Shown here in pieces: positions 1 through 64,000 of a DNA stretch of 64,000 nucleotides (the first letter of the stretch is position 1; every line of letters starts with the position of its first letter). Source of the DNA: Rhodovulum sulfidophilum DSM 1374 (GTDB taxonomy: Bacteria > Pseudomonadota > Alphaproteobacteria > Rhodobacterales > Rhodobacteraceae). Both the position numbers and the translations under genes were made by a program. The stretch lies in assembly GCF_001633165.1 (NCBI RefSeq), contig NZ_CP015418.1, positions 248,001 to 312,000 of the forward strand, written 5' to 3'. The notes beneath the pieces are model-generated. The model was not told the DNA's origin. It saw only the letters and a list, made by a program, of their open reading frames with translations, and searched no databases.

Positions 1-3
1 GCG

Positions 4-47
4 CGATTTTTCGCGGAAAAATCGTCACGAATTTTCCGCGAAAATTC
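4..47. promoter_or_regulatory. Tandem hairpins downstream of rpoB (presumed rpoB-rpoC spacer)
   Basis: Two perfect short stem-loops lie side by side just after the rpoB stop. The first pairs CGATTTTTC (4-12) with GAAAAATCG (16-24) around a GCG loop. The second pairs GAATTTTC (29-36) with GAAAATTC (40-47) around a CGC loop. The two are near-copies of each other. They lie where the rpoB-rpoC spacer is expected, but rpoC itself is outside the window. They could be an RNA-processing or pausing structure; the function is inference. Confidence 0.6.
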
Positions 48-55
48 ATTCTCCC

Positions 56-4192
<4,137 letters not shown>

Positions 4193-4325
4193 CTGTGGTC
4201 TCGCCTTTCGTCTGTCGCGGGCGCATCCACCGTCGGGCCCCGGTGGCGCGCCGCTCGCGATGAGGGGGGTAAGGTTCCATTCCTGCGGTCCGTCCCACCG
4301 GCCGCTCCCGAACCTCGAACCGCAC

Positions 4326-4361
4326 CTTGGAAAGGGCTTTAGAAAGCAAGCCCTTTCCAAG
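4326..4361 (-). promoter_or_regulatory. Perfect 14-bp stem-loop in the rplL-rpoB spacer
   Basis: CTTGGAAAGGGCTT (4326-4339) is perfectly complementary to AAGCCCTTTCCAAG (4348-4361) around an 8-base loop. It sits in the 249-bp gap between the rplL stop and the rpoB start. In enterobacteria the equivalent gap holds an attenuator and an RNase III site that set the ratio of ribosomal protein to polymerase synthesis. No run of T follows on the minus strand, so processing or partial attenuation is more likely than full termination. Confidence 0.7.
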
Positions 4362-4441
4362 ACAGGTTCGGCTGGGCCCGGACAAACCGCCGGACCCAGC
4401 CAACATTCTTCAGGTCACGGGCACATCGCCCGCGAGCCCGA

Positions 4442-4822
4442 TCACTTGAGCTCGACTTCGGCGCCAGCCGCTTCGAGTTTGCCTTTGATGTCCTCGGCTT
4501 CGGCCTTGTCGACGCCTTCCTTGACGGCCTTGCCGCCGGCCTCGACCAGGTCCTTGGCTTCTTTCAGGCCAAGACCGGTGATCGCGCGGACTTCCTTGAT
4601 GACGTTGATCTTGTTCGCGCCAGCCGATTTCAGGATGACGTCGAATTCGGTCTGCTCTTCGGCAGCGGCGGCTTCGCCACCGGCAGCCGGGCCGGCCATC
4701 ATCACGGCGCCGCCGGCGGCGGGCTCGATGCCGTATTCGTCTTTCAGGATGGTTTTCAGTTCCTGGGCCTCGAGAAGCGTGAGGTTCACGATCTCTTCGG
4801 CGAGTTTTTTCAGATCAGCCAT
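4442..4822 (-). CDS. rplL: 50S ribosomal protein L7/L12
   Basis: Stalk protein of the large ribosomal subunit, which recruits translation factors and binds L10 as dimers. The 126 residues have the L7/L12 layout: an N-terminal dimerisation helix pair ([20 protein letters not shown]), an Ala/Gly-rich hinge near residues 35-52, and a C-terminal domain with the factor-binding words [21 protein letters not shown]. It follows rplJ at about 70 bp and precedes rpoB after a long spacer with a strong stem-loop. Confidence 0.98.
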
Positions 4823-4894
4823 GTTCTGTTCCGTTCTTTCACATTGTCTGTTCCAACGCGAGGCATCTGCCCTTCACGCGGGATCACAAGTTGC

Positions 4895-5413
4895 TCAAGC
4901 GGCTTCCGCACGCTCCTCGATGGTCGAGAGGATGCTCGCGATGTTGGAAGCGGGCGCGCCAATCGCACCGGCGATGTTCGCGGCGGGTGCACCGATGCAG
5001 CCGGCGATCGAAGCGATAAGCTCCTCGCGCGACGGCATTTCGGACACTGCCTTGACACCGGCCCGGTCCAGGGCCGTCTCACCCATGGAGCCGCCGAGGA
5101 TCTCGAATTTCGAGTTGTCCTTGGCGAAACCTTCCGCGACCTTGGCAGCAGCCACGGGGTCCTCGGAATAGGTCAGAACGGTCATGCCCGTCAGAAGAGT
5201 GGCCAGGCTTGCGCAGGGCTTTCCTTCCAGGGCGATCTTGGCGAGCCTGTTCTTGGCGACGCGAACGGACCCACCCGCTTCGCGCATGCGTGCGCGCAGG
5301 TCCTGCATCTCGGCAACCGTGAGACCCGCGTAGTGGGCAACCACCACGACGCCAGAGCTTTCGAAGATCTGGCCGAGTTCCTCGACCACTTTCTCTTTCT
5401 GGGCTCTATCCAC
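4895..5413 (-). CDS. rplJ: 50S ribosomal protein L10
   Basis: Base of the ribosomal stalk; binds 23S rRNA and carries L7/L12 dimers on its C-terminal helix. The 172-residue length and the words [19 protein letters not shown] and FRVAKN-like [15 protein letters not shown] are typical. The start codon is GTG at 5413, preceded on the minus strand by the Shine-Dalgarno-like GGAGTG. A 265-bp leader separates it from rplA, as in operons where L10 represses its own translation. Confidence 0.97.
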
Positions 5414-5678
5414 AGTTTCACTCCAATTTGGGGGTTTCCCCCCGGCTCTAGATGTGCCGGCCTGCTTGCCGGCTTTCGGGTCCGTATGGGTCCCGAGGCC
5501 AGGATCGCCCGAGGGTTTCCCCGCGGAATTCTGTCTCGTTTCCCCATCTCGGGAAGGATATTAAGCGGGGACGGGCCCCGCACCCTCCGTCTCGGACAGG
5601 ACGGGGCGTTTCCGCCCCGCCATTCCCGGGCAAGAGTCCCGGAAACTTTCGCAAGGATAGGGGTTCACCTATCCCGGA
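5414..5678 (-). promoter_or_regulatory. rplA-rplJ spacer, candidate L10 leader with two hairpins
   Basis: This 265-bp non-coding stretch separates rplA from rplJ. Two clear hairpins are seen: GGATAGG/CCTATCC (5655-5661 with 5668-5674) directly after the rplA stop, and CGGGGCG/CGCCCCG (5602-5608 with 5613-5619). In many bacteria the mRNA here folds into the binding site for the L10-(L12)4 complex, giving feedback control of rplJL. I cannot identify the specific L10-binding kink-turn by eye, so the assignment rests on position and fold. Confidence 0.45.
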
Positions 5679-6377
5679 TCAATTCCCAGTTGCCGAGGTC
5701 ACGTCGATCGACACGCCCGGGCCCATGGTCGAGCTGAGGCTCACCTTCTTCATGTAGGTGCCCTTGGCGCCGGCCGGCTTGGCCTTGACCACGGCATCGA
5801 TGAAGGCGCGCACGTTCTCGGCCAGCTTGGCGGCATCGAACGAGGTCTTGCCGACGCCGGCATGGATCACGCCCGCCTTCTCGACCCGGAACTGGACCTC
5901 ACCGCCCTTGGCAGCCTGCACCGCCGAGGTGACATCCATCGTCACGGTCCCGACCTTGGGGTTCGGCATCAGGTTGCGGGGCCCCAGGATCTTGCCCAGA
6001 CGGCCGACGATCGGCATCATGTCCGGGGTCGCGATGCAACGATCGAACTCGATCGCACCGCCCTGGATGGTCTCCATCAGATCCTCTGCGCCGACGATAT
6101 CGGCTCCGGCCGCCTGGGCGTCATCGGCCTTGGCGCCGCGGGCGAAGACCGCCACGCGCACGGTCTTGCCGGTGCCGTTCGGCAGGGTGACGACGCCACG
6201 CACCATCTGGTCGGCATGGCGCGGATCGACGCCGAGATTCAGCGCGATTTCCAGCGTCTCGTCGAACTTGGCCGAGGCGTTTTCCTTGACGAGGCTCACC
6301 GCCTCCTCGACCGACAGGTTGTCCTTGCCGGCAAAGGCTTCCCGCGCGGCGCGGACACGTTTCCCATGTTTCGCCAT
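5679..6377 (-). CDS. rplA: 50S ribosomal protein L1
   Basis: Large-subunit L1 stalk protein, which interacts with E-site tRNA. The 232 residues start [15 protein letters not shown] and contain the typical segments [33 protein letters not shown] and [21 protein letters not shown]. The stop precedes a long leader; the start lies 5 bp after the rplK stop, so the two genes are surely co-transcribed. Confidence 0.98.
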
Positions 6378-6382
6378 TGCGC

Positions 6383-6835
6383 TTACCCCTTAACCTCGAT
6401 GCCCATCGAGCGGGCCGACCCCAGGATGATCTGCATCGCGCCCTCGACGTCACTGGCGTTCAGATCCTTCATCTTCGCTTCGGCGATCTCGCGCACCTGG
6501 GCAACGGTCACGGTGCCGGCGGTCTCGCGACCCGGCTTTTCCGAGCCCTTCGGACGGTTCCGTTTGCCGATCGGCTTCAGGCCTGCCGCCTTCTTGAGGT
6601 AGTAAGACGCCGGCGGCGTCTTGATGTCCATCGAGAAGGACTTGTCCTGGTAGTAGGTGATGACCGTCGGGCACGGCGCACCGGGCTCCATGTCCTGGGT
6701 CTTGGCGTTGAACGCCTTGCAGAATTCCATGATGTTGATGCCGCGCTGACCGAGCGCGGGACCGACTGGCGGCGACGGGTTCGCCTGACCCGCCTTCACC
6801 TGAAGCTTGAGCTTCCCGATTACCTTCTTGGCCAT
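6383..6835 (-). CDS. rplK: 50S ribosomal protein L11
   Basis: L11 binds the GTPase-associated region of 23S rRNA. The 150 residues hold the N-terminal proline-rich lobe ([20 protein letters not shown]) and the C-terminal RNA-binding domain ending [11 protein letters not shown]. An upstream in-frame ATG exists, but [17 protein letters not shown] is the conserved start and has GGAAGGAG just upstream. First gene of the rplKA pair, downstream of nusG. Confidence 0.98.
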
Positions 6836-6941
6836 CTGGCCATCTCCTTCCATTCACCGCGCCGGGCCCCTCGCGAGGGCGGCGCTTCGGTTTAGTGGTC
6901 CGGTCCGCGGGCGCGCCCGCTCGCCTCCCACAGGATCCGCG

Positions 6942-7478
6942 TCAGAGCTGCCCCTTGGACACCTGCGCGAATTCCAGCTCGACCGGGGTGGCCCGGCCGA
7001 AGATCGACACCGTCACCTTCAGGCGCTGGTTGTCTTCGTCCACTTCCTCGACCATGCCCGCGAAGCCCTCGAAGGGCCCGTCGGTCACGCTCACATTCTC
7101 GCCGATCTCGAAGGTGATCAGCGAACGCGGCTGCGCCTCGCCTTCCTCGGCCCGGTTGAGAACCTGGTTCACTTCCTCGTCGCGCATCGGCATCGGCTTG
7201 CCCTGCGGCCCGAGGAACCCGGTCACCCGGTTGATCTGCGTGACGAGGTGATAGCCGCGGTCGGTCATCTCCATGCGCACCAGCACATAGCCGGGCATGA
7301 AGCGCCGTTCGCTCGTCACCTTCTTGCCGCGCCGGATCTCGATGACCTCTTCGGTCGGCACCAGGACTTCCTCGATCTCGTCCTCGAGACCCGCATCCGC
7401 CACGGCTTGCTTGATCTGTTCGGCAACCTTCTTCTCGAAGTTCGAGAGAACGCTTACCGAATACCACCGCTTCGCCAT
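6942..7478 (-). CDS. nusG: Transcription termination/antitermination protein NusG
   Basis: Binds RNA polymerase and links it to Rho or to ribosomal protein S10. The 178 residues show the NGN domain (RWYSVSVLSNFEKKVAEQI, RRFMPGYVLVRMEM, VTGFLGPQGKPMP) and the C-terminal KOW domain (VSVTDGPFEGFAGMVEEVD). Start MAKRWYSV at 7478 is chosen over an upstream in-frame codon because it matches the family N-terminus; GAGGTAAC precedes it. It lies between secE and rplK, its usual place. Confidence 0.97.
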   Translation of the reverse strand: MAKRWYSVSVLSNFEKKVAEQIKQAVADAGLEDEIEEVLVPTEEVIEIRRGKKVTSERRFMPGYVLVRMEMTDRGYHLVTQINRVTGFLGPQGKPMPMRDEEVNQVLNRAEEGEAQPRSLITFEIGENVSVTDGPFEGFAGMVEEVDEDNQRLKVTVSIFGRATPVELEFAQVSKGQL

Positions 7479-7651
7479 GTTGCCCGTTACCTCGTGTCCG
7501 TCGGCCATTCAGGCCGCGCTGATCCTGCGTTGTCCGGAATAAAAAACAGCGCGCAACCCGAATCGATGCACGCCGACGCCCGGAAAAGTGCGTAGGCCTT
7601 ACCGCCCCAGCCGTCCGGTTTCAAGCCCGGGGCGCAGTAACAGATCCGGCC

Positions 7652-7843
7652 TCAGCCGAAAAACGCAAGCAGAGCCTGCAGCCCGACCCTGATCAGCGAG
7701 TCGACGAGGAAGAAGAAGACCGCCGTCAATGACGCCATCACGAAAACCATGATCGTGGTCAGGAATACCTCGCGCCGGGTCGGCCAGACCACCTTGGAGA
7801 TTTCCGAGCGGGTCTGCTGAATGAACTGAAGGGGGTTCGCCAT
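7652..7843 (-). CDS. secE: Preprotein translocase subunit SecE
   Basis: Small essential membrane subunit of the SecYEG channel. The 63 residues match the short single-span SecE form: an amphipathic N-terminal part with the conserved SKVVWPTRREVFLTT motif followed by one transmembrane helix (MVFVMASLTAVFFFLVDSLI). It is followed by nusG after 173 bp and preceded by the tRNA-Trp gene, the standard alphaproteobacterial order. Confidence 0.96.
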   Translation of the reverse strand: MANPLQFIQQTRSEISKVVWPTRREVFLTTIMVFVMASLTAVFFFLVDSLIRVGLQALLAFFG

Positions 7844-8310
7844 GGGCCTGCGGGGTCCGTTATGCCTGTCAACCGGGCCGAGATACGCGCTTGGGCATCG
7901 GTTTGCAAGGGCAGCACCGGACCCTTCGGCCCATACCGACGCGCTGCCTGCCCCTCGCCATCACCGACGGGGCGCATCCGGGGCCCAGACTACAATTCGT
8001 GACCGCCCCGCCCTGCCCTGCCCTGCCCGGGAATTCGCATGACGGTTTCGGAAAGGCACGCCATCCCTCCAGGGCGCCCGGGGAACCGGTTCGCAGGCCG
8101 GGCGCATATCGTGATGCCGGTGACGATCCCTGCCGAATTGGCCAAGGCCGGATCCGTCGGCGCCCGCGCCACACCCGCCCCCTTCTGGCCATCGGGCCCG
8201 ATCGCGGACCAGCCCTGACGATCACAGCACCGACACGCCCCCAACCATTCGGCAATGGCTGGGCACAGCTCACGGGCAAACGCCATTTGACGAAATATCT
8301 GGAAGCGGCC
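7844..8310. other. Spacer between tRNA-Trp and secE, no gene recognised
   Basis: This 467-bp spacer should hold the secE promoter and leader. Several open frames cross it on both strands, including a 59-codon one starting at 8039, but none resembles a known protein. A short run of CCCTG units occurs near 8008-8026. No convincing promoter boxes could be assigned by eye. Confidence 0.5.
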
Positions 8311-8386
8311 TGGCAGGGGCGGAGGGGCTCGAACCCCCGACCCTCGGTTTTGGAGACCGATGCTCTACCAACTGAGCTACACCCCT
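8311..8386 (-). tRNA. tRNA-Trp (anticodon CCA)
   Basis: A complete cloverleaf can be folded on the minus strand. The acceptor stem pairs AGGGGTG (5' end at 8386) with CGCCCCT (8321-8315), followed by discriminator G and an encoded CCA (8313-8311). The D-arm has GCTCAGTTGGTAGAGC, the anticodon stem TCGGT/ACCGA encloses loop CTCCAAA with anticodon CCA, and the T-arm has GGGGGTTCGAGCCCC. Its place upstream of secE is usual for this class. Confidence 0.98.
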
Positions 8387-8633
8387 AGGCCGTGCGCCCG
8401 ATTAAGATATGCGGCAGCGGGAATCAAGAGCGCTTTTCGCACCGGGCGCCGGTTTCGCGAAAGCGCCGCAGCCGATTGTCCGGCAAACCGGCCCTCCCCG
8501 CCGGTTGCACTTCCGGACGCCAGTCGCGCAAGCGGACGCCGCAGCGGCATCGCAGGACCTTCCGGCCCTAGCCCCGGATAGCGCAGCCAGTTCCGTCTTA
8601 CCTTGCCGAAGCCGGATTTGACCACGCCGCCGC

Positions 8634-9233
8634 TCAGGTTCCGAAACCGAGCACGGGATAAAGCGACGTCACCAGCAAAGCCGCCATGGTGAAGTTGAAG
8701 ATCCTGAGCCGGGTGGCGTTCGACAGCCATTGACGGACCACGGTCCCGAGCCACGCCCAGACCGAGATCGCCGGGAAGCAGACCAGCGTGAACGCAGCAG
8801 CCACGATGGCGACCGACAGAAGCGAGCGGTCGGGCGCATAGAGCGTGACGGCAGACAGGCACATGGCCCAGGCCTTGGGGTTCACCCACTGGAAAGTGGC
8901 CGCCTGCAGAAAGGTCATCGGACGGCTGTCCGCGTCCCGCTCCTCCAGCGGAGCGGTCGTCGCGATCCTGAATGCCAGCCAGAGCAGGTAGCCGACGGAA
9001 ATGACCTTCAGCACCAGGTTCAGCGCAGGCACCGCGTCGAACAGCGCCATCAGCCCCGTCCCCACGAGGAGAGCCATGACCGACATGCCTCCGACGATCC
9101 CCATCATATGCGGCAGGGTCCGCCGAAACCCGAAATTCGCACCGGACGCCATCAGCATGAGGTTGTTCGGCCCCGGCGTGACGGTCGTGACGAATGCGAA
9201 GCCCAGAAGGGCGCTCAGGATAGCGAAGCTCAT
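8634..9233 (-). CDS. LysE/RhtB-family amino acid exporter
   Basis: Inner-membrane exporter of the LysE superfamily (lysine/threonine/homoserine type). The 199 residues hold about six hydrophobic segments and the family motif VTPGPNNLMLMASG near residue 17. The ATG at 9233 is chosen because GGAGGT lies 7 bases upstream on the minus strand; two earlier in-frame codons lack this. It is divergent from an Lrp-type regulator 106 bp away, a common pairing in which the regulator senses the exported amino acid. The exact substrate cannot be told. Confidence 0.88.
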   Translation of the reverse strand: MSFAILSALLGFAFVTTVTPGPNNLMLMASGANFGFRRTLPHMMGIVGGMSVMALLVGTGLMALFDAVPALNLVLKVISVGYLLWLAFRIATTAPLEERDADSRPMTFLQAATFQWVNPKAWAMCLSAVTLYAPDRSLLSVAIVAAAFTLVCFPAISVWAWLGTVVRQWLSNATRLRIFNFTMAALLVTSLYPVLGFGT

Positions 9234-9339
9234 CGCCCGTACCTCCGACATTGCTGGCGCGCAACAATATCGAGAACAGGCCGCAACATGTCGCCTGATA
9301 TTCCAGCCGAGGACATGAACACACAATTATTGACGCCCC

Positions 9340-9786
9340 ATGGACGCCAAAGATCATAAGATATTGCGCGAGCTGCGACGCGACGGCCGGATCAGCAATG
9401 TCGCCTTGGCTGAACGTGTCAGCCTGTCTTCCTCGGCCTGCCTGAGACGGGTTCAAGAGCTGGAGCGAACCGGAGTGATCCTGGGCTACAGGGTCGTGAC
9501 CAGCCCCGAGCGCATGGGCCGCGGGTTTGCCGCCCATGTCATGGTCGGCCTCTCCTCCCATACAAAGGCGGCCCAGGAGCGGTTCGAGCGCGCCATGGCC
9601 GTCGCGCCCGAAGTCGTCGAGTGCCATAACATCGCCGGGGCCTTCGAGTATCTGTTGCGCGTCGAGAGCGCCGATCTCTCGGAATACAAGCGCTTCCACA
9701 CGGAGGTGCTGGGCACGCAATCGCACGTCAATGCAATCACGTCCTGCATCGTGATGGAAACCCCCAAGGACGAGCGCGCCACATGA
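9340..9786 (+). CDS. Lrp/AsnC-family transcriptional regulator
   Basis: Feast/famine-type DNA-binding regulator of 148 residues. The N-terminal winged helix-turn-helix is plain (DAKDHKILRELRRDGRISNVALAERVSLSSSACLRRVQELERTGVI), followed by the RAM ligand-binding and oligomerisation domain (residues about 65-145). It faces the LysE-type exporter and probably controls it from the shared spacer; effector likely an amino acid (inference from family and layout). Confidence 0.93.
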   Translation: MDAKDHKILRELRRDGRISNVALAERVSLSSSACLRRVQELERTGVILGYRVVTSPERMGRGFAAHVMVGLSSHTKAAQERFERAMAVAPEVVECHNIAGAFEYLLRVESADLSEYKRFHTEVLGTQSHVNAITSCIVMETPKDERAT

Positions 9787-9956
9787 TTTGAACAGCGCGT
9801 CGGCCGCAGAGCCGCATCCAGCGCCGCTGCAAGGCTCGGTCCGGGCCTCTTCCGCTGTTCGCTGCATTCTCGTCCGCGAGCGGGCAGAACTCCGCCTTCC
9901 GGAGGGGACGAACCGAGCCCCGGCCATGTCGGCGCAGATCGACTGCTGCCCGCATG

Positions 9957-9983
9957 AAAAAGGGCCGCCCCGAAGGGCGGCCC
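9957..9983 (-). terminator. Rho-independent terminator of tuf
   Basis: On the minus strand, after the tuf stop, GGGCCGCCC pairs with GGGCGGCCC around a TTCG tetraloop (9962-9983) and is followed by five T (9957-9961). This is a textbook intrinsic terminator. Confidence 0.93.
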
Positions 9984-10007
9984 CGGCTCGCGCTCAGGCG
10001 AGACAGA

Positions 10008-11183
<1,176 letters not shown>

Positions 11184-11271
11184 CTTGGGCGCCTCATGGA
11201 TTAGGGGGCCGCCTCCTGGCCCGATTCAACACCGCGGGCTCTCTAGTCGCTGGCCCGCCGGAAATCAAGCG

Positions 11272-11997
11272 TCAGTTCGCCCGCGAGGGGGCCTCGTCAG
11301 GCTTTGCCGGGCTTGGCCCGGGCGGGGCATCGAGGGGGTCATCGAGAGGGGTCGTGACGACCTCCGCACCAGGAACGGACGCCGGGGCGGAGGCCTCATC
11401 CGAGGCCGTTCCGGCCATAGCGTCGAGCGGCGGGACGGTATCGGGATCGTAATGCAGCCATTCCTCGCGATGCTCGACCAGCCAGCGTTCGATCCGCTTG
11501 GCCGCGTTTCGCGCCAGCGCGCGCATCTGCTCGTCCTTCGTGCGGATCAGCCCGGTCCCGACCAGGGTGGCGCCGTTCAGCCCCTCGCCGACCGACAGCT
11601 GTTCGGACTCGGCATTGAGCTTCTTGCCCGCCGCGTCGTCCCAGAGATTGGCCGACAGCACCAGCATCGATTTCGGCGCCAGGATCACCGGCACCCCCGG
11701 CACGGCCAGCGCGTAACCGTCGACGGCAATCCCGAAATGGTAGATCCTGTCGCCGTCATAGCGACTGAAACGGCGCTGCAGCTCTTCCTTCAGCACCGCC
11801 TCCCACTCTTCCGCCGTCGCCTGGCGCGAGGGTGGAATGTCCTTGGCGTTCTTCGCGACGACGATGGTGTAGCCCAGCCGGAAGTCACCCAGCGGCACCG
11901 GCGGCTCGTCCAGATCGTCCTTGCCGGCACAGCCGGCGACAAGCGCCAGACCGGCGACGAACAGGAGGAGCCGGAGGGTCGTGAACAGGCCGCGCAT
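11272..11997 (-). CDS. Putative lipoprotein of unknown function
   Basis: A 241-residue predicted lipoprotein: MRGLFTTLRLLLFVAGLALV then the lipobox ALVAGC, with the lipidated Cys near residue 23. The mature part has a mixed alpha/beta middle (words YHFGIAVDGYALAVPGVPV, LSVGEGLNGATLVGTGLIRT) and a low-complexity Pro/Ala-rich tail. Not recognised as a named family. ATG at 11997 is chosen because GAGGA precedes it; an in-frame TTG lies 12 bases upstream. It follows parC by 69 bp on the same strand and may be co-transcribed. Confidence 0.8.
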   Translation of the reverse strand: MRGLFTTLRLLLFVAGLALVAGCAGKDDLDEPPVPLGDFRLGYTIVVAKNAKDIPPSRQATAEEWEAVLKEELQRRFSRYDGDRIYHFGIAVDGYALAVPGVPVILAPKSMLVLSANLWDDAAGKKLNAESEQLSVGEGLNGATLVGTGLIRTKDEQMRALARNAAKRIERWLVEHREEWLHYDPDTVPPLDAMAGTASDEASAPASVPGAEVVTTPLDDPLDAPPGPSPAKPDEAPSRAN

Positions 11998-12066
11998 GTG
12001 GGTCCTCAAGATATGGTATGGTCCTCAGGGGATACCCCGACGAGGGCACTCACGCAACGCCCGCAC

Positions 12067-14370
12067 TCAGGTGAAGCGGTTGTCTCTGGGGAAGCCGCGC
12101 GGGGCCATCCGGCCACTGCCCGCGCGCTTGCCCAGCCAGTCGGTCAGGTCGGTCTCGGTGCGGGTCCGCCCGGCAGGATCGTGCCAGCTGAGCCCGTCGG
12201 CCAGGGTGAAGGTGGTGGCATCCGCAAGCCCGCCATCCTTGTATTTCTGCAGCCGCACGCCCTTGCCGCGCCCCATCTCGGGCAGCTCCTCCAGCGGGAA
12301 GACCAGCACCTTGCGGTTCTGCCCGACACAGGCGACGTGATCGCCATGCACCGGCACGCAGACCCGCGCCACGGCAGGTGCCCTGACATTCAGCGCCTGC
12401 TTGCCCGCCCGGGTCTGGGCCAGCACATCGTCGCCGGCCACCAGGAAGCCGTCGCCCGCACTGGAGGCCACCAACAGCTTTTCGCCGGGGCGGTGGATGA
12501 ACAGCGCGACGATCTCGCTTTCATTCGGCAGGTCGACCATCAGCCGGACCGGCTCGCCCATGCCGCGCCCGCCCGGAAGCTGCACCACGGGCAAGGTGTA
12601 GAACCGCCCATTGGCCCCGAACAGGATCAGCTTGTCGGTGGTCTCGGCCTGGATCAGGAAGCGACCCTCGTCGCCATCCTTGAACTTCAGCGCGGACCCG
12701 TCGGCCAGATGGCCTTTCATCGCCCGGATCCAGCCCATCTTCGAGCAGACCACCGTCACCGGCTCGCGCTCGATCATCGCCTCGATCGGCACTTCGGCCA
12801 CCTCGGCGGCCTCGGCAAACACGGTCCGCCGCGCCCCGCCCGGCGCCCTGGCACCGAAGTTCTTGCGCACCTCGCGCAGCTCTTCGGCGATCCGCTTCCA
12901 CTGGATCTCCTCCTGCCCCAGCAGCTCGAGCAGCCCCGCGCGCTCCTCGGTCAGCCGGTCGCGCTCGGCGGTCAGCTCTATCTCCTCGAGCCTGCGCAGC
13001 GAGCGCAGCCGCATGTTGAGGATCGCCTCGGCCTGCACCTCGGTCAGGCCCCCGGGGCCCGCGGCGGGCAGCGGCGAGACATAGTCGCGCTCGGACATCG
13101 CCCTGGCATGGGGCCGCGTCCAGTCCTCGGCCATCAGCGCGGCCTTGGGGTCGTCGTCATAGCGGATGATGTCGATCACCCGGTCAAGGTTGAGGAAGGC
13201 GATCAGCAGGCCGGCCAGCACCTCGAGCCGGTGGTCGATCTTGTCGAGCCGGTGCTGCGAGCGCCGGATCAGCACCTCGCGCCGGTGATCGAGGAAGGCG
13301 CGCAGCACCTCCTTGAGCGAACAGACCTTGGGCGTGCGGCCGTCAATCAGCACGTTCATGTTCAGGCTGAACCGGATCTCGAGATCGGAATTCCGGAACA
13401 GCGTGCTCATCAGCACTTCGGGATCGACATTGCGAGAGCGGGGCTCCAGCACCAGCCGCACATCCTCGGCGCTCTCGTCGCGGACATCGGCGAGGATCGG
13501 GATCTTCTTGGTCTGGATCAGGTCGGCAATGCGCTCGATCAGCTTCGACTTCTGCACCTGATAGGGGATCTCGGTGACCACCACCTGCCACTGGCCGCGG
13601 CCCAGATCCTCGATTTCCCAGCGGGCACGCAGCCGGAAGCTGCCGCGTCCGGTGCGATAGGCCTGGGCGATGCTGTCCTTCGGCTCGACGATGACGCCGC
13701 CGGTCGGGAAATCGGGCCCCGGCACATATTGCAGCAGGGTGTCGTCCTGGGCGTCGGGGGCCTTGATCAGGTGCAGGCAGGCACCGACCAGATCGTCGAT
13801 GTTATGCGGCGGGATATTCGTCGCCATGCCGACCGCGATGCCGCTCGACCCGTTCGCCAGAAGGTTCGGGAAGGCCGCGGGCAGCACCGCGGGCTCTTCG
13901 AGGGTGCCGTCGTAATTGGGCCGGAAATCGACCGCGTTTTCCGACAGCCCCTCCATCAGGGCCTCGGCGGCGGCGGTCAGGCGGGCCTCGGTATAGCGGC
14001 TGGCGGCGGGGTTGTCGCCGTCGATATTGCCGAAGTTCCCCTGCCCGTCGACCAGCGGGTAACGGACGTTGAAATCCTGCGCCAGACGCGCCATCGCATC
14101 GTAGATCGCGGCATCGCCATGGGGGTGATAGTTGCCCATCACGTCGCCCGAGATCTTGGCCGATTTCCGGAAGCCCCCGGTCGCGGTCAGCTTGAGTTCA
14201 CGCATCGCGAACAGGATGCGCCGGTGCACGGGCTTCATCCCGTCCCGGGCATCGGGCAGCGCCCGGTCCATGATCGTGGACAGCGCATAGGTCAGGTACC
14301 GTTCGCCGATGGCGCGGCGCAGCGGTTCGGACAGGGCGTCGTGCTTGGGATCTTCGGTGGCGTCGGACAT
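12067..14370 (-). CDS. parC: DNA topoisomerase IV subunit A
   Basis: Decatenating type II topoisomerase subunit. The 767-residue length and the short C-terminal beta-pinwheel (no GyrA-box typical of gyrase) favour ParC over GyrA. The breakage-reunion domain is clear: [38 protein letters not shown], and the catalytic tyrosine in [10 protein letters not shown] (Tyr126). Start [20 protein letters not shown] is used; the frame is open 18 codons upstream but would overlap the divergent SDR promoter. ParE is not in the window. Confidence 0.94.
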
Positions 14371-14423
14371 GGCGGGTGTGTAAAGCGGAGCCCGGAAAGG
14401 GTCCAGAGGCGAGTGCGCGGGCA

Positions 14424-15254
14424 ATGACAGGAAAGTCGGTTCTGATCACCGGATGCGCCTCGGGCATCGGCCATGACGCCACCCATGCCCTGAAAGCGCG
14501 CGGATGGCGGGTCTTCGCCACCTGCCGGCAGGCGGCCGATTGCGACCGGCTCGCCGCCGAAGGGCTCGAGAGCCTTCAGCTCGATTACGCCAGCGAGGAC
14601 AGCATCGCCACGGCCCTCGACGAGGTTCTGTCGCGCACCGGCGGCAGGCTCGACGCGCTTTACAACAACGGCGCCTTCGCCTGCCCGGGCGCGGTCGAGG
14701 ATCTGCCGCGCGACGCCCTGCGCGAGATCTTCGAGACCAATCTCTTCGGGGTCCATGACCTTACCCGGCGGGTCATTCCCGCGATGCGGGCGCAGGGCCA
14801 CGGCCGGATCGTCAACTGCTCATCGGTGCTGGGCCTCGTGCCGCTGAAATGGCGCGGCGCCTATTCGGCGACGAAATACGCGCTGGAAGGGCTGACCGAC
14901 ACGCTGCGGCTCGAGATGCGCGACACGCCGATCCGGGTGATCCTGATCGAGCCCGGCCCGGTGACCTCGAAGATCCGGGTGAACTCGATCCCGCATTTCG
15001 AACGCTGGATCGACTGGCAGAACAGCGCCCGGGCCGACCAGTACCGGAATACCCTGCTGACCCGGCTTTACGAGGATCGCGGCCGCGACTTTTTCGAACT
15101 GCCGCCCTCGGCAGTCAGCCGCAAGCTGATCCATGCGCTGGAATCGCCGCGCCCGAGGCCGCGCTATTTCGTGACCGCGCCGACCCATCTGATGAACCTC
15201 GCCCGGCGCCTGCTGCCGACCCCCGCGCTCGACTGGCTGATCGACAAGGGATAG
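14424..15254 (+). CDS. Short-chain dehydrogenase/reductase (SDR)
   Basis: NAD(P)-dependent oxidoreductase of 276 residues with a classical SDR plan: nucleotide loop TGCASGIG (residues 9-16), NNGAF, catalytic Ser in NCSSVLG and AYSATKYAL with the YxxxK pair. The substrate is unknown; the 17-beta-hydroxysteroid-like C-terminus (PTSKIR-type region, residues about 178-186) resembles general SDRs of lipid or sterol metabolism. Start ATG at 14424 ([10 protein letters not shown]) leaves a 53-bp divergent spacer with parC. Confidence 0.88.
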
Positions 15255-15445
15255 GGGCGGCGCAGCGGAGCGCCTCGAGACGCCCTGCCCCATGGGAAAC
15301 AAAACGCCCAAAGGCAGCCCCTGCGGCGAAATATACTTACTCGACGCTTTTTGTCTGTTCCGCCGGTTTCAGACTCGCTAACACTCTCCGGAACCATTGA
15401 CTTGCCCCGGCGAGCGGGGCGCGACTGCAAGGGAGACACACGCCG

Positions 15446-16207
15446 ATGAAGGTCATTGTGCCTGTTAAGCGGGTGATCGACTACAACGTGAAGGTCCGCG
15501 TGAAGGCGGACGGCACGGGGGTCGATCTCGCCAACGTCAAGATGTCGATGAACCCGTTCGACGAGATCGCCGTCGAAGAGGCGATCCGCCTGAAGGAAAA
15601 GGGCCAGGCCACCGAGATCGTCGCGGTCTCGATCGGGGTCAAGCAGGCCCAGGAAACCCTGCGCACCGCGCTGGCCATGGGCGCCGACCGGGCGATCCTG
15701 GTGGTCGCGGCCGAGGATATCCATGACGATATCGAACCGCTGGCGGTGGCAAAGATCCTCAAGGCGGTGGTCGATGAGGAACAGCCCGGGCTGGTGCTCT
15801 GCGGCAAGCAGGCGATCGACAATGACATGAACGCGACCGGCCAGATGCTGTCGGCGCTTCTGGGCTGGAGCCAGGGCACCTTCGCCTCCAAGCTCGAGAT
15901 CGACGGCGACACGGCCCAGGTCACGCGCGAGGTCGATGGCGGGCTGCAGACCATCAAGGTCAAGCTGCCGGCCATCGTTTCGGTCGATTTGCGCCTCAAC
16001 GAGCCGCGCTATGCCTCGCTGCCCAACATCATGAAGGCCAAGAAGAAGCCGCTCGACGAGAAGACGCCCGCCGATTACGGCGTCGATACCGCGCCGCGGC
16101 TGACCGTGCTGAAGACCGCCGAACCGCGCGAGCGCAAGGCCGGCGTCATGGTGGCCTCGGTGGACGAGCTTCTGACGAAACTGAAAGACGAAGCGGGGGT
16201 GCTCTGA
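15446..16207 (+). CDS. etfB: Electron transfer flavoprotein subunit beta
   Basis: Small subunit of the soluble flavoprotein that takes electrons from acyl-CoA dehydrogenases to ETF-ubiquinone oxidoreductase. The 253 residues show [20 protein letters not shown], the [18 protein letters not shown] motif and the AMP-binding region near residues 100-135 ([20 protein letters not shown]). AAGGGAGA lies upstream of the ATG. The stop is one base from the etfA start. Confidence 0.97.
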
Positions 16208-16208
16208 G

Positions 16209-17135
16209 ATGGCCGTTCTTCTGCTTGCCGAAGTCACCGGGGGCGAGTTGCAGCTTGACGCGACCGCCAAGGCCGTGAGTGCCGCGAAGACCCTGGGCGA
16301 GGTGACCGCGCTTTGCGTCGGCGAACATGCCAGGGCCGCGGGCGAGGCCGCTGCCAAGATCGAGGGCGTGGCCAAGGTGCTGGTCGCCGAGGATGCGATC
16401 TATGGCCACCGCCTGGCGGAACCCACCGCAGATCTGATCGTGTCTCTGGCCGGGGCGTATGACCACATCGTGGCGCCGGCCACCACGGACGCCAAGAACA
16501 TCATGCCGCGCGTCGCCGCGCTGCTTGACGTGATGGTGATCTCGGATGTCGTGGCCGTGGTCGATGCCGACACTTTCGACCGCCCGATCTATGCCGGCAA
16601 CGCGATCCAGACCGTGAAATCCTCGGATGCCAAAAAGGTCATGACGATCCGCACCTCGACCTTCGAGGCGGCGGGCGAAGGCGACGCGGCACCGGTCGAG
16701 GATATCGCGGCGACCGGCAATCCGTCCCTCTCGGAATGGGTTGGCGACACCGCGGCCGAAAGCGACCGCCCCGAACTGACCTCGGCCGGCGTGATCGTGT
16801 CGGGCGGACGCGGCGTCGGCTCGGAAGAGAACTTCAAGCTGATCGAGGCGCTGGCCGACAAGCTGGGCGCGGCGGTCGGCGCCTCGCGTGCCGCCGTCGA
16901 CAGCGGTTTTGCCCCGAACGACTGGCAGGTCGGTCAGACCGGCAAGGTGGTGGCCCCCGAGCTTTACATCGCGGTGGGCATTTCCGGGGCGATCCAGCAC
17001 CTCGCGGGGATGAAGGATTCCAAGGTCATCGTCGCCATCAACAAGGACGAGGAAGCCCCGATCTTCCAGGTCGCGGATTACGGCCTCGTTGCCGATCTGT
17101 TCGACGCCGTGCCCGACCTGACCGCCAAGCTCTGA
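16209..17135 (+). CDS. etfA: Electron transfer flavoprotein subunit alpha
   Basis: Large ETF subunit, which binds FAD. The 308-residue product carries the C-terminal FAD domain with [60 protein letters not shown] and [17 protein letters not shown]. Directly downstream of etfB, followed by an intrinsic terminator, so etfBA is a two-gene operon. Confidence 0.97.
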
Positions 17136-17157
17136 GAGAGCGCCGCGCGCATCGCAA

Positions 17158-17188
17158 GGCCCGCCGGTTCCCTCCGGCGGGCCTTTTT
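17158..17188 (+). terminator. Intrinsic terminator after etfA
   Basis: GGCCCGCCGG (17158-17167) pairs with CCGGCGGGCC (17174-17183) around a six-base loop and is followed by TTTTT (17184-17188). It ends the etfBA transcript 22 bp after the stop. Confidence 0.93.
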
Positions 17189-17217
17189 CGAACCAGGGAT
17201 GCCAAGGCGGGACGGGA

Positions 17218-18051
17218 TCAGATCGCGTGAAGGTCGCGCAGCGTCCCGCTCAGAACCTCGGCCAGTTCCTCATGCACCGCGGGCCCCGGCAACGAGGCGG
17301 CCGCCGCCTCATCCGCTTCGCCATGCACCATGCCCTCGGCCCCGCGGGCCAGCGCCTCCGGGCTCGGCTCGAATTCGACGACCCGGGTGAAATAGGACCG
17401 GACCGTATCCAGCATGTGCTGGGTCACGAATAACGGGTCCTCGCCCAGCCCGTCGCAGGGCTGTCCGTATCCCGGGGGCCGGCCCGGCAGCCACAGCAGT
17501 ATCTTGTCTCCCGGGACCCGCCCGGCAAGTTTGCGCATCCGCGCCTGCCAGGCCATCTGCAGCTCGGCCACCACAATCTCGAAGGAGGAGGGCGATTTCT
17601 GCTTCAGCACGCTCAGCATGTGGCGGGTGAAATGGAATTCGGTGAAATCGACACCGGGATAAAGCGCCTTCAACATCGCCGAGGCGCGGAGGAACCGATC
17701 GTTCCGCCGCGGATGCACCACGTAGAACCGGTTCGACATGTTATGCGCGCCGAGCGCCTGAAAGATCGTGACCTGCGCCCCGGCGACCACATCCATCAAC
17801 GAGGCGTCGTTGAGGAAGACGTCGAGCCCGGCATTGATACAGCCAAGATTGACCATCTGCAGTCCGGTCGCCTCTTCTATCAGCGCCGGGTAAGGCTTCG
17901 GCACGAACTTGCCATAGGTCTCGGTGCCGCCCACCGCGGCACAATAGGGCTGCTCCAGCGGCCGTCTCGGCCCCCTGAACTCCAGTTTGGAATTGCCGTA
18001 GCGGCAGGGAGAATAGGCAAGCGATCCGCTGCCCGGATTGTCAAAGATCAT
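17218..18051 (-). CDS. DUF6473-like protein
   Basis: A 277-residue protein that I recognise only as the rhodobacterial DUF6473 type; its function is unknown. Conserved-looking blocks are KLEFRGPRRPLEQPYCAAVG, GGTETYGKFVPKPYPALIEE, and a long alpha/beta body with VVHPRRNDRFLRAS. The GTETYG/NLGCINAGLD pattern suggests an SGNH-hydrolase-like or sulfotransferase-like fold, which is only a guess. The start is uncertain: ATG 18051 is used; an in-frame ATG at 18129 also exists. Divergent from the 3-hydroxybutyryl-CoA dehydrogenase gene and convergent with etfA. Confidence 0.72.
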   Translation of the reverse strand: MIFDNPGSGSLAYSPCRYGNSKLEFRGPRRPLEQPYCAAVGGTETYGKFVPKPYPALIEEATGLQMVNLGCINAGLDVFLNDASLMDVVAGAQVTIFQALGAHNMSNRFYVVHPRRNDRFLRASAMLKALYPGVDFTEFHFTRHMLSVLKQKSPSSFEIVVAELQMAWQARMRKLAGRVPGDKILLWLPGRPPGYGQPCDGLGEDPLFVTQHMLDTVRSYFTRVVEFEPSPEALARGAEGMVHGEADEAAAASLPGPAVHEELAEVLSGTLRDLHAI

Positions 18052-18202
18052 CTTGCACCCACTGGCCTCTCGCGACTCACCGCCTGCCAGACTGGGCCTG
18101 CCGCGTTTCCAAGTCGCTAAGCTTCGCATTTTAAGGATAACGTCACCCTTGTGCCGCAGCGCCGCATCGGCCAAGGTGCCGCCAAAAGGGCGAGGGAAGC
18201 AG

Positions 18203-19078
18203 ATGGACGTGAAGACGGTCGGGATTGTCGGTGCGGGCCAGATGGGCAACGGGATCGCCCATGTCTTCGCGCTGGCGGGCTACGAGGTCAGGCTGAACGA
18301 CATTTCGGCCGACGCGCTGGACCGGGCACTGGACACCATCGGCCACAATCTGGACCGCCAGGTCAGCCGCGAGAAGATCACCGAAACCGAGAAGCGCGAC
18401 GCGCTCGGCCGGATCGCGATCACCACGGCGCTGACCGATCTGGGTGCCTGCGACCTGATCATCGAGGCCGCCACCGAACGCGAAGCCGTCAAGACCGCCA
18501 TTTTCGAAGAGCTGCAGCCGCACCTGACGCCGACCACCATCCTGACCTCGAACACTTCCTCGATCTCGATCACCCGCCTTGCCAGCCGCACCGACCGGCC
18601 CGAGAAATTCATGGGGTTCCACTTCATGAACCCGGTTCCCGTGATGCAGCTGGTCGAGCTGATCCGGGGCATCGCCACGGATGAGGAGACCTATCGCTCG
18701 CTGCTGAAGGTGGTGGAAACGCTCGGCAAGACCGCGGCCTCGGCCGAGGATTTTCCGGCCTTCATCGTCAACCGCATCCTGATGCCGATGATCAACGAGG
18801 CAGTCTATACGCTTTACGAGGGCGTGGGCTCGGTCAGGTCCATCGACGAGTCGATGCGGCTTGGGGCGAACCATCCGATGGGGCCGCTCGAACTGGCGGA
18901 TTTCATCGGGCTCGACACCTGCCTCGCGATCATGAATGTGCTGCATGAGGGGCTGGCCGACACCAAGTACCGGCCCTGCCCGCTGCTGACCAAATATGTC
19001 GAGGCGGGCTGGCTCGGCCGCAAGACCCATCGCGGGTTCTACGACTATCGCGGCGAGACGCCGGTTCCCACGCGCTGA
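18203..19078 (+). CDS. 3-hydroxybutyryl-CoA dehydrogenase
   Basis: NAD(P)-dependent oxidation of 3-hydroxyacyl-CoA to 3-oxoacyl-CoA. The 291 residues give an N-terminal Rossmann domain (TVGIVGAGQMGNGIAHVFAL), the catalytic His-Glu region GFHFMNPVPVMQLVELI, and the C-terminal dimer domain FIVNRILMPMINEAVYTLYE. GAGGGA precedes the ATG at 18203. It lies a little downstream of etfBA, the electron acceptor for the partner acyl-CoA dehydrogenase step, consistent with short-chain acyl-CoA metabolism. Confidence 0.95.
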   Translation: MDVKTVGIVGAGQMGNGIAHVFALAGYEVRLNDISADALDRALDTIGHNLDRQVSREKITETEKRDALGRIAITTALTDLGACDLIIEAATEREAVKTAIFEELQPHLTPTTILTSNTSSISITRLASRTDRPEKFMGFHFMNPVPVMQLVELIRGIATDEETYRSLLKVVETLGKTAASAEDFPAFIVNRILMPMINEAVYTLYEGVGSVRSIDESMRLGANHPMGPLELADFIGLDTCLAIMNVLHEGLADTKYRPCPLLTKYVEAGWLGRKTHRGFYDYRGETPVPTR

Positions 19079-19110
19079 GCCGGCCCCTGCCCCGAGGGTC
19101 CGCGCGGACG

Positions 19111-19152
19111 GCCGCAGATGCGGCATGGGTATTTCTGCCAAGAAGAAGAGGA
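19111..19152 (+). repeat. Composite intergenic repeat, copy 1 (hairpin plus tag)
   Basis: A GCCGC-AGAT-GCGGC hairpin (19111-19124) runs straight into ATGGGTATTT then CTGCCAAGAAGAAGAGGA (19125-19152). A second copy with the same design is at 26496-26543. Both lie in the gap between convergent genes, here 3-hydroxybutyryl-CoA dehydrogenase and an acyltransferase. Confidence 0.75.
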
Positions 19153-19167
19153 AAACCGTGGCGCCCG

Positions 19168-20007
19168 TCAGGTCAGCGCCAGAGTGCGCGCCCTAAGCCA
19201 GGCCATGAAACCGCGCGGGTCGCGGGCCCAGGGCTCGATCTCGTCGCGGCCGATCGGCGCACCGACCGCCGGGGCCTGGGGCCGGTTCAGCGCATGAACG
19301 ACCTCGTGCAGCAGCAGCCCCTGGCGCAGCGTCGGCGACAGCCGGTTCGCGATCTGGTACCAGCGTGAATTCTGTCCCTGGAAGCGGACAGGCAGCACCT
19401 GTGCGCCCGAGCGCTGGATCAGCTTGGCGGTGAAGGGGTTCCAGAGGGCCTCGACCGCGGGACCGAAGAATGTTTGCGAGGACGCCACGACCCCGGCCGG
19501 AAACAGCACCACGGCGCGGCCCTGACCGAGATGGTCCATCGCGGCACGTCGCATCTCGAGATTGCGTTCGCGCGCATCCTCGGCATGGGGAAAGGGCACC
19601 GGGATCATGAATTCGGCCACCTCGTCGACGTCGGTCAGCAGCGAGCGGGTCAGGATCTTGTAGTCGCGCCGCACCCGCCCCACGAGTTCGGCCAGCACCA
19701 TGCCGTCGACCAGCCCATGCGGGTGGTTCGCCACGATCACCAGCGGCCCCTCGCGCGGGATCCGCGCCACCTGCTCGGGCGGGGTCGCGACCCGGATGCC
19801 CATCACGTCGAGGGCCTGCCGCCAGAACGCCTGCCCCCGGGGCACGCCGCGGGCCTCGAAGTCGCGGAGCAGCCGAAGCAGCGTAAGCTTGCCGGTCAGG
19901 ATCTCGATGGCCCGGATCGTCTGGGCGCGAAGCGGATCGGGAAATGTGCGGGCATAAGAGAGCTCGCGCGCGTCATGGGGCGGCTCGGCCGCGGACTGGC
20001 CATGCAT
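19168..20007 (-). CDS. Lysophospholipid acyltransferase family protein (PlsC-like)
   Basis: A 279-residue glycerolipid acyltransferase-type protein. The catalytic block is ANHPHGLVDG (His95, Asp101), the NHPxGxxDG variant of the acyltransferase His-Asp motif; a second conserved block is FPAGVV (near 164-169), which would contact the glycerol phosphate. Substrate unknown. It starts 12 bp after the HPr stop on the same strand and so probably ends the chvI-to-HPr operon. Alternatives such as an ornithine-lipid acyltransferase cannot be excluded. Confidence 0.82.
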   Translation of the reverse strand: MHGQSAAEPPHDARELSYARTFPDPLRAQTIRAIEILTGKLTLLRLLRDFEARGVPRGQAFWRQALDVMGIRVATPPEQVARIPREGPLVIVANHPHGLVDGMVLAELVGRVRRDYKILTRSLLTDVDEVAEFMIPVPFPHAEDARERNLEMRRAAMDHLGQGRAVVLFPAGVVASSQTFFGPAVEALWNPFTAKLIQRSGAQVLPVRFQGQNSRWYQIANRLSPTLRQGLLLHEVVHALNRPQAPAVGAPIGRDEIEPWARDPRGFMAWLRARTLALT

Positions 20008-20019
20008 GCGCGCGCAACC

Positions 20020-20301
20020 CTACATGTCTTCGCCGAACCGGGTCGCGACCAGCCGTTCCAGCGCATCGGCGAGCTTCAGCGCCTCGGGCCCATGGGTCGA
20101 GACCTCGATGGCGGTGCCCTTCGAGGCCGCGAGCATCAGCAGCCCCATGATGGAATCGCCCGACGCGCTCATCCCGTCGCGAAGCACCTCTGCCGTTGCG
20201 TCATGTTCTTCGACACATTCCACGAACTTGGCCGAGGCCCGGGCATGCAGCCCCTTCTCGTTCACGATCTCGAAAATTCGGGTCACTCTGTTGCTGGTCA
20301 A
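20020..20301 (-). CDS. ptsH: Phosphocarrier protein HPr (PTS)
   Basis: Phosphocarrier of the incomplete regulatory phosphotransferase system. The 93-residue product has the active site GLHARASAKFV (His19) and the HprK target SASGDSIMGLLMLAA (Ser50). No ATG is available at the right place; the TTG at 20301 preceded by TGAGGACC fits both the family length and ribosome binding (a GTG at 20286 is the alternative). It lies 7 bp after the EIIA gene. Enzyme I is not in the window. Confidence 0.93.
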   Translation of the reverse strand: MTSNRVTRIFEIVNEKGLHARASAKFVECVEEHDATAEVLRDGMSASGDSIMGLLMLAASKGTAIEVSTHGPEALKLADALERLVATRFGEDM

Positions 20302-20308
20302 TGGGTCC

Positions 20309-20701
20309 TCACAGGCCGCCTGCGTCGAAACTGTCGATATATTTGCGCCCGGCCGCCAACGCCGAGGCGGTGGCATCGCTGACACTCATCCGGCGCGACT
20401 TGGCCAACTTGATCAGCATCGGCAGGTTGGCGCCATAAAGGATTTTCCGATCACCGGGCGCGCAAGCACGGATCGAGAGGTTGGAGGGAGAGCCGCCGAA
20501 CATGTCGGTCACCACCACGACGCCGCCACCCTCGTCGACCTCGTCGGCGGCACGGCAGATCTCGTCCTGCTTGGCGGCACGGTCGTCATCGGGAGCGATC
20601 GCGATGGCACGAATCCCGGGCTGAGGGCCCACGACGTGTTCCATGGCAGCCAGGTATTCCCGGGCCAGGCCCCCATGCGCGACGATGACGATTCCGATCA
20701 C
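20309..20701 (-). CDS. PTS system mannose/fructose-type EIIA component
   Basis: A stand-alone EIIA of the mannose family, 130 residues. The phospho-acceptor is His9 in GIVIVAHGGLARE, and VVVVTDMFGGSPSNLS is the second signature. There is no EIIB/EIIC gene nearby, so it acts in regulation rather than sugar uptake, as in other alphaproteobacteria. GTG start overlaps the rapZ stop by four bases (GTGA), a sign of translational coupling. Confidence 0.94.
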   Translation of the reverse strand: MIGIVIVAHGGLAREYLAAMEHVVGPQPGIRAIAIAPDDDRAAKQDEICRAADEVDEGGGVVVVTDMFGGSPSNLSIRACAPGDRKILYGANLPMLIKLAKSRRMSVSDATASALAAGRKYIDSFDAGGL

Positions 20702-21624
20702 GCGCCAGTTCCCGTTCGCATTGCGGACACGCCCTGTGCCCGCCTCTCCAGTTCCCTATGTCTTATAGACACTTGCCATTCCGTTGCCGCAAGCCGTTTT
20801 GCCACCGCCTCGGCCATGGCGACCGAACGGTGTTGCCCCCCGGTACAGCCGAACCCGATCGAGATATGACTGCGGCCCTCATCGCGATGCGCCGGCAGCA
20901 CCAGCGCGGCAAGATCCGAGATCCGGTCGAGAAACGCGGCCTGACGCGGATCGGCGGCAATATGGGCCGCCACCGCCGGATCGCGGCCGTCAAGCGCCCG
21001 GAGCGACGGTTCCCAGTAGGGATTGCGCAGAAAACGGCAATCGAAGGCCATGTCGATGCCCAACGGCAGGCCGCGCTTGTAGGAAAAGGAATGCAGCGAA
21101 ACCGCAAGCGGCGCGGCGCCACCCGGGGCGAAACGCGCGGTCATCTCGGCGCGGAACTCGTGGATCGTCAGGTCCGACGTGTCGATCAGACTGCTGGCAA
21201 GCTCGCGGATCGGACCGAGAATGTCGAGCTCGCGCGCGACCCCCTCGGCCGGACTCTCGGACGGCGCCAGCGGATGACGCCGACGGGTTTCGGAGAAGCG
21301 GCGCAACAGCACATCGGGCCGGCAATCGAGGTAAAGCACATCTGCCTCGAACCCCGGCGCGGCAGCGAGCGCGCGGATCAGGTCGGCCAACGCCCCGGCC
21401 GAAAAGTCGCGGGTGCGGATATCGACCCCGAGCGCCAGAGACGGACCTGGCACCGGCCCCTCGAGAAGGCGCGGGATCAGCGATATCGGCAGATTGTCGA
21501 TTGCCTCGAAACCCAGATCCTCGAGCACATCCAGCGCCGTCGACCGTCCCGCCCCGGAGGCTCCGGTCACCAGCACGATGCGCTGACGCGGGGCGGGCGG
21601 GTCGATCTCGAGGGGATTGGACAT
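20698..21624 (-). CDS. rapZ: RNase adapter / nucleotide-binding protein RapZ
   Basis: P-loop protein of the RapZ/YvcJ family, 308 residues. The Walker A loop is GASGAGRS (21-28), with Arg where most P-loops have Lys; the C-terminal domain has the conserved SFSYKRGLPLGIDMAFDCRF and FGCTGGQHRSVAMAEA. In enterobacteria RapZ controls glmZ RNA decay; in this class the partner is unclear. Start ATG at 21624 overlaps the hprK stop by one base. Confidence 0.95.
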   Translation of the reverse strand: MSNPLEIDPPAPRQRIVLVTGASGAGRSTALDVLEDLGFEAIDNLPISLIPRLLEGPVPGPSLALGVDIRTRDFSAGALADLIRALAAAPGFEADVLYLDCRPDVLLRRFSETRRRHPLAPSESPAEGVARELDILGPIRELASSLIDTSDLTIHEFRAEMTARFAPGGAAPLAVSLHSFSYKRGLPLGIDMAFDCRFLRNPYWEPSLRALDGRDPAVAAHIAADPRQAAFLDRISDLAALVLPAHRDEGRSHISIGFGCTGGQHRSVAMAEAVAKRLAATEWQVSIRHRELERRAQGVSAMRTGTGA

Positions 21625-22052
21625 CAGTCGCTTGGTCCGGCGATAAGGTATTGCAGGATGGCTGCGGCAAAATATGGCCGATCCACCCGGCGAAGCAAGG
21701 GCAGCGTCTCTCCGAGGATCTCGGTCACGCGGGCCGGCGGCAGCCGCTCGGTTTCGGAAGTGTCGAGATCGACCGCCAGCACCACAGGCGCGGAGGCGAC
21801 CGCCTCGGCGCGCAGCAACCCGACGCACCGGGCCTCGATCAGCCCGCGAATCGCCTCGGGCGCCGAGGCAAGAAGCCCGCTTCCGGTTCGGGTCACGATG
21901 GTGCGGTCGTCGGCGACGAGCTCTGCCCCCAGGGCCATCAGCTGCAACGCCAGCGCCGACTTGCCTGCGCCCGAGGCGCCGCGGATCAGCACGGCCCGGC
22001 CCCGATGGGCCACGGTACTGGCATGAAGGATACAGCTTGACGCATCGGGCAT
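21624..22052 (-). CDS. hprK: HPr kinase/phosphorylase, short alphaproteobacterial form
   Basis: Phosphorylates HPr on serine. Only the C-terminal catalytic domain is present (142 residues, against about 310 in Firmicutes), which is normal for this class. The Walker A motif GASGAGKS lies at residues 25-32, and the HPrK signature region follows (LIEARCVGLLRAE). ATG at 22052 is used. It links the ChvG/ChvI two-component system upstream with rapZ and the PTS genes downstream. Confidence 0.94.
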   Translation of the reverse strand: MPDASSCILHASTVAHRGRAVLIRGASGAGKSALALQLMALGAELVADDRTIVTRTGSGLLASAPEAIRGLIEARCVGLLRAEAVASAPVVLAVDLDTSETERLPPARVTEILGETLPLLRRVDRPYFAAAILQYLIAGPSD

Positions 22053-22086
22053 GGCGGTCGCGGATCTCTCCGGCAAGGGGCGGACC

Positions 22087-23799
22087 TCAGATCGGCAGGC
22101 CCACGACGAAGCGGGCGCCCAGTTGTTCCGACGTAACGTCGGCCTCGGTCGGGCGGATGTTCTCGGCCCATATCACACCGCGATGGGCCTCTACGATCTG
22201 TTTCGAGATCGCAAGTCCGAGACCGGAATGATTGCCGAACTGCCCGGCCGGCCGCTCGGAATAGAAGCGGTTGAAGATCTTGGTCAGCGCCTCTCCGGGG
22301 ATGCCCGGCCCGGTATCCTCCACCACGACCAGCACCCGATTATCGCGTTTGCGCGCCCAGACACGCACCGCATCGCCGGCCTCGCAAAACGAGATCGCAT
22401 TGGTGATGAGATTGACGAAGACCTGCGCCAGCCGCGCCTCGAGACCTTGGATCTCGATCGGATCCGGCGGCAGGTCGGCGATGAAGTCGATGCCGCGTTC
22501 GCGCGCCTGCTGCCCGAGATGATCCGCAAGACCGCGCAGCATCCGCACCAGATCGACCGTCGTTTCCTCTTCCTTGACCAGTTCGCTGTCGAGCCGGGAC
22601 GCGTTCGAGATATCGCTGACCAGCCGGTCGAGCCGACGCACGTCATGTTCAATGACGTCGAGCAGCTTGGCACGCTGATCCTCGCGCCGGGCCCCCCGGA
22701 GCGTGCCGGTGGCCGACCGCAGGCTGGCAAGCGGGTTCTTGATCTCATGCGCGACATCGGCGGCAAACTGTTCATTGGCGTCGATCCGGTCGTAAAGCGC
22801 CGCCACCATGCCGCGCAGCGCCCCCGACAGCCGCCCGATCTCATCGGGCCGGGCCGTCAGGTCGGGGATGCGGACCCGCCCCGGGCGCATCGATCGGGCG
22901 TTGCGGTTCTGCCCGATCTCGGCGGCGGCCGCGAGTTCGGAAAGCGGATTGGCGATGGTCGATGCCAGAACGAGACCGAGACCGACCGAAACCAGGAGCG
23001 CGATCACGAAGACCTGCAGCACCTGCTCGCGTTGGATGCGGACCAACCGGTCGATCTCGCCACTGGCAGAAACCATGGCCACGACCCCGACCACCTGCCG
23101 ATCCCGAAGGATCTGTGCTGTGACGGAAAATGTCGTATGCCCCGAGGCATCGACCCCGGTCGCGACCTGCAGGCCGTCGGTCAGGGTGATCGCGACCTGA
23201 TCGGTCAGCCGCCGCTGCCGATCGCCCTCGGCATCATTCCCCTCTTCCCGCCCGAAAAGCGACACCCCGCCCAGCCAGGCACGATACAGCGCATCGGTGA
23301 TCACGGTGATCCAGCTGTCACCCTCATATTCTTCGACCGCCCAGTCGGTCCGGACAAGGCCGCGGGCATGGCCGACCAGGTTCCCAGCCGCGTCAAACAC
23401 GAAGACCTCGGCTCCTTGAGCGAGTTCGAGGCCATTCAGCATCGCATCGAGGTCAAGGCCGTTGCCCGCGAGGGGGTCGAGCGGGTCATTGCGCCGGATC
23501 TGCGCCTCGAACATGTCGGCGATCAGGTTGGTTTCGGCAACCATACCGCTTTCGCGAAGGCTGAGCAGGCTGTCGCGCGCAGGGTTGAAATACAGCACGC
23601 CAGAGATGAGCACGATCTGCGCAATGAGGTTGGCGGCGATGATCCGCCGCGCCAGCGGCGAGCGTTTTAGCGAGACGAAGCCGCGCCATGTGCCACGGGA
23701 CCGACGGTCGGCCCCCGACCTGCCGTAGGGGGCGTCACCGGGTCCGGCCGCGCCATCGGCACGCCGCTTGCTGTCTCGCACCGGCTCCGCCCCAGGCAA
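22087..23799 (-). CDS. chvG: Sensor histidine kinase ChvG (ExoS-type)
   Basis: Membrane sensor kinase, 570 residues from a TTG start 6 bp after chvI (GAGGCG precedes it). It has two membrane spans (about 53-70 and 262-282) flanking a large periplasmic domain, a HAMP region, the dimerisation box ADVAHEIKNPLASL with phospho-acceptor His351, and the ATP-binding boxes NLITNAISF, EDTGPGIPGEAL and GNHSGLGLAISKQIVEAH. In rhizobia ChvG/ExoS responds to acid or envelope stress. Confidence 0.95.
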   Translation of the reverse strand: MPGAEPVRDSKRRADGAAGPGDAPYGRSGADRRSRGTWRGFVSLKRSPLARRIIAANLIAQIVLISGVLYFNPARDSLLSLRESGMVAETNLIADMFEAQIRRNDPLDPLAGNGLDLDAMLNGLELAQGAEVFVFDAAGNLVGHARGLVRTDWAVEEYEGDSWITVITDALYRAWLGGVSLFGREEGNDAEGDRQRRLTDQVAITLTDGLQVATGVDASGHTTFSVTAQILRDRQVVGVVAMVSASGEIDRLVRIQREQVLQVFVIALLVSVGLGLVLASTIANPLSELAAAAEIGQNRNARSMRPGRVRIPDLTARPDEIGRLSGALRGMVAALYDRIDANEQFAADVAHEIKNPLASLRSATGTLRGARREDQRAKLLDVIEHDVRRLDRLVSDISNASRLDSELVKEEETTVDLVRMLRGLADHLGQQARERGIDFIADLPPDPIEIQGLEARLAQVFVNLITNAISFCEAGDAVRVWARKRDNRVLVVVEDTGPGIPGEALTKIFNRFYSERPAGQFGNHSGLGLAISKQIVEAHRGVIWAENIRPTEADVTSEQLGARFVVGLPI

Positions 23800-23805
23800 T
23801 CCGCC

Positions 23806-24507
23806 TCACTCCTCGTTATAGCGATAGCCGATGCCGTACAGCGTCTCGATCGCCGAGAATTCCGGGTCGACCTGGCGCATCTTCTTGCGCAGGCGCTTGA
23901 TATGGCTGTCGATGGTGCGGTCGTCGACATAGACCTGATCGTCATAGGCCACATCCATCAGCTGGTCGCGGCTCTTGACGAAGCCGGGACGCTGCGCAAG
24001 CGCCTGCAGCAGCAGGAACTCGGTCACGGTCAGCGACACGTCGAGCCCCTTCCAGGTCACCGAATGGCGCAGCGGATCCATCGTGAGCTGGCCGCGCACC
24101 ATGGTCTTGCTTTCCTCCGGCGACGGACCGGCATCGGCGGCGATCACCTCCTGCCGACGCAGCAAGGCGCGGATGCGTTCGACCAGGAGCCTTTGCGAGA
24201 AAGGCTTCTTGACATAATCGTCGGCCCCCATCCGGAGGCCCAGAACCTCGTCGATCTCATCATCCTTGGAGGTCAGAAAGATCACCGGCATCGCGCTTTT
24301 CCGGCGCACCCTCTGAAGCAGGTCCATGCCATCCATCCGAGGCATCTTGATGTCGAAAACGGCCATGTCCGGCATGCGCTTGTTGAAGGCGTCCAGCGCC
24401 GCCTGGCCGTCATTATAGGTTTCCACCTCGAAACCTTCGGCCTCAAGCGTCATGGAAACGGAAGTGAGGATGTTCCGGTCATCGTCGACGAGCGCAATCC
24501 TAGACAT
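23806..24507 (-). CDS. chvI: Response regulator ChvI (OmpR family)
   Basis: Two-domain DNA-binding response regulator of 233 residues. Receiver domain: acidic pocket VDDD (7-10), phospho-acceptor Asp52 in [10 protein letters not shown], and Lys in [10 protein letters not shown]-terminal winged helix of the OmpR type: [17 protein letters not shown] and [18 protein letters not shown]. It is the first gene of the minus-strand series running to HPr, and faces pckA, a known ChvI-controlled gene in Agrobacterium and Sinorhizobium. Confidence 0.96.
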
Positions 24508-24838
24508 GGAAGATTTCCTTATCCTGTCCGCAAGCGGAACCATATGATTTTACGAAACATTTACTCACACCACAGCGCAAATCGCCGACCCGATGCGAAT
24601 CGCGGCACCACATTGCGCCACATTGAAGCCGGAAAACGTTTACCTAACCGCTAACAGCGCCCTGCCGCCGGGACAGTGCAAATTGCGCTGCTTTTTGCCA
24701 AAAGGTGTAAAATGATTGCGCTACCAGAGAAAAAATCAAACTATGATTGCGCTAACGCTCTGACGGCACCTGTTGTTTCATGGAAACGTCATGGTATAGC
24801 CGCGCCCACCGGAATGCGGTGGCAAGGAGCATCAGACC
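24508..24838. promoter_or_regulatory. Divergent chvI/pckA control region with repeated ATTGCGCT boxes
   Basis: This 331-bp spacer is richer in A+T than its surroundings. The 8-mer ATTGCGCT occurs three times in one direction (24682-24689, 24715-24722, 24746-24753), at steps of 33 and 31 bp, near three helical turns. A related ATTGCGCC lies at 24612-24619 and an inverted AGCGCAAAT at 24574-24582. A possible pckA promoter (TTGTTT 24773-24778, 16-bp gap, TATAGC 24795-24800) lies about 20 bp beyond the last box. The phasing suggests an activator array; ChvI itself is the obvious candidate, but this is inference. Confidence 0.6.
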
Positions 24839-26437
24839 ATGGAATTCGGACGTGTGAACCCCAATCAGCGCCTTGAGGCCCAGGGCATCGATGGGCTGGG
24901 CAAGGTCTATTACAATCTCCTTGAACCCGCTCTGGTCGAGGAAGCCCTCAAGCGCAACGAAGGGACCCTCGGCAAGGGGGGAAGCCTCCTCGTGGCCACG
25001 GGCGTGCATACCGGCCGGTCTCCGAAGGACAAGCATGTCGTGCGCACGCCGGAGGTGGTCGAGCATATCTGGTGGGAAAACAACCGCCCGATGGAGCCCG
25101 AGGCCTTCGACCGGCTGCATGCCGACATGCTGGCGCATCTCAAGGGCCGCGAGGTCTTCGTCGAGGACCTCTATGCCGGCGCCGATCCCGACAACCGTCT
25201 GGATGTGCGGATCATCACCGAGATGGCCTGGCATGGCCTGTTCTCGCGCCACCTGCTGCGCCGCCCCGAACTGGACCAGCTCGACAGCTTCGCACCCGAA
25301 TTCACCATCATCAACTGCCCGAGCTTCAAGGCCGACCCCGAGCGCCATGGTTGCCGCTCCAAGACCGTTGTCGCGCTGAACTTCGCCAAGAAGCTGATCC
25401 TGATCGGCGACACCGAATATGCCGGCGAGATCAAGAAATCGGTCTTCACCCTGATGAACTACATCCTGCCCGGCAAGGGCATCATGGCGATGCACTGCTC
25501 TGCCAACCACGCCAAGGACAACCCGGTCGATACCGCGATCTTCTTCGGCCTGTCGGGCACCGGCAAGACCACGCTCTCGGCCGACCCTGCCCGCACGCTG
25601 ATCGGCGATGACGAGCATGGCTGGTCGGATAACGGCACCTTCAACTTCGAAGGCGGCTGCTATGCCAAGACCATCAGCCTGAACCCCGAGGCCGAGCCCG
25701 AGATCTATGCCACCACGTCGAAATTCTCGACCGTGATCGAGAACATGGTGTTCGATCCGCATACCAAGGAGCTCGATTTCGAGGATGACAGCCTGACGGC
25801 CAACATGCGTTGCGCCTATCCGCTGCATTACATCTCGAATGCTTCCGAGACCTCGCTGGGCGGGCATCCGAAGAACATCATCATGCTGACCTGCGACGCC
25901 TTCGGCGTGCTGCCGCCGATCGCCCGGCTGACCCCGGCGCAGGCGATGTACCACTTCCTGTCGGGCTTCACCTCGAAAGTGGCCGGAACCGAGAAGGGCG
26001 TGACCGAACCCGAGCCCACCTTCTCGACCTGCTTCGGCGCCCCCTTCATGCCGCGCCGCCCCGAGGCCTATGGCAACCTGCTGCGCGACAAGATCGCCAA
26101 ACATGGCGCGACCTGCTGGCTGGTCAATACCGGCTGGACCGGTGGCGCCTATGGCACCGGCTCGCGGATGCCGATCAAGGCGACCCGCGCCCTGCTGACC
26201 GCCGCGCTCGACGGCTCGCTCAACGATGCCGAGTTCCGCAAGGATCCCAATTTCGGCTTCGAGGTGCCGCTCGCGCTGCATGGCGTCTCGGAGGAATTGC
26301 TGGACCCGCGCCGGACCTGGGCCGAGCCGGCGGAATATGACGCGCAGGCGCAGAAGCTGGTCCGGATGTTCTCGGAGAACTTCGCCCAGTACCTGCCCTT
26401 CATCGACGACGACGTGAAGGAAGCAGCGATCGGCTGA
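24839..26437 (+). CDS. pckA: Phosphoenolpyruvate carboxykinase (ATP)
   Basis: Gluconeogenic conversion of oxaloacetate to phosphoenolpyruvate using ATP. The 532-residue product has the kinase P-loop GLSGTGKTT (237-245), the following metal and ATP sites (LIGDDEHGW), and the family words MHCSANHA and [26 protein letters not shown] lies upstream of the ATG. Monocistronic: an intrinsic terminator follows. Divergent from chvI across a spacer with repeated boxes. Confidence 0.98.
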
Positions 26438-26459
26438 TCCGTCGATTCGGAATTGAAAA

Positions 26460-26484
26460 GGCCCGGTCTGACGACCGGGCCTTT
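26460..26484 (+). terminator. Intrinsic terminator after pckA
   Basis: GGCCCGGTC (26460-26468) pairs with GACCGGGCC (26473-26481) around a TGAC loop, followed by TTT and a mixed tail. It lies 22 bp after the pckA stop. Confidence 0.85.
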
Positions 26485-26495
26485 GTCATTCAAGA

Positions 26496-26543
26496 GGGCC
26501 GCTTTGCGGCCCGGAATGGGTATTTTCGCCAAGAAGAAGGAGC
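26496..26543 (+). repeat. Composite intergenic repeat, copy 2 (hairpin plus tag)
   Basis: A GGGCCGC-TTT-GCGGCCC hairpin (26496-26512) is followed three bases later by ATGGGTATTT and then TCGCCAAGAAGAAGGAGC (26516-26543). It matches copy 1 at 19111-19152 in design and in the tag. It lies between convergent pckA and moaE. Confidence 0.75.
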
Positions 26544-26545
26544 GA

Positions 26546-26992
26546 TCAGCTGTCCGACCAGCGGGCAAGCGCGTCCTCGTCGGCATCGCGGGCCGCAACC
26601 CAGGCCGCGCCGTCCGTGCCGAATTCCTTCTTCCAGAACGGGGCGCGGGATTTCAGGTAATCCATCAGGAATTCGGCCGCGGCGAAGGCATCGGCACGGT
26701 GCGGAGCGGCGGTTGCGACCATCATGATGGTCTCGCCGGGGGTGAGGCTGCCATGGCGGTGGATGACAAGACAGTCGAGGAGACCGAAGCGCGTCATCGC
26801 CTCGGCGGAGATGGTCTCGAGCGCGCGTTCGGTCATACCGGGATAATGTTCGAGCTCCATCCGGGCGAGCCCGCCATCGTCGCGCACCAGACCGGCGAAG
26901 GTCACGACCGCACCGGCATTGCCGCATCCTGTGGAAAAGACGGCGCATTCGGCGCCGAAATCGAACGGGGCGGCCTGGACGCGGATGCGCAT
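26546..26992 (-). CDS. moaE: Molybdopterin synthase catalytic subunit MoaE
   Basis: Large subunit of molybdopterin synthase, which inserts the dithiolene sulfurs into precursor Z. 148 residues with the family words GAVVTFAGLVRDDGG, MELEHYPGMTERAL, VIHRHGSLTPGETIMMVA and the C-terminal lysine cluster SRAPFWKKEF. One base after the moaD stop on the same strand. Confidence 0.96.
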   Translation of the reverse strand: MRIRVQAAPFDFGAECAVFSTGCGNAGAVVTFAGLVRDDGGLARMELEHYPGMTERALETISAEAMTRFGLLDCLVIHRHGSLTPGETIMMVATAAPHRADAFAAAEFLMDYLKSRAPFWKKEFGTDGAAWVAARDADEDALARWSDS

Positions 26993-26993
26993 C

Positions 26994-27242
26994 TCAGCCG
27001 CCGGTCATCGGCGGGAAGAAGGCCACCTCGCGCACGCCCGCAAGCGGCGCATCGAAATCGGCAAGTTCCTGATCGACCGCGACCCGCAGCGCCGAGAGAT
27101 CGGCGAAGGCGGCGGCATAGCGCTCTTCGCGGGCGGCGAGTTCATCGACCAGGGCGGCAACGGTCGGGGCCCCGGTCTCGATCCGCTCTTTCGGCAGGCC
27201 GATCCGTTCGCGGACCCAGGCGAAGTAGAGCACGTCGATCAT
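26994..27242 (-). CDS. moaD: Molybdopterin synthase sulfur carrier subunit MoaD
   Basis: Ubiquitin-like sulfur carrier of 82 residues ending in the required Gly-Gly (FFPPMTGG), which is thiocarboxylated and donates sulfur to MoaE's substrate. MIDVLYFAWVRERIGLPKER is the conserved start, with AGGAGGAGAAGG upstream; the open frame runs further upstream inside pgsA but that part is out of frame with any real gene. The start overlaps the pgsA stop by four bases. Confidence 0.95.
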   Translation of the reverse strand: MIDVLYFAWVRERIGLPKERIETGAPTVAALVDELAAREERYAAAFADLSALRVAVDQELADFDAPLAGVREVAFFPPMTGG

Positions 27243-27805
27243 GGCACCTTCTCCTCCTTGAGATAGGGCCAGGACTTGGCGAAATAGTCGGCCCCGGTAA
27301 TCAGCGTCAGCGCCGCCGCGGCCAGCAGCAGCGCGGTTCCCAGCCACTCGATGGCGGCATGGGGCAGGATGCCATGGGCGATCAGCACCGAGATCGCGAC
27401 CATCTGCACCGTGGTCTTCCATTTGGCGAGCTTCGTGACCTTGAGCCGGCCGGCCTGGGCGCCGAGAAACTCGCGCAGGCCCGAGACGAACACCTCGCGG
27501 AAGACGATCACCGTGGCGGCAAGCGTCAGCCAGGTCGGCATGCCGAACTTGGCCACCACCACCAGCAGAGCGGCCAGCACCATCGCCTTGTCGGCGATCG
27601 GGTCGATCATCGCGCCGAAGCGGCTGGTCAGATGCCAGCGCCGGGCGACATAGCCGTCGATCCAGTCGGTGACCGAGGCCCCGATGAAGAGCACCAGCGC
27701 GACCCAGTCGGCGACGGGGCTGTCCCAGAGGAAGTAGACCAGCGGGAACAGCGGCGCGGCCGCGAGTCGCAGCACCGACAGGATATTGGGGAGTGTCCAT
27801 CTCAT
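27239..27805 (-). CDS. pgsA: CDP-diacylglycerol--glycerol-3-phosphate 3-phosphatidyltransferase
   Basis: Membrane enzyme that makes phosphatidylglycerol phosphate, the first committed step to phosphatidylglycerol. 188 residues with several hydrophobic spans and the complete CDP-alcohol phosphotransferase motif, DGYVAR then G then D then D, at about residues 50-72 (DWIDGYVARRW, RFGAMIDPIADK). Starts 17 bp after uvrC and overlaps moaD. Confidence 0.95.
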   Translation of the reverse strand: MRWTLPNILSVLRLAAAPLFPLVYFLWDSPVADWVALVLFIGASVTDWIDGYVARRWHLTSRFGAMIDPIADKAMVLAALLVVVAKFGMPTWLTLAATVIVFREVFVSGLREFLGAQAGRLKVTKLAKWKTTVQMVAISVLIAHGILPHAAIEWLGTALLLAAAALTLITGADYFAKSWPYLKEEKVP

Positions 27806-27822
27806 GGCCGGGTCATAGCGCG

Positions 27823-29700
27823 TCAGCCGCGCTCATGGAAGAAGCCGTAGATGGTTTCGGCAAGGCTGTCGGAAATTCCCTCGACCGCCTTCAGATCGGC
27901 GAGCCCGGCCCGGCTGACCGCCTTGGCGCTGCCGAAATGGGTCAGAAGCGCGCGTTTGCGGGTCGCACCGACCCCGGGCACCTCGTCGAGCGGGGTCGCG
28001 CCCATGGCTTTCGCCCGTTTCGCGCGATGGGTCCCGATGGCAAAGCGGTGGGCCTCGTCGCGCAAACGCTGGACGAAATAGAGTACCGGGTCGTTATGCC
28101 TCAGCGCGAAGGGACGTTCGCCGGGGCGGTGGAACTCTTCCTTGCCGGCATCGCGGTCGATGCCCTTGGCCACCCCCACCACGGGCAGATCCTCGACCCC
28201 GAGATCGCCCATGATCTCGGCCACCGCCCCGACCTGGCCCGCGCCGCCATCGATCAGCAAGAGATCGGGCCAGGTCTCGCCCTGGCGGTCGGGGTCTTCC
28301 TTCAGGAGGCGCTGGAAGCGGCGGGTCAGAACCTCCTTCATCATGCCGAAATCGTCACCCGGCGTCAGGCTGTCGCCGCGGATATTGAACTTGCGGTACT
28401 GGCTTTTCAGAAACCCCTCGGGACCGGCCACGACCATGGCGCCGACCGCATGACTGCCCTGGATATGCGAGTTGTCGTAGATCTCGATCCGCTTCGGCGG
28501 CGCCTCCAGCCCGAAGGAGTCGGCCAGCCCGGCCAGAAGCTTGCCCTGGGCCGCGGATTCGGCCAGCCGCCGCCCGAGGCTCTCGCGCGCATTGCGGGCG
28601 GCATTCTCGACAAGCTCGGCCTTCTCGCCCCTTTGCGGCACCGCAAGCTCGACCTTGCGCCCGGCCTTCTGGGACAGCGCCTCCGCCATCAGCTCGCGGT
28701 CCTCGATGTCATGGGACAGAAGCAGCAGCCGGGGCGGCTCCTTGTTGTCATAGAACTGGCCGAGAAAGCCCTGCAGCAATTCGGGCGGCTCGGCGCCGCT
28801 GCCGGTCTTCGGGTAATAGTCGCGGTTGCCCCAGTTCTGATGCGCCCGGATGAAGAAGACCTGAACGCAGGCCTGTCCGCCCTCCATGTGCAGCGCGATC
28901 ACATCGGCCTCGGCCACGCCGCGCGGGTTGATGCCCTGCACCGATTGCACCTGGGTCAGCGCCCGGATCCGGTCGCGCAGGCCCGCGGCGCGCTCGAATT
29001 CCATCGCCTCGGAAGCCGCCTGCATCTCGGCGGCCAGCGCCTCCTGCAGGCCCGAGGACTTGCCTTTCAGGAAATCCTCGGCATCGCGCACCGCAGCCGC
29101 ATAGCCCGCCTCGGAGATCCGCCCGACGCAGGGCCCGCTGCAGCGCTTGATCTGGTACAGCAGGCAGGGCCGGGTGCGGCTTTCGAACATCGCGTCCGAG
29201 CAGTTGCGCAGCAGGAACGCCTTCTGCAGCTGGTTCAGGGTCCGGTTCACCGCGCCCGCGCTGGCGAAGGGGCCGAAATAGGCCCCTTTCACGGTCTTGG
29301 CGCCGCGATGCTTGCGGATCTGCGGAAAGCGATGGTCCTTGGCGACCAGAATGTTCGGAAAGCTCTTGTCGTCGCGCAGCAGCACGTTGTAGCGCGGCTT
29401 GAGCTGCTTGATCAGGTTCTGCTCGAGCAGCAGCGCCTCGGTCTCGGTCCGGGTCGTGAGAAACATCATCGACGCGGTTTCCGAGATCATCCGCGCGATC
29501 CGGCCGCTATGCCCCGACGGCTTGGCATAGTTCGAGACCCGCTTGCGCAGATTGCGCGCCTTGCCGACATACAGCACCCGGCTTTCGGCATCGAGCATCC
29601 GGTAGACGCCCGGCGAGTTGTCGAGCGTGGCCAGATAGGACTGGATGCAGGCATGACCGCGGGGGCGCGGGGCGGCTTCGCTATCCTCGGTCGGGGTCAT
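27823..29700 (-). CDS. uvrC: Excinuclease ABC subunit UvrC
   Basis: Dual-incision nuclease of nucleotide excision repair. The 625-residue product has the GIY-YIG nuclease domain ([20 protein letters not shown]), the Cys-containing region [15 protein letters not shown], the UVR UvrB-binding segment ([18 protein letters not shown]), the RNase H-like C-terminal nuclease ([24 protein letters not shown]) and the terminal helix-hairpin-helix pair. Upstream of pgsA-moaD-moaE on the same strand, with an unusual A+T-rich spacer before it. Confidence 0.97.
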
Positions 29701-30010
29701 CTCTCAGCATCCGTGATTCCGAAGCCGCCCTGCAACGGTCTCCCGGCAGAGGCAAGGGAAAACAAATCCACGACTTCTGTGGATAAATTTGCGCATAACC
29801 TGCGGGCACCTGCAAATTTCCATTGTTTTCCGCCTCATTCATTGGTTTGCCTAAATTTTAGGCACCCCCGCAACCAGCTGATTTCCAGCCATATTTTTTC
29901 AGACTGTGACAAAATCTTGATATTGCTTAATAAATCATTACCAAACTGTGACGTTACCGTTACAGGTGGACAAATCGAGGCGACGGCCGCCCTGTCACCC
30001 TGCCCGTCCC
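29701..30010. promoter_or_regulatory. A+T-rich uvrC upstream region with DnaA box, palindrome and CtrA-like site
   Basis: This 310-bp spacer is clearly richer in A+T than the rest of the window. TGTGGATAA (29778-29786) is the exact complement of the consensus DnaA box TTATCCACA. A 17-bp palindrome TGCCTAAA-T-TTTAGGCA spans 29848-29864. TTAA-N7-TTAC (29927-29941) is one base from the CtrA consensus. ACTGTGAC occurs twice (29903-29910 and 29945-29952), 42 bp apart. The uvrC promoter must lie here. No gene is seen. Confidence 0.5.
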
Positions 30011-30793
30011 CTATTCGACGCCCAGCACATCGGGCGTCCGCCAGCCCAGATGCTGGCCGCCATCGACGCAGATCAACTGGCCGGTGACCGCCCGCGCGGT
30101 CAGCAGATAGTCGAGCGCTGCACAGATGTCCCCGGGATCCGCTCCGCGTTCGAGCACCGTGCTGGCGCGCTGCCGGGCGAAGTGATCCTCGGACTGGCGC
30201 GCGCCCTTCAGGGTGGGCCCGGGGCCGATGGCATTGACCCGGATCGCGGGGGCCAGCGCCTGCGCGGCGGTGCGGGTCAGCGCCCACAGCCCCATCTTGG
30301 CCAGCGTATAGGTCATGAATTCGGGCGTCGGCTTCAGCACCCGCTGGTCAATCACATTCACCACCAGCCCGGTTGCCAGCGCTTCGCCCGCCGCATCGCG
30401 CGCGGGCTCGGTCACGCCGGCGGCAAGGCCCTGCATCAGCACGAAGGGCGCCCGCAGGTTCGAGCCGAGATGACGGTCCCAGCTTTCGCGGGTGGCCGTT
30501 CGGATGGTGTCATATTCGAAGATCGAGGCGTTGTTGACCAGAACCGTCAGCGGCCCGCCCAGCGCCTCGGCCGCGCGCGGCACCAGGGCCTGGGTCTCGT
30601 CCTCGTCCAGCAGATCGGCCCGTAGCGCCACTGCCCTCCGGCCCAGCGCCCGGATCTCTGCCACGGTCTCGGCGGCAGCCTCGGCACTGCCTGCATAATG
30701 CACCGCCACGTCATGACCGCGCTCGGCCAGATGCAGCGCCATCGCCCGGCCCAACCGCTGCGCGGCGCCTGTAACCAGTGCCCGCCCGCTCAC
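30011..30793 (-). CDS. SDR oxidoreductase, pteridine reductase / FolM-like
   Basis: A 260-residue SDR whose active site matches pteridine reductases rather than ordinary SDRs. The cofactor loop is TGAAQRLGR (8-16), as in PTR1 (TGAAxRLGR), with Arg for NADPH. The catalytic set is Asp149-Tyr162-Lys166 (NVID...TYTLAK); the 13-residue Asp-Tyr spacing equals that of PTR1 Asp181/Tyr194, and the usual Ser is absent. Likely reduces a pterin such as dihydromonapterin or dihydrofolate (inference). GTG start overlaps the antiporter stop by four bases. Confidence 0.82.
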   Translation of the reverse strand: MSGRALVTGAAQRLGRAMALHLAERGHDVAVHYAGSAEAAAETVAEIRALGRRAVALRADLLDEDETQALVPRAAEALGGPLTVLVNNASIFEYDTIRTATRESWDRHLGSNLRAPFVLMQGLAAGVTEPARDAAGEALATGLVVNVIDQRVLKPTPEFMTYTLAKMGLWALTRTAAQALAPAIRVNAIGPGPTLKGARQSEDHFARQRASTVLERGADPGDICAALDYLLTARAVTGQLICVDGGQHLGWRTPDVLGVE

Positions 30794-31764
30794 AGCAGAA
30801 GCACCCCGGCATAGGCCGCATAGAGCAGGAAGAACACGGCCCCCCAGGCCCGGCCCAGCGCGACCCGCCAGACGACGAAAGGTATCAGCAACAGAGCGGC
30901 TCCCAGCATCACCCAGAGATCGAAGCGCAGCATTTCGGGCGGCACGGCGATATCGCCGAAAAAGCTCGCCATGCCGATGATGGCCAGCAGGTTGAACATG
31001 TTCGACCCGATGACGTTGCCCATCGCGACATCGGCCTGGCGCCGCAGCGCGGCCATCACCGTGGTTGCCAGCTCGGGCAGCGAGGTTCCGACCGCGACCA
31101 GCGTCAAGCCTATCACCGTCTCGGACACGCCGATCTCGCGCGCGATGCTGATCGACGCATCGACCAGCAGATCGGCTCCGAGCGGAAGCCCCAGAAGCCC
31201 CAGCACCAAAAACATGCAGATCTTGAACCAGCCCAGCGAGGGGTCGGCGCCCTCGACCTCGTCCTCAGCCGCGTCGGGCGCGGCGCAGCGCGCGGCCTCG
31301 GCGGCGTCGCGGCGATGCTTGCGCGCCGACAGGAAGGCATCGACCAGCACGAAGCCCAGCACCAGCATCAGCGCGATGCCGTGAATCCAGGTGATCGGCC
31401 CGATCAGACAGACGAAAAGGAAAATCAGTGTCGCGCCGATCATCAGCGCATAGGTGCGCCTCGTGTCGCATTCATCGGTGCGAATGCCCGTCATCAGCGC
31501 CGGAATACCCAGCACCATCAGCACATTGGCAATGTTCGAGCCGACAACGTTCCCCATCGCGATCCCGGGCGAGTCGTCGAGCACCGCCTTGATCGAAATC
31601 AGCAGCTCGGGCGCCGAGGTGCCGAAGGCCACGATCGTGAGGCTCACGATCAGCGCCGGAACCCCGAGACGCAGCGACAGGTTGACCGCCCCCTTGACCA
31701 GACTGTCCCCGGCCAGCAGCAACAGCGCCAGCCCCAGCCCCGCATGCAGCAGATCGCTCGCCAT
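30790..31764 (-). CDS. CaCA-family calcium/sodium antiporter
   Basis: Inner-membrane exchanger of 324 residues with two homologous halves of about five spans each. Each half has the alpha-repeat signature: VAFGTSAPELLISI near the start and VAVGTSLPELATTV in the second half. Between them is a charged cytoplasmic loop (about residues 140-175). Resembles YrbG-type antiporters; ion specificity cannot be read. Stop overlaps the start of the pteridine-reductase-like gene. Confidence 0.93.
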   Translation of the reverse strand: MASDLLHAGLGLALLLLAGDSLVKGAVNLSLRLGVPALIVSLTIVAFGTSAPELLISIKAVLDDSPGIAMGNVVGSNIANVLMVLGIPALMTGIRTDECDTRRTYALMIGATLIFLFVCLIGPITWIHGIALMLVLGFVLVDAFLSARKHRRDAAEAARCAAPDAAEDEVEGADPSLGWFKICMFLVLGLLGLPLGADLLVDASISIAREIGVSETVIGLTLVAVGTSLPELATTVMAALRRQADVAMGNVIGSNMFNLLAIIGMASFFGDIAVPPEMLRFDLWVMLGAALLLIPFVVWRVALGRAWGAVFFLLYAAYAGVLLL

Positions 31765-31770
31765 CCGGCC

Positions 31771-31950
31771 CTACCCCTTGCCGCAGGGGCATGGCCCTCT
31801 GCCGATCCTGAACCGCCCGCAATGCGGACATTTGGCGGGCCTGCGTCGCCCGGGCAGCAGGCCGCCGCGCGGGCGCGGCAGGCGCAGCTTTCCGAACATG
31901 CCGAGCGCGGCCATGCCGATAAGAAACAGAAGCGCGACCTTCAACAGCAT
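31771..31950 (-). CDS. Small membrane-anchored zinc-ribbon protein (59 aa)
   Basis: A short gene of 59 codons between the S49 peptidase and the antiporter. The translation has one N-terminal hydrophobic helix (LLKVALLFLIGMAALGMFG), a basic linker with KLRLPRPRGG, and a C-terminal Cys cluster CPHC ... CPC (Cys41, 44, 54, 56) that can bind one zinc. Similar short proteins occur in other Rhodobacteraceae as conserved hypotheticals (from memory). It lies 3 bp after the sppA stop and 6 bp before the antiporter start, so it is co-transcribed. Function unknown. Confidence 0.75.
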   Translation of the reverse strand: MLLKVALLFLIGMAALGMFGKLRLPRPRGGLLPGRRRPAKCPHCGRFRIGRGPCPCGKG

Positions 31951-31953
31951 CGG

Positions 31954-32754
31954 CTACAGACCATATCGCGACCAGAGGAGCCGCGCCTCGAGCTCGTCGG
32001 CAATCCCGACGACCCCCGGCGCCCCGAGCCGCGACCAGAGCCCGCGCCGCGGCGCATGCAGCGAAAAGCGGACCTTGTCGCCGAAGCGCTCCTTCATCTT
32101 CGGCACGAGATGCCCGATGCCGTCGGCCAGCCCGACCTCGACCGATTGCTGGCCGACCCAGACATCGCCGGTGAAAAGATCGCGGTCAGCCGCAAGCCGG
32201 GCGCCGCGTCTTTGCCGCACATGATCCTTGAACGCCGCGTGGATCGGCTCCTGCAACTGCATCAGCCGCGCCACATCCTCGGGCTTCTCTGGCTTGAACG
32301 GATCGAGGAAGCTCTTGCTTTCGCCCGCGGCATGGACCCGGCGCTCGACGCCATGGCGCGCGATCAGGTCCTGAAAGCCGAAGCCCGCATAGATCACCCC
32401 GATCGAGCCCATGATCGACGAGGCATCGACCCAGATCTCGTCGCCAGCGCAGGCAAGCCAGTAGCCACCGGAGGCGGCGACATCCTCGACGAAACTGTAG
32501 ACCGGCGTCTGATGCTCGTCGGCAAGCCGCCGGATACGGGCCGCGATCAGCGCGCTCTGAGCGGGCGAGCCGCCCGGCGAATTGACGATCAGCGCGACCG
32601 CGTCGGGCTTGCCCTTCTTGAAGGCGCGCTCGATCACCGGGGCAAGCCCGGCATCCGAAAGCGCGCTTCCGCGGGACGAGGCGGCAATCGTGCCCGAGAG
32701 GCGAACGACAGCGACGAGCGGGTCCGATTTTACGAAGGGAAGCCAGCGTTTCAT
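31954..32754 (-). CDS. S49 family serine peptidase (SppA/SohB-like)
   Basis: Membrane-associated signal-peptide peptidase type. The 266-residue product is the short, single-domain form. The nucleophile is Ser95 in EDVAASGGYWLACAGDEIW, the general base probably Lys147 in GESKSFLDPFKP, and NSPGGSP (58-64) forms the oxyanion strand. No strong signal peptide is seen. ATG at 32754 (MKRWLPFVKSDP) is chosen over an earlier codon as it matches the family start. Confidence 0.92.
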   Translation of the reverse strand: MKRWLPFVKSDPLVAVVRLSGTIAASSRGSALSDAGLAPVIERAFKKGKPDAVALIVNSPGGSPAQSALIAARIRRLADEHQTPVYSFVEDVAASGGYWLACAGDEIWVDASSIMGSIGVIYAGFGFQDLIARHGVERRVHAAGESKSFLDPFKPEKPEDVARLMQLQEPIHAAFKDHVRQRRGARLAADRDLFTGDVWVGQQSVEVGLADGIGHLVPKMKERFGDKVRFSLHAPRRGLWSRLGAPGVVGIADELEARLLWSRYGL

Positions 32755-33728
32755 GTCATCGGATGTAGAGTGGCGGAAAGCGGCGAACAAGGTATCGGTG
32801 CGAAACCGGACAGATTGCGGCGCCGCACCCCCTCCTCCGGCCTGTCCTCCGCCATGCTCGACCGGGCATGATGCCGTCTCGCCACGCCTTCACGCCCGCC
32901 GTCAGAACGGCCTCTTAAACGAGTAGCTCCCCTATCCCGGTTCCGCGGCCCCAGATCGGCGGATAGCATCGCAGGCGGGACGGCCATGCGCCCTGCCCTA
33001 ATGCAGGGGACGGCGGGCGATCCCGATAGGGTCGGGAAAATACTGCCGCCCCGTTCTGTCAGTCCGCGCGTTCGGATCTGTCGATATCACAGCACTGGCG
33101 GCACAAAGCCATCCGGTCCGGGTGATCGCGCCCCCGTTTCTCCAGTTCAGTCAGGCGGCCCACCCTGCCGACCACGAAAGCAATTCGATCAGGGCGGGAG
33201 TTCGGACATCTCTTCAGGGCTTTGTATCGGGCAATTCTCGCTTGAAGCGGTCAAGATCCGAAGCGTGATCGCATGGGAAAGACCGTGGCGGGCGGTGTGC
33301 GAAAAACTGTCGGACGACTGATCGCGGGCCGCGGTCGAGACGTCATCCTGCCTCTGGCGTGCGCAGACCAATGCGCCGCGGGAGGCATACAAGCCGCCCC
33401 CTCCGCGCCCCGAACCGGATCGGAGGCCTCGTGATCCGCCCTCTTCCATTCCGCAATGCGCTGTCGTCGCGGAATGGATCCAGACCGGGGGCGGCAGCTG
33501 GTGAAGACCGCCCCCGGTCATCGCAATGTCATGCGGACAGCTCAGCCCCGGCAGGACCCACGGAACCGGCCAAGGCCCGCTCTGCGGCAGCAGACAAGCT
33601 GAAAGCCCCTATCGGGACCGCGGACTGGACGGATGGAAGCAGACGACCTGCTCCCTCGGCCTCATCTCCGTCAACCTCTTCCCCGTCGACGCCGCCATGC
33701 CGACCGACCGCATCCCTGCCGCGCCGCC
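32755..33728. other. 974-bp spacer with two hairpins, no gene recognised
   Basis: Frames of up to about 140 codons cross this stretch on both strands, but none resembles a known protein or has a good ribosome-binding site. Two strong hairpins are seen: CCATTCCGC/GCGGAATGG (33446-33454 with 33469-33477) and GACCGGGGGCGG/CCGCCCCCGGTC (33483-33494 with 33508-33519). The first end must hold the sppA promoter. It could be a decayed gene or an RNA locus. Confidence 0.45.
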
Positions 33729-34841
33729 TCAATAGAGAACGACGCTGCGAATGCTCTCGCCGGAATGCATCAGATCGAACCCCTTGTTGATTTCGTCGAG
33801 GCTCAGGGTGTGGGTGATCAGCGGATCGATCTCGATCTTGCCCTGCATGTACCACTCGACGATCTTCGGCACGTCGGTCCGGCCGCGCGCGCCGCCAAAG
33901 GCGGTGCCCTTCCAGGTCCGCCCTGTGACCAGCTGGAACGGCCGGGTCGAGATCTCGGCCCCCGCAGGCGCCACCCCGATGATGATCGACTCGCCCCAGC
34001 CCTTGTGGGCGCATTCCAGAGCGGTGCGCATCACATTGACGTTGCCGGTGCAGTCGAAGCTGTAATCGGCGCCGCCCTTGGTCAGATCCACCAGATAGGG
34101 CACCAGATCGCCGTCGACCTCGGACGGGTTGACGAAATCGGTCATCCCGAAGCGCTCGGCCATGGCCTTCTTGGCGGGGTTCAGATCGACCCCCACGATC
34201 TGGTCGGCGCCGATCATCCGCAGGCCCTGGATCACGTTGAGCCCGATGCCGCCCAAACCGAAGATCACCGCCCGGCAGCCCGGTTCCGCCTTGGCGGTGT
34301 TGACGACCGCACCGACCCCTGTGGTCACGCCGCAGCCGATATAGCAGACCTTGTCGAAAGGCGCGTCCTCGCGGATCTTGGCAACCGCGATCTCGGGCAG
34401 TACCGTATAGTTCGAGAAGGTCGAACACCCCATGTAATGCAGGATCGGATCGCCATCGAGCGTGCGAAACCTCGAGGTGCCGTCGGGCATGAGTCCCTGG
34501 CCCTGGGTGGTGCGGATCGCCTGGCAAAGATTGGTCTTGGGATTCAGGCAGTATTCGCATTCCCGGCATTCGGCCGTGTAAAGCGGGATCACGTGATCGC
34601 CCTTCTTCACGCTTTTCACCCCGGGGCCCACATCCACCACGACGCCCGCACCCTCATGGCCCAGAATGGCAGGGAAAAGCCCCTCGGGGTCGGCGCCCGA
34701 AAGGGTGAATTCATCGGTATGGCAAATGCCGGTCGCCTTGATCTCGACCAGGACTTCGCCCTCGCGCGGACCATCCAGCTCGACCTCGGTCACCTCAAGC
34801 GGCTTGCCCGCCTGAAACGCCACAGCGGCACGGGTTCTCAT
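33729..34841 (-). CDS. frmA: S-(hydroxymethyl)glutathione dehydrogenase / class III alcohol dehydrogenase
   Basis: Zinc-dependent enzyme of formaldehyde detoxification: oxidises S-hydroxymethylglutathione to S-formylglutathione with NAD+. 370 residues; catalytic zinc ligands in [12 protein letters not shown] and LGHEGAGVV, structural zinc Cys quartet [15 protein letters not shown], and cofactor loop [17 protein letters not shown] lies 8 bases upstream of the ATG, and the region further up is A+T-rich with TATAAT-like words on the minus strand. In Rhodobacter the same gene is called adhI; its esterase partner is not here. Confidence 0.96.
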
Positions 34842-35537
34842 GGGTTATTTCCTCCGGTGACAGCTTTTATAGTTTTATTATATTAAGAGTATGGAAGCCC
34901 TCTCTGCCACCGGCAAATGCGACCTTGGTTGGTCTCCCGGCCGACACAGGACACCTGCGGTCCCGGCCTCGGCAGCAGGATCCGATATGCGCAGCATTGC
35001 GGCGATGGCAGTTGGGCGCTTGCCGGAGGTCTCCAACAGCGGCCGCCAATTTCTTGCCCCCGACCTGGCCTTGCGTCCCGCGCGAGATCGAGAGGCTCTC
35101 GTCCCGCCTGATCTGGCCGCATCCCATCAACCCCGAAGGACTTGCCAGGCTCGCCCCCGACATCTGCAAGACTCTGGCCAATCGCGCTGCACCGCTCTCT
35201 ATGCGGCGTCTCCCGCCCAATGACCTCGCTTCGCGGATCGCCGACTTCGCCGGACCGGAACCGGGTCGTCGTCGACCGCAGTCGCCGCATCCAGCGCAGC
35301 CTCGGCGCTCCTGCCTTTGCGAGCCGCCCCCTCGACCGGCGCTATCATGCCAGACTTTCATCAGTCGAACCAACGCTGTCGCTGTTCCGCCGCCGCGGCA
35401 CCGCAATCTTCGGCGGGCCGGAAATCTGTCCCGGGCGAGACATGACCCGACCGCGCTGCACCCGTTGGGCCAGGCGCCCGGCCGAAGGAGTGGATCGCAA
35501 TCCGTCGGGCAGATAGTCCGAGATGCAGGCCGCAGGT
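34842..35537. other. Spacer between frmA and fliP, no gene recognised
   Basis: About 700 bp. The first 50 bp (34842-34892) are A+T-rich and should carry the frmA promoter. The rest is G+C-rich with overlapping open frames on both strands up to about 230 codons, all Arg/Pro-rich and without recognisable domains. It marks the edge of the flagellar island and may be remnant DNA. Confidence 0.45.
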
Positions 35538-36275
35538 TCAGCCCCCGGGGAAGTAGCCGCGCACGAGAGCTTCGGAAATCAGGCTCCAGCCGTCGGCAAC
35601 GACGAAGAAGGCCAGCTTGAACGGCATCGCCACCACGGCCGGCGGGACCATCATCATCCCCATCGACATCAGAATGGCCGCCACAACGAGGTCGATGATC
35701 AGAAACGGAAGGAAGATCAGGAAGCCGATCTCGAATGCACGCTGGATTTCGCTGAGCAGAAACGACGGCACCAGCAGCGAAAGCGGCGCATCGGCGATCG
35801 CGGCTGTGGGGTCGGCCTGCGGCCGAAGCGACAGCAGGCGCTCGAAGGTTTCGGCATCGGCGCGTCCGGCCATGAAATTGCGGAACGGGTCGAGAATGCG
35901 CGGGATGGCCTCGTCGATCGGCAGCGTCTCGTTCATCATCGGCACCACGCCCGCCTGCCAGGCCTGGGTGAACGTCGGCTCCATCACGAAATACGTCAGA
36001 AACAGCGCAAGACTGACGATCAGCATGTTGGGTGGCGATTGCTGAAGCCCGATCGCCTGACGCAGCAGCGACAGAACGGTCACGATGAACGGAAAGCAGG
36101 TCAGCATGATCGCCAGACCGGGAGCGAGACTGAGAACCGTCACCAGAAGGATCATCTGGACCCCGCGCCCGGCCAGCGACCCGCCCTCGCCGAGCGAGAT
36201 CGAGATTTCCTGCGCCTGGGCGGGCAGAGCCAGGGCAAACAGGAACGGAACGGCCGGAACAAGGCGCAGGGACAT
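35538..36275 (-). CDS. fliP: Flagellar type III export protein FliP
   Basis: Core membrane subunit of the flagellar export gate. 245 residues with a cleavable signal (LRLVPAVPFLFALALPAQAQ), four spans, and the FliP signatures SLAPGLAIMLTCFPFIVTVL and LIFLPFLIIDLVVAAILMSM with MMMVPP. Last gene of the minus-strand fliF-fliH-fliN-fliP series, 5 bp after fliN. fliQ and fliR lie elsewhere in the window. Confidence 0.97.
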   Translation of the reverse strand: MSLRLVPAVPFLFALALPAQAQEISISLGEGGSLAGRGVQMILLVTVLSLAPGLAIMLTCFPFIVTVLSLLRQAIGLQQSPPNMLIVSLALFLTYFVMEPTFTQAWQAGVVPMMNETLPIDEAIPRILDPFRNFMAGRADAETFERLLSLRPQADPTAAIADAPLSLLVPSFLLSEIQRAFEIGFLIFLPFLIIDLVVAAILMSMGMMMVPPAVVAMPFKLAFFVVADGWSLISEALVRGYFPGG

Positions 36276-36280
36276 GTCCT

Positions 36281-36574
36281 TCAGGCCCCCGAAACGGTGT
36301 CGATGATCTCGGTCAGGCGGACCGCGATCTGACCGGCCTGGGCGCCTTCGACCTCCTGCAATTCGCCACGGGCGATCAGACGGTCGCCGATATAGAGTTC
36401 GACCGGATCGTCGATCCGCCGGTCGAGGGGCAGGATCCCGCCACGGTCGATCTGCAGCAGATCGCGCAGCAGCGGCCGGGCCTTGCCGACCGAAACGGTG
36501 ATCTCGATCGGAACCTGATCGAGAAACTTGGCGCCAAGGCCTTCGCCCGGCGCGTCGGAAGATGTGTCAGCCAT
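36281..36574 (-). CDS. fliN: Flagellar motor switch protein FliN
   Basis: C-ring protein with a single SpoA domain, 97 residues. Words typical of FliN: DQVPIEITVSVGKARPLLRD, LLQIDRGGILPLDRRIDDPV and VELYIGDRLIARGEL. Overlaps the end of fliH by eight bases. FliM and FliG, its C-ring partners, are not in the window. Confidence 0.94.
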   Translation of the reverse strand: MADTSSDAPGEGLGAKFLDQVPIEITVSVGKARPLLRDLLQIDRGGILPLDRRIDDPVELYIGDRLIARGELQEVEGAQAGQIAVRLTEIIDTVSGA

Positions 36575-37163
36575 GACGGCGTGCCTCCTCTTCGGTGGTC
36601 ATGAAGTCATTCAGCGCGCTGCGGATCGCCGCCAGCATGCCGTCGATGTCAATTTCGCGCTCTGCCGCGCCGCCGCGCAACACAGCCTGGCCGGGTCCGA
36701 GCGCAGGATCATCGACAATGCGCAGCGGCAGCCCCGGATCGGCCCCGACAAGCTCTTCGAGAGCTTCGCGATTCTCGGGGCAGACCTGCAACTGCAGCGG
36801 TCGATCGGCCTCGGTTTCGGCCATCTCGCGGGCGATCTCGACAACCTTCGGGGCCAGCCCCCCCCGCGCCAGTTCCGGCAGAACGCGCTCGACCATGACG
36901 CTCAGCAGAGGCTCCAAGGCCTCAAGAACGTGGACCCTGGCTTCGTGATAGCCGAATGACAATTCCTGCAGGGTTTTCTCGAAAGCGGCACCGATCCTTG
37001 CGCGCGCCGCGGCTTCGGCTGCGCTGGCATCGTCCCAGCCAGCGCGATAGCCCTCCTCATAGGCATTGAGCCGGATCTCCTCGGTATCTATTGCAGGCGG
37101 CTCGGGGTCGATCTGAGGACCGGCCTCATGATCGGAGAAATCCTCAAGGAACAACCGGGACAT
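36567..37163 (-). CDS. fliH: Flagellar assembly protein FliH-like
   Basis: Regulator of the export ATPase FliI and part of the export stalk. The 198 residues show a short acidic N-terminus, a central coiled-coil with AYEEGYRAGWDDASAAEAAAR, and a C-terminal V-ATPase-E-like domain (VERVLPELARGGLAPKVVEI). Sequence conservation of FliH is low, so the position between fliF and fliN is part of the evidence. Start overlaps the fliF stop by one base. Confidence 0.85.
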   Translation of the reverse strand: MSRLFLEDFSDHEAGPQIDPEPPAIDTEEIRLNAYEEGYRAGWDDASAAEAAARARIGAAFEKTLQELSFGYHEARVHVLEALEPLLSVMVERVLPELARGGLAPKVVEIAREMAETEADRPLQLQVCPENREALEELVGADPGLPLRIVDDPALGPGQAVLRGGAAEREIDIDGMLAAIRSALNDFMTTEEEARRHG

Positions 37164-38803
37164 CAGGCTTTCTCCTGCCGGTCTTCCATCCAGCCGCGCA
37201 GGATCGCGATCGATTCCTCGCGGCGGCTTTCGATCAGGTCGCGCAGGCGATCAACCGGGCTGTCGCCACCGCCGCCGAAGCCGTCCATGCCAAGCGGTTG
37301 GTCCGAGAAATCGGCGGGATCGATCGCGGCCATGGTCATGGCGGGCAGGCCCAGATCGTCCTCCATCCCGTCCTGCGGACCATCGGCCGGATCGATCTCG
37401 CCATTGAGCCAGGTTTGGTCCTGACCGCCACCAGCCGGCGCAGGCAGTCCCGCAACCGCCGCCTTGCCCTGACCCGCAAGAATCGGGCGGACGACGAACA
37501 GGCCGAGGATCAGAGCGACCACCGACAGAACCGCCAGTTGGATCAGCGTCAGCGGATCGAGCGTGAACTCACCGAACAGGCTGCTTTGCGGCCCGCTCCC
37601 GCCCGCATCGAGCGGCTCGAACCGCATCGACTTGATCGTCAGCGCATCTCCGCGCTCGGCGTCGAAACCGGCCGCCGAAGCGATCAGCTCACGCAGCGAC
37701 TCGAGGTCGGCATCGGGCAGCGGTTGCCAGGTTTCGCTGCCATCCGCGGCGGTCGAGGTCACGCCCTCGACCAGCACGGCAATGCTGAGCCGCTTGACCG
37801 CGCCCGGCGCGCGCAGAATCTCGCGCTCTGTTTGCGAAACCTCGTAATTGACCAGTTCCTGGGTCTCGCTCTCCTTGTGCTGCGACGAACGGTCGGTTTC
37901 ACCGTCGCCATTCGGCAGGTTGCTGGCCACTGTGACCGCGCCGCCATTGGTATCGCTGGAGCTCGATTGCCGCTGCTGGTTGTTCTCGCTGATCGCGACC
38001 CGGCCCTCGGGGTCGATGATCCGCTCGCGGATCGACTCGCGCTGGGTCTCGGTATCGACACTGACCTCGACGATCGAACGCCCGGGCCCGAGCCGGGCCG
38101 AAAGCAGTCGCTCGAGACGCGCTTTCAGGATCTCTGCACGGTCCTCGCCTGCCGCCGAGAGGCTCGAATCATCCGCCACGACCGTGCCGCTATTGGCATC
38201 GATCACCGAGACATCCTCGGGCCTCATCCCGGACACGCTCGCCGCGACCAGATAGCGGAGCGCCTTGGCCTGGGCCCCCGAGACCGATCCGCCCGCCGCA
38301 GCCACCGTCACGGCCGCCGAAGGCCGCACGTCGCGGGCAAAGGGCCGGGAACTCGGCGTGGCGATATGCACCCGCGCGCTGCGGAACTGGGAATTGCCAG
38401 CGATGGTGCGAGCCAGTTCGCCTTCCTTCGCGCGCCAGTAAGCCGCGTCGAACATCTGCGATGTCGTGCCGAATCCCGACAGGCCGTCGAGCAATTCGTA
38501 CCCCGCCGATCCGATCGCGGGCAGCCCGTCGCTGGCCAGCGTCATCCGCAGCGCGTCGCGCTGGCTGGAATCGACATAGATCGCGGGACCTTTCACCTCG
38601 TAGGCCACACCCGACTGGTCCAGCGCGCGGATCACATCGCCCGCGGCAGCGGTATCGAGACCGGAATAGAGCAGCGCCATGCGCGGCGATGTGGCCACTC
38701 GTGACAGTGCGAGTACAGCCGCGAACATGGCGACGGTTGCGATGGCCACGACCACTCTTCTGCGTGGGCTCAGCCCGGTCCACATGGACAACAGCTGCTG
38801 CAA
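37163..38803 (-). CDS. fliF: Flagellar M-ring protein FliF
   Basis: Builds the MS-ring. Two membrane spans (about residues 17-35 and near 435-455) flank the periplasmic ring-building motifs (RMALLYSGLDTAAAGDVIRA, FDAAYWRAKEGELARTI, RVHIATPSSRPFARD). The C-terminal tail, which binds FliG, is acidic and Gly-rich then ends SRREESIAILRGWMED. A TTG start at 38803 (LQQLLSMWTGLSPRRR) preceded by GGGAGAA fits better than the earlier in-frame ATG. Divergent from fliL. Confidence 0.94.
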   Translation of the reverse strand: MQQLLSMWTGLSPRRRVVVAIATVAMFAAVLALSRVATSPRMALLYSGLDTAAAGDVIRALDQSGVAYEVKGPAIYVDSSQRDALRMTLASDGLPAIGSAGYELLDGLSGFGTTSQMFDAAYWRAKEGELARTIAGNSQFRSARVHIATPSSRPFARDVRPSAAVTVAAAGGSVSGAQAKALRYLVAASVSGMRPEDVSVIDANSGTVVADDSSLSAAGEDRAEILKARLERLLSARLGPGRSIVEVSVDTETQRESIRERIIDPEGRVAISENNQQRQSSSSDTNGGAVTVASNLPNGDGETDRSSQHKESETQELVNYEVSQTEREILRAPGAVKRLSIAVLVEGVTSTAADGSETWQPLPDADLESLRELIASAAGFDAERGDALTIKSMRFEPLDAGGSGPQSSLFGEFTLDPLTLIQLAVLSVVALILGLFVVRPILAGQGKAAVAGLPAPAGGGQDQTWLNGEIDPADGPQDGMEDDLGLPAMTMAAIDPADFSDQPLGMDGFGGGGDSPVDRLRDLIESRREESIAILRGWMEDRQEKA

Positions 38804-38868
38804 GTGACTTCTCCCATTCCGGGGGGGCTTCTGCCCCGTTTCTGCCTCACATCCTTCGCAGGCCCGGC

Positions 38869-38883
38869 TTAACAATCGGTTAG
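38869..38883. promoter_or_regulatory. CtrA-like site between fliF and fliL
   Basis: TTAA-CAATCGG-TTAG at 38869-38883 differs from the CtrA consensus TTAA-N7-TTAA in the last base only. It lies in the 125-bp divergent spacer that must promote both fliF-fliH-fliN-fliP and fliL-onwards. CtrA drives flagellar genes in Rhodobacterales (known); binding here is inference. Confidence 0.5.
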
Positions 38884-38928
38884 CCCTCATCCGGCTATAG
38901 AGGAGCCAACACAGAAGGAGCCCAGGAC

Positions 38929-39435
38929 ATGGCTGCGACCGATATGGCCGAAGCGGAAGAACCCGCGAAATCCTCGAAAAAACCTCTCATCATCGGAGCG
39001 GCGCTCGCGCTCGTCCTGGGCGGCGGTGCATTCTTTGCGCTTTATTCCGGCCTGATTCTCGGCGGCGATCCGACAGACGAAACAGCAGCGGGGGCTCACG
39101 GCGGTCACGGAAAAGCGGCCGAATCGGGGCCGCTCGATGTCGCTTTCGTTCCGATCGAAAAAATGATCATCTCGCTCGGTCCCGAATCCGCGAGCCGTCA
39201 TCTGCGCTTCGAGGCCCAACTCGAGGTGACCCCCGCTTATCAGGAGGACGTCACGTTGCTGATGCCGCGCGTTCTCGACGTGCTTAACAGCTATCTGCGG
39301 GCAGTCGACATGGCCGAGCTCGAAGATCCGACCACGCTCATCACACTCCGCGCGCAAATGCTGCGCCGGGTGCAGCTCGTCACCGGAAACGGCCGGGTGC
39401 GCGATCTGCTCATTACCGAATTCGTGCTGAACTGA
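38929..39435 (+). CDS. fliL: Flagellar basal body-associated protein FliL
   Basis: Single-span protein that surrounds the stator and supports torque. 168 residues: cytoplasmic lead with basic residues, one span (LIIGAALALVLGGGAFFALY), a His/Gly-rich linker, and the periplasmic FliL domain (FVPIEKMIISLGPESASRHL, LNSYLRAVDMAELEDP) ending RDLLITEFVLN. First gene of a plus-strand series. A second FliL-like gene lies at 51194-51727. Confidence 0.94.
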   Translation: MAATDMAEAEEPAKSSKKPLIIGAALALVLGGGAFFALYSGLILGGDPTDETAAGAHGGHGKAAESGPLDVAFVPIEKMIISLGPESASRHLRFEAQLEVTPAYQEDVTLLMPRVLDVLNSYLRAVDMAELEDPTTLITLRAQMLRRVQLVTGNGRVRDLLITEFVLN

Positions 39436-39445
39436 GGAGAATCCC

Positions 39446-39880
39446 ATGGCGCTGATCTCGGACATTCTGCTCATTGCCGGAGCACTCGGAGCGACGCTCT
39501 ACTGCTATGTTCTGGCGAGGCGATTGCGGCGTTTCAACGACTTGGAAAAGGGCATGGGCGGGGCGATCGCCGTGCTTTCGGCCCAGGTCGACGACATGAC
39601 CAAGGCCCTCAAGGGCGCCCAGTTCTCGGCGAAAAGCTCGACCGACAGCCTCGAAAGCCTGACCGGCCGCGCAGAGGATGTCGCACGACGTCTCGAACTG
39701 CTGGTGGCCGCGATGCACGATCTGCCCGAGGACACGGTCCAGACGGCAGCCAGCCAGACCCCGAAACCTGCGGCAACCGCGGCGCCGGAGACGGCGCCGG
39801 CCGCGCAGCCCCCGACCGCTACCGCGGATGGCGAGCCCATGGTATTGTTCCGTCGCACTGCCCGGGAGGCCGCGGAATGA
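39446..39880 (+). CDS. PflI-like flagellar positioning protein (DUF6468 type)
   Basis: A 144-residue bitopic protein: N-terminal span (LISDILLIAGALGATLYCYV), then a predicted coiled coil (LSAQVDDMTKALKGAQFSAK, LESLTGRAEDVARRLELLV) and a Pro/Ala-rich tail. This build and the place directly after fliL match PflI of Caulobacter, which helps position the flagellum at the pole (from memory). Start overlaps nothing; the end overlaps the motE-like gene by four bases (ATGA). Confidence 0.68.
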   Translation: MALISDILLIAGALGATLYCYVLARRLRRFNDLEKGMGGAIAVLSAQVDDMTKALKGAQFSAKSSTDSLESLTGRAEDVARRLELLVAAMHDLPEDTVQTAASQTPKPAATAAPETAPAAQPPTATADGEPMVLFRRTAREAAE

Positions 39881-40488
39881 AAGGTTCCTCGCGTTCGAAA
39901 CGTGCCAGCGGCGCTGTCCTTCCGGTCATCGCGGGGCTCTTCCTCGCATCCGGCCTGATCCGCTTCGGCGACGGCACCGCCCAGGCGCTGGCCCAGGAAT
40001 TGCAGGAAATGACCGCACCTGCCGGAGACAGCGGCACCGATGGCGGGCATGATACCGCGACCGATCCCTGCCCGCCCCCCGCCGACATCGCCGATCTGCT
40101 CGAGGCCCTGAAAACCCGCGCCGCCGAGCTGGACGCGCGCGAAGCGGCGTTGAACGACAGGGCTGCAACGCTCGACATCGCCGGAGAAGAGATCGCACAG
40201 CAGATGGCGTCCTTGCAGGCGGCCGAAGACTCTCTGAAATCGACCCTCGCCTTGGCCGATCAGGCCGCCGAGAACGATGTCGCGCGTCTGACGGCCGTCT
40301 ACGAGAGCATGAAACCCGAAGAGGCCTCCGCGCTGTTCGCCCAGATGGATCCGGAGTTCGCCGCCGGCTTCCTCGGGCGCATGCGGCCCGATCTGGCCGC
40401 TGCGGTGATGTCGGGGCTTGAACCGAACGTCGCCTATTCGATCAGTGTGATCTTGGCAGGACGAAACGCCAGGGCTCCAAAAGAGTGA
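39877..40488 (+). CDS. MotE-like protein with MgtE N-terminal domain
   Basis: A 203-residue exported protein. N-terminal hydrophobic segment (VLPVIAGLFLASGLIRF), a long coiled coil with LLEALKTRAAELDAREAALN, then an MgtE-N-like helical domain (VYESMKPEEASALFAQMDPE, AGFLGRMRPDLAAAVMSGLE). In Sinorhizobium MotE is the periplasmic chaperone of the stator-associated protein MotC. Upstream of motA, in keeping with a stator role. Confidence 0.8.
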   Translation: MKGSSRSKRASGAVLPVIAGLFLASGLIRFGDGTAQALAQELQEMTAPAGDSGTDGGHDTATDPCPPPADIADLLEALKTRAAELDAREAALNDRAATLDIAGEEIAQQMASLQAAEDSLKSTLALADQAAENDVARLTAVYESMKPEEASALFAQMDPEFAAGFLGRMRPDLAAAVMSGLEPNVAYSISVILAGRNARAPKE

Positions 40489-40552
40489 ACACACCTTGTT
40501 AACTCGGGTCTGAGACTGTCCCCGGCAAGGTCAGAGTAGCGGAGCACTATCC

Positions 40553-41422
40553 ATGATTGGTATCGTCGGGATCATTCTCATCTTCGTGATGGTGTTCGGC
40601 GGCTACGTTATGGCTGGCGGCAAGATGGGTATCATCCTGCATTCGCTGCCCTTCGAATTCGCAATGATCGGCGGGGCCGCGGCCGGTGCCTTCGTCATCA
40701 GCAACGACATGGCCGCCATCAAGCACACACTCAAGGATATTTCCAAGGTTTTCAAAGGCCCCCACTGGAAACCCGAGGACTATCGGGATCTCCTGTGCCT
40801 GCTGTTCGAGCTGATTCGCGTTGCCCGCCAGAACCCGCTTGAACTGGAAACACATATCGAGGCTCCGGGCGACTCCGTCATCTTCGGCCGCTACCCCAAG
40901 ATCGTGGCAGATCACGAGGCCGTCGATCTGATATGCGATACGCTCCGCGCCGCCGGAATGAACTATGATGATCCCCATCAGGTGGAGGAAGTCCTGGAAA
41001 AGCGGCTAGAGGCACATCTGCACCATTCCATGCATTCGAGCCACGCGTTGCAATCGGTGGCCGACGCGCTGCCTGCCCTCGGCATCGTCGCTGCGGTGCT
41101 GGGCGTAATCAAGACCATGGCCTCGATCGACCAGCCACCCGAGATTCTGGGCAAGATGATCGGTGGCGCCCTCGTCGGTACCTTTCTTGGAGTGTTCCTC
41201 GCTTACGGCTTCATGGGGCCCTTCGCCTCGAAACTGAAGGTCGTCGTCGAAGAGGATGCGCATTTCTACCTGCTGATCCGCGAGGTCCTGGTCGCCAATC
41301 TTCACAACCACCCGCCGGCGATATGCATCGAGGTCGGACGGCAAAACACGCCCGGCGGCAGTCGGCCGAGCTTCTCCGAACTGGAAGAGGCGCTGAAAGC
41401 GTCGAAACAGGAGGCCGCATGA
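40553..41422 (+). CDS. motA: Flagellar motor stator protein MotA
   Basis: Proton-channel subunit of the stator. 289 residues, four spans, with the cytoplasmic loop that meets FliG and the conserved segments GGYVMAGGKMGIILHSLPFE, VADALPALGIVAAVLGVIKT and KMIGGALVGTFLGVFLAYGF. Unusually, motB does not follow; the next gene, overlapping by four bases, encodes a large periplasmic protein. Confidence 0.97.
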   Translation: MIGIVGIILIFVMVFGGYVMAGGKMGIILHSLPFEFAMIGGAAAGAFVISNDMAAIKHTLKDISKVFKGPHWKPEDYRDLLCLLFELIRVARQNPLELETHIEAPGDSVIFGRYPKIVADHEAVDLICDTLRAAGMNYDDPHQVEEVLEKRLEAHLHHSMHSSHALQSVADALPALGIVAAVLGVIKTMASIDQPPEILGKMIGGALVGTFLGVFLAYGFMGPFASKLKVVVEEDAHFYLLIREVLVANLHNHPPAICIEVGRQNTPGGSRPSFSELEEALKASKQEAA

Positions 41423-43803
41423 ACGCGCGCCACATCTTTCTGGCCTTGGCCCTGTTTGCGTGCCAGCCAGCGCTCGCCCAGCAGGTCGAGATCCGCTCGG
41501 GCGAGCATCCCGACTATTCGCGTCTGGTCTTCGAGACCGACGCGCCGCAGGCTTGGACGCTCGGACGCGGTCCGGACGGCTATCTGCTCCGATTTGACAA
41601 CCGCGCGCTTCGCCTCGATCTGGGCGGTGTCTTCGACCGAATACCGCGCCGCCGCCTGACCGATGCCGCGCTGGTCGCGCCAGGACTGGTTTCCCTGCGC
41701 ATCGGCCAGAACGCTCATGTCGAGGCCTTCGAATTGCGCCCAGGTCTTCTCGTCCTGGATTTTCGCACCGGTCCCGCACCGGAAGATTCTCCGTTCGAAA
41801 CCGCCCTGCAATCCGCAGCAGACACCCCCGCCGAGGAAGAGGTTCCGCCCGCGCCTGCCGAACCGGTCCGCCCCGACGCCCCTTCAGCCGTCGATATCGC
41901 CGCACAGTCCCCCAGCCCGAGCCCCGAACCCCCGCCGGTTCGTCTTCCAATCGACCTAGGCTTGAAATCGGGACTCAACCCGTCCGCAGGCATGAAACCT
42001 CCCGCCGCGATGGTGGAAAAGATGCTGGAGCCTGAAATTCCCCCGGCAGAGACCGACCCGAGAGTGGCGGCTATGCGCTCCGAACTGATGAAGCAGATCG
42101 GCCGCGCCACCGCACAGGGCCTGCTAGAACCAGCAATAGACCTGCCAACTCAACCCGATCCTGGCCCTGCTGAGACAGTATCGAACGCTCAGGACGCGCT
42201 GCCGGAGCCCGGCCAGCGCGCAGAGGACAGCGGCCAGGCCGAAACGCAGATCGCGGAAGATCATACCCCCTCTGACTGGCGCAACATGCGAGTCGAAACC
42301 AGCATGGATCGTGGGCTCGACACTCTTTCTGACGATAGCACCCTCGCGGCAGATGGGACCCGTTGCCTATCGGACGACAATTTCGACGTGATCGGCTGGG
42401 GAGGCGACCGCACCCCCGGCGACCTGCTCGCCGAGAAGCGGAGCGCACTTCTCGACATGCGCGACGCCACCGACCCTTCCGGCGTCATCGGCCTCGCCCG
42501 CGCCTATATCGCGATGGGTTTCGGCGCCGAGGCGCGCGCCGTTCTCGCCGCCACCGCAACCGAAACGCCCGTTGTGCCATTGCTCCGCGAGATGGCCGCC
42601 ATCGTCGATACAGGCCAGGCCAATCATCCCGAGTTATTCGATTCCCAGATATCCTGCCCGACCCGCGCAGCGCTTTGGGCCGCGCTGGCCCGGCCGAAGC
42701 TCGGGGATCTATCAGACTTCAACCGAACCGCACTTCTGCAGAGCTTTTCCGAGCTTCCCATCCATTTGCGCCGCCATCTCGGTCCGAGACTGGCCGAACG
42801 GTTCCTTGCGGCAGGCGATCAGGCAACCGCGCTTCAAATCCGCAACGCAGTCGCGCGCACCGGCGCGAAGGGTCAGACGACAGACCTGACGATCGTCGAG
42901 GCGCAGATAGAACTTGCCCGCGGTTCCGACACGAGAGCCGACCGGAAAATCGATGAGGTTCTTGCCTCTGGTGGAAGCGGAACGGCCGACGCACTGGCGC
43001 TTCGAATCGAAACCGGGCTCAGCCGCGGCCAGCCACCGTCGGAGGACTCGCTGGCTCTTGCCGAGTCGCTCGCCTTCGAACGCCGTGGCACGGCCAGCGG
43101 CACCCGGCTCCTTACGCTCGCAATCCGCGGCCACGGCGCCCGCGGAGATTTCGAGACGGCCTTCGCGATGCTGGCCCATCACGGTCTGGAAGGGCAGACT
43201 GAGCTGTCTTCCGAACTTCTAAGCGAACTCACGCGTAGCGGGTCGGACGAGGAATTCGTGCGCGAGATTTATATGGGCGCGCTGACACTTCCCGACTTGT
43301 CCGCAGATACCGAAGCACGCCTGGCCGTCGCAGACCGGCTGACCGCCATGGGCTTCCAGGATCGCGCCGCAACAGTACTCCAGCCATTGGCGCCCCAGGG
43401 CACGCCACGCGAACGACTGGTCCGCGCCCGGCTGGCCTTGGCCCAGGGCAATGCTGGCGAAGCCAAGCAATATATAGCGGGGATCGATACCCCCGAAGCC
43501 AACTCATTGCGTGCCCTGATCGCCCAACGGCAAGGCGATCTGAAGTCGGCTGCCGATTATCTCGGTGCGGTCGGCGATGCCGAGGCGCAATCGGCTATGG
43601 CCTGGCGTGCCCGGGACTGGAGCGGCGTCGAATCCTTGGGCGACCCGAACCAGCGCGCCTTCGTGAAAACCCGGCGCAACCGCGAACCTGCCGATCTCAC
43701 AATGGACCCCAGCCTCGCAGTGGCCCGCGACGCCCTTGGCACCAGCGAGATCATGCGTGAAAGGCTGAGAGCACTGCTCGACCGGCCCGGCACCCAGCCC
43801 TGA
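41419..43803 (+). CDS. Large periplasmic helical-repeat protein of the flagellar cluster
   Basis: A 794-residue protein of unknown function. A signal peptide (MNARHIFLALALFACQPALA) ends about residue 20. Residues about 22-115 form a beta-rich AMIN-like domain (RSGEHPDYSRLVFETDAPQA, LRIGQNAHVEAFELRPGLLV). A Pro/Glu-rich linker follows to about 180. The long C-terminal part (from about 330) is Ala/Leu-rich helical repeats of TPR/SEL1 style (GLARAYIAMGFGAEARAVLA). Its ATG overlaps motA by four bases, so it is likely tied to the stator or the envelope passage of the flagellum (inference). Confidence 0.8.
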   Translation: MNARHIFLALALFACQPALAQQVEIRSGEHPDYSRLVFETDAPQAWTLGRGPDGYLLRFDNRALRLDLGGVFDRIPRRRLTDAALVAPGLVSLRIGQNAHVEAFELRPGLLVLDFRTGPAPEDSPFETALQSAADTPAEEEVPPAPAEPVRPDAPSAVDIAAQSPSPSPEPPPVRLPIDLGLKSGLNPSAGMKPPAAMVEKMLEPEIPPAETDPRVAAMRSELMKQIGRATAQGLLEPAIDLPTQPDPGPAETVSNAQDALPEPGQRAEDSGQAETQIAEDHTPSDWRNMRVETSMDRGLDTLSDDSTLAADGTRCLSDDNFDVIGWGGDRTPGDLLAEKRSALLDMRDATDPSGVIGLARAYIAMGFGAEARAVLAATATETPVVPLLREMAAIVDTGQANHPELFDSQISCPTRAALWAALARPKLGDLSDFNRTALLQSFSELPIHLRRHLGPRLAERFLAAGDQATALQIRNAVARTGAKGQTTDLTIVEAQIELARGSDTRADRKIDEVLASGGSGTADALALRIETGLSRGQPPSEDSLALAESLAFERRGTASGTRLLTLAIRGHGARGDFETAFAMLAHHGLEGQTELSSELLSELTRSGSDEEFVREIYMGALTLPDLSADTEARLAVADRLTAMGFQDRAATVLQPLAPQGTPRERLVRARLALAQGNAGEAKQYIAGIDTPEANSLRALIAQRQGDLKSAADYLGAVGDAEAQSAMAWRARDWSGVESLGDPNQRAFVKTRRNREPADLTMDPSLAVARDALGTSEIMRERLRALLDRPGTQP

Positions 43804-44158
43804 CCGGTATCCCATTCAGCCTTTGTCAATTCATACGGCCTAGGCTCCGGCAAAGTTAGTTCGAATTGAGTGGGCCAGAATGGCACATCCTTCCCTCCTG
43901 CATGGCCACATCAGCCAAATTCCAGCGGCGCAATCCGACTCGACGACGACTGGATGCGCGCGATACCGGCCGACACATTGCGGAACATCCATCCCGCATT
44001 CTCATCCGCGTAAAAAACCGGCTATTTGCGTCCCTCCGCTAAACGCACGTCGAAGGGCACCTCCACGTGTCCTGGGAGCGCAAACCGGACGGACCTGCAC
44101 GAGCATCCGGACCAACCGTTTCTTCTCCCTGTCATTCCGGCCCGAAGGAACCTGACAC
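43804..44158. other. 355-bp spacer upstream of flhA, no gene recognised
   Basis: The spacer holds small open frames, for example a 91-codon one (43880-44155) rich in His, Ser and Thr that ends just before flhA, and a basic 46-codon one. None has family resemblance or a good ribosome-binding site. It may carry an internal promoter for flhA-fliR-flhB; no clear boxes are seen. Confidence 0.4.
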
Positions 44159-46246
44159 ATGCCCGGCTTCTCGGTTTCCGAACTGTTCCGCCCGACAATC
44201 CTGATGGCACTCGCCCTGATGGCGATCATCATAATGATGGTGCTGCCGATGCCTGCCTGGGTCCTCGACATTGGGCTGGCCGCCTCGTTTTCCATCGCGA
44301 TCCTGATCTTCACGGTAACTCTGTTCATCGAACGGCCGCTCGATTTCTCATCCTTCCCGACGATCCTGCTGGCGTCGCTGATGCTCCGGCTGTCGCTCAA
44401 TGTGTCCTCGACAAAGCTCATCATCGGCCAGGGCCATACCGGAACGGGGGCGGCGGGCGATGTTATCGAAGGCTTTGCCATGTTCGTCATGGGGGGGAAC
44501 GTCTTCCTCGGACTGGTCGTGTTCGGCGTCCTGATGATCGTCAACTTCATCGTTATCACCAAGGGCGCCGGACGGATGGCCGAGGTCGGTGCGCGCTTCG
44601 CCCTGGATGGAATGCCGGGCAAGCAACTTGCGATCGACAGCGACATGGCGGCCGGGGCCATAGACCATGCCGAAGCGAAGACGCGGCGTGAGCGTGAACA
44701 GGCCGAAACGACCTTCTTCGGCTCACTCGACGGGGCCTCGAAATTCGTCAAAGGCGATGCAGTGGCTGGGCTGCTGATCACGCTTTTGAACCTGCTGATG
44801 GGGCTTGCCATCGGCGTGATCATGCATGGCATGCCGCTTGGAGGCGCGTTCGAGACCTACGCGATCCTTACCGTCGGCGACGGCCTTGTCAGCCAGATTC
44901 CAGCCGTCATCATCTCGATCGCAGCCGCACTTCTGCTGTCGCGGGGCGGCACGACCGGGACCACGGATCTCGCCGTTTTTACTCAACTCGGCAAGCATCC
45001 GGCCGCGCTTGGAACGGTATCGGTCCTGCTCTGCCTTTTCGCTCTGGTGCCCGGCCTCCCCTTCGTGCCCTTCATCGTCGGCAGTCTGGTGCTTGGAACC
45101 GCGGCCTTCAATCGCTGGCGCAGCCTTCAGCACGAAGCCGAGAAAGCGGCCCAGCCCGAAGCCGCAGAAAAGGCCGAGCCCGCCAACCGCATGGGCGATC
45201 TGCTCGATCTCGACGACATCCACCTGGAATTTGCACCCGACCTGGTCGGAATGGTGCTCGACCCCTCCACCGGGATCGAAGCCCGCATCGTGTCCATGCG
45301 CCGCCATGTGGCCGAGAGTTTTGGCCTGATCCTGCCCGAGATGCGGCTCACCGATAACGGAGCCCTGCCGCCGGGCACATATGTCGTGCGCATCCAGGGG
45401 GTCGAACAGGCGCGCGACCAGCTTAGACCCGACCGGGTGCTGGCGCTTCAGGCCGGCGATATCACCCTGTTGCCGCCCGGCGAGGATGTCCGCGAGCCGG
45501 TCTACGGCGCGCCTGCCCGCTGGGTCTCGGCCGACCGGCGCGAAGAACTTGCCTTGCAGGGCGTCACCGTGGTCAACGCCTCCGAAGTGCTCGCCACACA
45601 TCTGCTGGAGGTGGTCAAGAACAATTTCGCGCGGCTTCTGACCAACAAGGCCCTGCGCCAGATCTTCGACGAGCTGAAGAACCTGTCGGATCAGACCCGT
45701 GCCCAGGCCAATCGTCGGATGATCGACGACCTTGTCCCCGAAAAGGTACCGCCGGACCTTCTTCTCGCAGTCCTCAGACTCCTGCTGGAGGAGCGAGTCT
45801 CTATCCGAAACATGCCGCTGATCCTCGAGGCCATCGCCGAAGCCCGACCAAGCCATGCCGGTGCAGAGGCGATCTGTGAACATGTCCGTCGGCGCCTCGG
45901 CTTCCAACTCGTCGCAGAACACCGCCGCGAAGACGGCACCCTGCCGCTGTTGCAGCTGTCGCCGGAATGGGAATCGCGGTTCTCGACCTATCAGGTCGGC
46001 GGCGAAGCCGGTGTGTCCGATGTCGCGCTGCCGCCTGAAGAATTCAACCGTCTGGCCAGCGCCGTTTCCGAAAAGCTGGCCAAGGCCGGCGAGAACGGAA
46101 TATTCCCGGTGATCGCAACATCGGGCCGACGCCGCCGTTTCCTCCAAATGGCGCTTTCGGCCAAAGGAATCGCCGCTCCGGTGCTGTCTTTCGAAGAGAT
46201 CGGAACCAATACGCGACCCGCTCTGGTGGGCATGGTCGCGGCATGA
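44159..46246 (+). CDS. flhA: Flagellar type III export protein FlhA
   Basis: Largest subunit of the export gate, 695 residues. The N-terminal half has about eight spans with the FHIPEP-type block (GAGRMAEVGARFALDGMPGK, then DADMAAGAIDHAEAKTRR-like SDMAAGAIDHAEAKTRRERE). The cytoplasmic C-terminal half (from about residue 345) binds substrate-chaperone complexes and has VVNASEVLATHLLEVVKNNF. Its stop overlaps the fliR start by four bases. Confidence 0.97.
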   Translation: MPGFSVSELFRPTILMALALMAIIIMMVLPMPAWVLDIGLAASFSIAILIFTVTLFIERPLDFSSFPTILLASLMLRLSLNVSSTKLIIGQGHTGTGAAGDVIEGFAMFVMGGNVFLGLVVFGVLMIVNFIVITKGAGRMAEVGARFALDGMPGKQLAIDSDMAAGAIDHAEAKTRREREQAETTFFGSLDGASKFVKGDAVAGLLITLLNLLMGLAIGVIMHGMPLGGAFETYAILTVGDGLVSQIPAVIISIAAALLLSRGGTTGTTDLAVFTQLGKHPAALGTVSVLLCLFALVPGLPFVPFIVGSLVLGTAAFNRWRSLQHEAEKAAQPEAAEKAEPANRMGDLLDLDDIHLEFAPDLVGMVLDPSTGIEARIVSMRRHVAESFGLILPEMRLTDNGALPPGTYVVRIQGVEQARDQLRPDRVLALQAGDITLLPPGEDVREPVYGAPARWVSADRREELALQGVTVVNASEVLATHLLEVVKNNFARLLTNKALRQIFDELKNLSDQTRAQANRRMIDDLVPEKVPPDLLLAVLRLLLEERVSIRNMPLILEAIAEARPSHAGAEAICEHVRRRLGFQLVAEHRREDGTLPLLQLSPEWESRFSTYQVGGEAGVSDVALPPEEFNRLASAVSEKLAKAGENGIFPVIATSGRRRRFLQMALSAKGIAAPVLSFEEIGTNTRPALVGMVAA

Positions 46247-47013
46247 CGCTCGAACTTGCACCGGCCCTCGAGATCTGGCGCCCCCTGGCCTGGGCCGGTT
46301 TCCTCGTCTTCCTGCGGGTCGGTGCGATCATGGCCATGCTGCCGGCCTTTGGCGAACGCGCGGTGCCCATACGGGTTCGGCTTGGCCTCGCACTGGCCTT
46401 CACCGCAGTGGTCTCTCCGGCGGTGTCCCCCGGCCTCATAGAGACCCCGCCTTCACTGGCACTGGCCTTCGCGACCGAAACCGTGATCGGCCTCGCACTC
46501 GGACTGGTCCTCCGGCTTATGATTCTTGCCTTGCAAATGGCGGGCGAAATCGCAGCGCAGGCCACCTCTCTGTCCCAGATCCTCGGCGCCGCTTCGATGG
46601 ACCCGCAACCGGCAATGGGGCGGCTCATGCTGATGGCCGGACTGGCACTGGCCGTAATGTCGGGGCTGCATGTGCGCGCGGCAGAGGCGATGATTCTGTC
46701 CTATGACCTGTTGCCCGCGGGCCGGTTCCCCGATGCCGGCGATCTGGCCGATTGGGGTGTCGGTGGCATCGCCAAGGGGTTCGCCCTCGCCGCCACACTG
46801 GCAATGCCCTTCGTGATCGCCTCGCTCATCTACAACGTTGCGCTCGGCGTCATCAACAAGGCGATGCCACAGCTGATGGTTGCCTTTGTCGGTGCGCCGG
46901 CCATTACGGCGGGCGGGCTTGTCATTCTGTTTCTGTCGCTGCCACCGATGCTGACATTCTGGCAGGACAGACTTCTGACGCTTTTCGCGGCCCCGTTCGG
47001 AGCAGGCGGATGA
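46243..47013 (+). CDS. fliR: Flagellar type III export protein FliR
   Basis: Export-gate subunit that caps the FliP ring. 256 residues, six spans, with ALEIWRPLAWAGFLVFLRVG near the start and the typical LQMAGEIAAQATSLSQILG region. Overlaps flhA and flhB by four bases on each side, so the three are translated together. Confidence 0.95.
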   Translation: MTLELAPALEIWRPLAWAGFLVFLRVGAIMAMLPAFGERAVPIRVRLGLALAFTAVVSPAVSPGLIETPPSLALAFATETVIGLALGLVLRLMILALQMAGEIAAQATSLSQILGAASMDPQPAMGRLMLMAGLALAVMSGLHVRAAEAMILSYDLLPAGRFPDAGDLADWGVGGIAKGFALAATLAMPFVIASLIYNVALGVINKAMPQLMVAFVGAPAITAGGLVILFLSLPPMLTFWQDRLLTLFAAPFGAGG

Positions 47014-48089
47014 GCGACGAGGATCCCGGCGACAAGCAGTTCGAGCCGACCCAGAAAAAGCTCGACGATGCAAGAAGAAAGGGTGAGATCGCCCGGTCGA
47101 CCGATATCAATACGGCCGCAGTCTATGCCGGGTTCGCGCTGACTGCCTTGGCACTCGGCGGAACCAGCCTGATCAAAATGGGCGAGCTCGGCGCAGGTAT
47201 GATCGGTCAAGCCGACCGGCTGGCACCGCTACTTCTGGAGGGGCATGGCAGCGCCCCGGTAGGAGGCCTGATGGCACAGTTCGGCCTTGTCGTCCTGCCC
47301 TGGCTTGCGATTCCCGCCCTTGCCGCTCTTGCTTCGGTTCTGGCGCAGCGCAGCCTGGTTGTCGCACCGGAAAAGCTGCTGCCAAAGCTGTCGCGGATCA
47401 ACCCGATCGAAACGGCGAAGAACAAGTTCGGCCGTTCCGGGCTTTTCGAGTTCACCAAGAGCACCGTAAAGCTCGCGCTCTACACCATCCTGCTTGCGCT
47501 CTATCTCAGCCATCATGTCGAGGAAATGCTGGGCACGATGTATCTGTCACCTGCGATGGCTGCGGCCAAGCTGGTGCGCATGTCGGCCGAATTCCTTACT
47601 GTGGTCGTCGCCATTGCCGCCTCGATCGGCGTGGTCGATTACCTTTGGCAGATCGCCGAACACCGCAGGCGCCACCGGATGTCGCTCGAGGAACTCAAGG
47701 AAGAAATCAAGCAGTCCGAAGGGGACCCCCATATCAAGCAACAGCGGCGGCAACGCGCAATGGATATCGCAACCAACCAGATGCTGCGTGATGTGCCCGA
47801 TGCCGATGTGGTGATCGTCAACCCGACCCATTATGCCGTCGCACTGAAATGGGACCGCGCTCGCCGCGGCGCCCCGTTCTGCCTGGCCAAAGGTGTGGAC
47901 GAGGTCGCAGCGCGGATCCGAGAGGTTGCTGTCGAGACCGGCGTGCCGATGCGCAGCGACCCACCGACGGCGCGCGCGATCTATGGCAGCGTCGAGATCG
48001 GCGACGAGATCAAACCGGAACATTACAAAGCCGTGGCTGCAGCGATCCGCTTTGCGGAAGAAATGCGGACCAGGGCCAAAGGGCTGTGA
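47010..48089 (+). CDS. flhB: Flagellar type III export switch protein FlhB
   Basis: Substrate-specificity switch of the export gate, 359 residues. N-terminal signature DKQFEPTQKKLDDARRKGEI, four spans, and the autocleavage motif NPTH at 271-274 (VIVNPTHYAVALKWDRA). FliK, its ruler partner, is encoded at 61.7 kb. Ends in TGATG, overlapping the next gene. Confidence 0.97.
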   Translation: MSDEDPGDKQFEPTQKKLDDARRKGEIARSTDINTAAVYAGFALTALALGGTSLIKMGELGAGMIGQADRLAPLLLEGHGSAPVGGLMAQFGLVVLPWLAIPALAALASVLAQRSLVVAPEKLLPKLSRINPIETAKNKFGRSGLFEFTKSTVKLALYTILLALYLSHHVEEMLGTMYLSPAMAAAKLVRMSAEFLTVVVAIAASIGVVDYLWQIAEHRRRHRMSLEELKEEIKQSEGDPHIKQQRRQRAMDIATNQMLRDVPDADVVIVNPTHYAVALKWDRARRGAPFCLAKGVDEVAARIREVAVETGVPMRSDPPTARAIYGSVEIGDEIKPEHYKAVAAAIRFAEEMRTRAKGL

Positions 48090-48433
48090 TGAACACCCGC
48101 GACGACAGGCCGGAACGTCTCGTCCGTATCGGCACGATCCTGAAGGACGCCGCGCTGAGCCGCCTGCGGCAAGCGGCGCAGGAGTGCCGCCGGATCGAAG
48201 CCGCCATAGCGGAACTCGACGACGAGGCCCAACGCGCCGCAATCGACGACGATATCGCCATGCGCGCTGTCTTCGACCGCAGCCGGACGCTCCGACACCG
48301 TGAACGTCGTACCGCGCTGAATGCCGAACTGGCCCGGGCTCGAGCGCAAGAGGCCCTATTGATGCGAGAAGCCGCCCGGGCTTTCGGTCGTGACGAGGCT
48401 ATCCGGGGCCTGTTCGACCGGAAACACCGTTGA
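48089..48433 (+). CDS. FliJ-like coiled-coil flagellar protein
   Basis: A 114-residue Arg/Ala/Glu-rich protein that is almost wholly helical (LSRLRQAAQECRRIEAAIAE, LNAELARARAQEALLMREAA). Length, coiled-coil nature and place right after flhB suit a FliJ-type export chaperone, but FliJ sequences are poorly conserved. Start overlaps the flhB stop by one base. It is the last gene before the IS block. Confidence 0.6.
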   Translation: MNTRDDRPERLVRIGTILKDAALSRLRQAAQECRRIEAAIAELDDEAQRAAIDDDIAMRAVFDRSRTLRHRERRTALNAELARARAQEALLMREAARAFGRDEAIRGLFDRKHR

Positions 48434-48569
48434 ACCGTCCGGCTCGGGAACGTCCAGCCCCATCCGCCGACCATCGGCAACCCAGCTTATCAGTAAGAAA
48501 CCGGTGACGTGCTCCCCTGAACAGTCCGCGGTTTGAGGTTAGCCTGTTCTCCAAACGAGGAGACAGACG

Positions 48570-48857
48570 ATGCGGAAAAGCCGTTTCAGCGAAGAGCAGA
48601 TCATTGGCATCTTGAAGGAGCATCAGGCCGGGATAGGTGCCAAGGAACTGTTCCGCAAGCACGGCATCAGCGATGGCACCTTCTACAAATGGCGCTCGAA
48701 GTATGGCGGCATGGAAGTGTCCGAGGTCAAGAGGCTGAAGGCCCTGGAGACTGAGAACGCCAAGCTGAAGAAGATGCTGGCGGAGCACATGCTCGACGCC
48801 GCGACGCTGAAGGAGATGTTGGGAATGGGAGCAGGCGAACGCCATGCGTTCGAGTGA
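48570..48857 (+). CDS. IS3-family transposase OrfA (outer IS)
   Basis: A 95-residue DNA-binding OrfA: helix-turn-helix RFSEEQIIGILKEHQAGIGA followed by HGISDGTFYKWRSKYGGMEV and a leucine-rich coil (VKRLKALETENAKLKKMLAE). Its TGA stop overlaps the GTG start of orfB (GTGA), so the pair is translationally coupled. GAGGAGA lies upstream of the ATG. Confidence 0.92.
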   Translation: MRKSRFSEEQIIGILKEHQAGIGAKELFRKHGISDGTFYKWRSKYGGMEVSEVKRLKALETENAKLKKMLAEHMLDAATLKEMLGMGAGERHAFE

Positions 48858-49788
48858 GCCTGCGGACGCTTTTGAAGCCCGGTGCTCGGAGACGTGCCGT
48901 GGACTGGGCCATGACAGAGAAGAACTATAACCAGCGGAGGGCGTGTGCCTTGGCCGGGCTTGATCCGCGTGTCTATCGGCGAAGGTCAAGCAGGCCGCAG
49001 GACCAAGGGCTGCGTCAGCGTTTGAAAGAGTTGTCCGGGGAACGCAGGCGGTTCGGTTATCGGCGCCTGCACATTCTGCTGAACAGGGAGGGCTGGAAAG
49101 TGAACTGGAAGAAACTCTATCGGATCTACCTCGAAGAGGGCCTGACGGTGCGCAAGCGTGGTGGCCGGAAACGGGCGATTGGCACCCGTGCGCCGATGGC
49201 AACCCCGCAAGGCCCGAACCAAAGATGGTCGCTGGACTTCGTGTCGGATAGCCTGTCAGACGGGCGTCGTTTCCGGGTTCTGTGCGTCATCGACGACTTC
49301 AGCCGGGAGTGCCTGGCCTGCGTGGTCGACACGTCCCTTTCCGGGCAACGCGTGGCGCGTGAACTGGACAACATCGCCCGACTGCGCGGCTCCCCCTGCA
49401 TGGTGGTCAGCGACAACGGAACGGAACTGACGTCGAACGCCATCCTGAAATGGCAGGAGGGTCGCAAGGTCGAGTGGCACTACATTGCCCCTGGCAAGCC
49501 AATGCAAAACGTTCGCGGCTCGCTCGAACCGATGGCGCTGCGACGCTCACCGTGGAAAGCTTCAATGGCCGACTGCGTGACGAGTGCCTGAACGAGCACA
49601 TGTTTGCCAACTTGCGCCATGCCCGAGACCTGATCGCGGCTTGGCGCGAGGATTACAATCACCACCGCCCGCATTCGAGCCTCCACGGGCTCACCCCGCG
49701 GGAGTATCACCAACGGTCAGTAGAGGACCAAAACCTGAACATGTATCGACCCACTGAAAACCTGCTCATGCTACAAGGGAGAACGTAG
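48854..49788 (+). pseudogene. IS3-family transposase OrfB, frameshifted (outer IS)
   Basis: DDE integrase-type transposase, disrupted twice. The N-terminal part carries DDE residues in RWSLDFVSDSLSD and VVSDNGTELTSNA. Right after PGKPMQN, where related proteins read GFVESFNG, there is a 41-base foreign stretch (49511-49551) in place of six bases; the net +35 shifts the frame and separates the third catalytic residue (Glu in VESFNGRLRDEC), which continues in another frame to 49788. The original C-terminus, LNRAN and a TAA, is found beyond the inner IS at 50959-50969. Confidence 0.88.
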
Positions 49789-49790
49789 CC

Positions 49791-50108
49791 ATGAGTAAGA
49801 CGATGGACGACAGCATCAAGCGGTTGACGGCGAAGCGTAAAACGGCGCTCGTCATCGAGATCATCCAAGGCAAGACGACCGCGTCGGAGGCAAGCCGGTC
49901 CTTCGACCTGACGCCCTCCGAGATCGAGGGCTGGGTCGAGGATGCCAAGCGCGGCATGGAGAACTCGCTGCGCGCCAACCCGCTCGACATCCGCGAGCAA
50001 TACGAGAAGCAGCTCCGGGACCTGCAGGAAGCCTATGGAGAGGCGATGCTGGAGCTGCGGGCGCGAAAAAAGCTGCAGGCCCTGCTGGATGCGCAGGACG
50101 GGAATTGA
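49791..50108 (+). CDS. IS3-family transposase OrfA (inner IS)
   Basis: A 105-residue OrfA of the type starting MSKTMDDSIKRLTAKRKTAL, with a helix-turn-helix near TTASEASRSFDLTPSEIEGW and a coil with REQYEKQLRDLQEAYGEAML. A canonical slippery heptamer A AAA AAG lies in frame at 50066-50072; a -1 shift there runs straight into orfB without a stop, giving the OrfAB transposase. Confidence 0.92.
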   Translation: MSKTMDDSIKRLTAKRKTALVIEIIQGKTTASEASRSFDLTPSEIEGWVEDAKRGMENSLRANPLDIREQYEKQLRDLQEAYGEAMLELRARKKLQALLDAQDGN

Positions 50109-50926
50109 TCCGTCGCACCCAGCAGGGCCTCATTGCCGAGGGCGTCGTTGTGTCCGTCGCCAAGCTGTGTGCCTGGTTCGGCATCCCGAGGCGGACGGTC
50201 TACTACAAGCCGGTGAAGGCTGCGCCTAAGGTCGAGGCCCGCTTTTCCGAGCCGATCAAGAAGCTGATCGAGGAAGAGCCGTCCTTTGGCTATCGGACCG
50301 TGGCTTGGCTCCTGGGGTTCAACAAGAACACCGTGCAGCGGATCTTCCAGATCAAGGGCTGGCAGGTGCGCAAGCGTGCCGTGGGCATGCGGCCTCGCAT
50401 CCAGGCCGTGCCGTCGGTTGCGGCTGCGCCGAACGAGCGCTGGTCGACGGATCTCGCCCGTATCTGGACGGGCAAGGACGGCTGGGCTTCCTTGGCGTTG
50501 GTGATCGACTGCCACAACCGAGAGTTGCTGGGCTGGCATCTGTCGAAGTCCGGCAAAGCCACGACCGCCAGCGCCGCCCTCGAGCACGCCCTGATCGCCA
50601 GGTTCGGCACTTTGGGCAAGGTCGAGAAAGAGTTCCTGCTGAGGTCGGACAACGGTCTGGTCTTCACCAGCCACCACTTCACCAAGATCGCCCGCAGCTA
50701 CGGTCTGAAGCAGGAGTTCATCACCCCACACTGTCCCCACCAGAACGGCATGGTCGAACGCTTCATCCGGACGCTGAAGGAGCAATGCGTGCATCGCCAC
50801 CGTTTTGAGACCATCCAGCACGCGATGCGCGTCATCGGTGACTGGATCAGCTTCTACAACAAACGCCGCCCTCATCAGGCCCTTGCCATGCGCACGCCTG
50901 CCGAGGCATTCACATTAGCGGCTTAA
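50105..50926 (+). CDS. IS3-family transposase OrfB (inner IS)
   Basis: Integrase-core transposase of 273 residues, with all three catalytic residues: Asp in RWSTDLARIW, Asp in LRSDNGLVFTSHH and Glu in HQNGMVERFIRTLKEQ. The frame begins at a TTG overlapping the OrfA stop and is probably reached by -1 frameshifting at 50066-50072 rather than by its own start. Confidence 0.93.
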   Translation: MIRRTQQGLIAEGVVVSVAKLCAWFGIPRRTVYYKPVKAAPKVEARFSEPIKKLIEEEPSFGYRTVAWLLGFNKNTVQRIFQIKGWQVRKRAVGMRPRIQAVPSVAAAPNERWSTDLARIWTGKDGWASLALVIDCHNRELLGWHLSKSGKATTASAALEHALIARFGTLGKVEKEFLLRSDNGLVFTSHHFTKIARSYGLKQEFITPHCPHQNGMVERFIRTLKEQCVHRHRFETIQHAMRVIGDWISFYNKRRPHQALAMRTPAEAFTLAA

Positions 50927-51022
50927 CCTGAGCAGATTCAGCTGGGTCGATACAAACAGAGCGAACTAATAACCGCGGACTCTACGGAGAGCAGGTCACC
51001 GGGCATCCTGCCAGTAATGGCC

Positions 51023-51133
51023 TCATTCCGGAGCCCAGTCGAACCGCGCGGCGATCCCGCTCATATGCGGCTGCTCAATCTGCGCCGAAAAGACCGGACC
51101 TTTCTTGCTTAGCTCGTAAAGGAAAGAGCTCAT
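51023..51133 (-). pseudogene. 36-codon reading frame or gene remnant beside the outer IS
   Basis: A frame of 36 codons starts at ATG 51133 (MSSFLYELSKKGPVFSAQIE) with GAGGAGG just upstream. It is in the same frame as the preceding fliL-like gene: 20 sense codons (QFLAESALVRIGPDRKPEEA) join its ATG to the fliL-like TAG stop. Codon choice looks coding. It could be a tiny gene, the tail of a longer fliL-like gene cut by an amber codon, or a leftover of a gene damaged around the IS. No family is recognised. Confidence 0.3.
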
Positions 51134-51193
51134 CGCCTCCTCAGGCTTCCGATCCGGACCGATCCGCACAAGGGCGGATTCGGCAAGGAACTG

Positions 51194-51727
51194 CTAGGCG
51201 TCTTGCCGAACCAGATCGGTGATGAGGATGTCCGACACAATCGGACCCAGCACGCTTTGTGATGCCTCCAGCAACGCTCGCCGCAGCAACGTCAGGTTAC
51301 CGCTTTCGGTAAAGGCGCCATCGAAGCCGCCTGCATTGGCATGGTCGAACAGGACCTGCAGGAAGGCATCGCGTAGCCGGGGTTCGCGTTCGAAGACGAA
51401 TTCGCTGCTGCCTGTGGGTGCCTCAAGACTGATCGACATGACCACCAGCGCACCAACTCTTCCGCCGTGAACAACCGGCACGACAAATTGGTTGCTGAGC
51501 TTCACATATTCGGAACTGTCCGCAGGATCGTCGCCATTCCCAGCGGCGGACGGCGCACCCGCAGCATGGCCATCGGCCGTCATATGACTGCCGTTTTCGG
51601 CCAGACCCTGGGAAGCACTGTGATCGGTCGAGTCAGGCGGGGGCGGTGCAGGTTTCAGAAGGAACCCCGCACCACCGCCGATCGCAAGGCCGACGAGTGC
51701 AATGACGACAGGTAAGAGCTTGCCCAT
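51194..51727 (-). CDS. FliL-like flagellar basal body-associated protein (second copy)
   Basis: A 177-residue single-span protein: N-terminal span (LLPVVIALVGLAIGGGAGFLL), a Pro/Ser/Ala linker, then a FliL-type periplasmic domain (YVKLSNQFVVPVVHGGRVGA, LRDAFLQVLFDHANAGGFDG) ending VSDILITDLVRQDA. It follows flgH by 8 bp and ends the flgB-to-flgH series, so it is likely a rod/ring-associated FliL paralogue rather than the stator FliL at 38.9 kb. Confidence 0.85.
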   Translation of the reverse strand: MGKLLPVVIALVGLAIGGGAGFLLKPAPPPPDSTDHSASQGLAENGSHMTADGHAAGAPSAAGNGDDPADSSEYVKLSNQFVVPVVHGGRVGALVVMSISLEAPTGSSEFVFEREPRLRDAFLQVLFDHANAGGFDGAFTESGNLTLLRRALLEASQSVLGPIVSDILITDLVRQDA

Positions 51728-51735
51728 TTCATTTA

Positions 51736-52473
51736 TCAGAATGGCAGGATGATATCGGCAATCTGATGGCCGATCCGTGGCTGTTGAACGTCCATTATTT
51801 GTCCGCGACCGCCATAGGAGATGCGGGCGGCCGCAATCTTGTCATAGGTGATCTCGTTCTGACGCGAGATATCCTCGGGACGAACATAACCGCTAACCAG
51901 AAGTTCGCGCATTTCATAATTGACCCGGACCTCTTGCGAGCCCTCGATCTTCATGACGCCATTATTCAGGACGTCGGTGACGGTGGCCGCGATCCGAAGC
52001 GTCAACTTCTCCTTGCGTTTGACCGACCCGTTCCCGCTATGGCTCGAACTCGAATCCGCATCGACGGCATTGTCCATCGTCACTCCATCCGGCAGGGCCT
52101 TGTTGATCCGTTGCGGAATGCCCAAAAGCTGCGGGATGCCCATCGACGTCGCGCCGCTCCGACTGCGCGCGGTCGTATTCGAAATTTCTGCCTTTTCGTC
52201 GATTTCGATCACCACGGTCAGGATGTCGCCGCGGCGTCCGGCGCGATGGTCGCCCAGAAGCGACTGGCGCCCATGGGCCCAGAGCGAGGAATTGTCGAGC
52301 GGGCTGCGACGCTCGACCTCCATCGGCAGTGTCGCACTGTCCGTCATCGCGTAATAGGAGTTGGACCCCTCGACGGGCTTGAAGGACGGGGGCCGACCGA
52401 CCTCCTTCAACCGGTCGCAGGCGGCCGGGAAGAGCAGCGCCGTGGCGCAGAGAACAAGGACAAGGGGTCTCAT
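51736..52473 (-). CDS. flgH: Flagellar L-ring protein FlgH
   Basis: Outer-membrane lipoprotein that forms the L-ring bushing. 245 residues with a lipobox (LFPAAC, Cys about residue 19), and the FlgH words SLWAHGRQSLLGDHRAGRRG, DILTVVIEIDEKAEISNTT and SGYVRPEDISRQNEI. 15 bp after flgA. FlgI, the P-ring partner, is not in the window. Confidence 0.96.
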   Translation of the reverse strand: MRPLVLVLCATALLFPAACDRLKEVGRPPSFKPVEGSNSYYAMTDSATLPMEVERRSPLDNSSLWAHGRQSLLGDHRAGRRGDILTVVIEIDEKAEISNTTARSRSGATSMGIPQLLGIPQRINKALPDGVTMDNAVDADSSSSHSGNGSVKRKEKLTLRIAATVTDVLNNGVMKIEGSQEVRVNYEMRELLVSGYVRPEDISRQNEITYDKIAAARISYGGRGQIMDVQQPRIGHQIADIILPF

Positions 52474-52488
52474 GGACGGAAGGGCTCC

Positions 52489-52926
52489 TCAGGGTTTCAG
52501 GCTGGCGCCGACGACCACGCTGCCGTCGGGCGCGACAAATCCGGTGACGGTGTTGCGCGAGGCGAGGTTCATGACGCGCAGGGCATCGCCGACACCGGCC
52601 CGGTCGAGCGCACGGGCATCGGCGGCGATGCTGAGGCCGCGGCTCTGGTAACGCAGGGTGACGATCTCGTTGCGTTCGATGATCGCAGGCGGGCCGACAT
52701 CGCCGATGCGGATCGGACGACCGGCATAGAGATTGACCCGCGCCTCCTGACCGATGGCCTCTTCGGGGGCGACCAGGGTCCCGACAGCCTCTCCGGCGAC
52801 CACGGTCACATCGCCGGGACCGAGGATTGTCTGACCCCGCACCGACCGGGTCGCGACCAGAATATCGGCATCGGCGACGACCGGCAGCGCACCGCCCAGA
52901 ACGGCAAGGAGGACAAGCAGTCGCAT
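52489..52926 (-). CDS. flgA: Flagellar P-ring assembly chaperone FlgA
   Basis: Periplasmic chaperone for the P-ring protein FlgI. 145 residues with a signal peptide (MRLLVLLAVLGGALPVVADA) and a SAF-type domain (LYAGRPIRIGDVGPPAIIER, NEIVTLRYQSRGLSIAADAR). ATG at 52926 overlaps the flgG stop by one base (TGATG). Confidence 0.93.
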   Translation of the reverse strand: MRLLVLLAVLGGALPVVADADILVATRSVRGQTILGPGDVTVVAGEAVGTLVAPEEAIGQEARVNLYAGRPIRIGDVGPPAIIERNEIVTLRYQSRGLSIAADARALDRAGVGDALRVMNLASRNTVTGFVAPDGSVVVGASLKP

Positions 52927-53711
52927 CAACGCACCTGTGTCGTCGCGCTCATCATCTGGTCTGCGGCAGTGATGACCTTGGCGTTCAGTTCGTAGCCGCG
53001 CTGCGCTTCGATCAAATCGGTGATCTCGCGCACCGCATCGACCGAACTGTCTTCGAGATAGCCCTGACGTAACGTGCCGAAACCATCGACGCCCGGCGTG
53101 CCGACGAGCGCCGCGCCCGAGGCCTCGGTCTCGACGAACAGGTTCGAGCCGATCGCCTCGAGCCCCTTGTCATTGCTGAACATGGAGAGGTTGAACTGCC
53201 CCAGCAGCTGGGCCTGGATCTCACCATCGAAATACGCATAGAGCTCGCCCTCGGAATTGACGGAGAGGCTGCGGGCATCGTCGGGAATGGTGATGCCGGG
53301 GCTCACGGTATAGCCGTCGGAGGTGACGATAAGCCCGTCGCCGGTGCGTTTCAGCGCACCGTCGCGGGTATAGGCGGCCTGGCCCGAGGGCAGCGTCACC
53401 TCCAGATAGCCGCGACCGTCGATGGCAACATCGAGGTCGCCATTGGTCTGCGACAACGACCCCTGGGCCAGCACCACCGACACCGCGGCCGGCCGCACGC
53501 CCAGGCCCAGTTGAACACCGGTCGGCAACACCGTGCCGTCATTGGCGTTGATGGTCCCGGGCCGGGTGACCTGCTGGTAATGCAGATCGGCGAAATCGGC
53601 CCGGCGGGCATTGTAGCCCGTGGTGCTCATGTTCGCGAGGTTGTTCGAGATGACCTCGACCCGCATCTGCTGGGCCGACATGCCGGTCGCGGCAATCTGA
53701 AGAGCGCGCAT
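52926..53711 (-). CDS. flgG: Flagellar distal rod protein FlgG
   Basis: Distal rod subunit, 261 residues. Begins MRALQIAATGMSAQQMRVEV with the rod motif NNLANMSTTGYNARRADF, and ends with the conserved C-terminal helix DLIEAQRGYELNAKVITAAD. The central part (93-222) is the domain found inserted in the DUF1217 protein at 57.3-58.7 kb. 19 bp after flgF. Confidence 0.97.
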   Translation of the reverse strand: MRALQIAATGMSAQQMRVEVISNNLANMSTTGYNARRADFADLHYQQVTRPGTINANDGTVLPTGVQLGLGVRPAAVSVVLAQGSLSQTNGDLDVAIDGRGYLEVTLPSGQAAYTRDGALKRTGDGLIVTSDGYTVSPGITIPDDARSLSVNSEGELYAYFDGEIQAQLLGQFNLSMFSNDKGLEAIGSNLFVETEASGAALVGTPGVDGFGTLRQGYLEDSSVDAVREITDLIEAQRGYELNAKVITAADQMMSATTQVR

Positions 53712-53730
53712 GGAATTCGTCCTTTCTGAA

Positions 53731-54453
53731 TCAGCTGCTGGACCCGAGGGTCCGGATCACGTCGCGGACGCGCTCGTCCTCGCGTTCGAGAAACTTCTGG
53801 CCGAGCTCATAGGCATGCTGAACCTCGATCATCCGCGAGATTTCGGTCATCGGATCGACATTCGACTGTTCGACGAAACCCTGCAGGATGCTGCTTTCGA
53901 GCACTGCCTCGGTCGCACCGCCCGGGTCGAACAGCGTGCCCGCAACATGGGTCATCGCGTTCGGATCGGCAGGAAGATAGACCCCGATCTGGGTCAGCGG
54001 CCTGCCGTCGGCACTGATCGTGCCATCGGCGGAAACCGCCACGGAGGCGGCATCCGGCGGCGCGAAGACCGGCGCACCGCCGGCGTCGAGCAACGGATAG
54101 CCGTCGGGCGAAACCAGATTGCCGGCCGCATCGGGCGTGAAGCTGCCGGCCCGGGTCAGACGCTGGCCCTGCGGAGTATCGAGCAGGAAGAATCCTTCGC
54201 CCTCGATGGCGAAATCGAAAGTACCTTTGGTCTGTGTCAGCGGCGCCTGGCCAAAATCGGTATTGCGCACATTGGCCTCGGCCATCGACAAGGAGCCGCC
54301 CGGCCCGTCGACATCGACGATATATTCCGAAAAGATCAGCCCCTCGCGCCGATAGCCGATGGTCGAGCTGTTGGCGATATTGTTGGCGATGCTCTGAATC
54401 TCGCGCATCAGGCCCGATTGCCGGGTGAGCGTGGTATATCCGGTGGTTTGCAT
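53731..54453 (-). CDS. flgF: Flagellar proximal rod protein FlgF
   Basis: Rod subunit of 240 residues: N-terminal LMREIQSIANNIANSSTIGY rod motif, central GTFDFAIEGEGFFLLDTPQG and C-terminal EISRMIEVQHAYELGQKFLE. Paralogue of flgG next door. 3 bp after fliQ. Confidence 0.95.
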   Translation of the reverse strand: MQTTGYTTLTRQSGLMREIQSIANNIANSSTIGYRREGLIFSEYIVDVDGPGGSLSMAEANVRNTDFGQAPLTQTKGTFDFAIEGEGFFLLDTPQGQRLTRAGSFTPDAAGNLVSPDGYPLLDAGGAPVFAPPDAASVAVSADGTISADGRPLTQIGVYLPADPNAMTHVAGTLFDPGGATEAVLESSILQGFVEQSNVDPMTEISRMIEVQHAYELGQKFLEREDERVRDVIRTLGSSS

Positions 54454-54456
54454 CCG

Positions 54457-54723
54457 TCAGATCCCCGCGATCATGGGAACGATCCGTCCGGTGAAGAACC
54501 CGACCAGCGTTTCGGTCATGAACGCCATCGAGATCCAGAACACGATCAGGATCGCCGCAAGTTTGGGTACGAAGGTGAGCGTCATCTCCTGTACCGAGGT
54601 CAGAGCCTGAAACAGGCCGATCGCCACGCCGGTCACCAGCGCAGCCGTCAGAATCGGCATCGAGATCACGACCGAGATCCAGAGGCCCTGACGCAGAGTG
54701 TCGTAGAAGACGAGCTCATTCAT
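54457..54723 (-). CDS. fliQ: Flagellar type III export protein FliQ
   Basis: Small two-span subunit of the export gate, 88 residues (LWISVVISMPILTAALVTGV and FVPKLAAILIVFWISMAFMT, with FQALTSVQEMTLTF between). It sits among rod genes rather than beside fliP or fliR, an order seen in other Rhodobacterales. Confidence 0.96.
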   Translation of the reverse strand: MNELVFYDTLRQGLWISVVISMPILTAALVTGVAIGLFQALTSVQEMTLTFVPKLAAILIVFWISMAFMTETLVGFFTGRIVPMIAGI

Positions 54724-54727
54724 GGCG

Positions 54728-55018
54728 CTAAACCGGCATCCTCAGGATTTCCTGATAGGCCTCGACCACCTTGTCACGGATCGTGATCGCGGTTTCGACC
54801 GCAAGTTCGGTCTGCGCCAGCGCCTGCACCAGGGCATGCGGGTCGGCACCGCCGGTCATGCTCGACATCGCGGTCTGCTCGGCATTCCGGATCGTGTCCG
54901 ACAAGCCCTGGGCCGCGGCCGCAAAGGTCTTCTCGACGCCGTCATCTCCGGGTTGGGGCAGGGTCGCCGGACGCGCCGTGGTATATCCAAGGGCGGCGGT
55001 ACTGGATTTCAGATCCAT
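54728..55018 (-). CDS. fliE: Flagellar hook-basal body protein FliE
   Basis: Links the MS-ring to the rod. 96 residues with the typical FliE C-terminus ADPHALVQALAQTELAVETA then RDKVVEAYQEILRMPV. 12 bp after flgC, 4 bp before fliQ. Confidence 0.94.
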   Translation of the reverse strand: MDLKSSTAALGYTTARPATLPQPGDDGVEKTFAAAAQGLSDTIRNAEQTAMSSMTGGADPHALVQALAQTELAVETAITIRDKVVEAYQEILRMPV

Positions 55019-55030
55019 CTCCGTCTCTCC

Positions 55031-55423
55031 TTATCGACGCAACAGATCGAGCAGGCCGCGCGACATTTGGCGTGCCTGGTCGAACATCTTGAGGTTCGCC
55101 TCGTAGCTGCGCTGCGCCTCGCGCGCGTCAGCGATCTCGACGACAAGATCCACGTTCGAGCCGTCGTAACTGCCCGTCGCATCGGCCAGCGGATGCGACG
55201 GATCATGCACTTTGGTCAGATCCGACTGATCGAGCGATACCCGGCCGGTCCGCACCTCGCCGGTCGGACCATGCGAGGTCAGCTCGGTCTCGAAGGTGGT
55301 CAGCTTGCGTCGATATCCGGGCGTATCGGCATTGGCGATATTCTCGGATACCAGCCGCAGCCGGGTTGCTTGGGCCTTCAGGCCGCTGGCCGACAGGCCG
55401 AAACTCTGGCTAAGATCGTTCAT
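55031..55423 (-). CDS. flgC: Flagellar proximal rod protein FlgC
   Basis: Rod subunit of 130 residues. N-terminal rod motif (LRLVSENIANADTPGYRRKL) and C-terminal helix (DLVVEIADAREAQRSYEANL). Between flgB and fliE, the standard order. Confidence 0.96.
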   Translation of the reverse strand: MNDLSQSFGLSASGLKAQATRLRLVSENIANADTPGYRRKLTTFETELTSHGPTGEVRTGRVSLDQSDLTKVHDPSHPLADATGSYDGSNVDLVVEIADAREAQRSYEANLKMFDQARQMSRGLLDLLRR

Positions 55424-55444
55424 CCTGGGCTCCTACCATTCTGG

Positions 55445-55834
55445 TTATCTCTGCCGCCCGAGACTGGTTCTCAGGATCCCGAGCGAGCTTCGGTAAACCG
55501 CCAGCGCAAGGTCGTGCTGGCGCTTTGTCTCGACCGCCTTGACCATCTGATCCTCGACCGAAACGGTGTTGCCATTCGGCTCTTCCGGATCGGCGCTGTC
55601 GGTGTTCCGAGCGACATAGGCAGTCTCGCGCCAGGCCATGTGGCCAGGCCGCGTGGCACGCATCTGGGTGCCGGTGTCCGACCTGCGATAGGTCTTGGCG
55701 AAATCCGCGACATCCTCCGCCCGATAGCCGGGCGTGTCGGAATTCGCGATGTTTCGCGCAATGACGGTCTGACGTGTGCCGGCATGTTTGGCCAGCCCGG
55801 ACGCCATCCGGAAGATTTCAAGCTTCTCGAACAT
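55445..55834 (-). CDS. flgB: Flagellar proximal rod protein FlgB
   Basis: Rod subunit of 129 residues with the N-terminal motif VIARNIANSDTPGYRAEDVA and a C-terminal helix (DQMVKAVETKRQHDLALAVY). First gene of the minus-strand rod series flgB-flgC-fliE-fliQ-flgF-flgG-flgA-flgH-fliL-like. Divergent from fliI with an 84-bp spacer. Confidence 0.95.
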   Translation of the reverse strand: MFEKLEIFRMASGLAKHAGTRQTVIARNIANSDTPGYRAEDVADFAKTYRRSDTGTQMRATRPGHMAWRETAYVARNTDSADPEEPNGNTVSVEDQMVKAVETKRQHDLALAVYRSSLGILRTSLGRQR

Positions 55835-55918
55835 CGGGGTTTCTCCCTCGGTCTCAGACGATGCTTAAGCTTGATTCCTTTAGAAACCGTAAGTCATGAT
55901 CGTTTCGGGAGAATCCTC

Positions 55919-57286
55919 ATGCCGCAAAACCCGTTTTCATCGCTTATCGCCCGAATTTCCGCCCTGACGCCGGTGCGAACCATGGGTCGGGTCGTGGCCG
56001 CGGGCAGCGGTACCGTCACCGTGGCTGGCCTCTCCGAAAGCGCCGGGTTGGGCGATCTCGTCGAGTTCAGACATGGTCGCGGCACAAGGCGGCGCGGCGA
56101 GGTTCTGGCCCTAGCCCAAGGCACGGTCACGGTGCTCCCCGACGGCACGCCCGAGGGTCTGTCGGTCGGCGACCGAGCGGTCCTGCTGGGGCCGGGCGAG
56201 ATTGCGCCGCACAGCTCCTGGCTCGGCCGGGTGGTCGACCCGTTCGGGCAACCGCTCGACGGACGGCCGCTGATGCCGGGTTCGGTGCCGCGCCCGCTCC
56301 GCTCGGCACCACCGCCCGCCACCGCACGCCGCCCGCTTGGCTCGCGCCTAGGCACCGGACTGGCCGCCTTCGACACACTGCTCCCGATCGTTCGGGGCCA
56401 GAGGATCGGGCTATTTGCAGGCTCGGGCGTCGGAAAGTCATCGCTCCTGTCGAAATTCGCGCGCGGTGTCGAGGCCGACATGACCGTGATCGCGCTGGTC
56501 GGCGAACGCGGACGCGAAGTGGGCGAATTCGTCAGCCAGGTGCTCGGCCCCGAAGGCATGGCGCGCGCGGTCGTGATTGCCGCGACCTCAGATCAGTCGC
56601 CAATGGTGCGCCGCCGCGCGGCCTGGGCCGCCATGGCAGTGGCCGAGCATTTCCGAGACCAGGGCAATCATGTTCTCTTTCTCGCAGACTCCGTGACGCG
56701 CTTCGCCGAAGCGCATCGCGAACTGGCCCTGGCGGCCGACGAGCCCGCGGCACTGCGCGGCTATCCCCCCTCCACGGCACAGGCGATCATGTCGCTGGCC
56801 GAGCGCGCGGGTCCGGGCGTGGCCGATAGCGGCGACATCACAGCCGTGTTCTCGGTGCTGGTCGCCGGCTCCGACATGGAGGAACCCGTAGCCGACATCC
56901 TGCGCGGGGTGCTGGACGGACATATCGTGCTCGACCGCCGTATAGCCGAACGCGGACGGTTTCCGGCGGTCGATCTGTTGCGCTCTGTCTCGCGCAGCCT
57001 CCCCCGAGCTGCCACAGGCGAGGAAAACGCGATCATCGCCCAAGCCCGTCGGTTGCTGGGAGCTTATGACCGGGCGGAAATGATGATCCAGGCGGGGCTT
57101 TACGCTGCAGGCTCCGACCCCGAAATCGACGCGGCCATCGCCGTCTGGCCCGGGCTCGATGCGTTCCTGTCGGAGGACGCACCCGGTGGCGTTGCCGAAA
57201 GCTTTGCGCGCCTCGCCGCGATTCTCGATAGCGCGAAGCCTTCGACCGCGCCGGTCAAGCCGGGACTACGTACGATCCAAGGCTGA
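55919..57286 (+). CDS. fliI: Flagellar export ATPase FliI
   Basis: ATPase that powers substrate entry to the flagellar export gate. 455 residues with P-loop AGSGVGKSS (167-175), LVGERGREVGEFV and the SITRLA-like block FLADSVTRFAEAHRELALA. ATG at 55919 is preceded by CGGGAGAA; the frame is open for about 400 codons upstream through the antisense of flgB-flgC-fliE, but that part is chance. Alone on the plus strand between minus-strand blocks. Confidence 0.96.
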   Translation: MPQNPFSSLIARISALTPVRTMGRVVAAGSGTVTVAGLSESAGLGDLVEFRHGRGTRRRGEVLALAQGTVTVLPDGTPEGLSVGDRAVLLGPGEIAPHSSWLGRVVDPFGQPLDGRPLMPGSVPRPLRSAPPPATARRPLGSRLGTGLAAFDTLLPIVRGQRIGLFAGSGVGKSSLLSKFARGVEADMTVIALVGERGREVGEFVSQVLGPEGMARAVVIAATSDQSPMVRRRAAWAAMAVAEHFRDQGNHVLFLADSVTRFAEAHRELALAADEPAALRGYPPSTAQAIMSLAERAGPGVADSGDITAVFSVLVAGSDMEEPVADILRGVLDGHIVLDRRIAERGRFPAVDLLRSVSRSLPRAATGEENAIIAQARRLLGAYDRAEMMIQAGLYAAGSDPEIDAAIAVWPGLDAFLSEDAPGGVAESFARLAAILDSAKPSTAPVKPGLRTIQG

Positions 57287-57331
57287 GCTCGCCCCCGGGA
57301 CCGGGCGCGGGGATGCGGATCGGTCGCAGGA

Positions 57332-58657
57332 TCAGCCGCCCAAAAGTCTCAGAGCGATCTGACCCGAGCTGTACCCGGCGCCGGTATTGGCCTCGGACCG
57401 GATCATGTACAACTTGATCAGCTCGTCACGAATGGCGTCGTCGGCGAATTGCACAACACTGGTTTCCCCGAACATGGCCCTGGCTTTGGTCTTGTAAACA
57501 TCGAGTTGGCGGTCGAGGTCCAGCGATGCGAAGGAGCTGGGCAGGCCAAAGGCCGTGTCGAACACCGCGCGCATCGGCTCGGACCCCATAATGGAAAACC
57601 ACTTGGCATCCTCCGACATGTTGTCAGCGGTGAGCATCGCCAGTTCCCGGTCGATATTGAGCGCAAGTCGCATGCTGTCGTCCTGTTCACCGACAGCCAC
57701 CTCGAAGCTGCGGGTCAAAAAGGCTGCTGCGATCATCTCGGTATCGAAGAGCTCCTGTGCCTCGACGGCCTCGCCCCGCACGAAACCGCCAAACCCGTCC
57801 TGAAGCGGGCGCCCCGAGATCGGTTCGCCCGACTCTTCGGTGGCAACGAAGTAAGCCGTCTCCCGATCCACGGGCTTAGTATCCGCCCCCTCGTCCATCT
57901 GGTCGGCGCCAAGAACGGCAAGGCTTTCGTCGTCGGCGAAGCTGCTCAGAGCAAGCCGGCCAAGCAGAAGGCCCTGCCCACCATCCTCGAAATAGCCGTG
58001 AACCTGTCCTTCGTCATTGACGCTGATAGACTGGGCGAAGTCGGGAATGGTGATCCCGGAAAAGACGATCTTTTCGTTGTCCGTTTCGCCCTCGCCATCC
58101 GAGCCGCGCAACAGGCTGGTATCGGCAATAGACGCAACGGTGTAGCCCTCGGCAGTGACGATATGGCCATCTTCGGCACGCTTCAGGCCGACGTTACGAG
58201 TATAAGCGACTTCTCCGGTCGGAGTTGTCACCGCGAGGTATCCGGCCCCTTCGATCTTGAGGCTCAGCTCATTGGCGAAATCCTTCTCGACCGTTGCAGC
58301 GGTTGCGCCTGAGGACACGAATCTGAAGGCCTCGGCGAGCTTGTAGTAGCTCTTGTCGGCCAGCTTGTTGGCCAGCGCCCCCTTATCCTCGACGCCATCC
58401 GTCAGTACCTTCTTGATGAAATACTTGTTGCCGATTTCGTCCTGCAGGCCAAAAGCCCCCAGAGCGACCTTCAGCAGACGATAGTCTGAAACCAGCTCAT
58501 CCGCCGATTTTACCTTGCCGATATTGTCGGCAAAATAGTCCAGTTCCTTCTGTGTCGCCGGACTTTTGTTGAAAGCTTCCTGCTGGCGCTCCATCGTGCG
58601 TTCGAGGAAGCGCCAACCGGCATAGCCCGTTAGAGGGAGAACCGGCTGGAAACTCAT
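57332..58657 (-). CDS. DUF1217 flagellar protein with an inserted FlgG-like domain
   Basis: A 441-residue protein made of two interleaved parts. Residues 1-130 and about 303-441 together match a DUF1217 protein of the usual 270 or so residues (FQPVLPLTGYAGWRFLERT; RSFEVAVGEQDDSMRLALN; GLPSSFASLDLDRQLDVYKT). Between them, residues about 131-302 resemble residues 93-222 of FlgG from this window: GAGYLAVTTPTGEVAYTRN, LKRAEDGHIVTAEGYTV, GITIPDFAQSISVNDEGQVH. An acidic 24-residue stretch (176-199) interrupts this domain. The rod-forming end helices of FlgG are absent. DUF1217 function is unknown; its place next to flbT-flaF-fliC suggests a role in flagellar assembly. Overlaps flbT by four bases. 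Confidence 0.88.
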   Translation of the reverse strand: MSFQPVLPLTGYAGWRFLERTMERQQEAFNKSPATQKELDYFADNIGKVKSADELVSDYRLLKVALGAFGLQDEIGNKYFIKKVLTDGVEDKGALANKLADKSYYKLAEAFRFVSSGATAATVEKDFANELSLKIEGAGYLAVTTPTGEVAYTRNVGLKRAEDGHIVTAEGYTVASIADTSLLRGSDGEGETDNEKIVFSGITIPDFAQSISVNDEGQVHGYFEDGGQGLLLGRLALSSFADDESLAVLGADQMDEGADTKPVDRETAYFVATEESGEPISGRPLQDGFGGFVRGEAVEAQELFDTEMIAAAFLTRSFEVAVGEQDDSMRLALNIDRELAMLTADNMSEDAKWFSIMGSEPMRAVFDTAFGLPSSFASLDLDRQLDVYKTKARAMFGETSVVQFADDAIRDELIKLYMIRSEANTGAGYSSGQIALRLLGG

Positions 58658-59064
58658 TGGTCTCGAAGCCCCGTGAGCAAACGTTCTTCGCGCGGAAGGA
58701 GCCCACGCAACGCCTTGAGTACCTGATAGTACTGATCCTGCAGGACCGCATCTGTGGCGGCCGCAAGCTGCGCCCGGCTATCCGGGTCGGTCAGCGCTTG
58801 GCTGAGTTGCTCGATACCGCGCAACAATTGCGGACGCGCCTCGGCCGGGGTCGAGTCTCCTGACAGGACGAGTTGCGCCACATAACAGACCCGGCGAACC
58901 GGCGTGTTGACCTCTTCAGGATGGATCGCGTCGCGCAGGCGCAGAATGTTTGCGTTCGGTGTCTTGATCGACAGCCGCGTACGGCGATCACCATTCTCGA
59001 TCACCGCGCCGTTCACCAGAACACGCTCCTTGGGACCGAGCTTGAGAACCAGCCCCCCGCTCAT
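58654..59064 (-). CDS. flbT: Flagellar biosynthesis repressor FlbT
   Basis: Post-transcriptional regulator of flagellin. 136 residues; typical start GLVLKLGPKERVLVNGAVIE and region TRLSIKTPNANILRLRDAIH. In Caulobacter FlbT binds the 5' leader of flagellin mRNA and promotes its decay. Here it overlaps flaF and the DUF1217 gene by four bases each, downstream of fliC. Confidence 0.95.
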   Translation of the reverse strand: MSGGLVLKLGPKERVLVNGAVIENGDRRTRLSIKTPNANILRLRDAIHPEEVNTPVRRVCYVAQLVLSGDSTPAEARPQLLRGIEQLSQALTDPDSRAQLAAATDAVLQDQYYQVLKALRGLLPREERLLTGLRDQ

Positions 59065-59441
59065 GACACGCGCTCCCGCTCGGCGAGCCCGCGCATTATG
59101 GCGGTGTTGATCTCGATCAGCGCGGTCGGCTTGGCACGACCGGCAAGAACCTCATCGGTGTGATAATCGGTAAATTCGTAAAGGTAGAAGATGCGCGCCC
59201 TCAGCTCGGCGGGCAACACATTGTCCTTGTCGGCGACGTCGATTGCCAGCGTGCGCCAGAGCTTGCGATTCTTGTGCAGCGCGGCGGCAAGGGCGGGAAA
59301 AGCGCGCCGTCCGGCCTCGTGAGCCTGCTTGATCTGCGACGTAATGCGAACGAAGGCGGCGTATTCGGTGGCGCGAGGGCTGCGGGTCTTGTTCTGGTTC
59401 GGGGCGGAATAGGCCGATTGGGCCATCTGAAGTGCGTTCAC
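59061..59441 (-). CDS. flaF: Flagellar biosynthesis regulator FlaF
   Basis: Flagellin-translation or secretion partner that works with or against FlbT. 126 residues with TRSPRATEYAAFVRITSQIK and LWRTLAIDVADKDNVLPAEL. GTG at 59441 (MNALQMAQSAYS) with AAGGA upstream is preferred to the ATG at 59456. Follows fliC after a strong hairpin. Confidence 0.93.
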   Translation of the reverse strand: MNALQMAQSAYSAPNQNKTRSPRATEYAAFVRITSQIKQAHEAGRRAFPALAAALHKNRKLWRTLAIDVADKDNVLPAELRARIFYLYEFTDYHTDEVLAGRAKPTALIEINTAIMRGLAERERVS

Positions 59442-59489
59442 GTTCTGTCCTTCCATTCCTAACGTAGCTTTCAGCTCTCAGGCGGAGAA

Positions 59490-59513
59490 GGCCGGGGCAC
59501 TTTGGCCCCGGCC
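59490..59513 (-). terminator. GC hairpin after fliC
   Basis: GGCCGGGGC pairs with GCCCCGGCC (59490-59498 with 59505-59513) around a six-base loop, just past the fliC stop on the minus strand. Only TTCTCC follows rather than a T-run, so it may be a partial terminator or a 3' stabiliser that lets flaF-flbT be expressed at a lower level than fliC. Confidence 0.65.
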
Positions 59514-59521
59514 GACCGTCC

Positions 59522-60721
59522 TTAACGGAAGAGCGACAGAAGGTTCTGCGGCGACTGGTTGGCGATCGACAGAGCCTGGGTGCCCAGCTGCTGCTGCACC
59601 TGAAGCGCCTGGAGGCGGGCCGAAGCTTCCTCCATATCGGCGTCGACAAGGGCGCCGATACCGGTTTTCAGCGCATCGGTCAGCTTCGAGAGGAAGTCCG
59701 ACTGGGTTTCCAGACGGGATTCCGCCGCACCAAAGGCCGCGGCCGCGTCGATCGAGGAGTTGATCATCGTCTCGATATCGGCCAGCGCGGTCCCGCCGGT
59801 GATGCTGAAGCCGTTCAGCCCGGCCAGAGCGCCCGCACCGTCGGCCCGCGCACGCACCGCCATGTTGATATCGTCGGTGCCCTGGTTATCGATGGTGAGT
59901 TCCCCGGCAGCGCCCACCGGATCGTAGAGTGCCGTGACACCGGTGATGCCAGCCGCATTGATCAGATCGCGCAGATTCGACAGCGCGATTTCGTTCGCGT
60001 CGTTACCCGACGCCACATCATCGGCGGTCACGGTATAGCTGAAGTTCTGATCGCCCAGCGTGACGGTGATGGTTTCGTCCTGAGCCACGGCCGACAGGGC
60101 AAAGGCTTCCTGATCACCGGAGCCGATGGCGACGGCGCCGTCGTTGTTGTTGCCGGCGACGACGAGGTTGCCGCCTGCGGTACCGGCGGCCAGCTGGCCG
60201 GCGGCGGTGGCAGCAGCCGCAGTGTTCAGGTTCTGAGCGTTGATCGTGATCGAGTTCGCGGTGACCGTGCCACCATTGCGGTCGATCGACCCGACCACCG
60301 AGGTCCCGGTACCGGAGTCGATCAGGTTGACGCCGTTGAACTGGGCGGCACCGATTGTGGCTTCCACCAGGCTGATCAGTTCGTCGGTCTCGTTCTGCAG
60401 TTTGGTGGTATCGGACGTCGCGTCACGGGCGGCGACAACCTTGGTCTTGATGTCCTTCAGCAGGTCGGTGACCGTCTCGGTGGCAGTCCGTGCCACGCCG
60501 ATCATCGCCTGACCGGTGGCAAGGCTGTCGGAGACGGCGTCAAAGCCCGACACGTCGCTTTCCATGACCTTCGAGATGGCCCAGACAGCCGAGTTGTCCT
60601 TGGCCGAGCCGACGGACTTGCCGGTGGAGATTTCCGACTGGGTCTTTTCGAGGCTGGAGTTGATGCCTTTGAGGGTCTGGAGCGCGACCATCGCGCTGGA
60701 GTTCGTCAGAATGCTGGACAT
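59522..60721 (-). CDS. fliC: Flagellin
   Basis: Filament subunit, 399 residues. N-terminal D0/D1 helix (SSILTNSSAMVALQTLKGIN, EKTQSEISTGKSVGSAKDNS) and C-terminal D1/D0 (VDADMEEASARLQALQVQQQ, LGTQALSIANQSPQNLLSLF) are well preserved; the middle (about 150-300) is a variable Ala/Gly/Asn-rich domain. AAGGA lies upstream of the ATG at 60721. The frame is open 13 codons upstream but that stretch is leader. Only one flagellin gene is in the window. Confidence 0.97.
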   Translation of the reverse strand: MSSILTNSSAMVALQTLKGINSSLEKTQSEISTGKSVGSAKDNSAVWAISKVMESDVSGFDAVSDSLATGQAMIGVARTATETVTDLLKDIKTKVVAARDATSDTTKLQNETDELISLVEATIGAAQFNGVNLIDSGTGTSVVGSIDRNGGTVTANSITINAQNLNTAAAATAAGQLAAGTAGGNLVVAGNNNDGAVAIGSGDQEAFALSAVAQDETITVTLGDQNFSYTVTADDVASGNDANEIALSNLRDLINAAGITGVTALYDPVGAAGELTIDNQGTDDINMAVRARADGAGALAGLNGFSITGGTALADIETMINSSIDAAAAFGAAESRLETQSDFLSKLTDALKTGIGALVDADMEEASARLQALQVQQQLGTQALSIANQSPQNLLSLFR

Positions 60722-60929
60722 GGGTATGGTCCTTCCAAGTACAAGGCGCTTTGCGCCCAAGGGGTTGAGCCGCGGATAAGCGGCAATTGAAGGCTTTCTG
60801 ACCCATACGGCTGCGGAGTTTTCCGTGCCGTGCCACCCGTCTCAGGGCGCGCCCCGAGCTTTCCAGCCCGGGGTTAAGGGACGACTAATCGCAGACATCT
60901 CTAAACGTAGGATTTGGCTAAAATAGGGC
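60722..60929 (-). promoter_or_regulatory. fliC promoter and structured 5' leader
   Basis: Two small hairpins lie in the leader near the ribosome-binding site: GGCGC-TTT-GCGCC (60745-60757) and GCCGC-GGATAA-GCGGC (60769-60784). Further up, at 60874-60888, the minus strand reads TTAG-TCGTCCC-TTAA, one base off the CtrA consensus. The hairpins are candidate targets of FlbT, which acts on flagellin leaders in Caulobacter; this is inference from position. Confidence 0.55.
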
Positions 60930-61268
60930 TCAGGCGCGGCGTGTCAGAGCCGAGGGCGTGGCGCCGATGCGGGTGCGCTCGCCACGCTGGGTGTAGGTAT
61001 CGAGCGCGGCGGCAGGTTCTCGCAGCCGCTTCAGCGAGACCCGGGCCGACTCGAGCCCCTTTTCGACCGCTTCCAGCAGACGATCATTGCGCCGCGCCTT
61101 GCTGCGCAGCCCATCCAGCGCCTCGCGGTCGGCTTCGGACGGCAACTGCAACCGCGCGACCAGTTGCTCCTTTTCGTCCGTCAATGCGCGCAGGGCTTCA
61201 AAGTCGCTGTGCCGGAGCGCCTGATATTCGCGCTCGAGCAGGTCGGCGATCATGTCAATCGGGGTCAT
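60930..61268 (-). CDS. FlgN-like flagellar chaperone
   Basis: A 112-residue helical protein (MTPIDMIADLLEREYQALRH, LTDEKEQLVARLQLPSEADR) matching FlgN-type chaperones for hook-associated proteins in length and in the EREYQAL/EKEQLVA pattern. ATG at 61268 with GGAG upstream is chosen. Its start overlaps the end of the FlgJ-like gene by 14 bases. Low conservation limits certainty. Confidence 0.65.
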   Translation of the reverse strand: MTPIDMIADLLEREYQALRHSDFEALRALTDEKEQLVARLQLPSEADREALDGLRSKARRNDRLLEAVEKGLESARVSLKRLREPAAALDTYTQRGERTRIGATPSALTRRA

Positions 61269-61563
61269 CCATTCGCTCCTTGAGTGATTCGAAGATGCTT
61301 TCAGCAAGACCGATACCTCCTGCGCGGGCCATTTCCGTGGCCTGGGCATCGCGCAAGAAAGACGTGAACTGGGTTTCTCCGATACCGCCGCCGAACGTGC
61401 CGCTGGACAGCTCGCCAGAAACGTTGCCCAGCCCCGCCGAGGCTAGCATTTCAGAGAGGAATCGAGCCTCCAGCTTCTCGGCGGCCTCGCGCAGCCGGGC
61501 GAGCCGGGCATCGCGATCCGTCGGCAAAGTCGGCCCGATCGGCGTTGGTGATGAAGGCAGCAT
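61255..61563 (-). CDS. Rod-binding protein, FlgJ N-terminal domain type
   Basis: A 102-residue protein with only the rod-capping domain of FlgJ (AAEKLEARFLSEMLASAGLG, then GGGIGETQFTSFLRDAQATE); the C-terminal muramidase domain of enterobacterial FlgJ is absent, as usual in alphaproteobacteria, which use a separate lytic enzyme. ATG at 61563. Divergent from fliK. Confidence 0.85.
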   Translation of the reverse strand: MLPSSPTPIGPTLPTDRDARLARLREAAEKLEARFLSEMLASAGLGNVSGELSSGTFGGGIGETQFTSFLRDAQATEMARAGGIGLAESIFESLKERMDDPD

Positions 61564-61668
61564 GGCATGAACCCCTAAACTGCGAGTCGTTTTTTCAGTT
61601 ATTGGGGGATTCCGGTAAAGGACCGGTAACCGATTTCGGGTCAATCTGCCGCCAACTCCGACAGAAGT

Positions 61669-63372
61669 ATGGTCAAAAGCATGCAGGTTCCCTTTCCCAT
61701 CGACACGCTCGGCGCTTCCGCGTCCTCCCGGCCCGACAGGCCGGCTTCCTCCGCCGGGGCCGCCGACCCGGACGGCTCTGATTTCCGTTCGGCCTTCGAC
61801 GATACAAGGCCTTCCGACCGGAACGAAACAGCCCGGGAGGCCGCGCGACGGGACACTCCCAAGACATCGGCCGCGTCCGACCGCGCTGAGGAAACGCCCT
61901 CCTCCGCTCCGCCGGGCGCCCGGAAAAACAGCGAGGACAGCGCCGAGGAGGTCGACGAAACCGCCGAGACAAGGGCCGGTAGCGACACCGTGAAGAACGA
62001 TCCGGCCGACGCGAACGACGCGATCGCGGAGCTTCCCGCGATGGCGGGCTTCTCCACCGCCCCGCAGCCCGGGACAGGAGCGGCCACCAAGACGCAGGCC
62101 CTCCCGACAGAGACGGCAGCAGCGGGGGCGGGCACAACCGCCGCGTCCGCCGACAGCGACATGGCCAAGACGACATCTGTGCCGCTGACGGCCGATCCCA
62201 GACAACAGTTGGCAGAATCTCAGCCCAACGCCGCCCTTCTTGCATCCTCCCCCTTGGCCGACGCCCGGCCGGTGATCGCGACCGGCGGCACGACAGCTCA
62301 GCAGACCGCCGCGCAGCAAGCGGAAGACACCGCCCCACAGTCCGAGACCGCTCCGTCTGCCTCGAAAGAGGCAAAGGCGGTCCCCGCATCATCTTCCACC
62401 GCTGCGGCTCAGGCGAACGCAGCGCCCCTCCTGTCGGGAACGTCCCCCGAGGCACTGCAGGCGGGCAACAAGGAGGGCGCCGCGCTGAACTCGACCGCTC
62501 CGAAAGACGGCACGACAAACCGTTCTTCTCCGGAAATAGCCGATGCCGCACCGGAAGCCGTCGCGTCGAAGGAGGGCCCCTCCGGGCAGACAGCATCCCG
62601 GCAAGGGTACAGCATGCTGCCGGGCCGCGAAGCCGCGCAAAGCCAGACGGTCGCGGTGGCGGCGCGGGCCATCGCCTCGGATGACCCGGCATCGGAGCCC
62701 AAGGGCGATCAGAAGGGGCACGCCTCGGCGCACCGGGAAAACACATCGGCAACACCGACCGCACCAACAGCTCTGCATGCGATGGCCGCGAAGCCCGATG
62801 CCGCCGCCAGCGCCCCCCCTATCGCGGGGACCGCCATCGATATCCAGACCGCGATTGATGGGTCACGCGGCGATCCGACGGCTGCGACCGATTCGGGGGC
62901 TTCCGAACGCAGCGGCTCAGACCAGATCCGGGGCTCGGAAACCGCCCGCCACACGGCGGCACCCGCACTTGCGGACACACCGCGAACCGCCATCCGCCAG
63001 ATTGCCGAATCGCTCCACCGGGCTTCCGACGGATCGGTCCACCTCACCCTCAGCCCGGAAGAACTCGGTCGGGTGCGCCTGTCTCTGACACCCGGCGATC
63101 ACGGCATCACCGTCAACATCTCTGCCGACCGAGCCGATACGCTCGACCTGATGCGGCGCCATGGGGACACGCTGGCGAATGCGATGCGCGACCTCGGCTA
63201 CGGCGAAGTCGTTCTCGACTTCACCGGCCGACAGAACAATGCGCCCGGACAGGGCCGCGGCTTTGCTGCCGCGGGTCCGGCCCCGAACGAGGAGGGGACC
63301 GAGACGGGCCTCCTTTCCGCGAACACGACCTCGCCCAGGACAGCGGGCGGCGGCCTAGATCTCCGGCTTTGA
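61669..63372 (+). CDS. fliK: Flagellar hook-length control protein FliK
   Basis: Ruler and switch protein that ends hook growth by acting on FlhB. 567 residues: a long Ala/Thr/Ser/Pro-rich disordered region (about 1-430) and a compact C-terminal domain with the FliK signature SVHLTLSPEELGRVRLSL and TVNISADRADTLDLMRRHGD. The start is uncertain: ATG 61669 or ATG 61681, neither with a strong ribosome-binding site. 12 bp before flgD. Confidence 0.93.
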   Translation: MVKSMQVPFPIDTLGASASSRPDRPASSAGAADPDGSDFRSAFDDTRPSDRNETAREAARRDTPKTSAASDRAEETPSSAPPGARKNSEDSAEEVDETAETRAGSDTVKNDPADANDAIAELPAMAGFSTAPQPGTGAATKTQALPTETAAAGAGTTAASADSDMAKTTSVPLTADPRQQLAESQPNAALLASSPLADARPVIATGGTTAQQTAAQQAEDTAPQSETAPSASKEAKAVPASSSTAAAQANAAPLLSGTSPEALQAGNKEGAALNSTAPKDGTTNRSSPEIADAAPEAVASKEGPSGQTASRQGYSMLPGREAAQSQTVAVAARAIASDDPASEPKGDQKGHASAHRENTSATPTAPTALHAMAAKPDAAASAPPIAGTAIDIQTAIDGSRGDPTAATDSGASERSGSDQIRGSETARHTAAPALADTPRTAIRQIAESLHRASDGSVHLTLSPEELGRVRLSLTPGDHGITVNISADRADTLDLMRRHGDTLANAMRDLGYGEVVLDFTGRQNNAPGQGRGFAAAGPAPNEEGTETGLLSANTTSPRTAGGGLDLRL

Positions 63373-63384
63373 GGGACAGATACC

Positions 63385-64000
63385 ATGACCGACAGCGTAA
63401 CCGCCGCAACCGCCGCCACGAACGCCTCCTCCTCCTCAAGCAGCGGAAATTCGAAGACGCTCATCAGCAACGACTTCGAGACCTTCCTGCACATGCTGAC
63501 CACCCAACTCGAGAATCAGGATCCACTCAATCCGATGGAATCCTCGGAATATGCGCTTCAGATCGCGACCTTTTCCGGCGTCGAACAGCAGGTGCTGACC
63601 AATGACCTGCTCACGAACCTGACCGAGAACCTGGGCGGCGGCGGCCTGTCTCAATACGGATCCTGGGTCGGAATGGAGGCCGCAGCGCCTGTAGCGGTCA
63701 AATATGACGGCTCGACCCAGCTTACCATCCTACCCGAAATAGAGGCCGACGCCTCCTTCGCCAAGCTGGTGGTACGAAATTCCGAAGGCAGTATCGTCGA
63801 GAGCCGGGAAATCGACCTCCCGGCGGAAACCGTCACCTGGCCCGGCGAAAGCGAGGCAAAGGCCGACACCTACAGTTTCATTGTCGAGAACTATGCCGCC
63901 GATGGCAGCCAGATGTCGGAGACGCTCGGCCAAGTCTATGCCCCCATCGTCGAGGTCAGGACCGAGGCGGGCAAGGTCAGCGTCGTGTTCGAAAGCGGCA
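63385..64000 (+). CDS. flgD: Flagellar hook assembly scaffold protein FlgD (5' part)
   Basis: Hook cap protein. The first 205 codons are present; the gene runs off the right end of the window. The conserved N-terminal block FLHMLTTQLENQDPLNPMES and SEYALQIATFSGVEQQV is clear, followed by the start of the Ig-like domains (GMEAAAPVAVKYDGSTQLTI). GAGGGA lies upstream of the ATG. The hook gene flgE is expected further on. Confidence 0.95.
   Translation, partial: MTDSVTAATAATNASSSSSSGNSKTLISNDFETFLHMLTTQLENQDPLNPMESSEYALQIATFSGVEQQVLTNDLLTNLTENLGGGGLSQYGSWVGMEAAAPVAVKYDGSTQLTILPEIEADASFAKLVVRNSEGSIVESREIDLPAETVTWPGESEAKADTYSFIVENYAADGSQMSETLGQVYAPIVEVRTEAGKVSVVFESG

Follow-up and report, generated by a model that had tools for sequence, protein, structure and literature searches.

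In the window studied here, a stretch of 64,000 nucleotides from the genome of Rhodovulum sulfidophilum DSM 1374, one gene codes for a 441-aa protein in which a FlgG-derived D1 beta domain was shown to be grafted in a loop between two DUF1217 helical halves (Table 1). This sequence observation was confirmed to lie far beyond chance, and both the architecture and a single old origin of the inserts analyzed can be regarded as nearly certain. The protein matched the Pfam family DUF1217 (PF06748) in two stretches with 129.3 bits (cut-off 22.9; E 1.7e-37), the second of them covering residues 294–392, and between the two the FlgE/F/G D1 domain PF22692 was found at residues 135–220 with 61.4 bits (cut-off 27). 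A DUF1217 profile built here divided the protein into residues 1–132 and 301–441, the first stretch ending at profile position 131 and the second starting at position 122. The NCBIfam models for FlgG, FlgF, and FlgE also matched the middle of the protein, all of them below cut-off: the model nearest to its cut-off was subfamily FlgEFG (59.2 versus 70.25 bits), and the FlgG equivalog TIGR02488 was far below (61.6 versus 252.75 bits). When PDB sequences were searched, residues 57–170 of 2o8s (the Agrobacterium protein AGR_C_984p) aligned to residues 11–124 of the protein; 2o8s matched again, weakly, at residues 314–387, and FlgG entries matched the middle. BLASTP aligned residues 130–295 with residues 92–217 of the FlgG encoded in the window (64/166 identical, 39%; E 3e-29). 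The original prediction, made from the sequence alone, had proposed that the ends of the protein are DUF1217, that its middle resembles the FlgG of the window, and that this insert lies between two DUF1217 helical halves and lacks the end helices of FlgG. All of this was borne out, since the flanks are DUF1217 helices, the BLASTP alignment covers residues 92–217 of FlgG alone, and plain relatives (about 260–265 aa) are gapped over the whole insert. The protein is the sole DUF1217 match detected in its own genome, and each of the genomes G000, G006, G008, G011, and G015 contains a single DUF1217 copy.

Table 1. Location of the DUF1217 protein, its parts and the neighboring flagellar genes in the window.
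Feature	Position	Strand	Evidence or remark
FlgG of the same cluster, closest relative of the insert in the window	52926..53711	-	BLASTP
DUF1217 protein with inserted FlgG-type D1 domain, 441 aa	57332..58657	-	ORF list, Pfam, NCBIfam, database relatives
DUF1217 C-terminal helical half, residues 306–441	57335..57742	-	Pfam, DUF1217 profile built here, predicted helices, 2o8s
Low-confidence stretch at insert end, residues 281–302	57752..57817	-	pLDDT <50
FlgG-type D1 beta domain, residues 130–296	57770..58270	-	
Acidic loop extension within the D1 domain, residues 176–199	58061..58132	-	Alignment
Low-confidence linker into the insert, residues 116–128	58274..58312	-	pLDDT <50
DUF1217 N-terminal helical half, residues 1–125	58283..58657	-	DUF1217 profile built here, 2o8s alignment, pLDDT
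FlbT, named by reading	58654..59064	-	Overlaps the DUF1217 start by 4 bases
FlaF, named by reading	59061..59456	-	Overlaps flbT by 4 bases
Flagellin, named by reading	59522..60760	-	82 phmmer relatives in fetched loci

Structure prediction pointed to a DUF1217 fold that remains intact around the graft. Values of pLDDT above 90 were obtained across residues 11–110, helices were predicted at residues 306–440, and the alignment with 2o8s, whose DUF1217 fold is present in the model, reached residue 426. The insert was predicted to take a FlgG-like D1 fold (FlgG PDB entries 6jf2 and 7cbm), with its second half modeled poorly; such a fold had been named beforehand as the structural check on the idea of a graft. 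Neither AGR_C_984p nor plain DUF1217 proteins have a beta domain at the place where about 170 residues are inserted here. The acidic loop extension of the insert is missing, by alignment, from the inserts of ES.010 and P0008, and it sits at the D1 loop where FlgE bears its D2 domain.

The insert and FlgG have the D1 fold in common; in contrast to FlgG, the 441-aa protein does not contain the N- and C-terminal polymerizing helices and carries DUF1217 helices on both sides of the domain instead. Forty-nine FlgG columns were at least 95% identical across 55 FlgG sequences. Twenty of these, of which half are glycines, were retained in all eight inserts; another 14 were retained in none of the eight (two of these 14 precede the insert start). 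This pattern points to an insert in which the FlgG fold has been kept and rod-specific positions have been lost. Since the polymerizing helices and many FlgG-invariant residues are missing, we infer that the protein with the grafted D1 domain is not a rod subunit. FlgF was rejected as the source of the insert, as the FlgF of the window reached only 23.5 bits and FlgF sequences were separated at 100/100 in the tree described below.

The insert was found in a minority of DUF1217 proteins. PF22692 occurred beside DUF1217 in seven proteins (P0002–P0008) among the best 120 of 1538 relatives and was lacking in the other 113, and a search with P0008 recovered the same seven D1 carriers, itself included, among the best 120 of 1492. 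Within the genus, 15 of 16 Rhodovulum genomes contained DUF1217, split by the insert in five and unsplit in ten, so that 11 of the 16 had no split DUF1217. In the 80 named loci covered, out of 262 relatives, the only long proteins as judged from match length were those of R. visakhapatnamense and R. kholense. The idea of an inserted domain, which had been made to depend on a FlgG-like fold of the segment and on its absence from some DUF1217 proteins, therefore stands, because such a fold is predicted and most of the DUF1217 proteins seen have no insert. In the family, DUF1217 was found in 293 of 394 genomes, and further D1 carriers were looked for in nine genomes picked for DUF1217 matches that looked split or weak; seven of them were examined, G000 being the window itself and G140 being left out, as were genomes with several DUF1217 matches and a strong best match. 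A D1 profile built here gave no ORF match at E 10 in the loci of these seven genomes. This profile recovers P0001 and P0002 and is blind to the FlgE type described below, because it found none of the five FlgE-type proteins tried. Other long DUF1217 proteins (P0020, P0026, P0033, P0057, P0071, P0105, and P0117) carried repeated DUF1217 segments according to the DUF1217 profile built here, and the extra segments of P0026 and P0071 begin near the loop that received the FlgG domain. Two plain DUF1217 proteins, P0027 and P0159, are publicly named ‘Flagellar basal-body rod protein FlgF’, likely a naming error.

The inserts fall into two groups, a sulfidophilum-type of 168–190 aa and those of ES.010 and P0008, of 149 and 137 aa. 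They are 32–37% identical between the groups and about 34–46% identical to their closest FlgG. In a tree of 46 D1 rows, the eight inserts formed one clade (99/98) inside Rhodobacterales FlgG and apart from FlgF (100/100). In a second tree of 70 rows, to which other alphaproteobacterial FlgG, six of the eight inserts and the L140 insert (see below) contributed, the six inserts were again a clade (100/99), nested in a set (100/98) of Rhodobacterales FlgG plus two others. The inserts branched apart from the FlgG of their own genomes in the 46-row tree. A recent copy of the flgG of the window was rejected by the trees and by the 39% identity. The original prediction had left open a transplant from this flgG, 4 kb away, or an old fusion; the recent transplant is not supported, and the derived junctions common to the two insert groups fit the old fusion. 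By reading, both insert groups showed the same entry pattern, FA-x-[ED]-L-[SN]-L, and exit pattern, E-x3-A-x3-FD, and two independent insertions within Rhodovulum are not favored, because the inserts are one clade and derived words are common to both junctions. When ten flagellar proteins from 24 taxa were combined in a tree, one taxon contributing 12% of the columns, insert carriers were not one clade (p-AU 0.0001) and ES.010 was sister to insert-free species; with DUF1217 alone, a single carrier clade was not rejected (p-AU 0.169). We read these results as one graft, probably followed by losses or by one transfer, since the inserts form one clade but their carriers do not on the flagellar-protein tree.

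Substitution rates were compared in six pairs of the sulfidophilum group. The insert gave dN/dS values of 0.196–0.265 and the D1 domain of FlgG values of 0.038–0.106, FlgG thus changing more slowly than the insert; the DUF1217 halves gave 0.115–0.153 in five of the pairs, with the L025–L026 pair standing at 0.311. In four pairs with ES.010, the insert reached 0.345–0.399, at dS above 1.6. Because of its values of 0.196–0.265, the insert is taken to be under constraint and, by this measure, maintained by selection.

Rod- and hook-type segments also occurred in DUF1217 proteins of other alphaproteobacteria. A class-wide draw found DUF1217 in 21 of 190 alphaproteobacterial genomes. One ORF (L140:7726-8628, genome G451), truncated at its N-terminus where the contig stops, contains a FlgG D1 domain (PF22692, 39.6 bits, cut-off 27; TIGR02488, E 3.6e-19) ahead of the C-terminal half of DUF1217. 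Its insert, a very long branch in the 70-row tree, was separated from the Rhodovulum inserts by a starred branch, and joining them was not rejected (AU p 0.328); it is likely independent of them, as judged from this tree. FlgE-type material was present together with DUF1217 in P0180–P0186 and in L133:2617-4614 (G452, an ORF also cut). This FlgE-type group (P0179–P0186 and L133) belongs to other alphaproteobacteria, with a Rhodospirillaceae MAG as the one named record. FlgE_D2 scored above cut-off in L133, P0181 (barely), P0184, and P0186, and just below it in P0183; Pfam gave no FlgE_D2 match in P0180, P0182, and P0185. The FlgE equivalog models matched all four proteins scanned (P0180, P0184, P0185, and P0186) with E values of 6e-10 to 2.6e-14, below cut-off. 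DUF1217 was in two stretches in six of the seven proteins P0180–P0186. In five of the seven (P0180, P0181, P0184, P0185, and P0186), the DUF1217 profile breaks off at position 113–145 in the first stretch and resumes at 116–120 in the second, about where the window protein is split. Hook-type material likewise lies between DUF1217 halves, at a similar split in the five tested, but these proteins carry FlgE D2 and not FlgG D1 and measure 688–899 aa where they look complete. Their D1 flanks were recognized by reading alone, the D1 profile finding none in the five tested, and P0181 showed an extra DUF3471 match over cut-off. Six further long DUF1217 ORFs (785–981 aa) from five other genomes (L128–L132; a seventh, in G553, was left out) have inserts nearer the C-terminus, and L128 contains two such genes in tandem. 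The L130 protein gave a flagellin match of 22.5 bits in Pfam, below the cut-off of 26.6, and L129–L132 together matched flagellin with an hhalign probability of 81% (0.9% for the two of L128), which is suggestive of a likeness between the L129–L132 inserts and flagellin D1.

The gene lies in a flagellar neighborhood with the order fliC, flaF, flbT, and DUF1217 gene (genes named by reading), and the overlaps of 4 bases between flaF and flbT and between flbT and the DUF1217 gene suggest translational coupling behind the flagellin gene. FlbT and FlaF are cytoplasmic regulators. Within the same flagellar cluster, two transposase-like ORFs (48854-49591 and 50105-50926; IS3 type by reading) are located between the flhB-side genes and fliL. 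A fliC-flaF-flbT-CP1 block has been described on a 124-kb plasmid of C. sphaeroides (Tomasch et al., 2025; PMC12363192), and DUF1217 is annotated with flbT on 124-kb C. sphaeroides (Cereibacter) plasmids. Since this block matches the DUF1217 and flbT genes there, and its order is common to the window, we infer by synteny that CP1 of the Rhodobacterales fla1 flagella is DUF1217; the term ‘DUF’ does not occur in the main text of that paper by term search. In that paper, CP1-4 are said to be exclusive to Rhodobacterales fla1 clusters, but Pfam DUF1217 is also present in Agrobacterium (2o8s) and Brucella and in 19 genomes of other families in the draw of 190. CP1 is reported there as needed for flagella in P. 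inhibens only, where its gene is PGA1_c23640: the mutant secreted most flagellar proteins, including FliC, at near wild-type levels, electron microscopy revealed no flagella, and some cells showed an odd polar structure.

FliD is absent from P. inhibens according to a figure legend of the same paper, and a further study describes the Rhizobiaceae as lacking it (PMC6913195); the listing of a CapD (FliD) gene in a Brucella review counts against a flagellum type without FliD. No FliD family was among the three Pfam families of the 441-aa protein, and FliD_C was not found in its genome. Among 120 family genomes, FliD_C occurred in eight; FlgG scored over cut-off in 96 of them, and 90 of these 96 contained DUF1217. 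FliD was present in four of the six FlgG-positive genomes without DUF1217 (G042, G060, G071, G105, G119, and G132). Of the 94 genomes positive for DUF1217, four had no FlgG over cut-off (G043, G051, G058, and G115). Both FliD and DUF1217 were found in G054, G066, and G112, each with two FlgG over cut-off. Across the class, 113 FlgG-positive genomes comprised one with both, 19 with DUF1217 only, 42 with FliD only, and 51 with neither (Fisher p 0.0006 for complementarity, kinship being ignored); in G528, where both occur, there are two FlgG genes. A Caulobacter control had FlgG and neither DUF1217 nor FliD_C. DUF1217 thus resembles the FliD cap in the late assembly role suggested by the CP1 mutant, and the two families are seldom in one genome. 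A structure search did not match its helical fold to FliD: with a plain DUF1217 model, only 2o8s stood out among the matches listed, and these included no FliD or other cap protein. Because 51 of the 113 genomes and the Caulobacter control have neither family, the loss of FliD is not generally filled by DUF1217 and, in view of those 51 flagellated genomes, other filament-tip solutions may exist.

Since flagellin is secreted and yet cells are bare, the CP1 mutant is better explained by a failure at the end of the polymer or by shedding than by a failure of export. The modules fused to DUF1217, which come from rod, hook, and perhaps flagellin, suggest that the family lives with the axial structure. 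Our best overall account, held at a little short of an even chance, is that the protein would be a late axial assembly factor provided in this lineage with an added FlgG D1 contact domain. DUF1217 would be CP1, a factor required at a late stage of flagellum assembly, and in flagella without a FliD cap it would act on the growing axial structure or close to it; the grafted D1 would be an extra outward domain contacting, or packed like, rod- or hook-type neighbors. The original prediction had also suggested that the insert may give DUF1217 a surface for binding the rod or hook, a possibility to which the rod- and hook-type segments of DUF1217 proteins in other alphaproteobacteria would lend indirect support. 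We regard the late axial role of DUF1217 as evenly balanced and the use of D1 as an axial-contact module as tentative. Against the account count the faster evolution of the insert relative to FlgG D1, the many DUF1217 proteins without any insert, the lack of cap proteins among the listed fold matches, and the many flagellated genomes that have neither DUF1217 nor FliD. A bolder form of it, which we hold to be improbable, would see in DUF1217 the tip factor, a cap or a junction, that is still missing for alphaproteobacterial flagella without FliD. DUF1217 would then be a distinct fold serving axial assembly and repeatedly refitted with axial modules; FlgG D1, FlgE D2, and perhaps flagellin D1 would have been grafted into surface loops to match the polymer, the window protein being one such refit.

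The D1 domain might instead be a tolerated decoration, having entered an insertion-tolerant loop by illegitimate recombination in the flagellar cluster without bringing a new function. The enlargement of other DUF1217 proteins by repeated segments and the higher dN/dS of the insert relative to FlgG D1 would agree with this, as would the distribution of carriers on the flagellar-protein tree, which makes loss or replacement possible. However, the insert is constrained, and the named non-DUF1217 inserts over cut-off are rod D1 or FlgE D2, plus the one DUF3471, so that mere tolerance seems unlikely to us. CP1 is absent from the exoproteome (PMC12363192), a result that counts against a late axial role and would suit a cytosolic chaperone or export regulator whose D1 domain, by its likeness to FlgG, would dock on the export gate, the rod cap or a FlgG partner. 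The same paper considers a chaperone function, or the prevention of premature assembly, for CP1, and the DUF1217 gene overlaps that of the regulator FlbT; but the mutant secretes a near-normal set of proteins including flagellin, the loss thus seeming to act after secretion, and we consider a cytosolic factor quite unlikely. Bare cells with a near wild-type exoproteome fit shedding as well as failed polymerization, as would be expected if DUF1217 anchored or stabilized the rod and LP ring and flagella formed without it but were shed. FlgG D1 is a rod-surface domain and would suit a rod-side partner; no Sec signal peptide was seen at the N-terminus by reading of the sequence, and a periplasmic location would therefore need the flagellar export route, which leaves an anchor, in our opinion, a poor prospect. 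An assembly or gene-calling artefact can be practically dismissed, because five of the 16 Rhodovulum genomes and also proteins from named strains show the same architecture, and every carrier read (P0001–P0008, L025, L026, L121, and L122) has an open frame.

Both domains were known already, and these proteins carry both labels in the protein database searched. A search of open-licence literature, mostly by titles and abstracts, revealed no description of the fusion, of its single old origin, of rod and hook segments in other DUF1217 proteins, or of a link between DUF1217 and CP1. We know of no settled answer to how filaments extend in flagella without a FliD cap. The fusion ties an uncharacterized family, DUF1217, to the axial structure, and synteny links this family to a gene whose loss releases flagellin but leaves cells bare. 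It also shows that D1 of the rod and D2 segments of the hook have been transferred, like movable building blocks, to a protein with a different fold, and the grafts offer a ready handle for studying its binding and localization.
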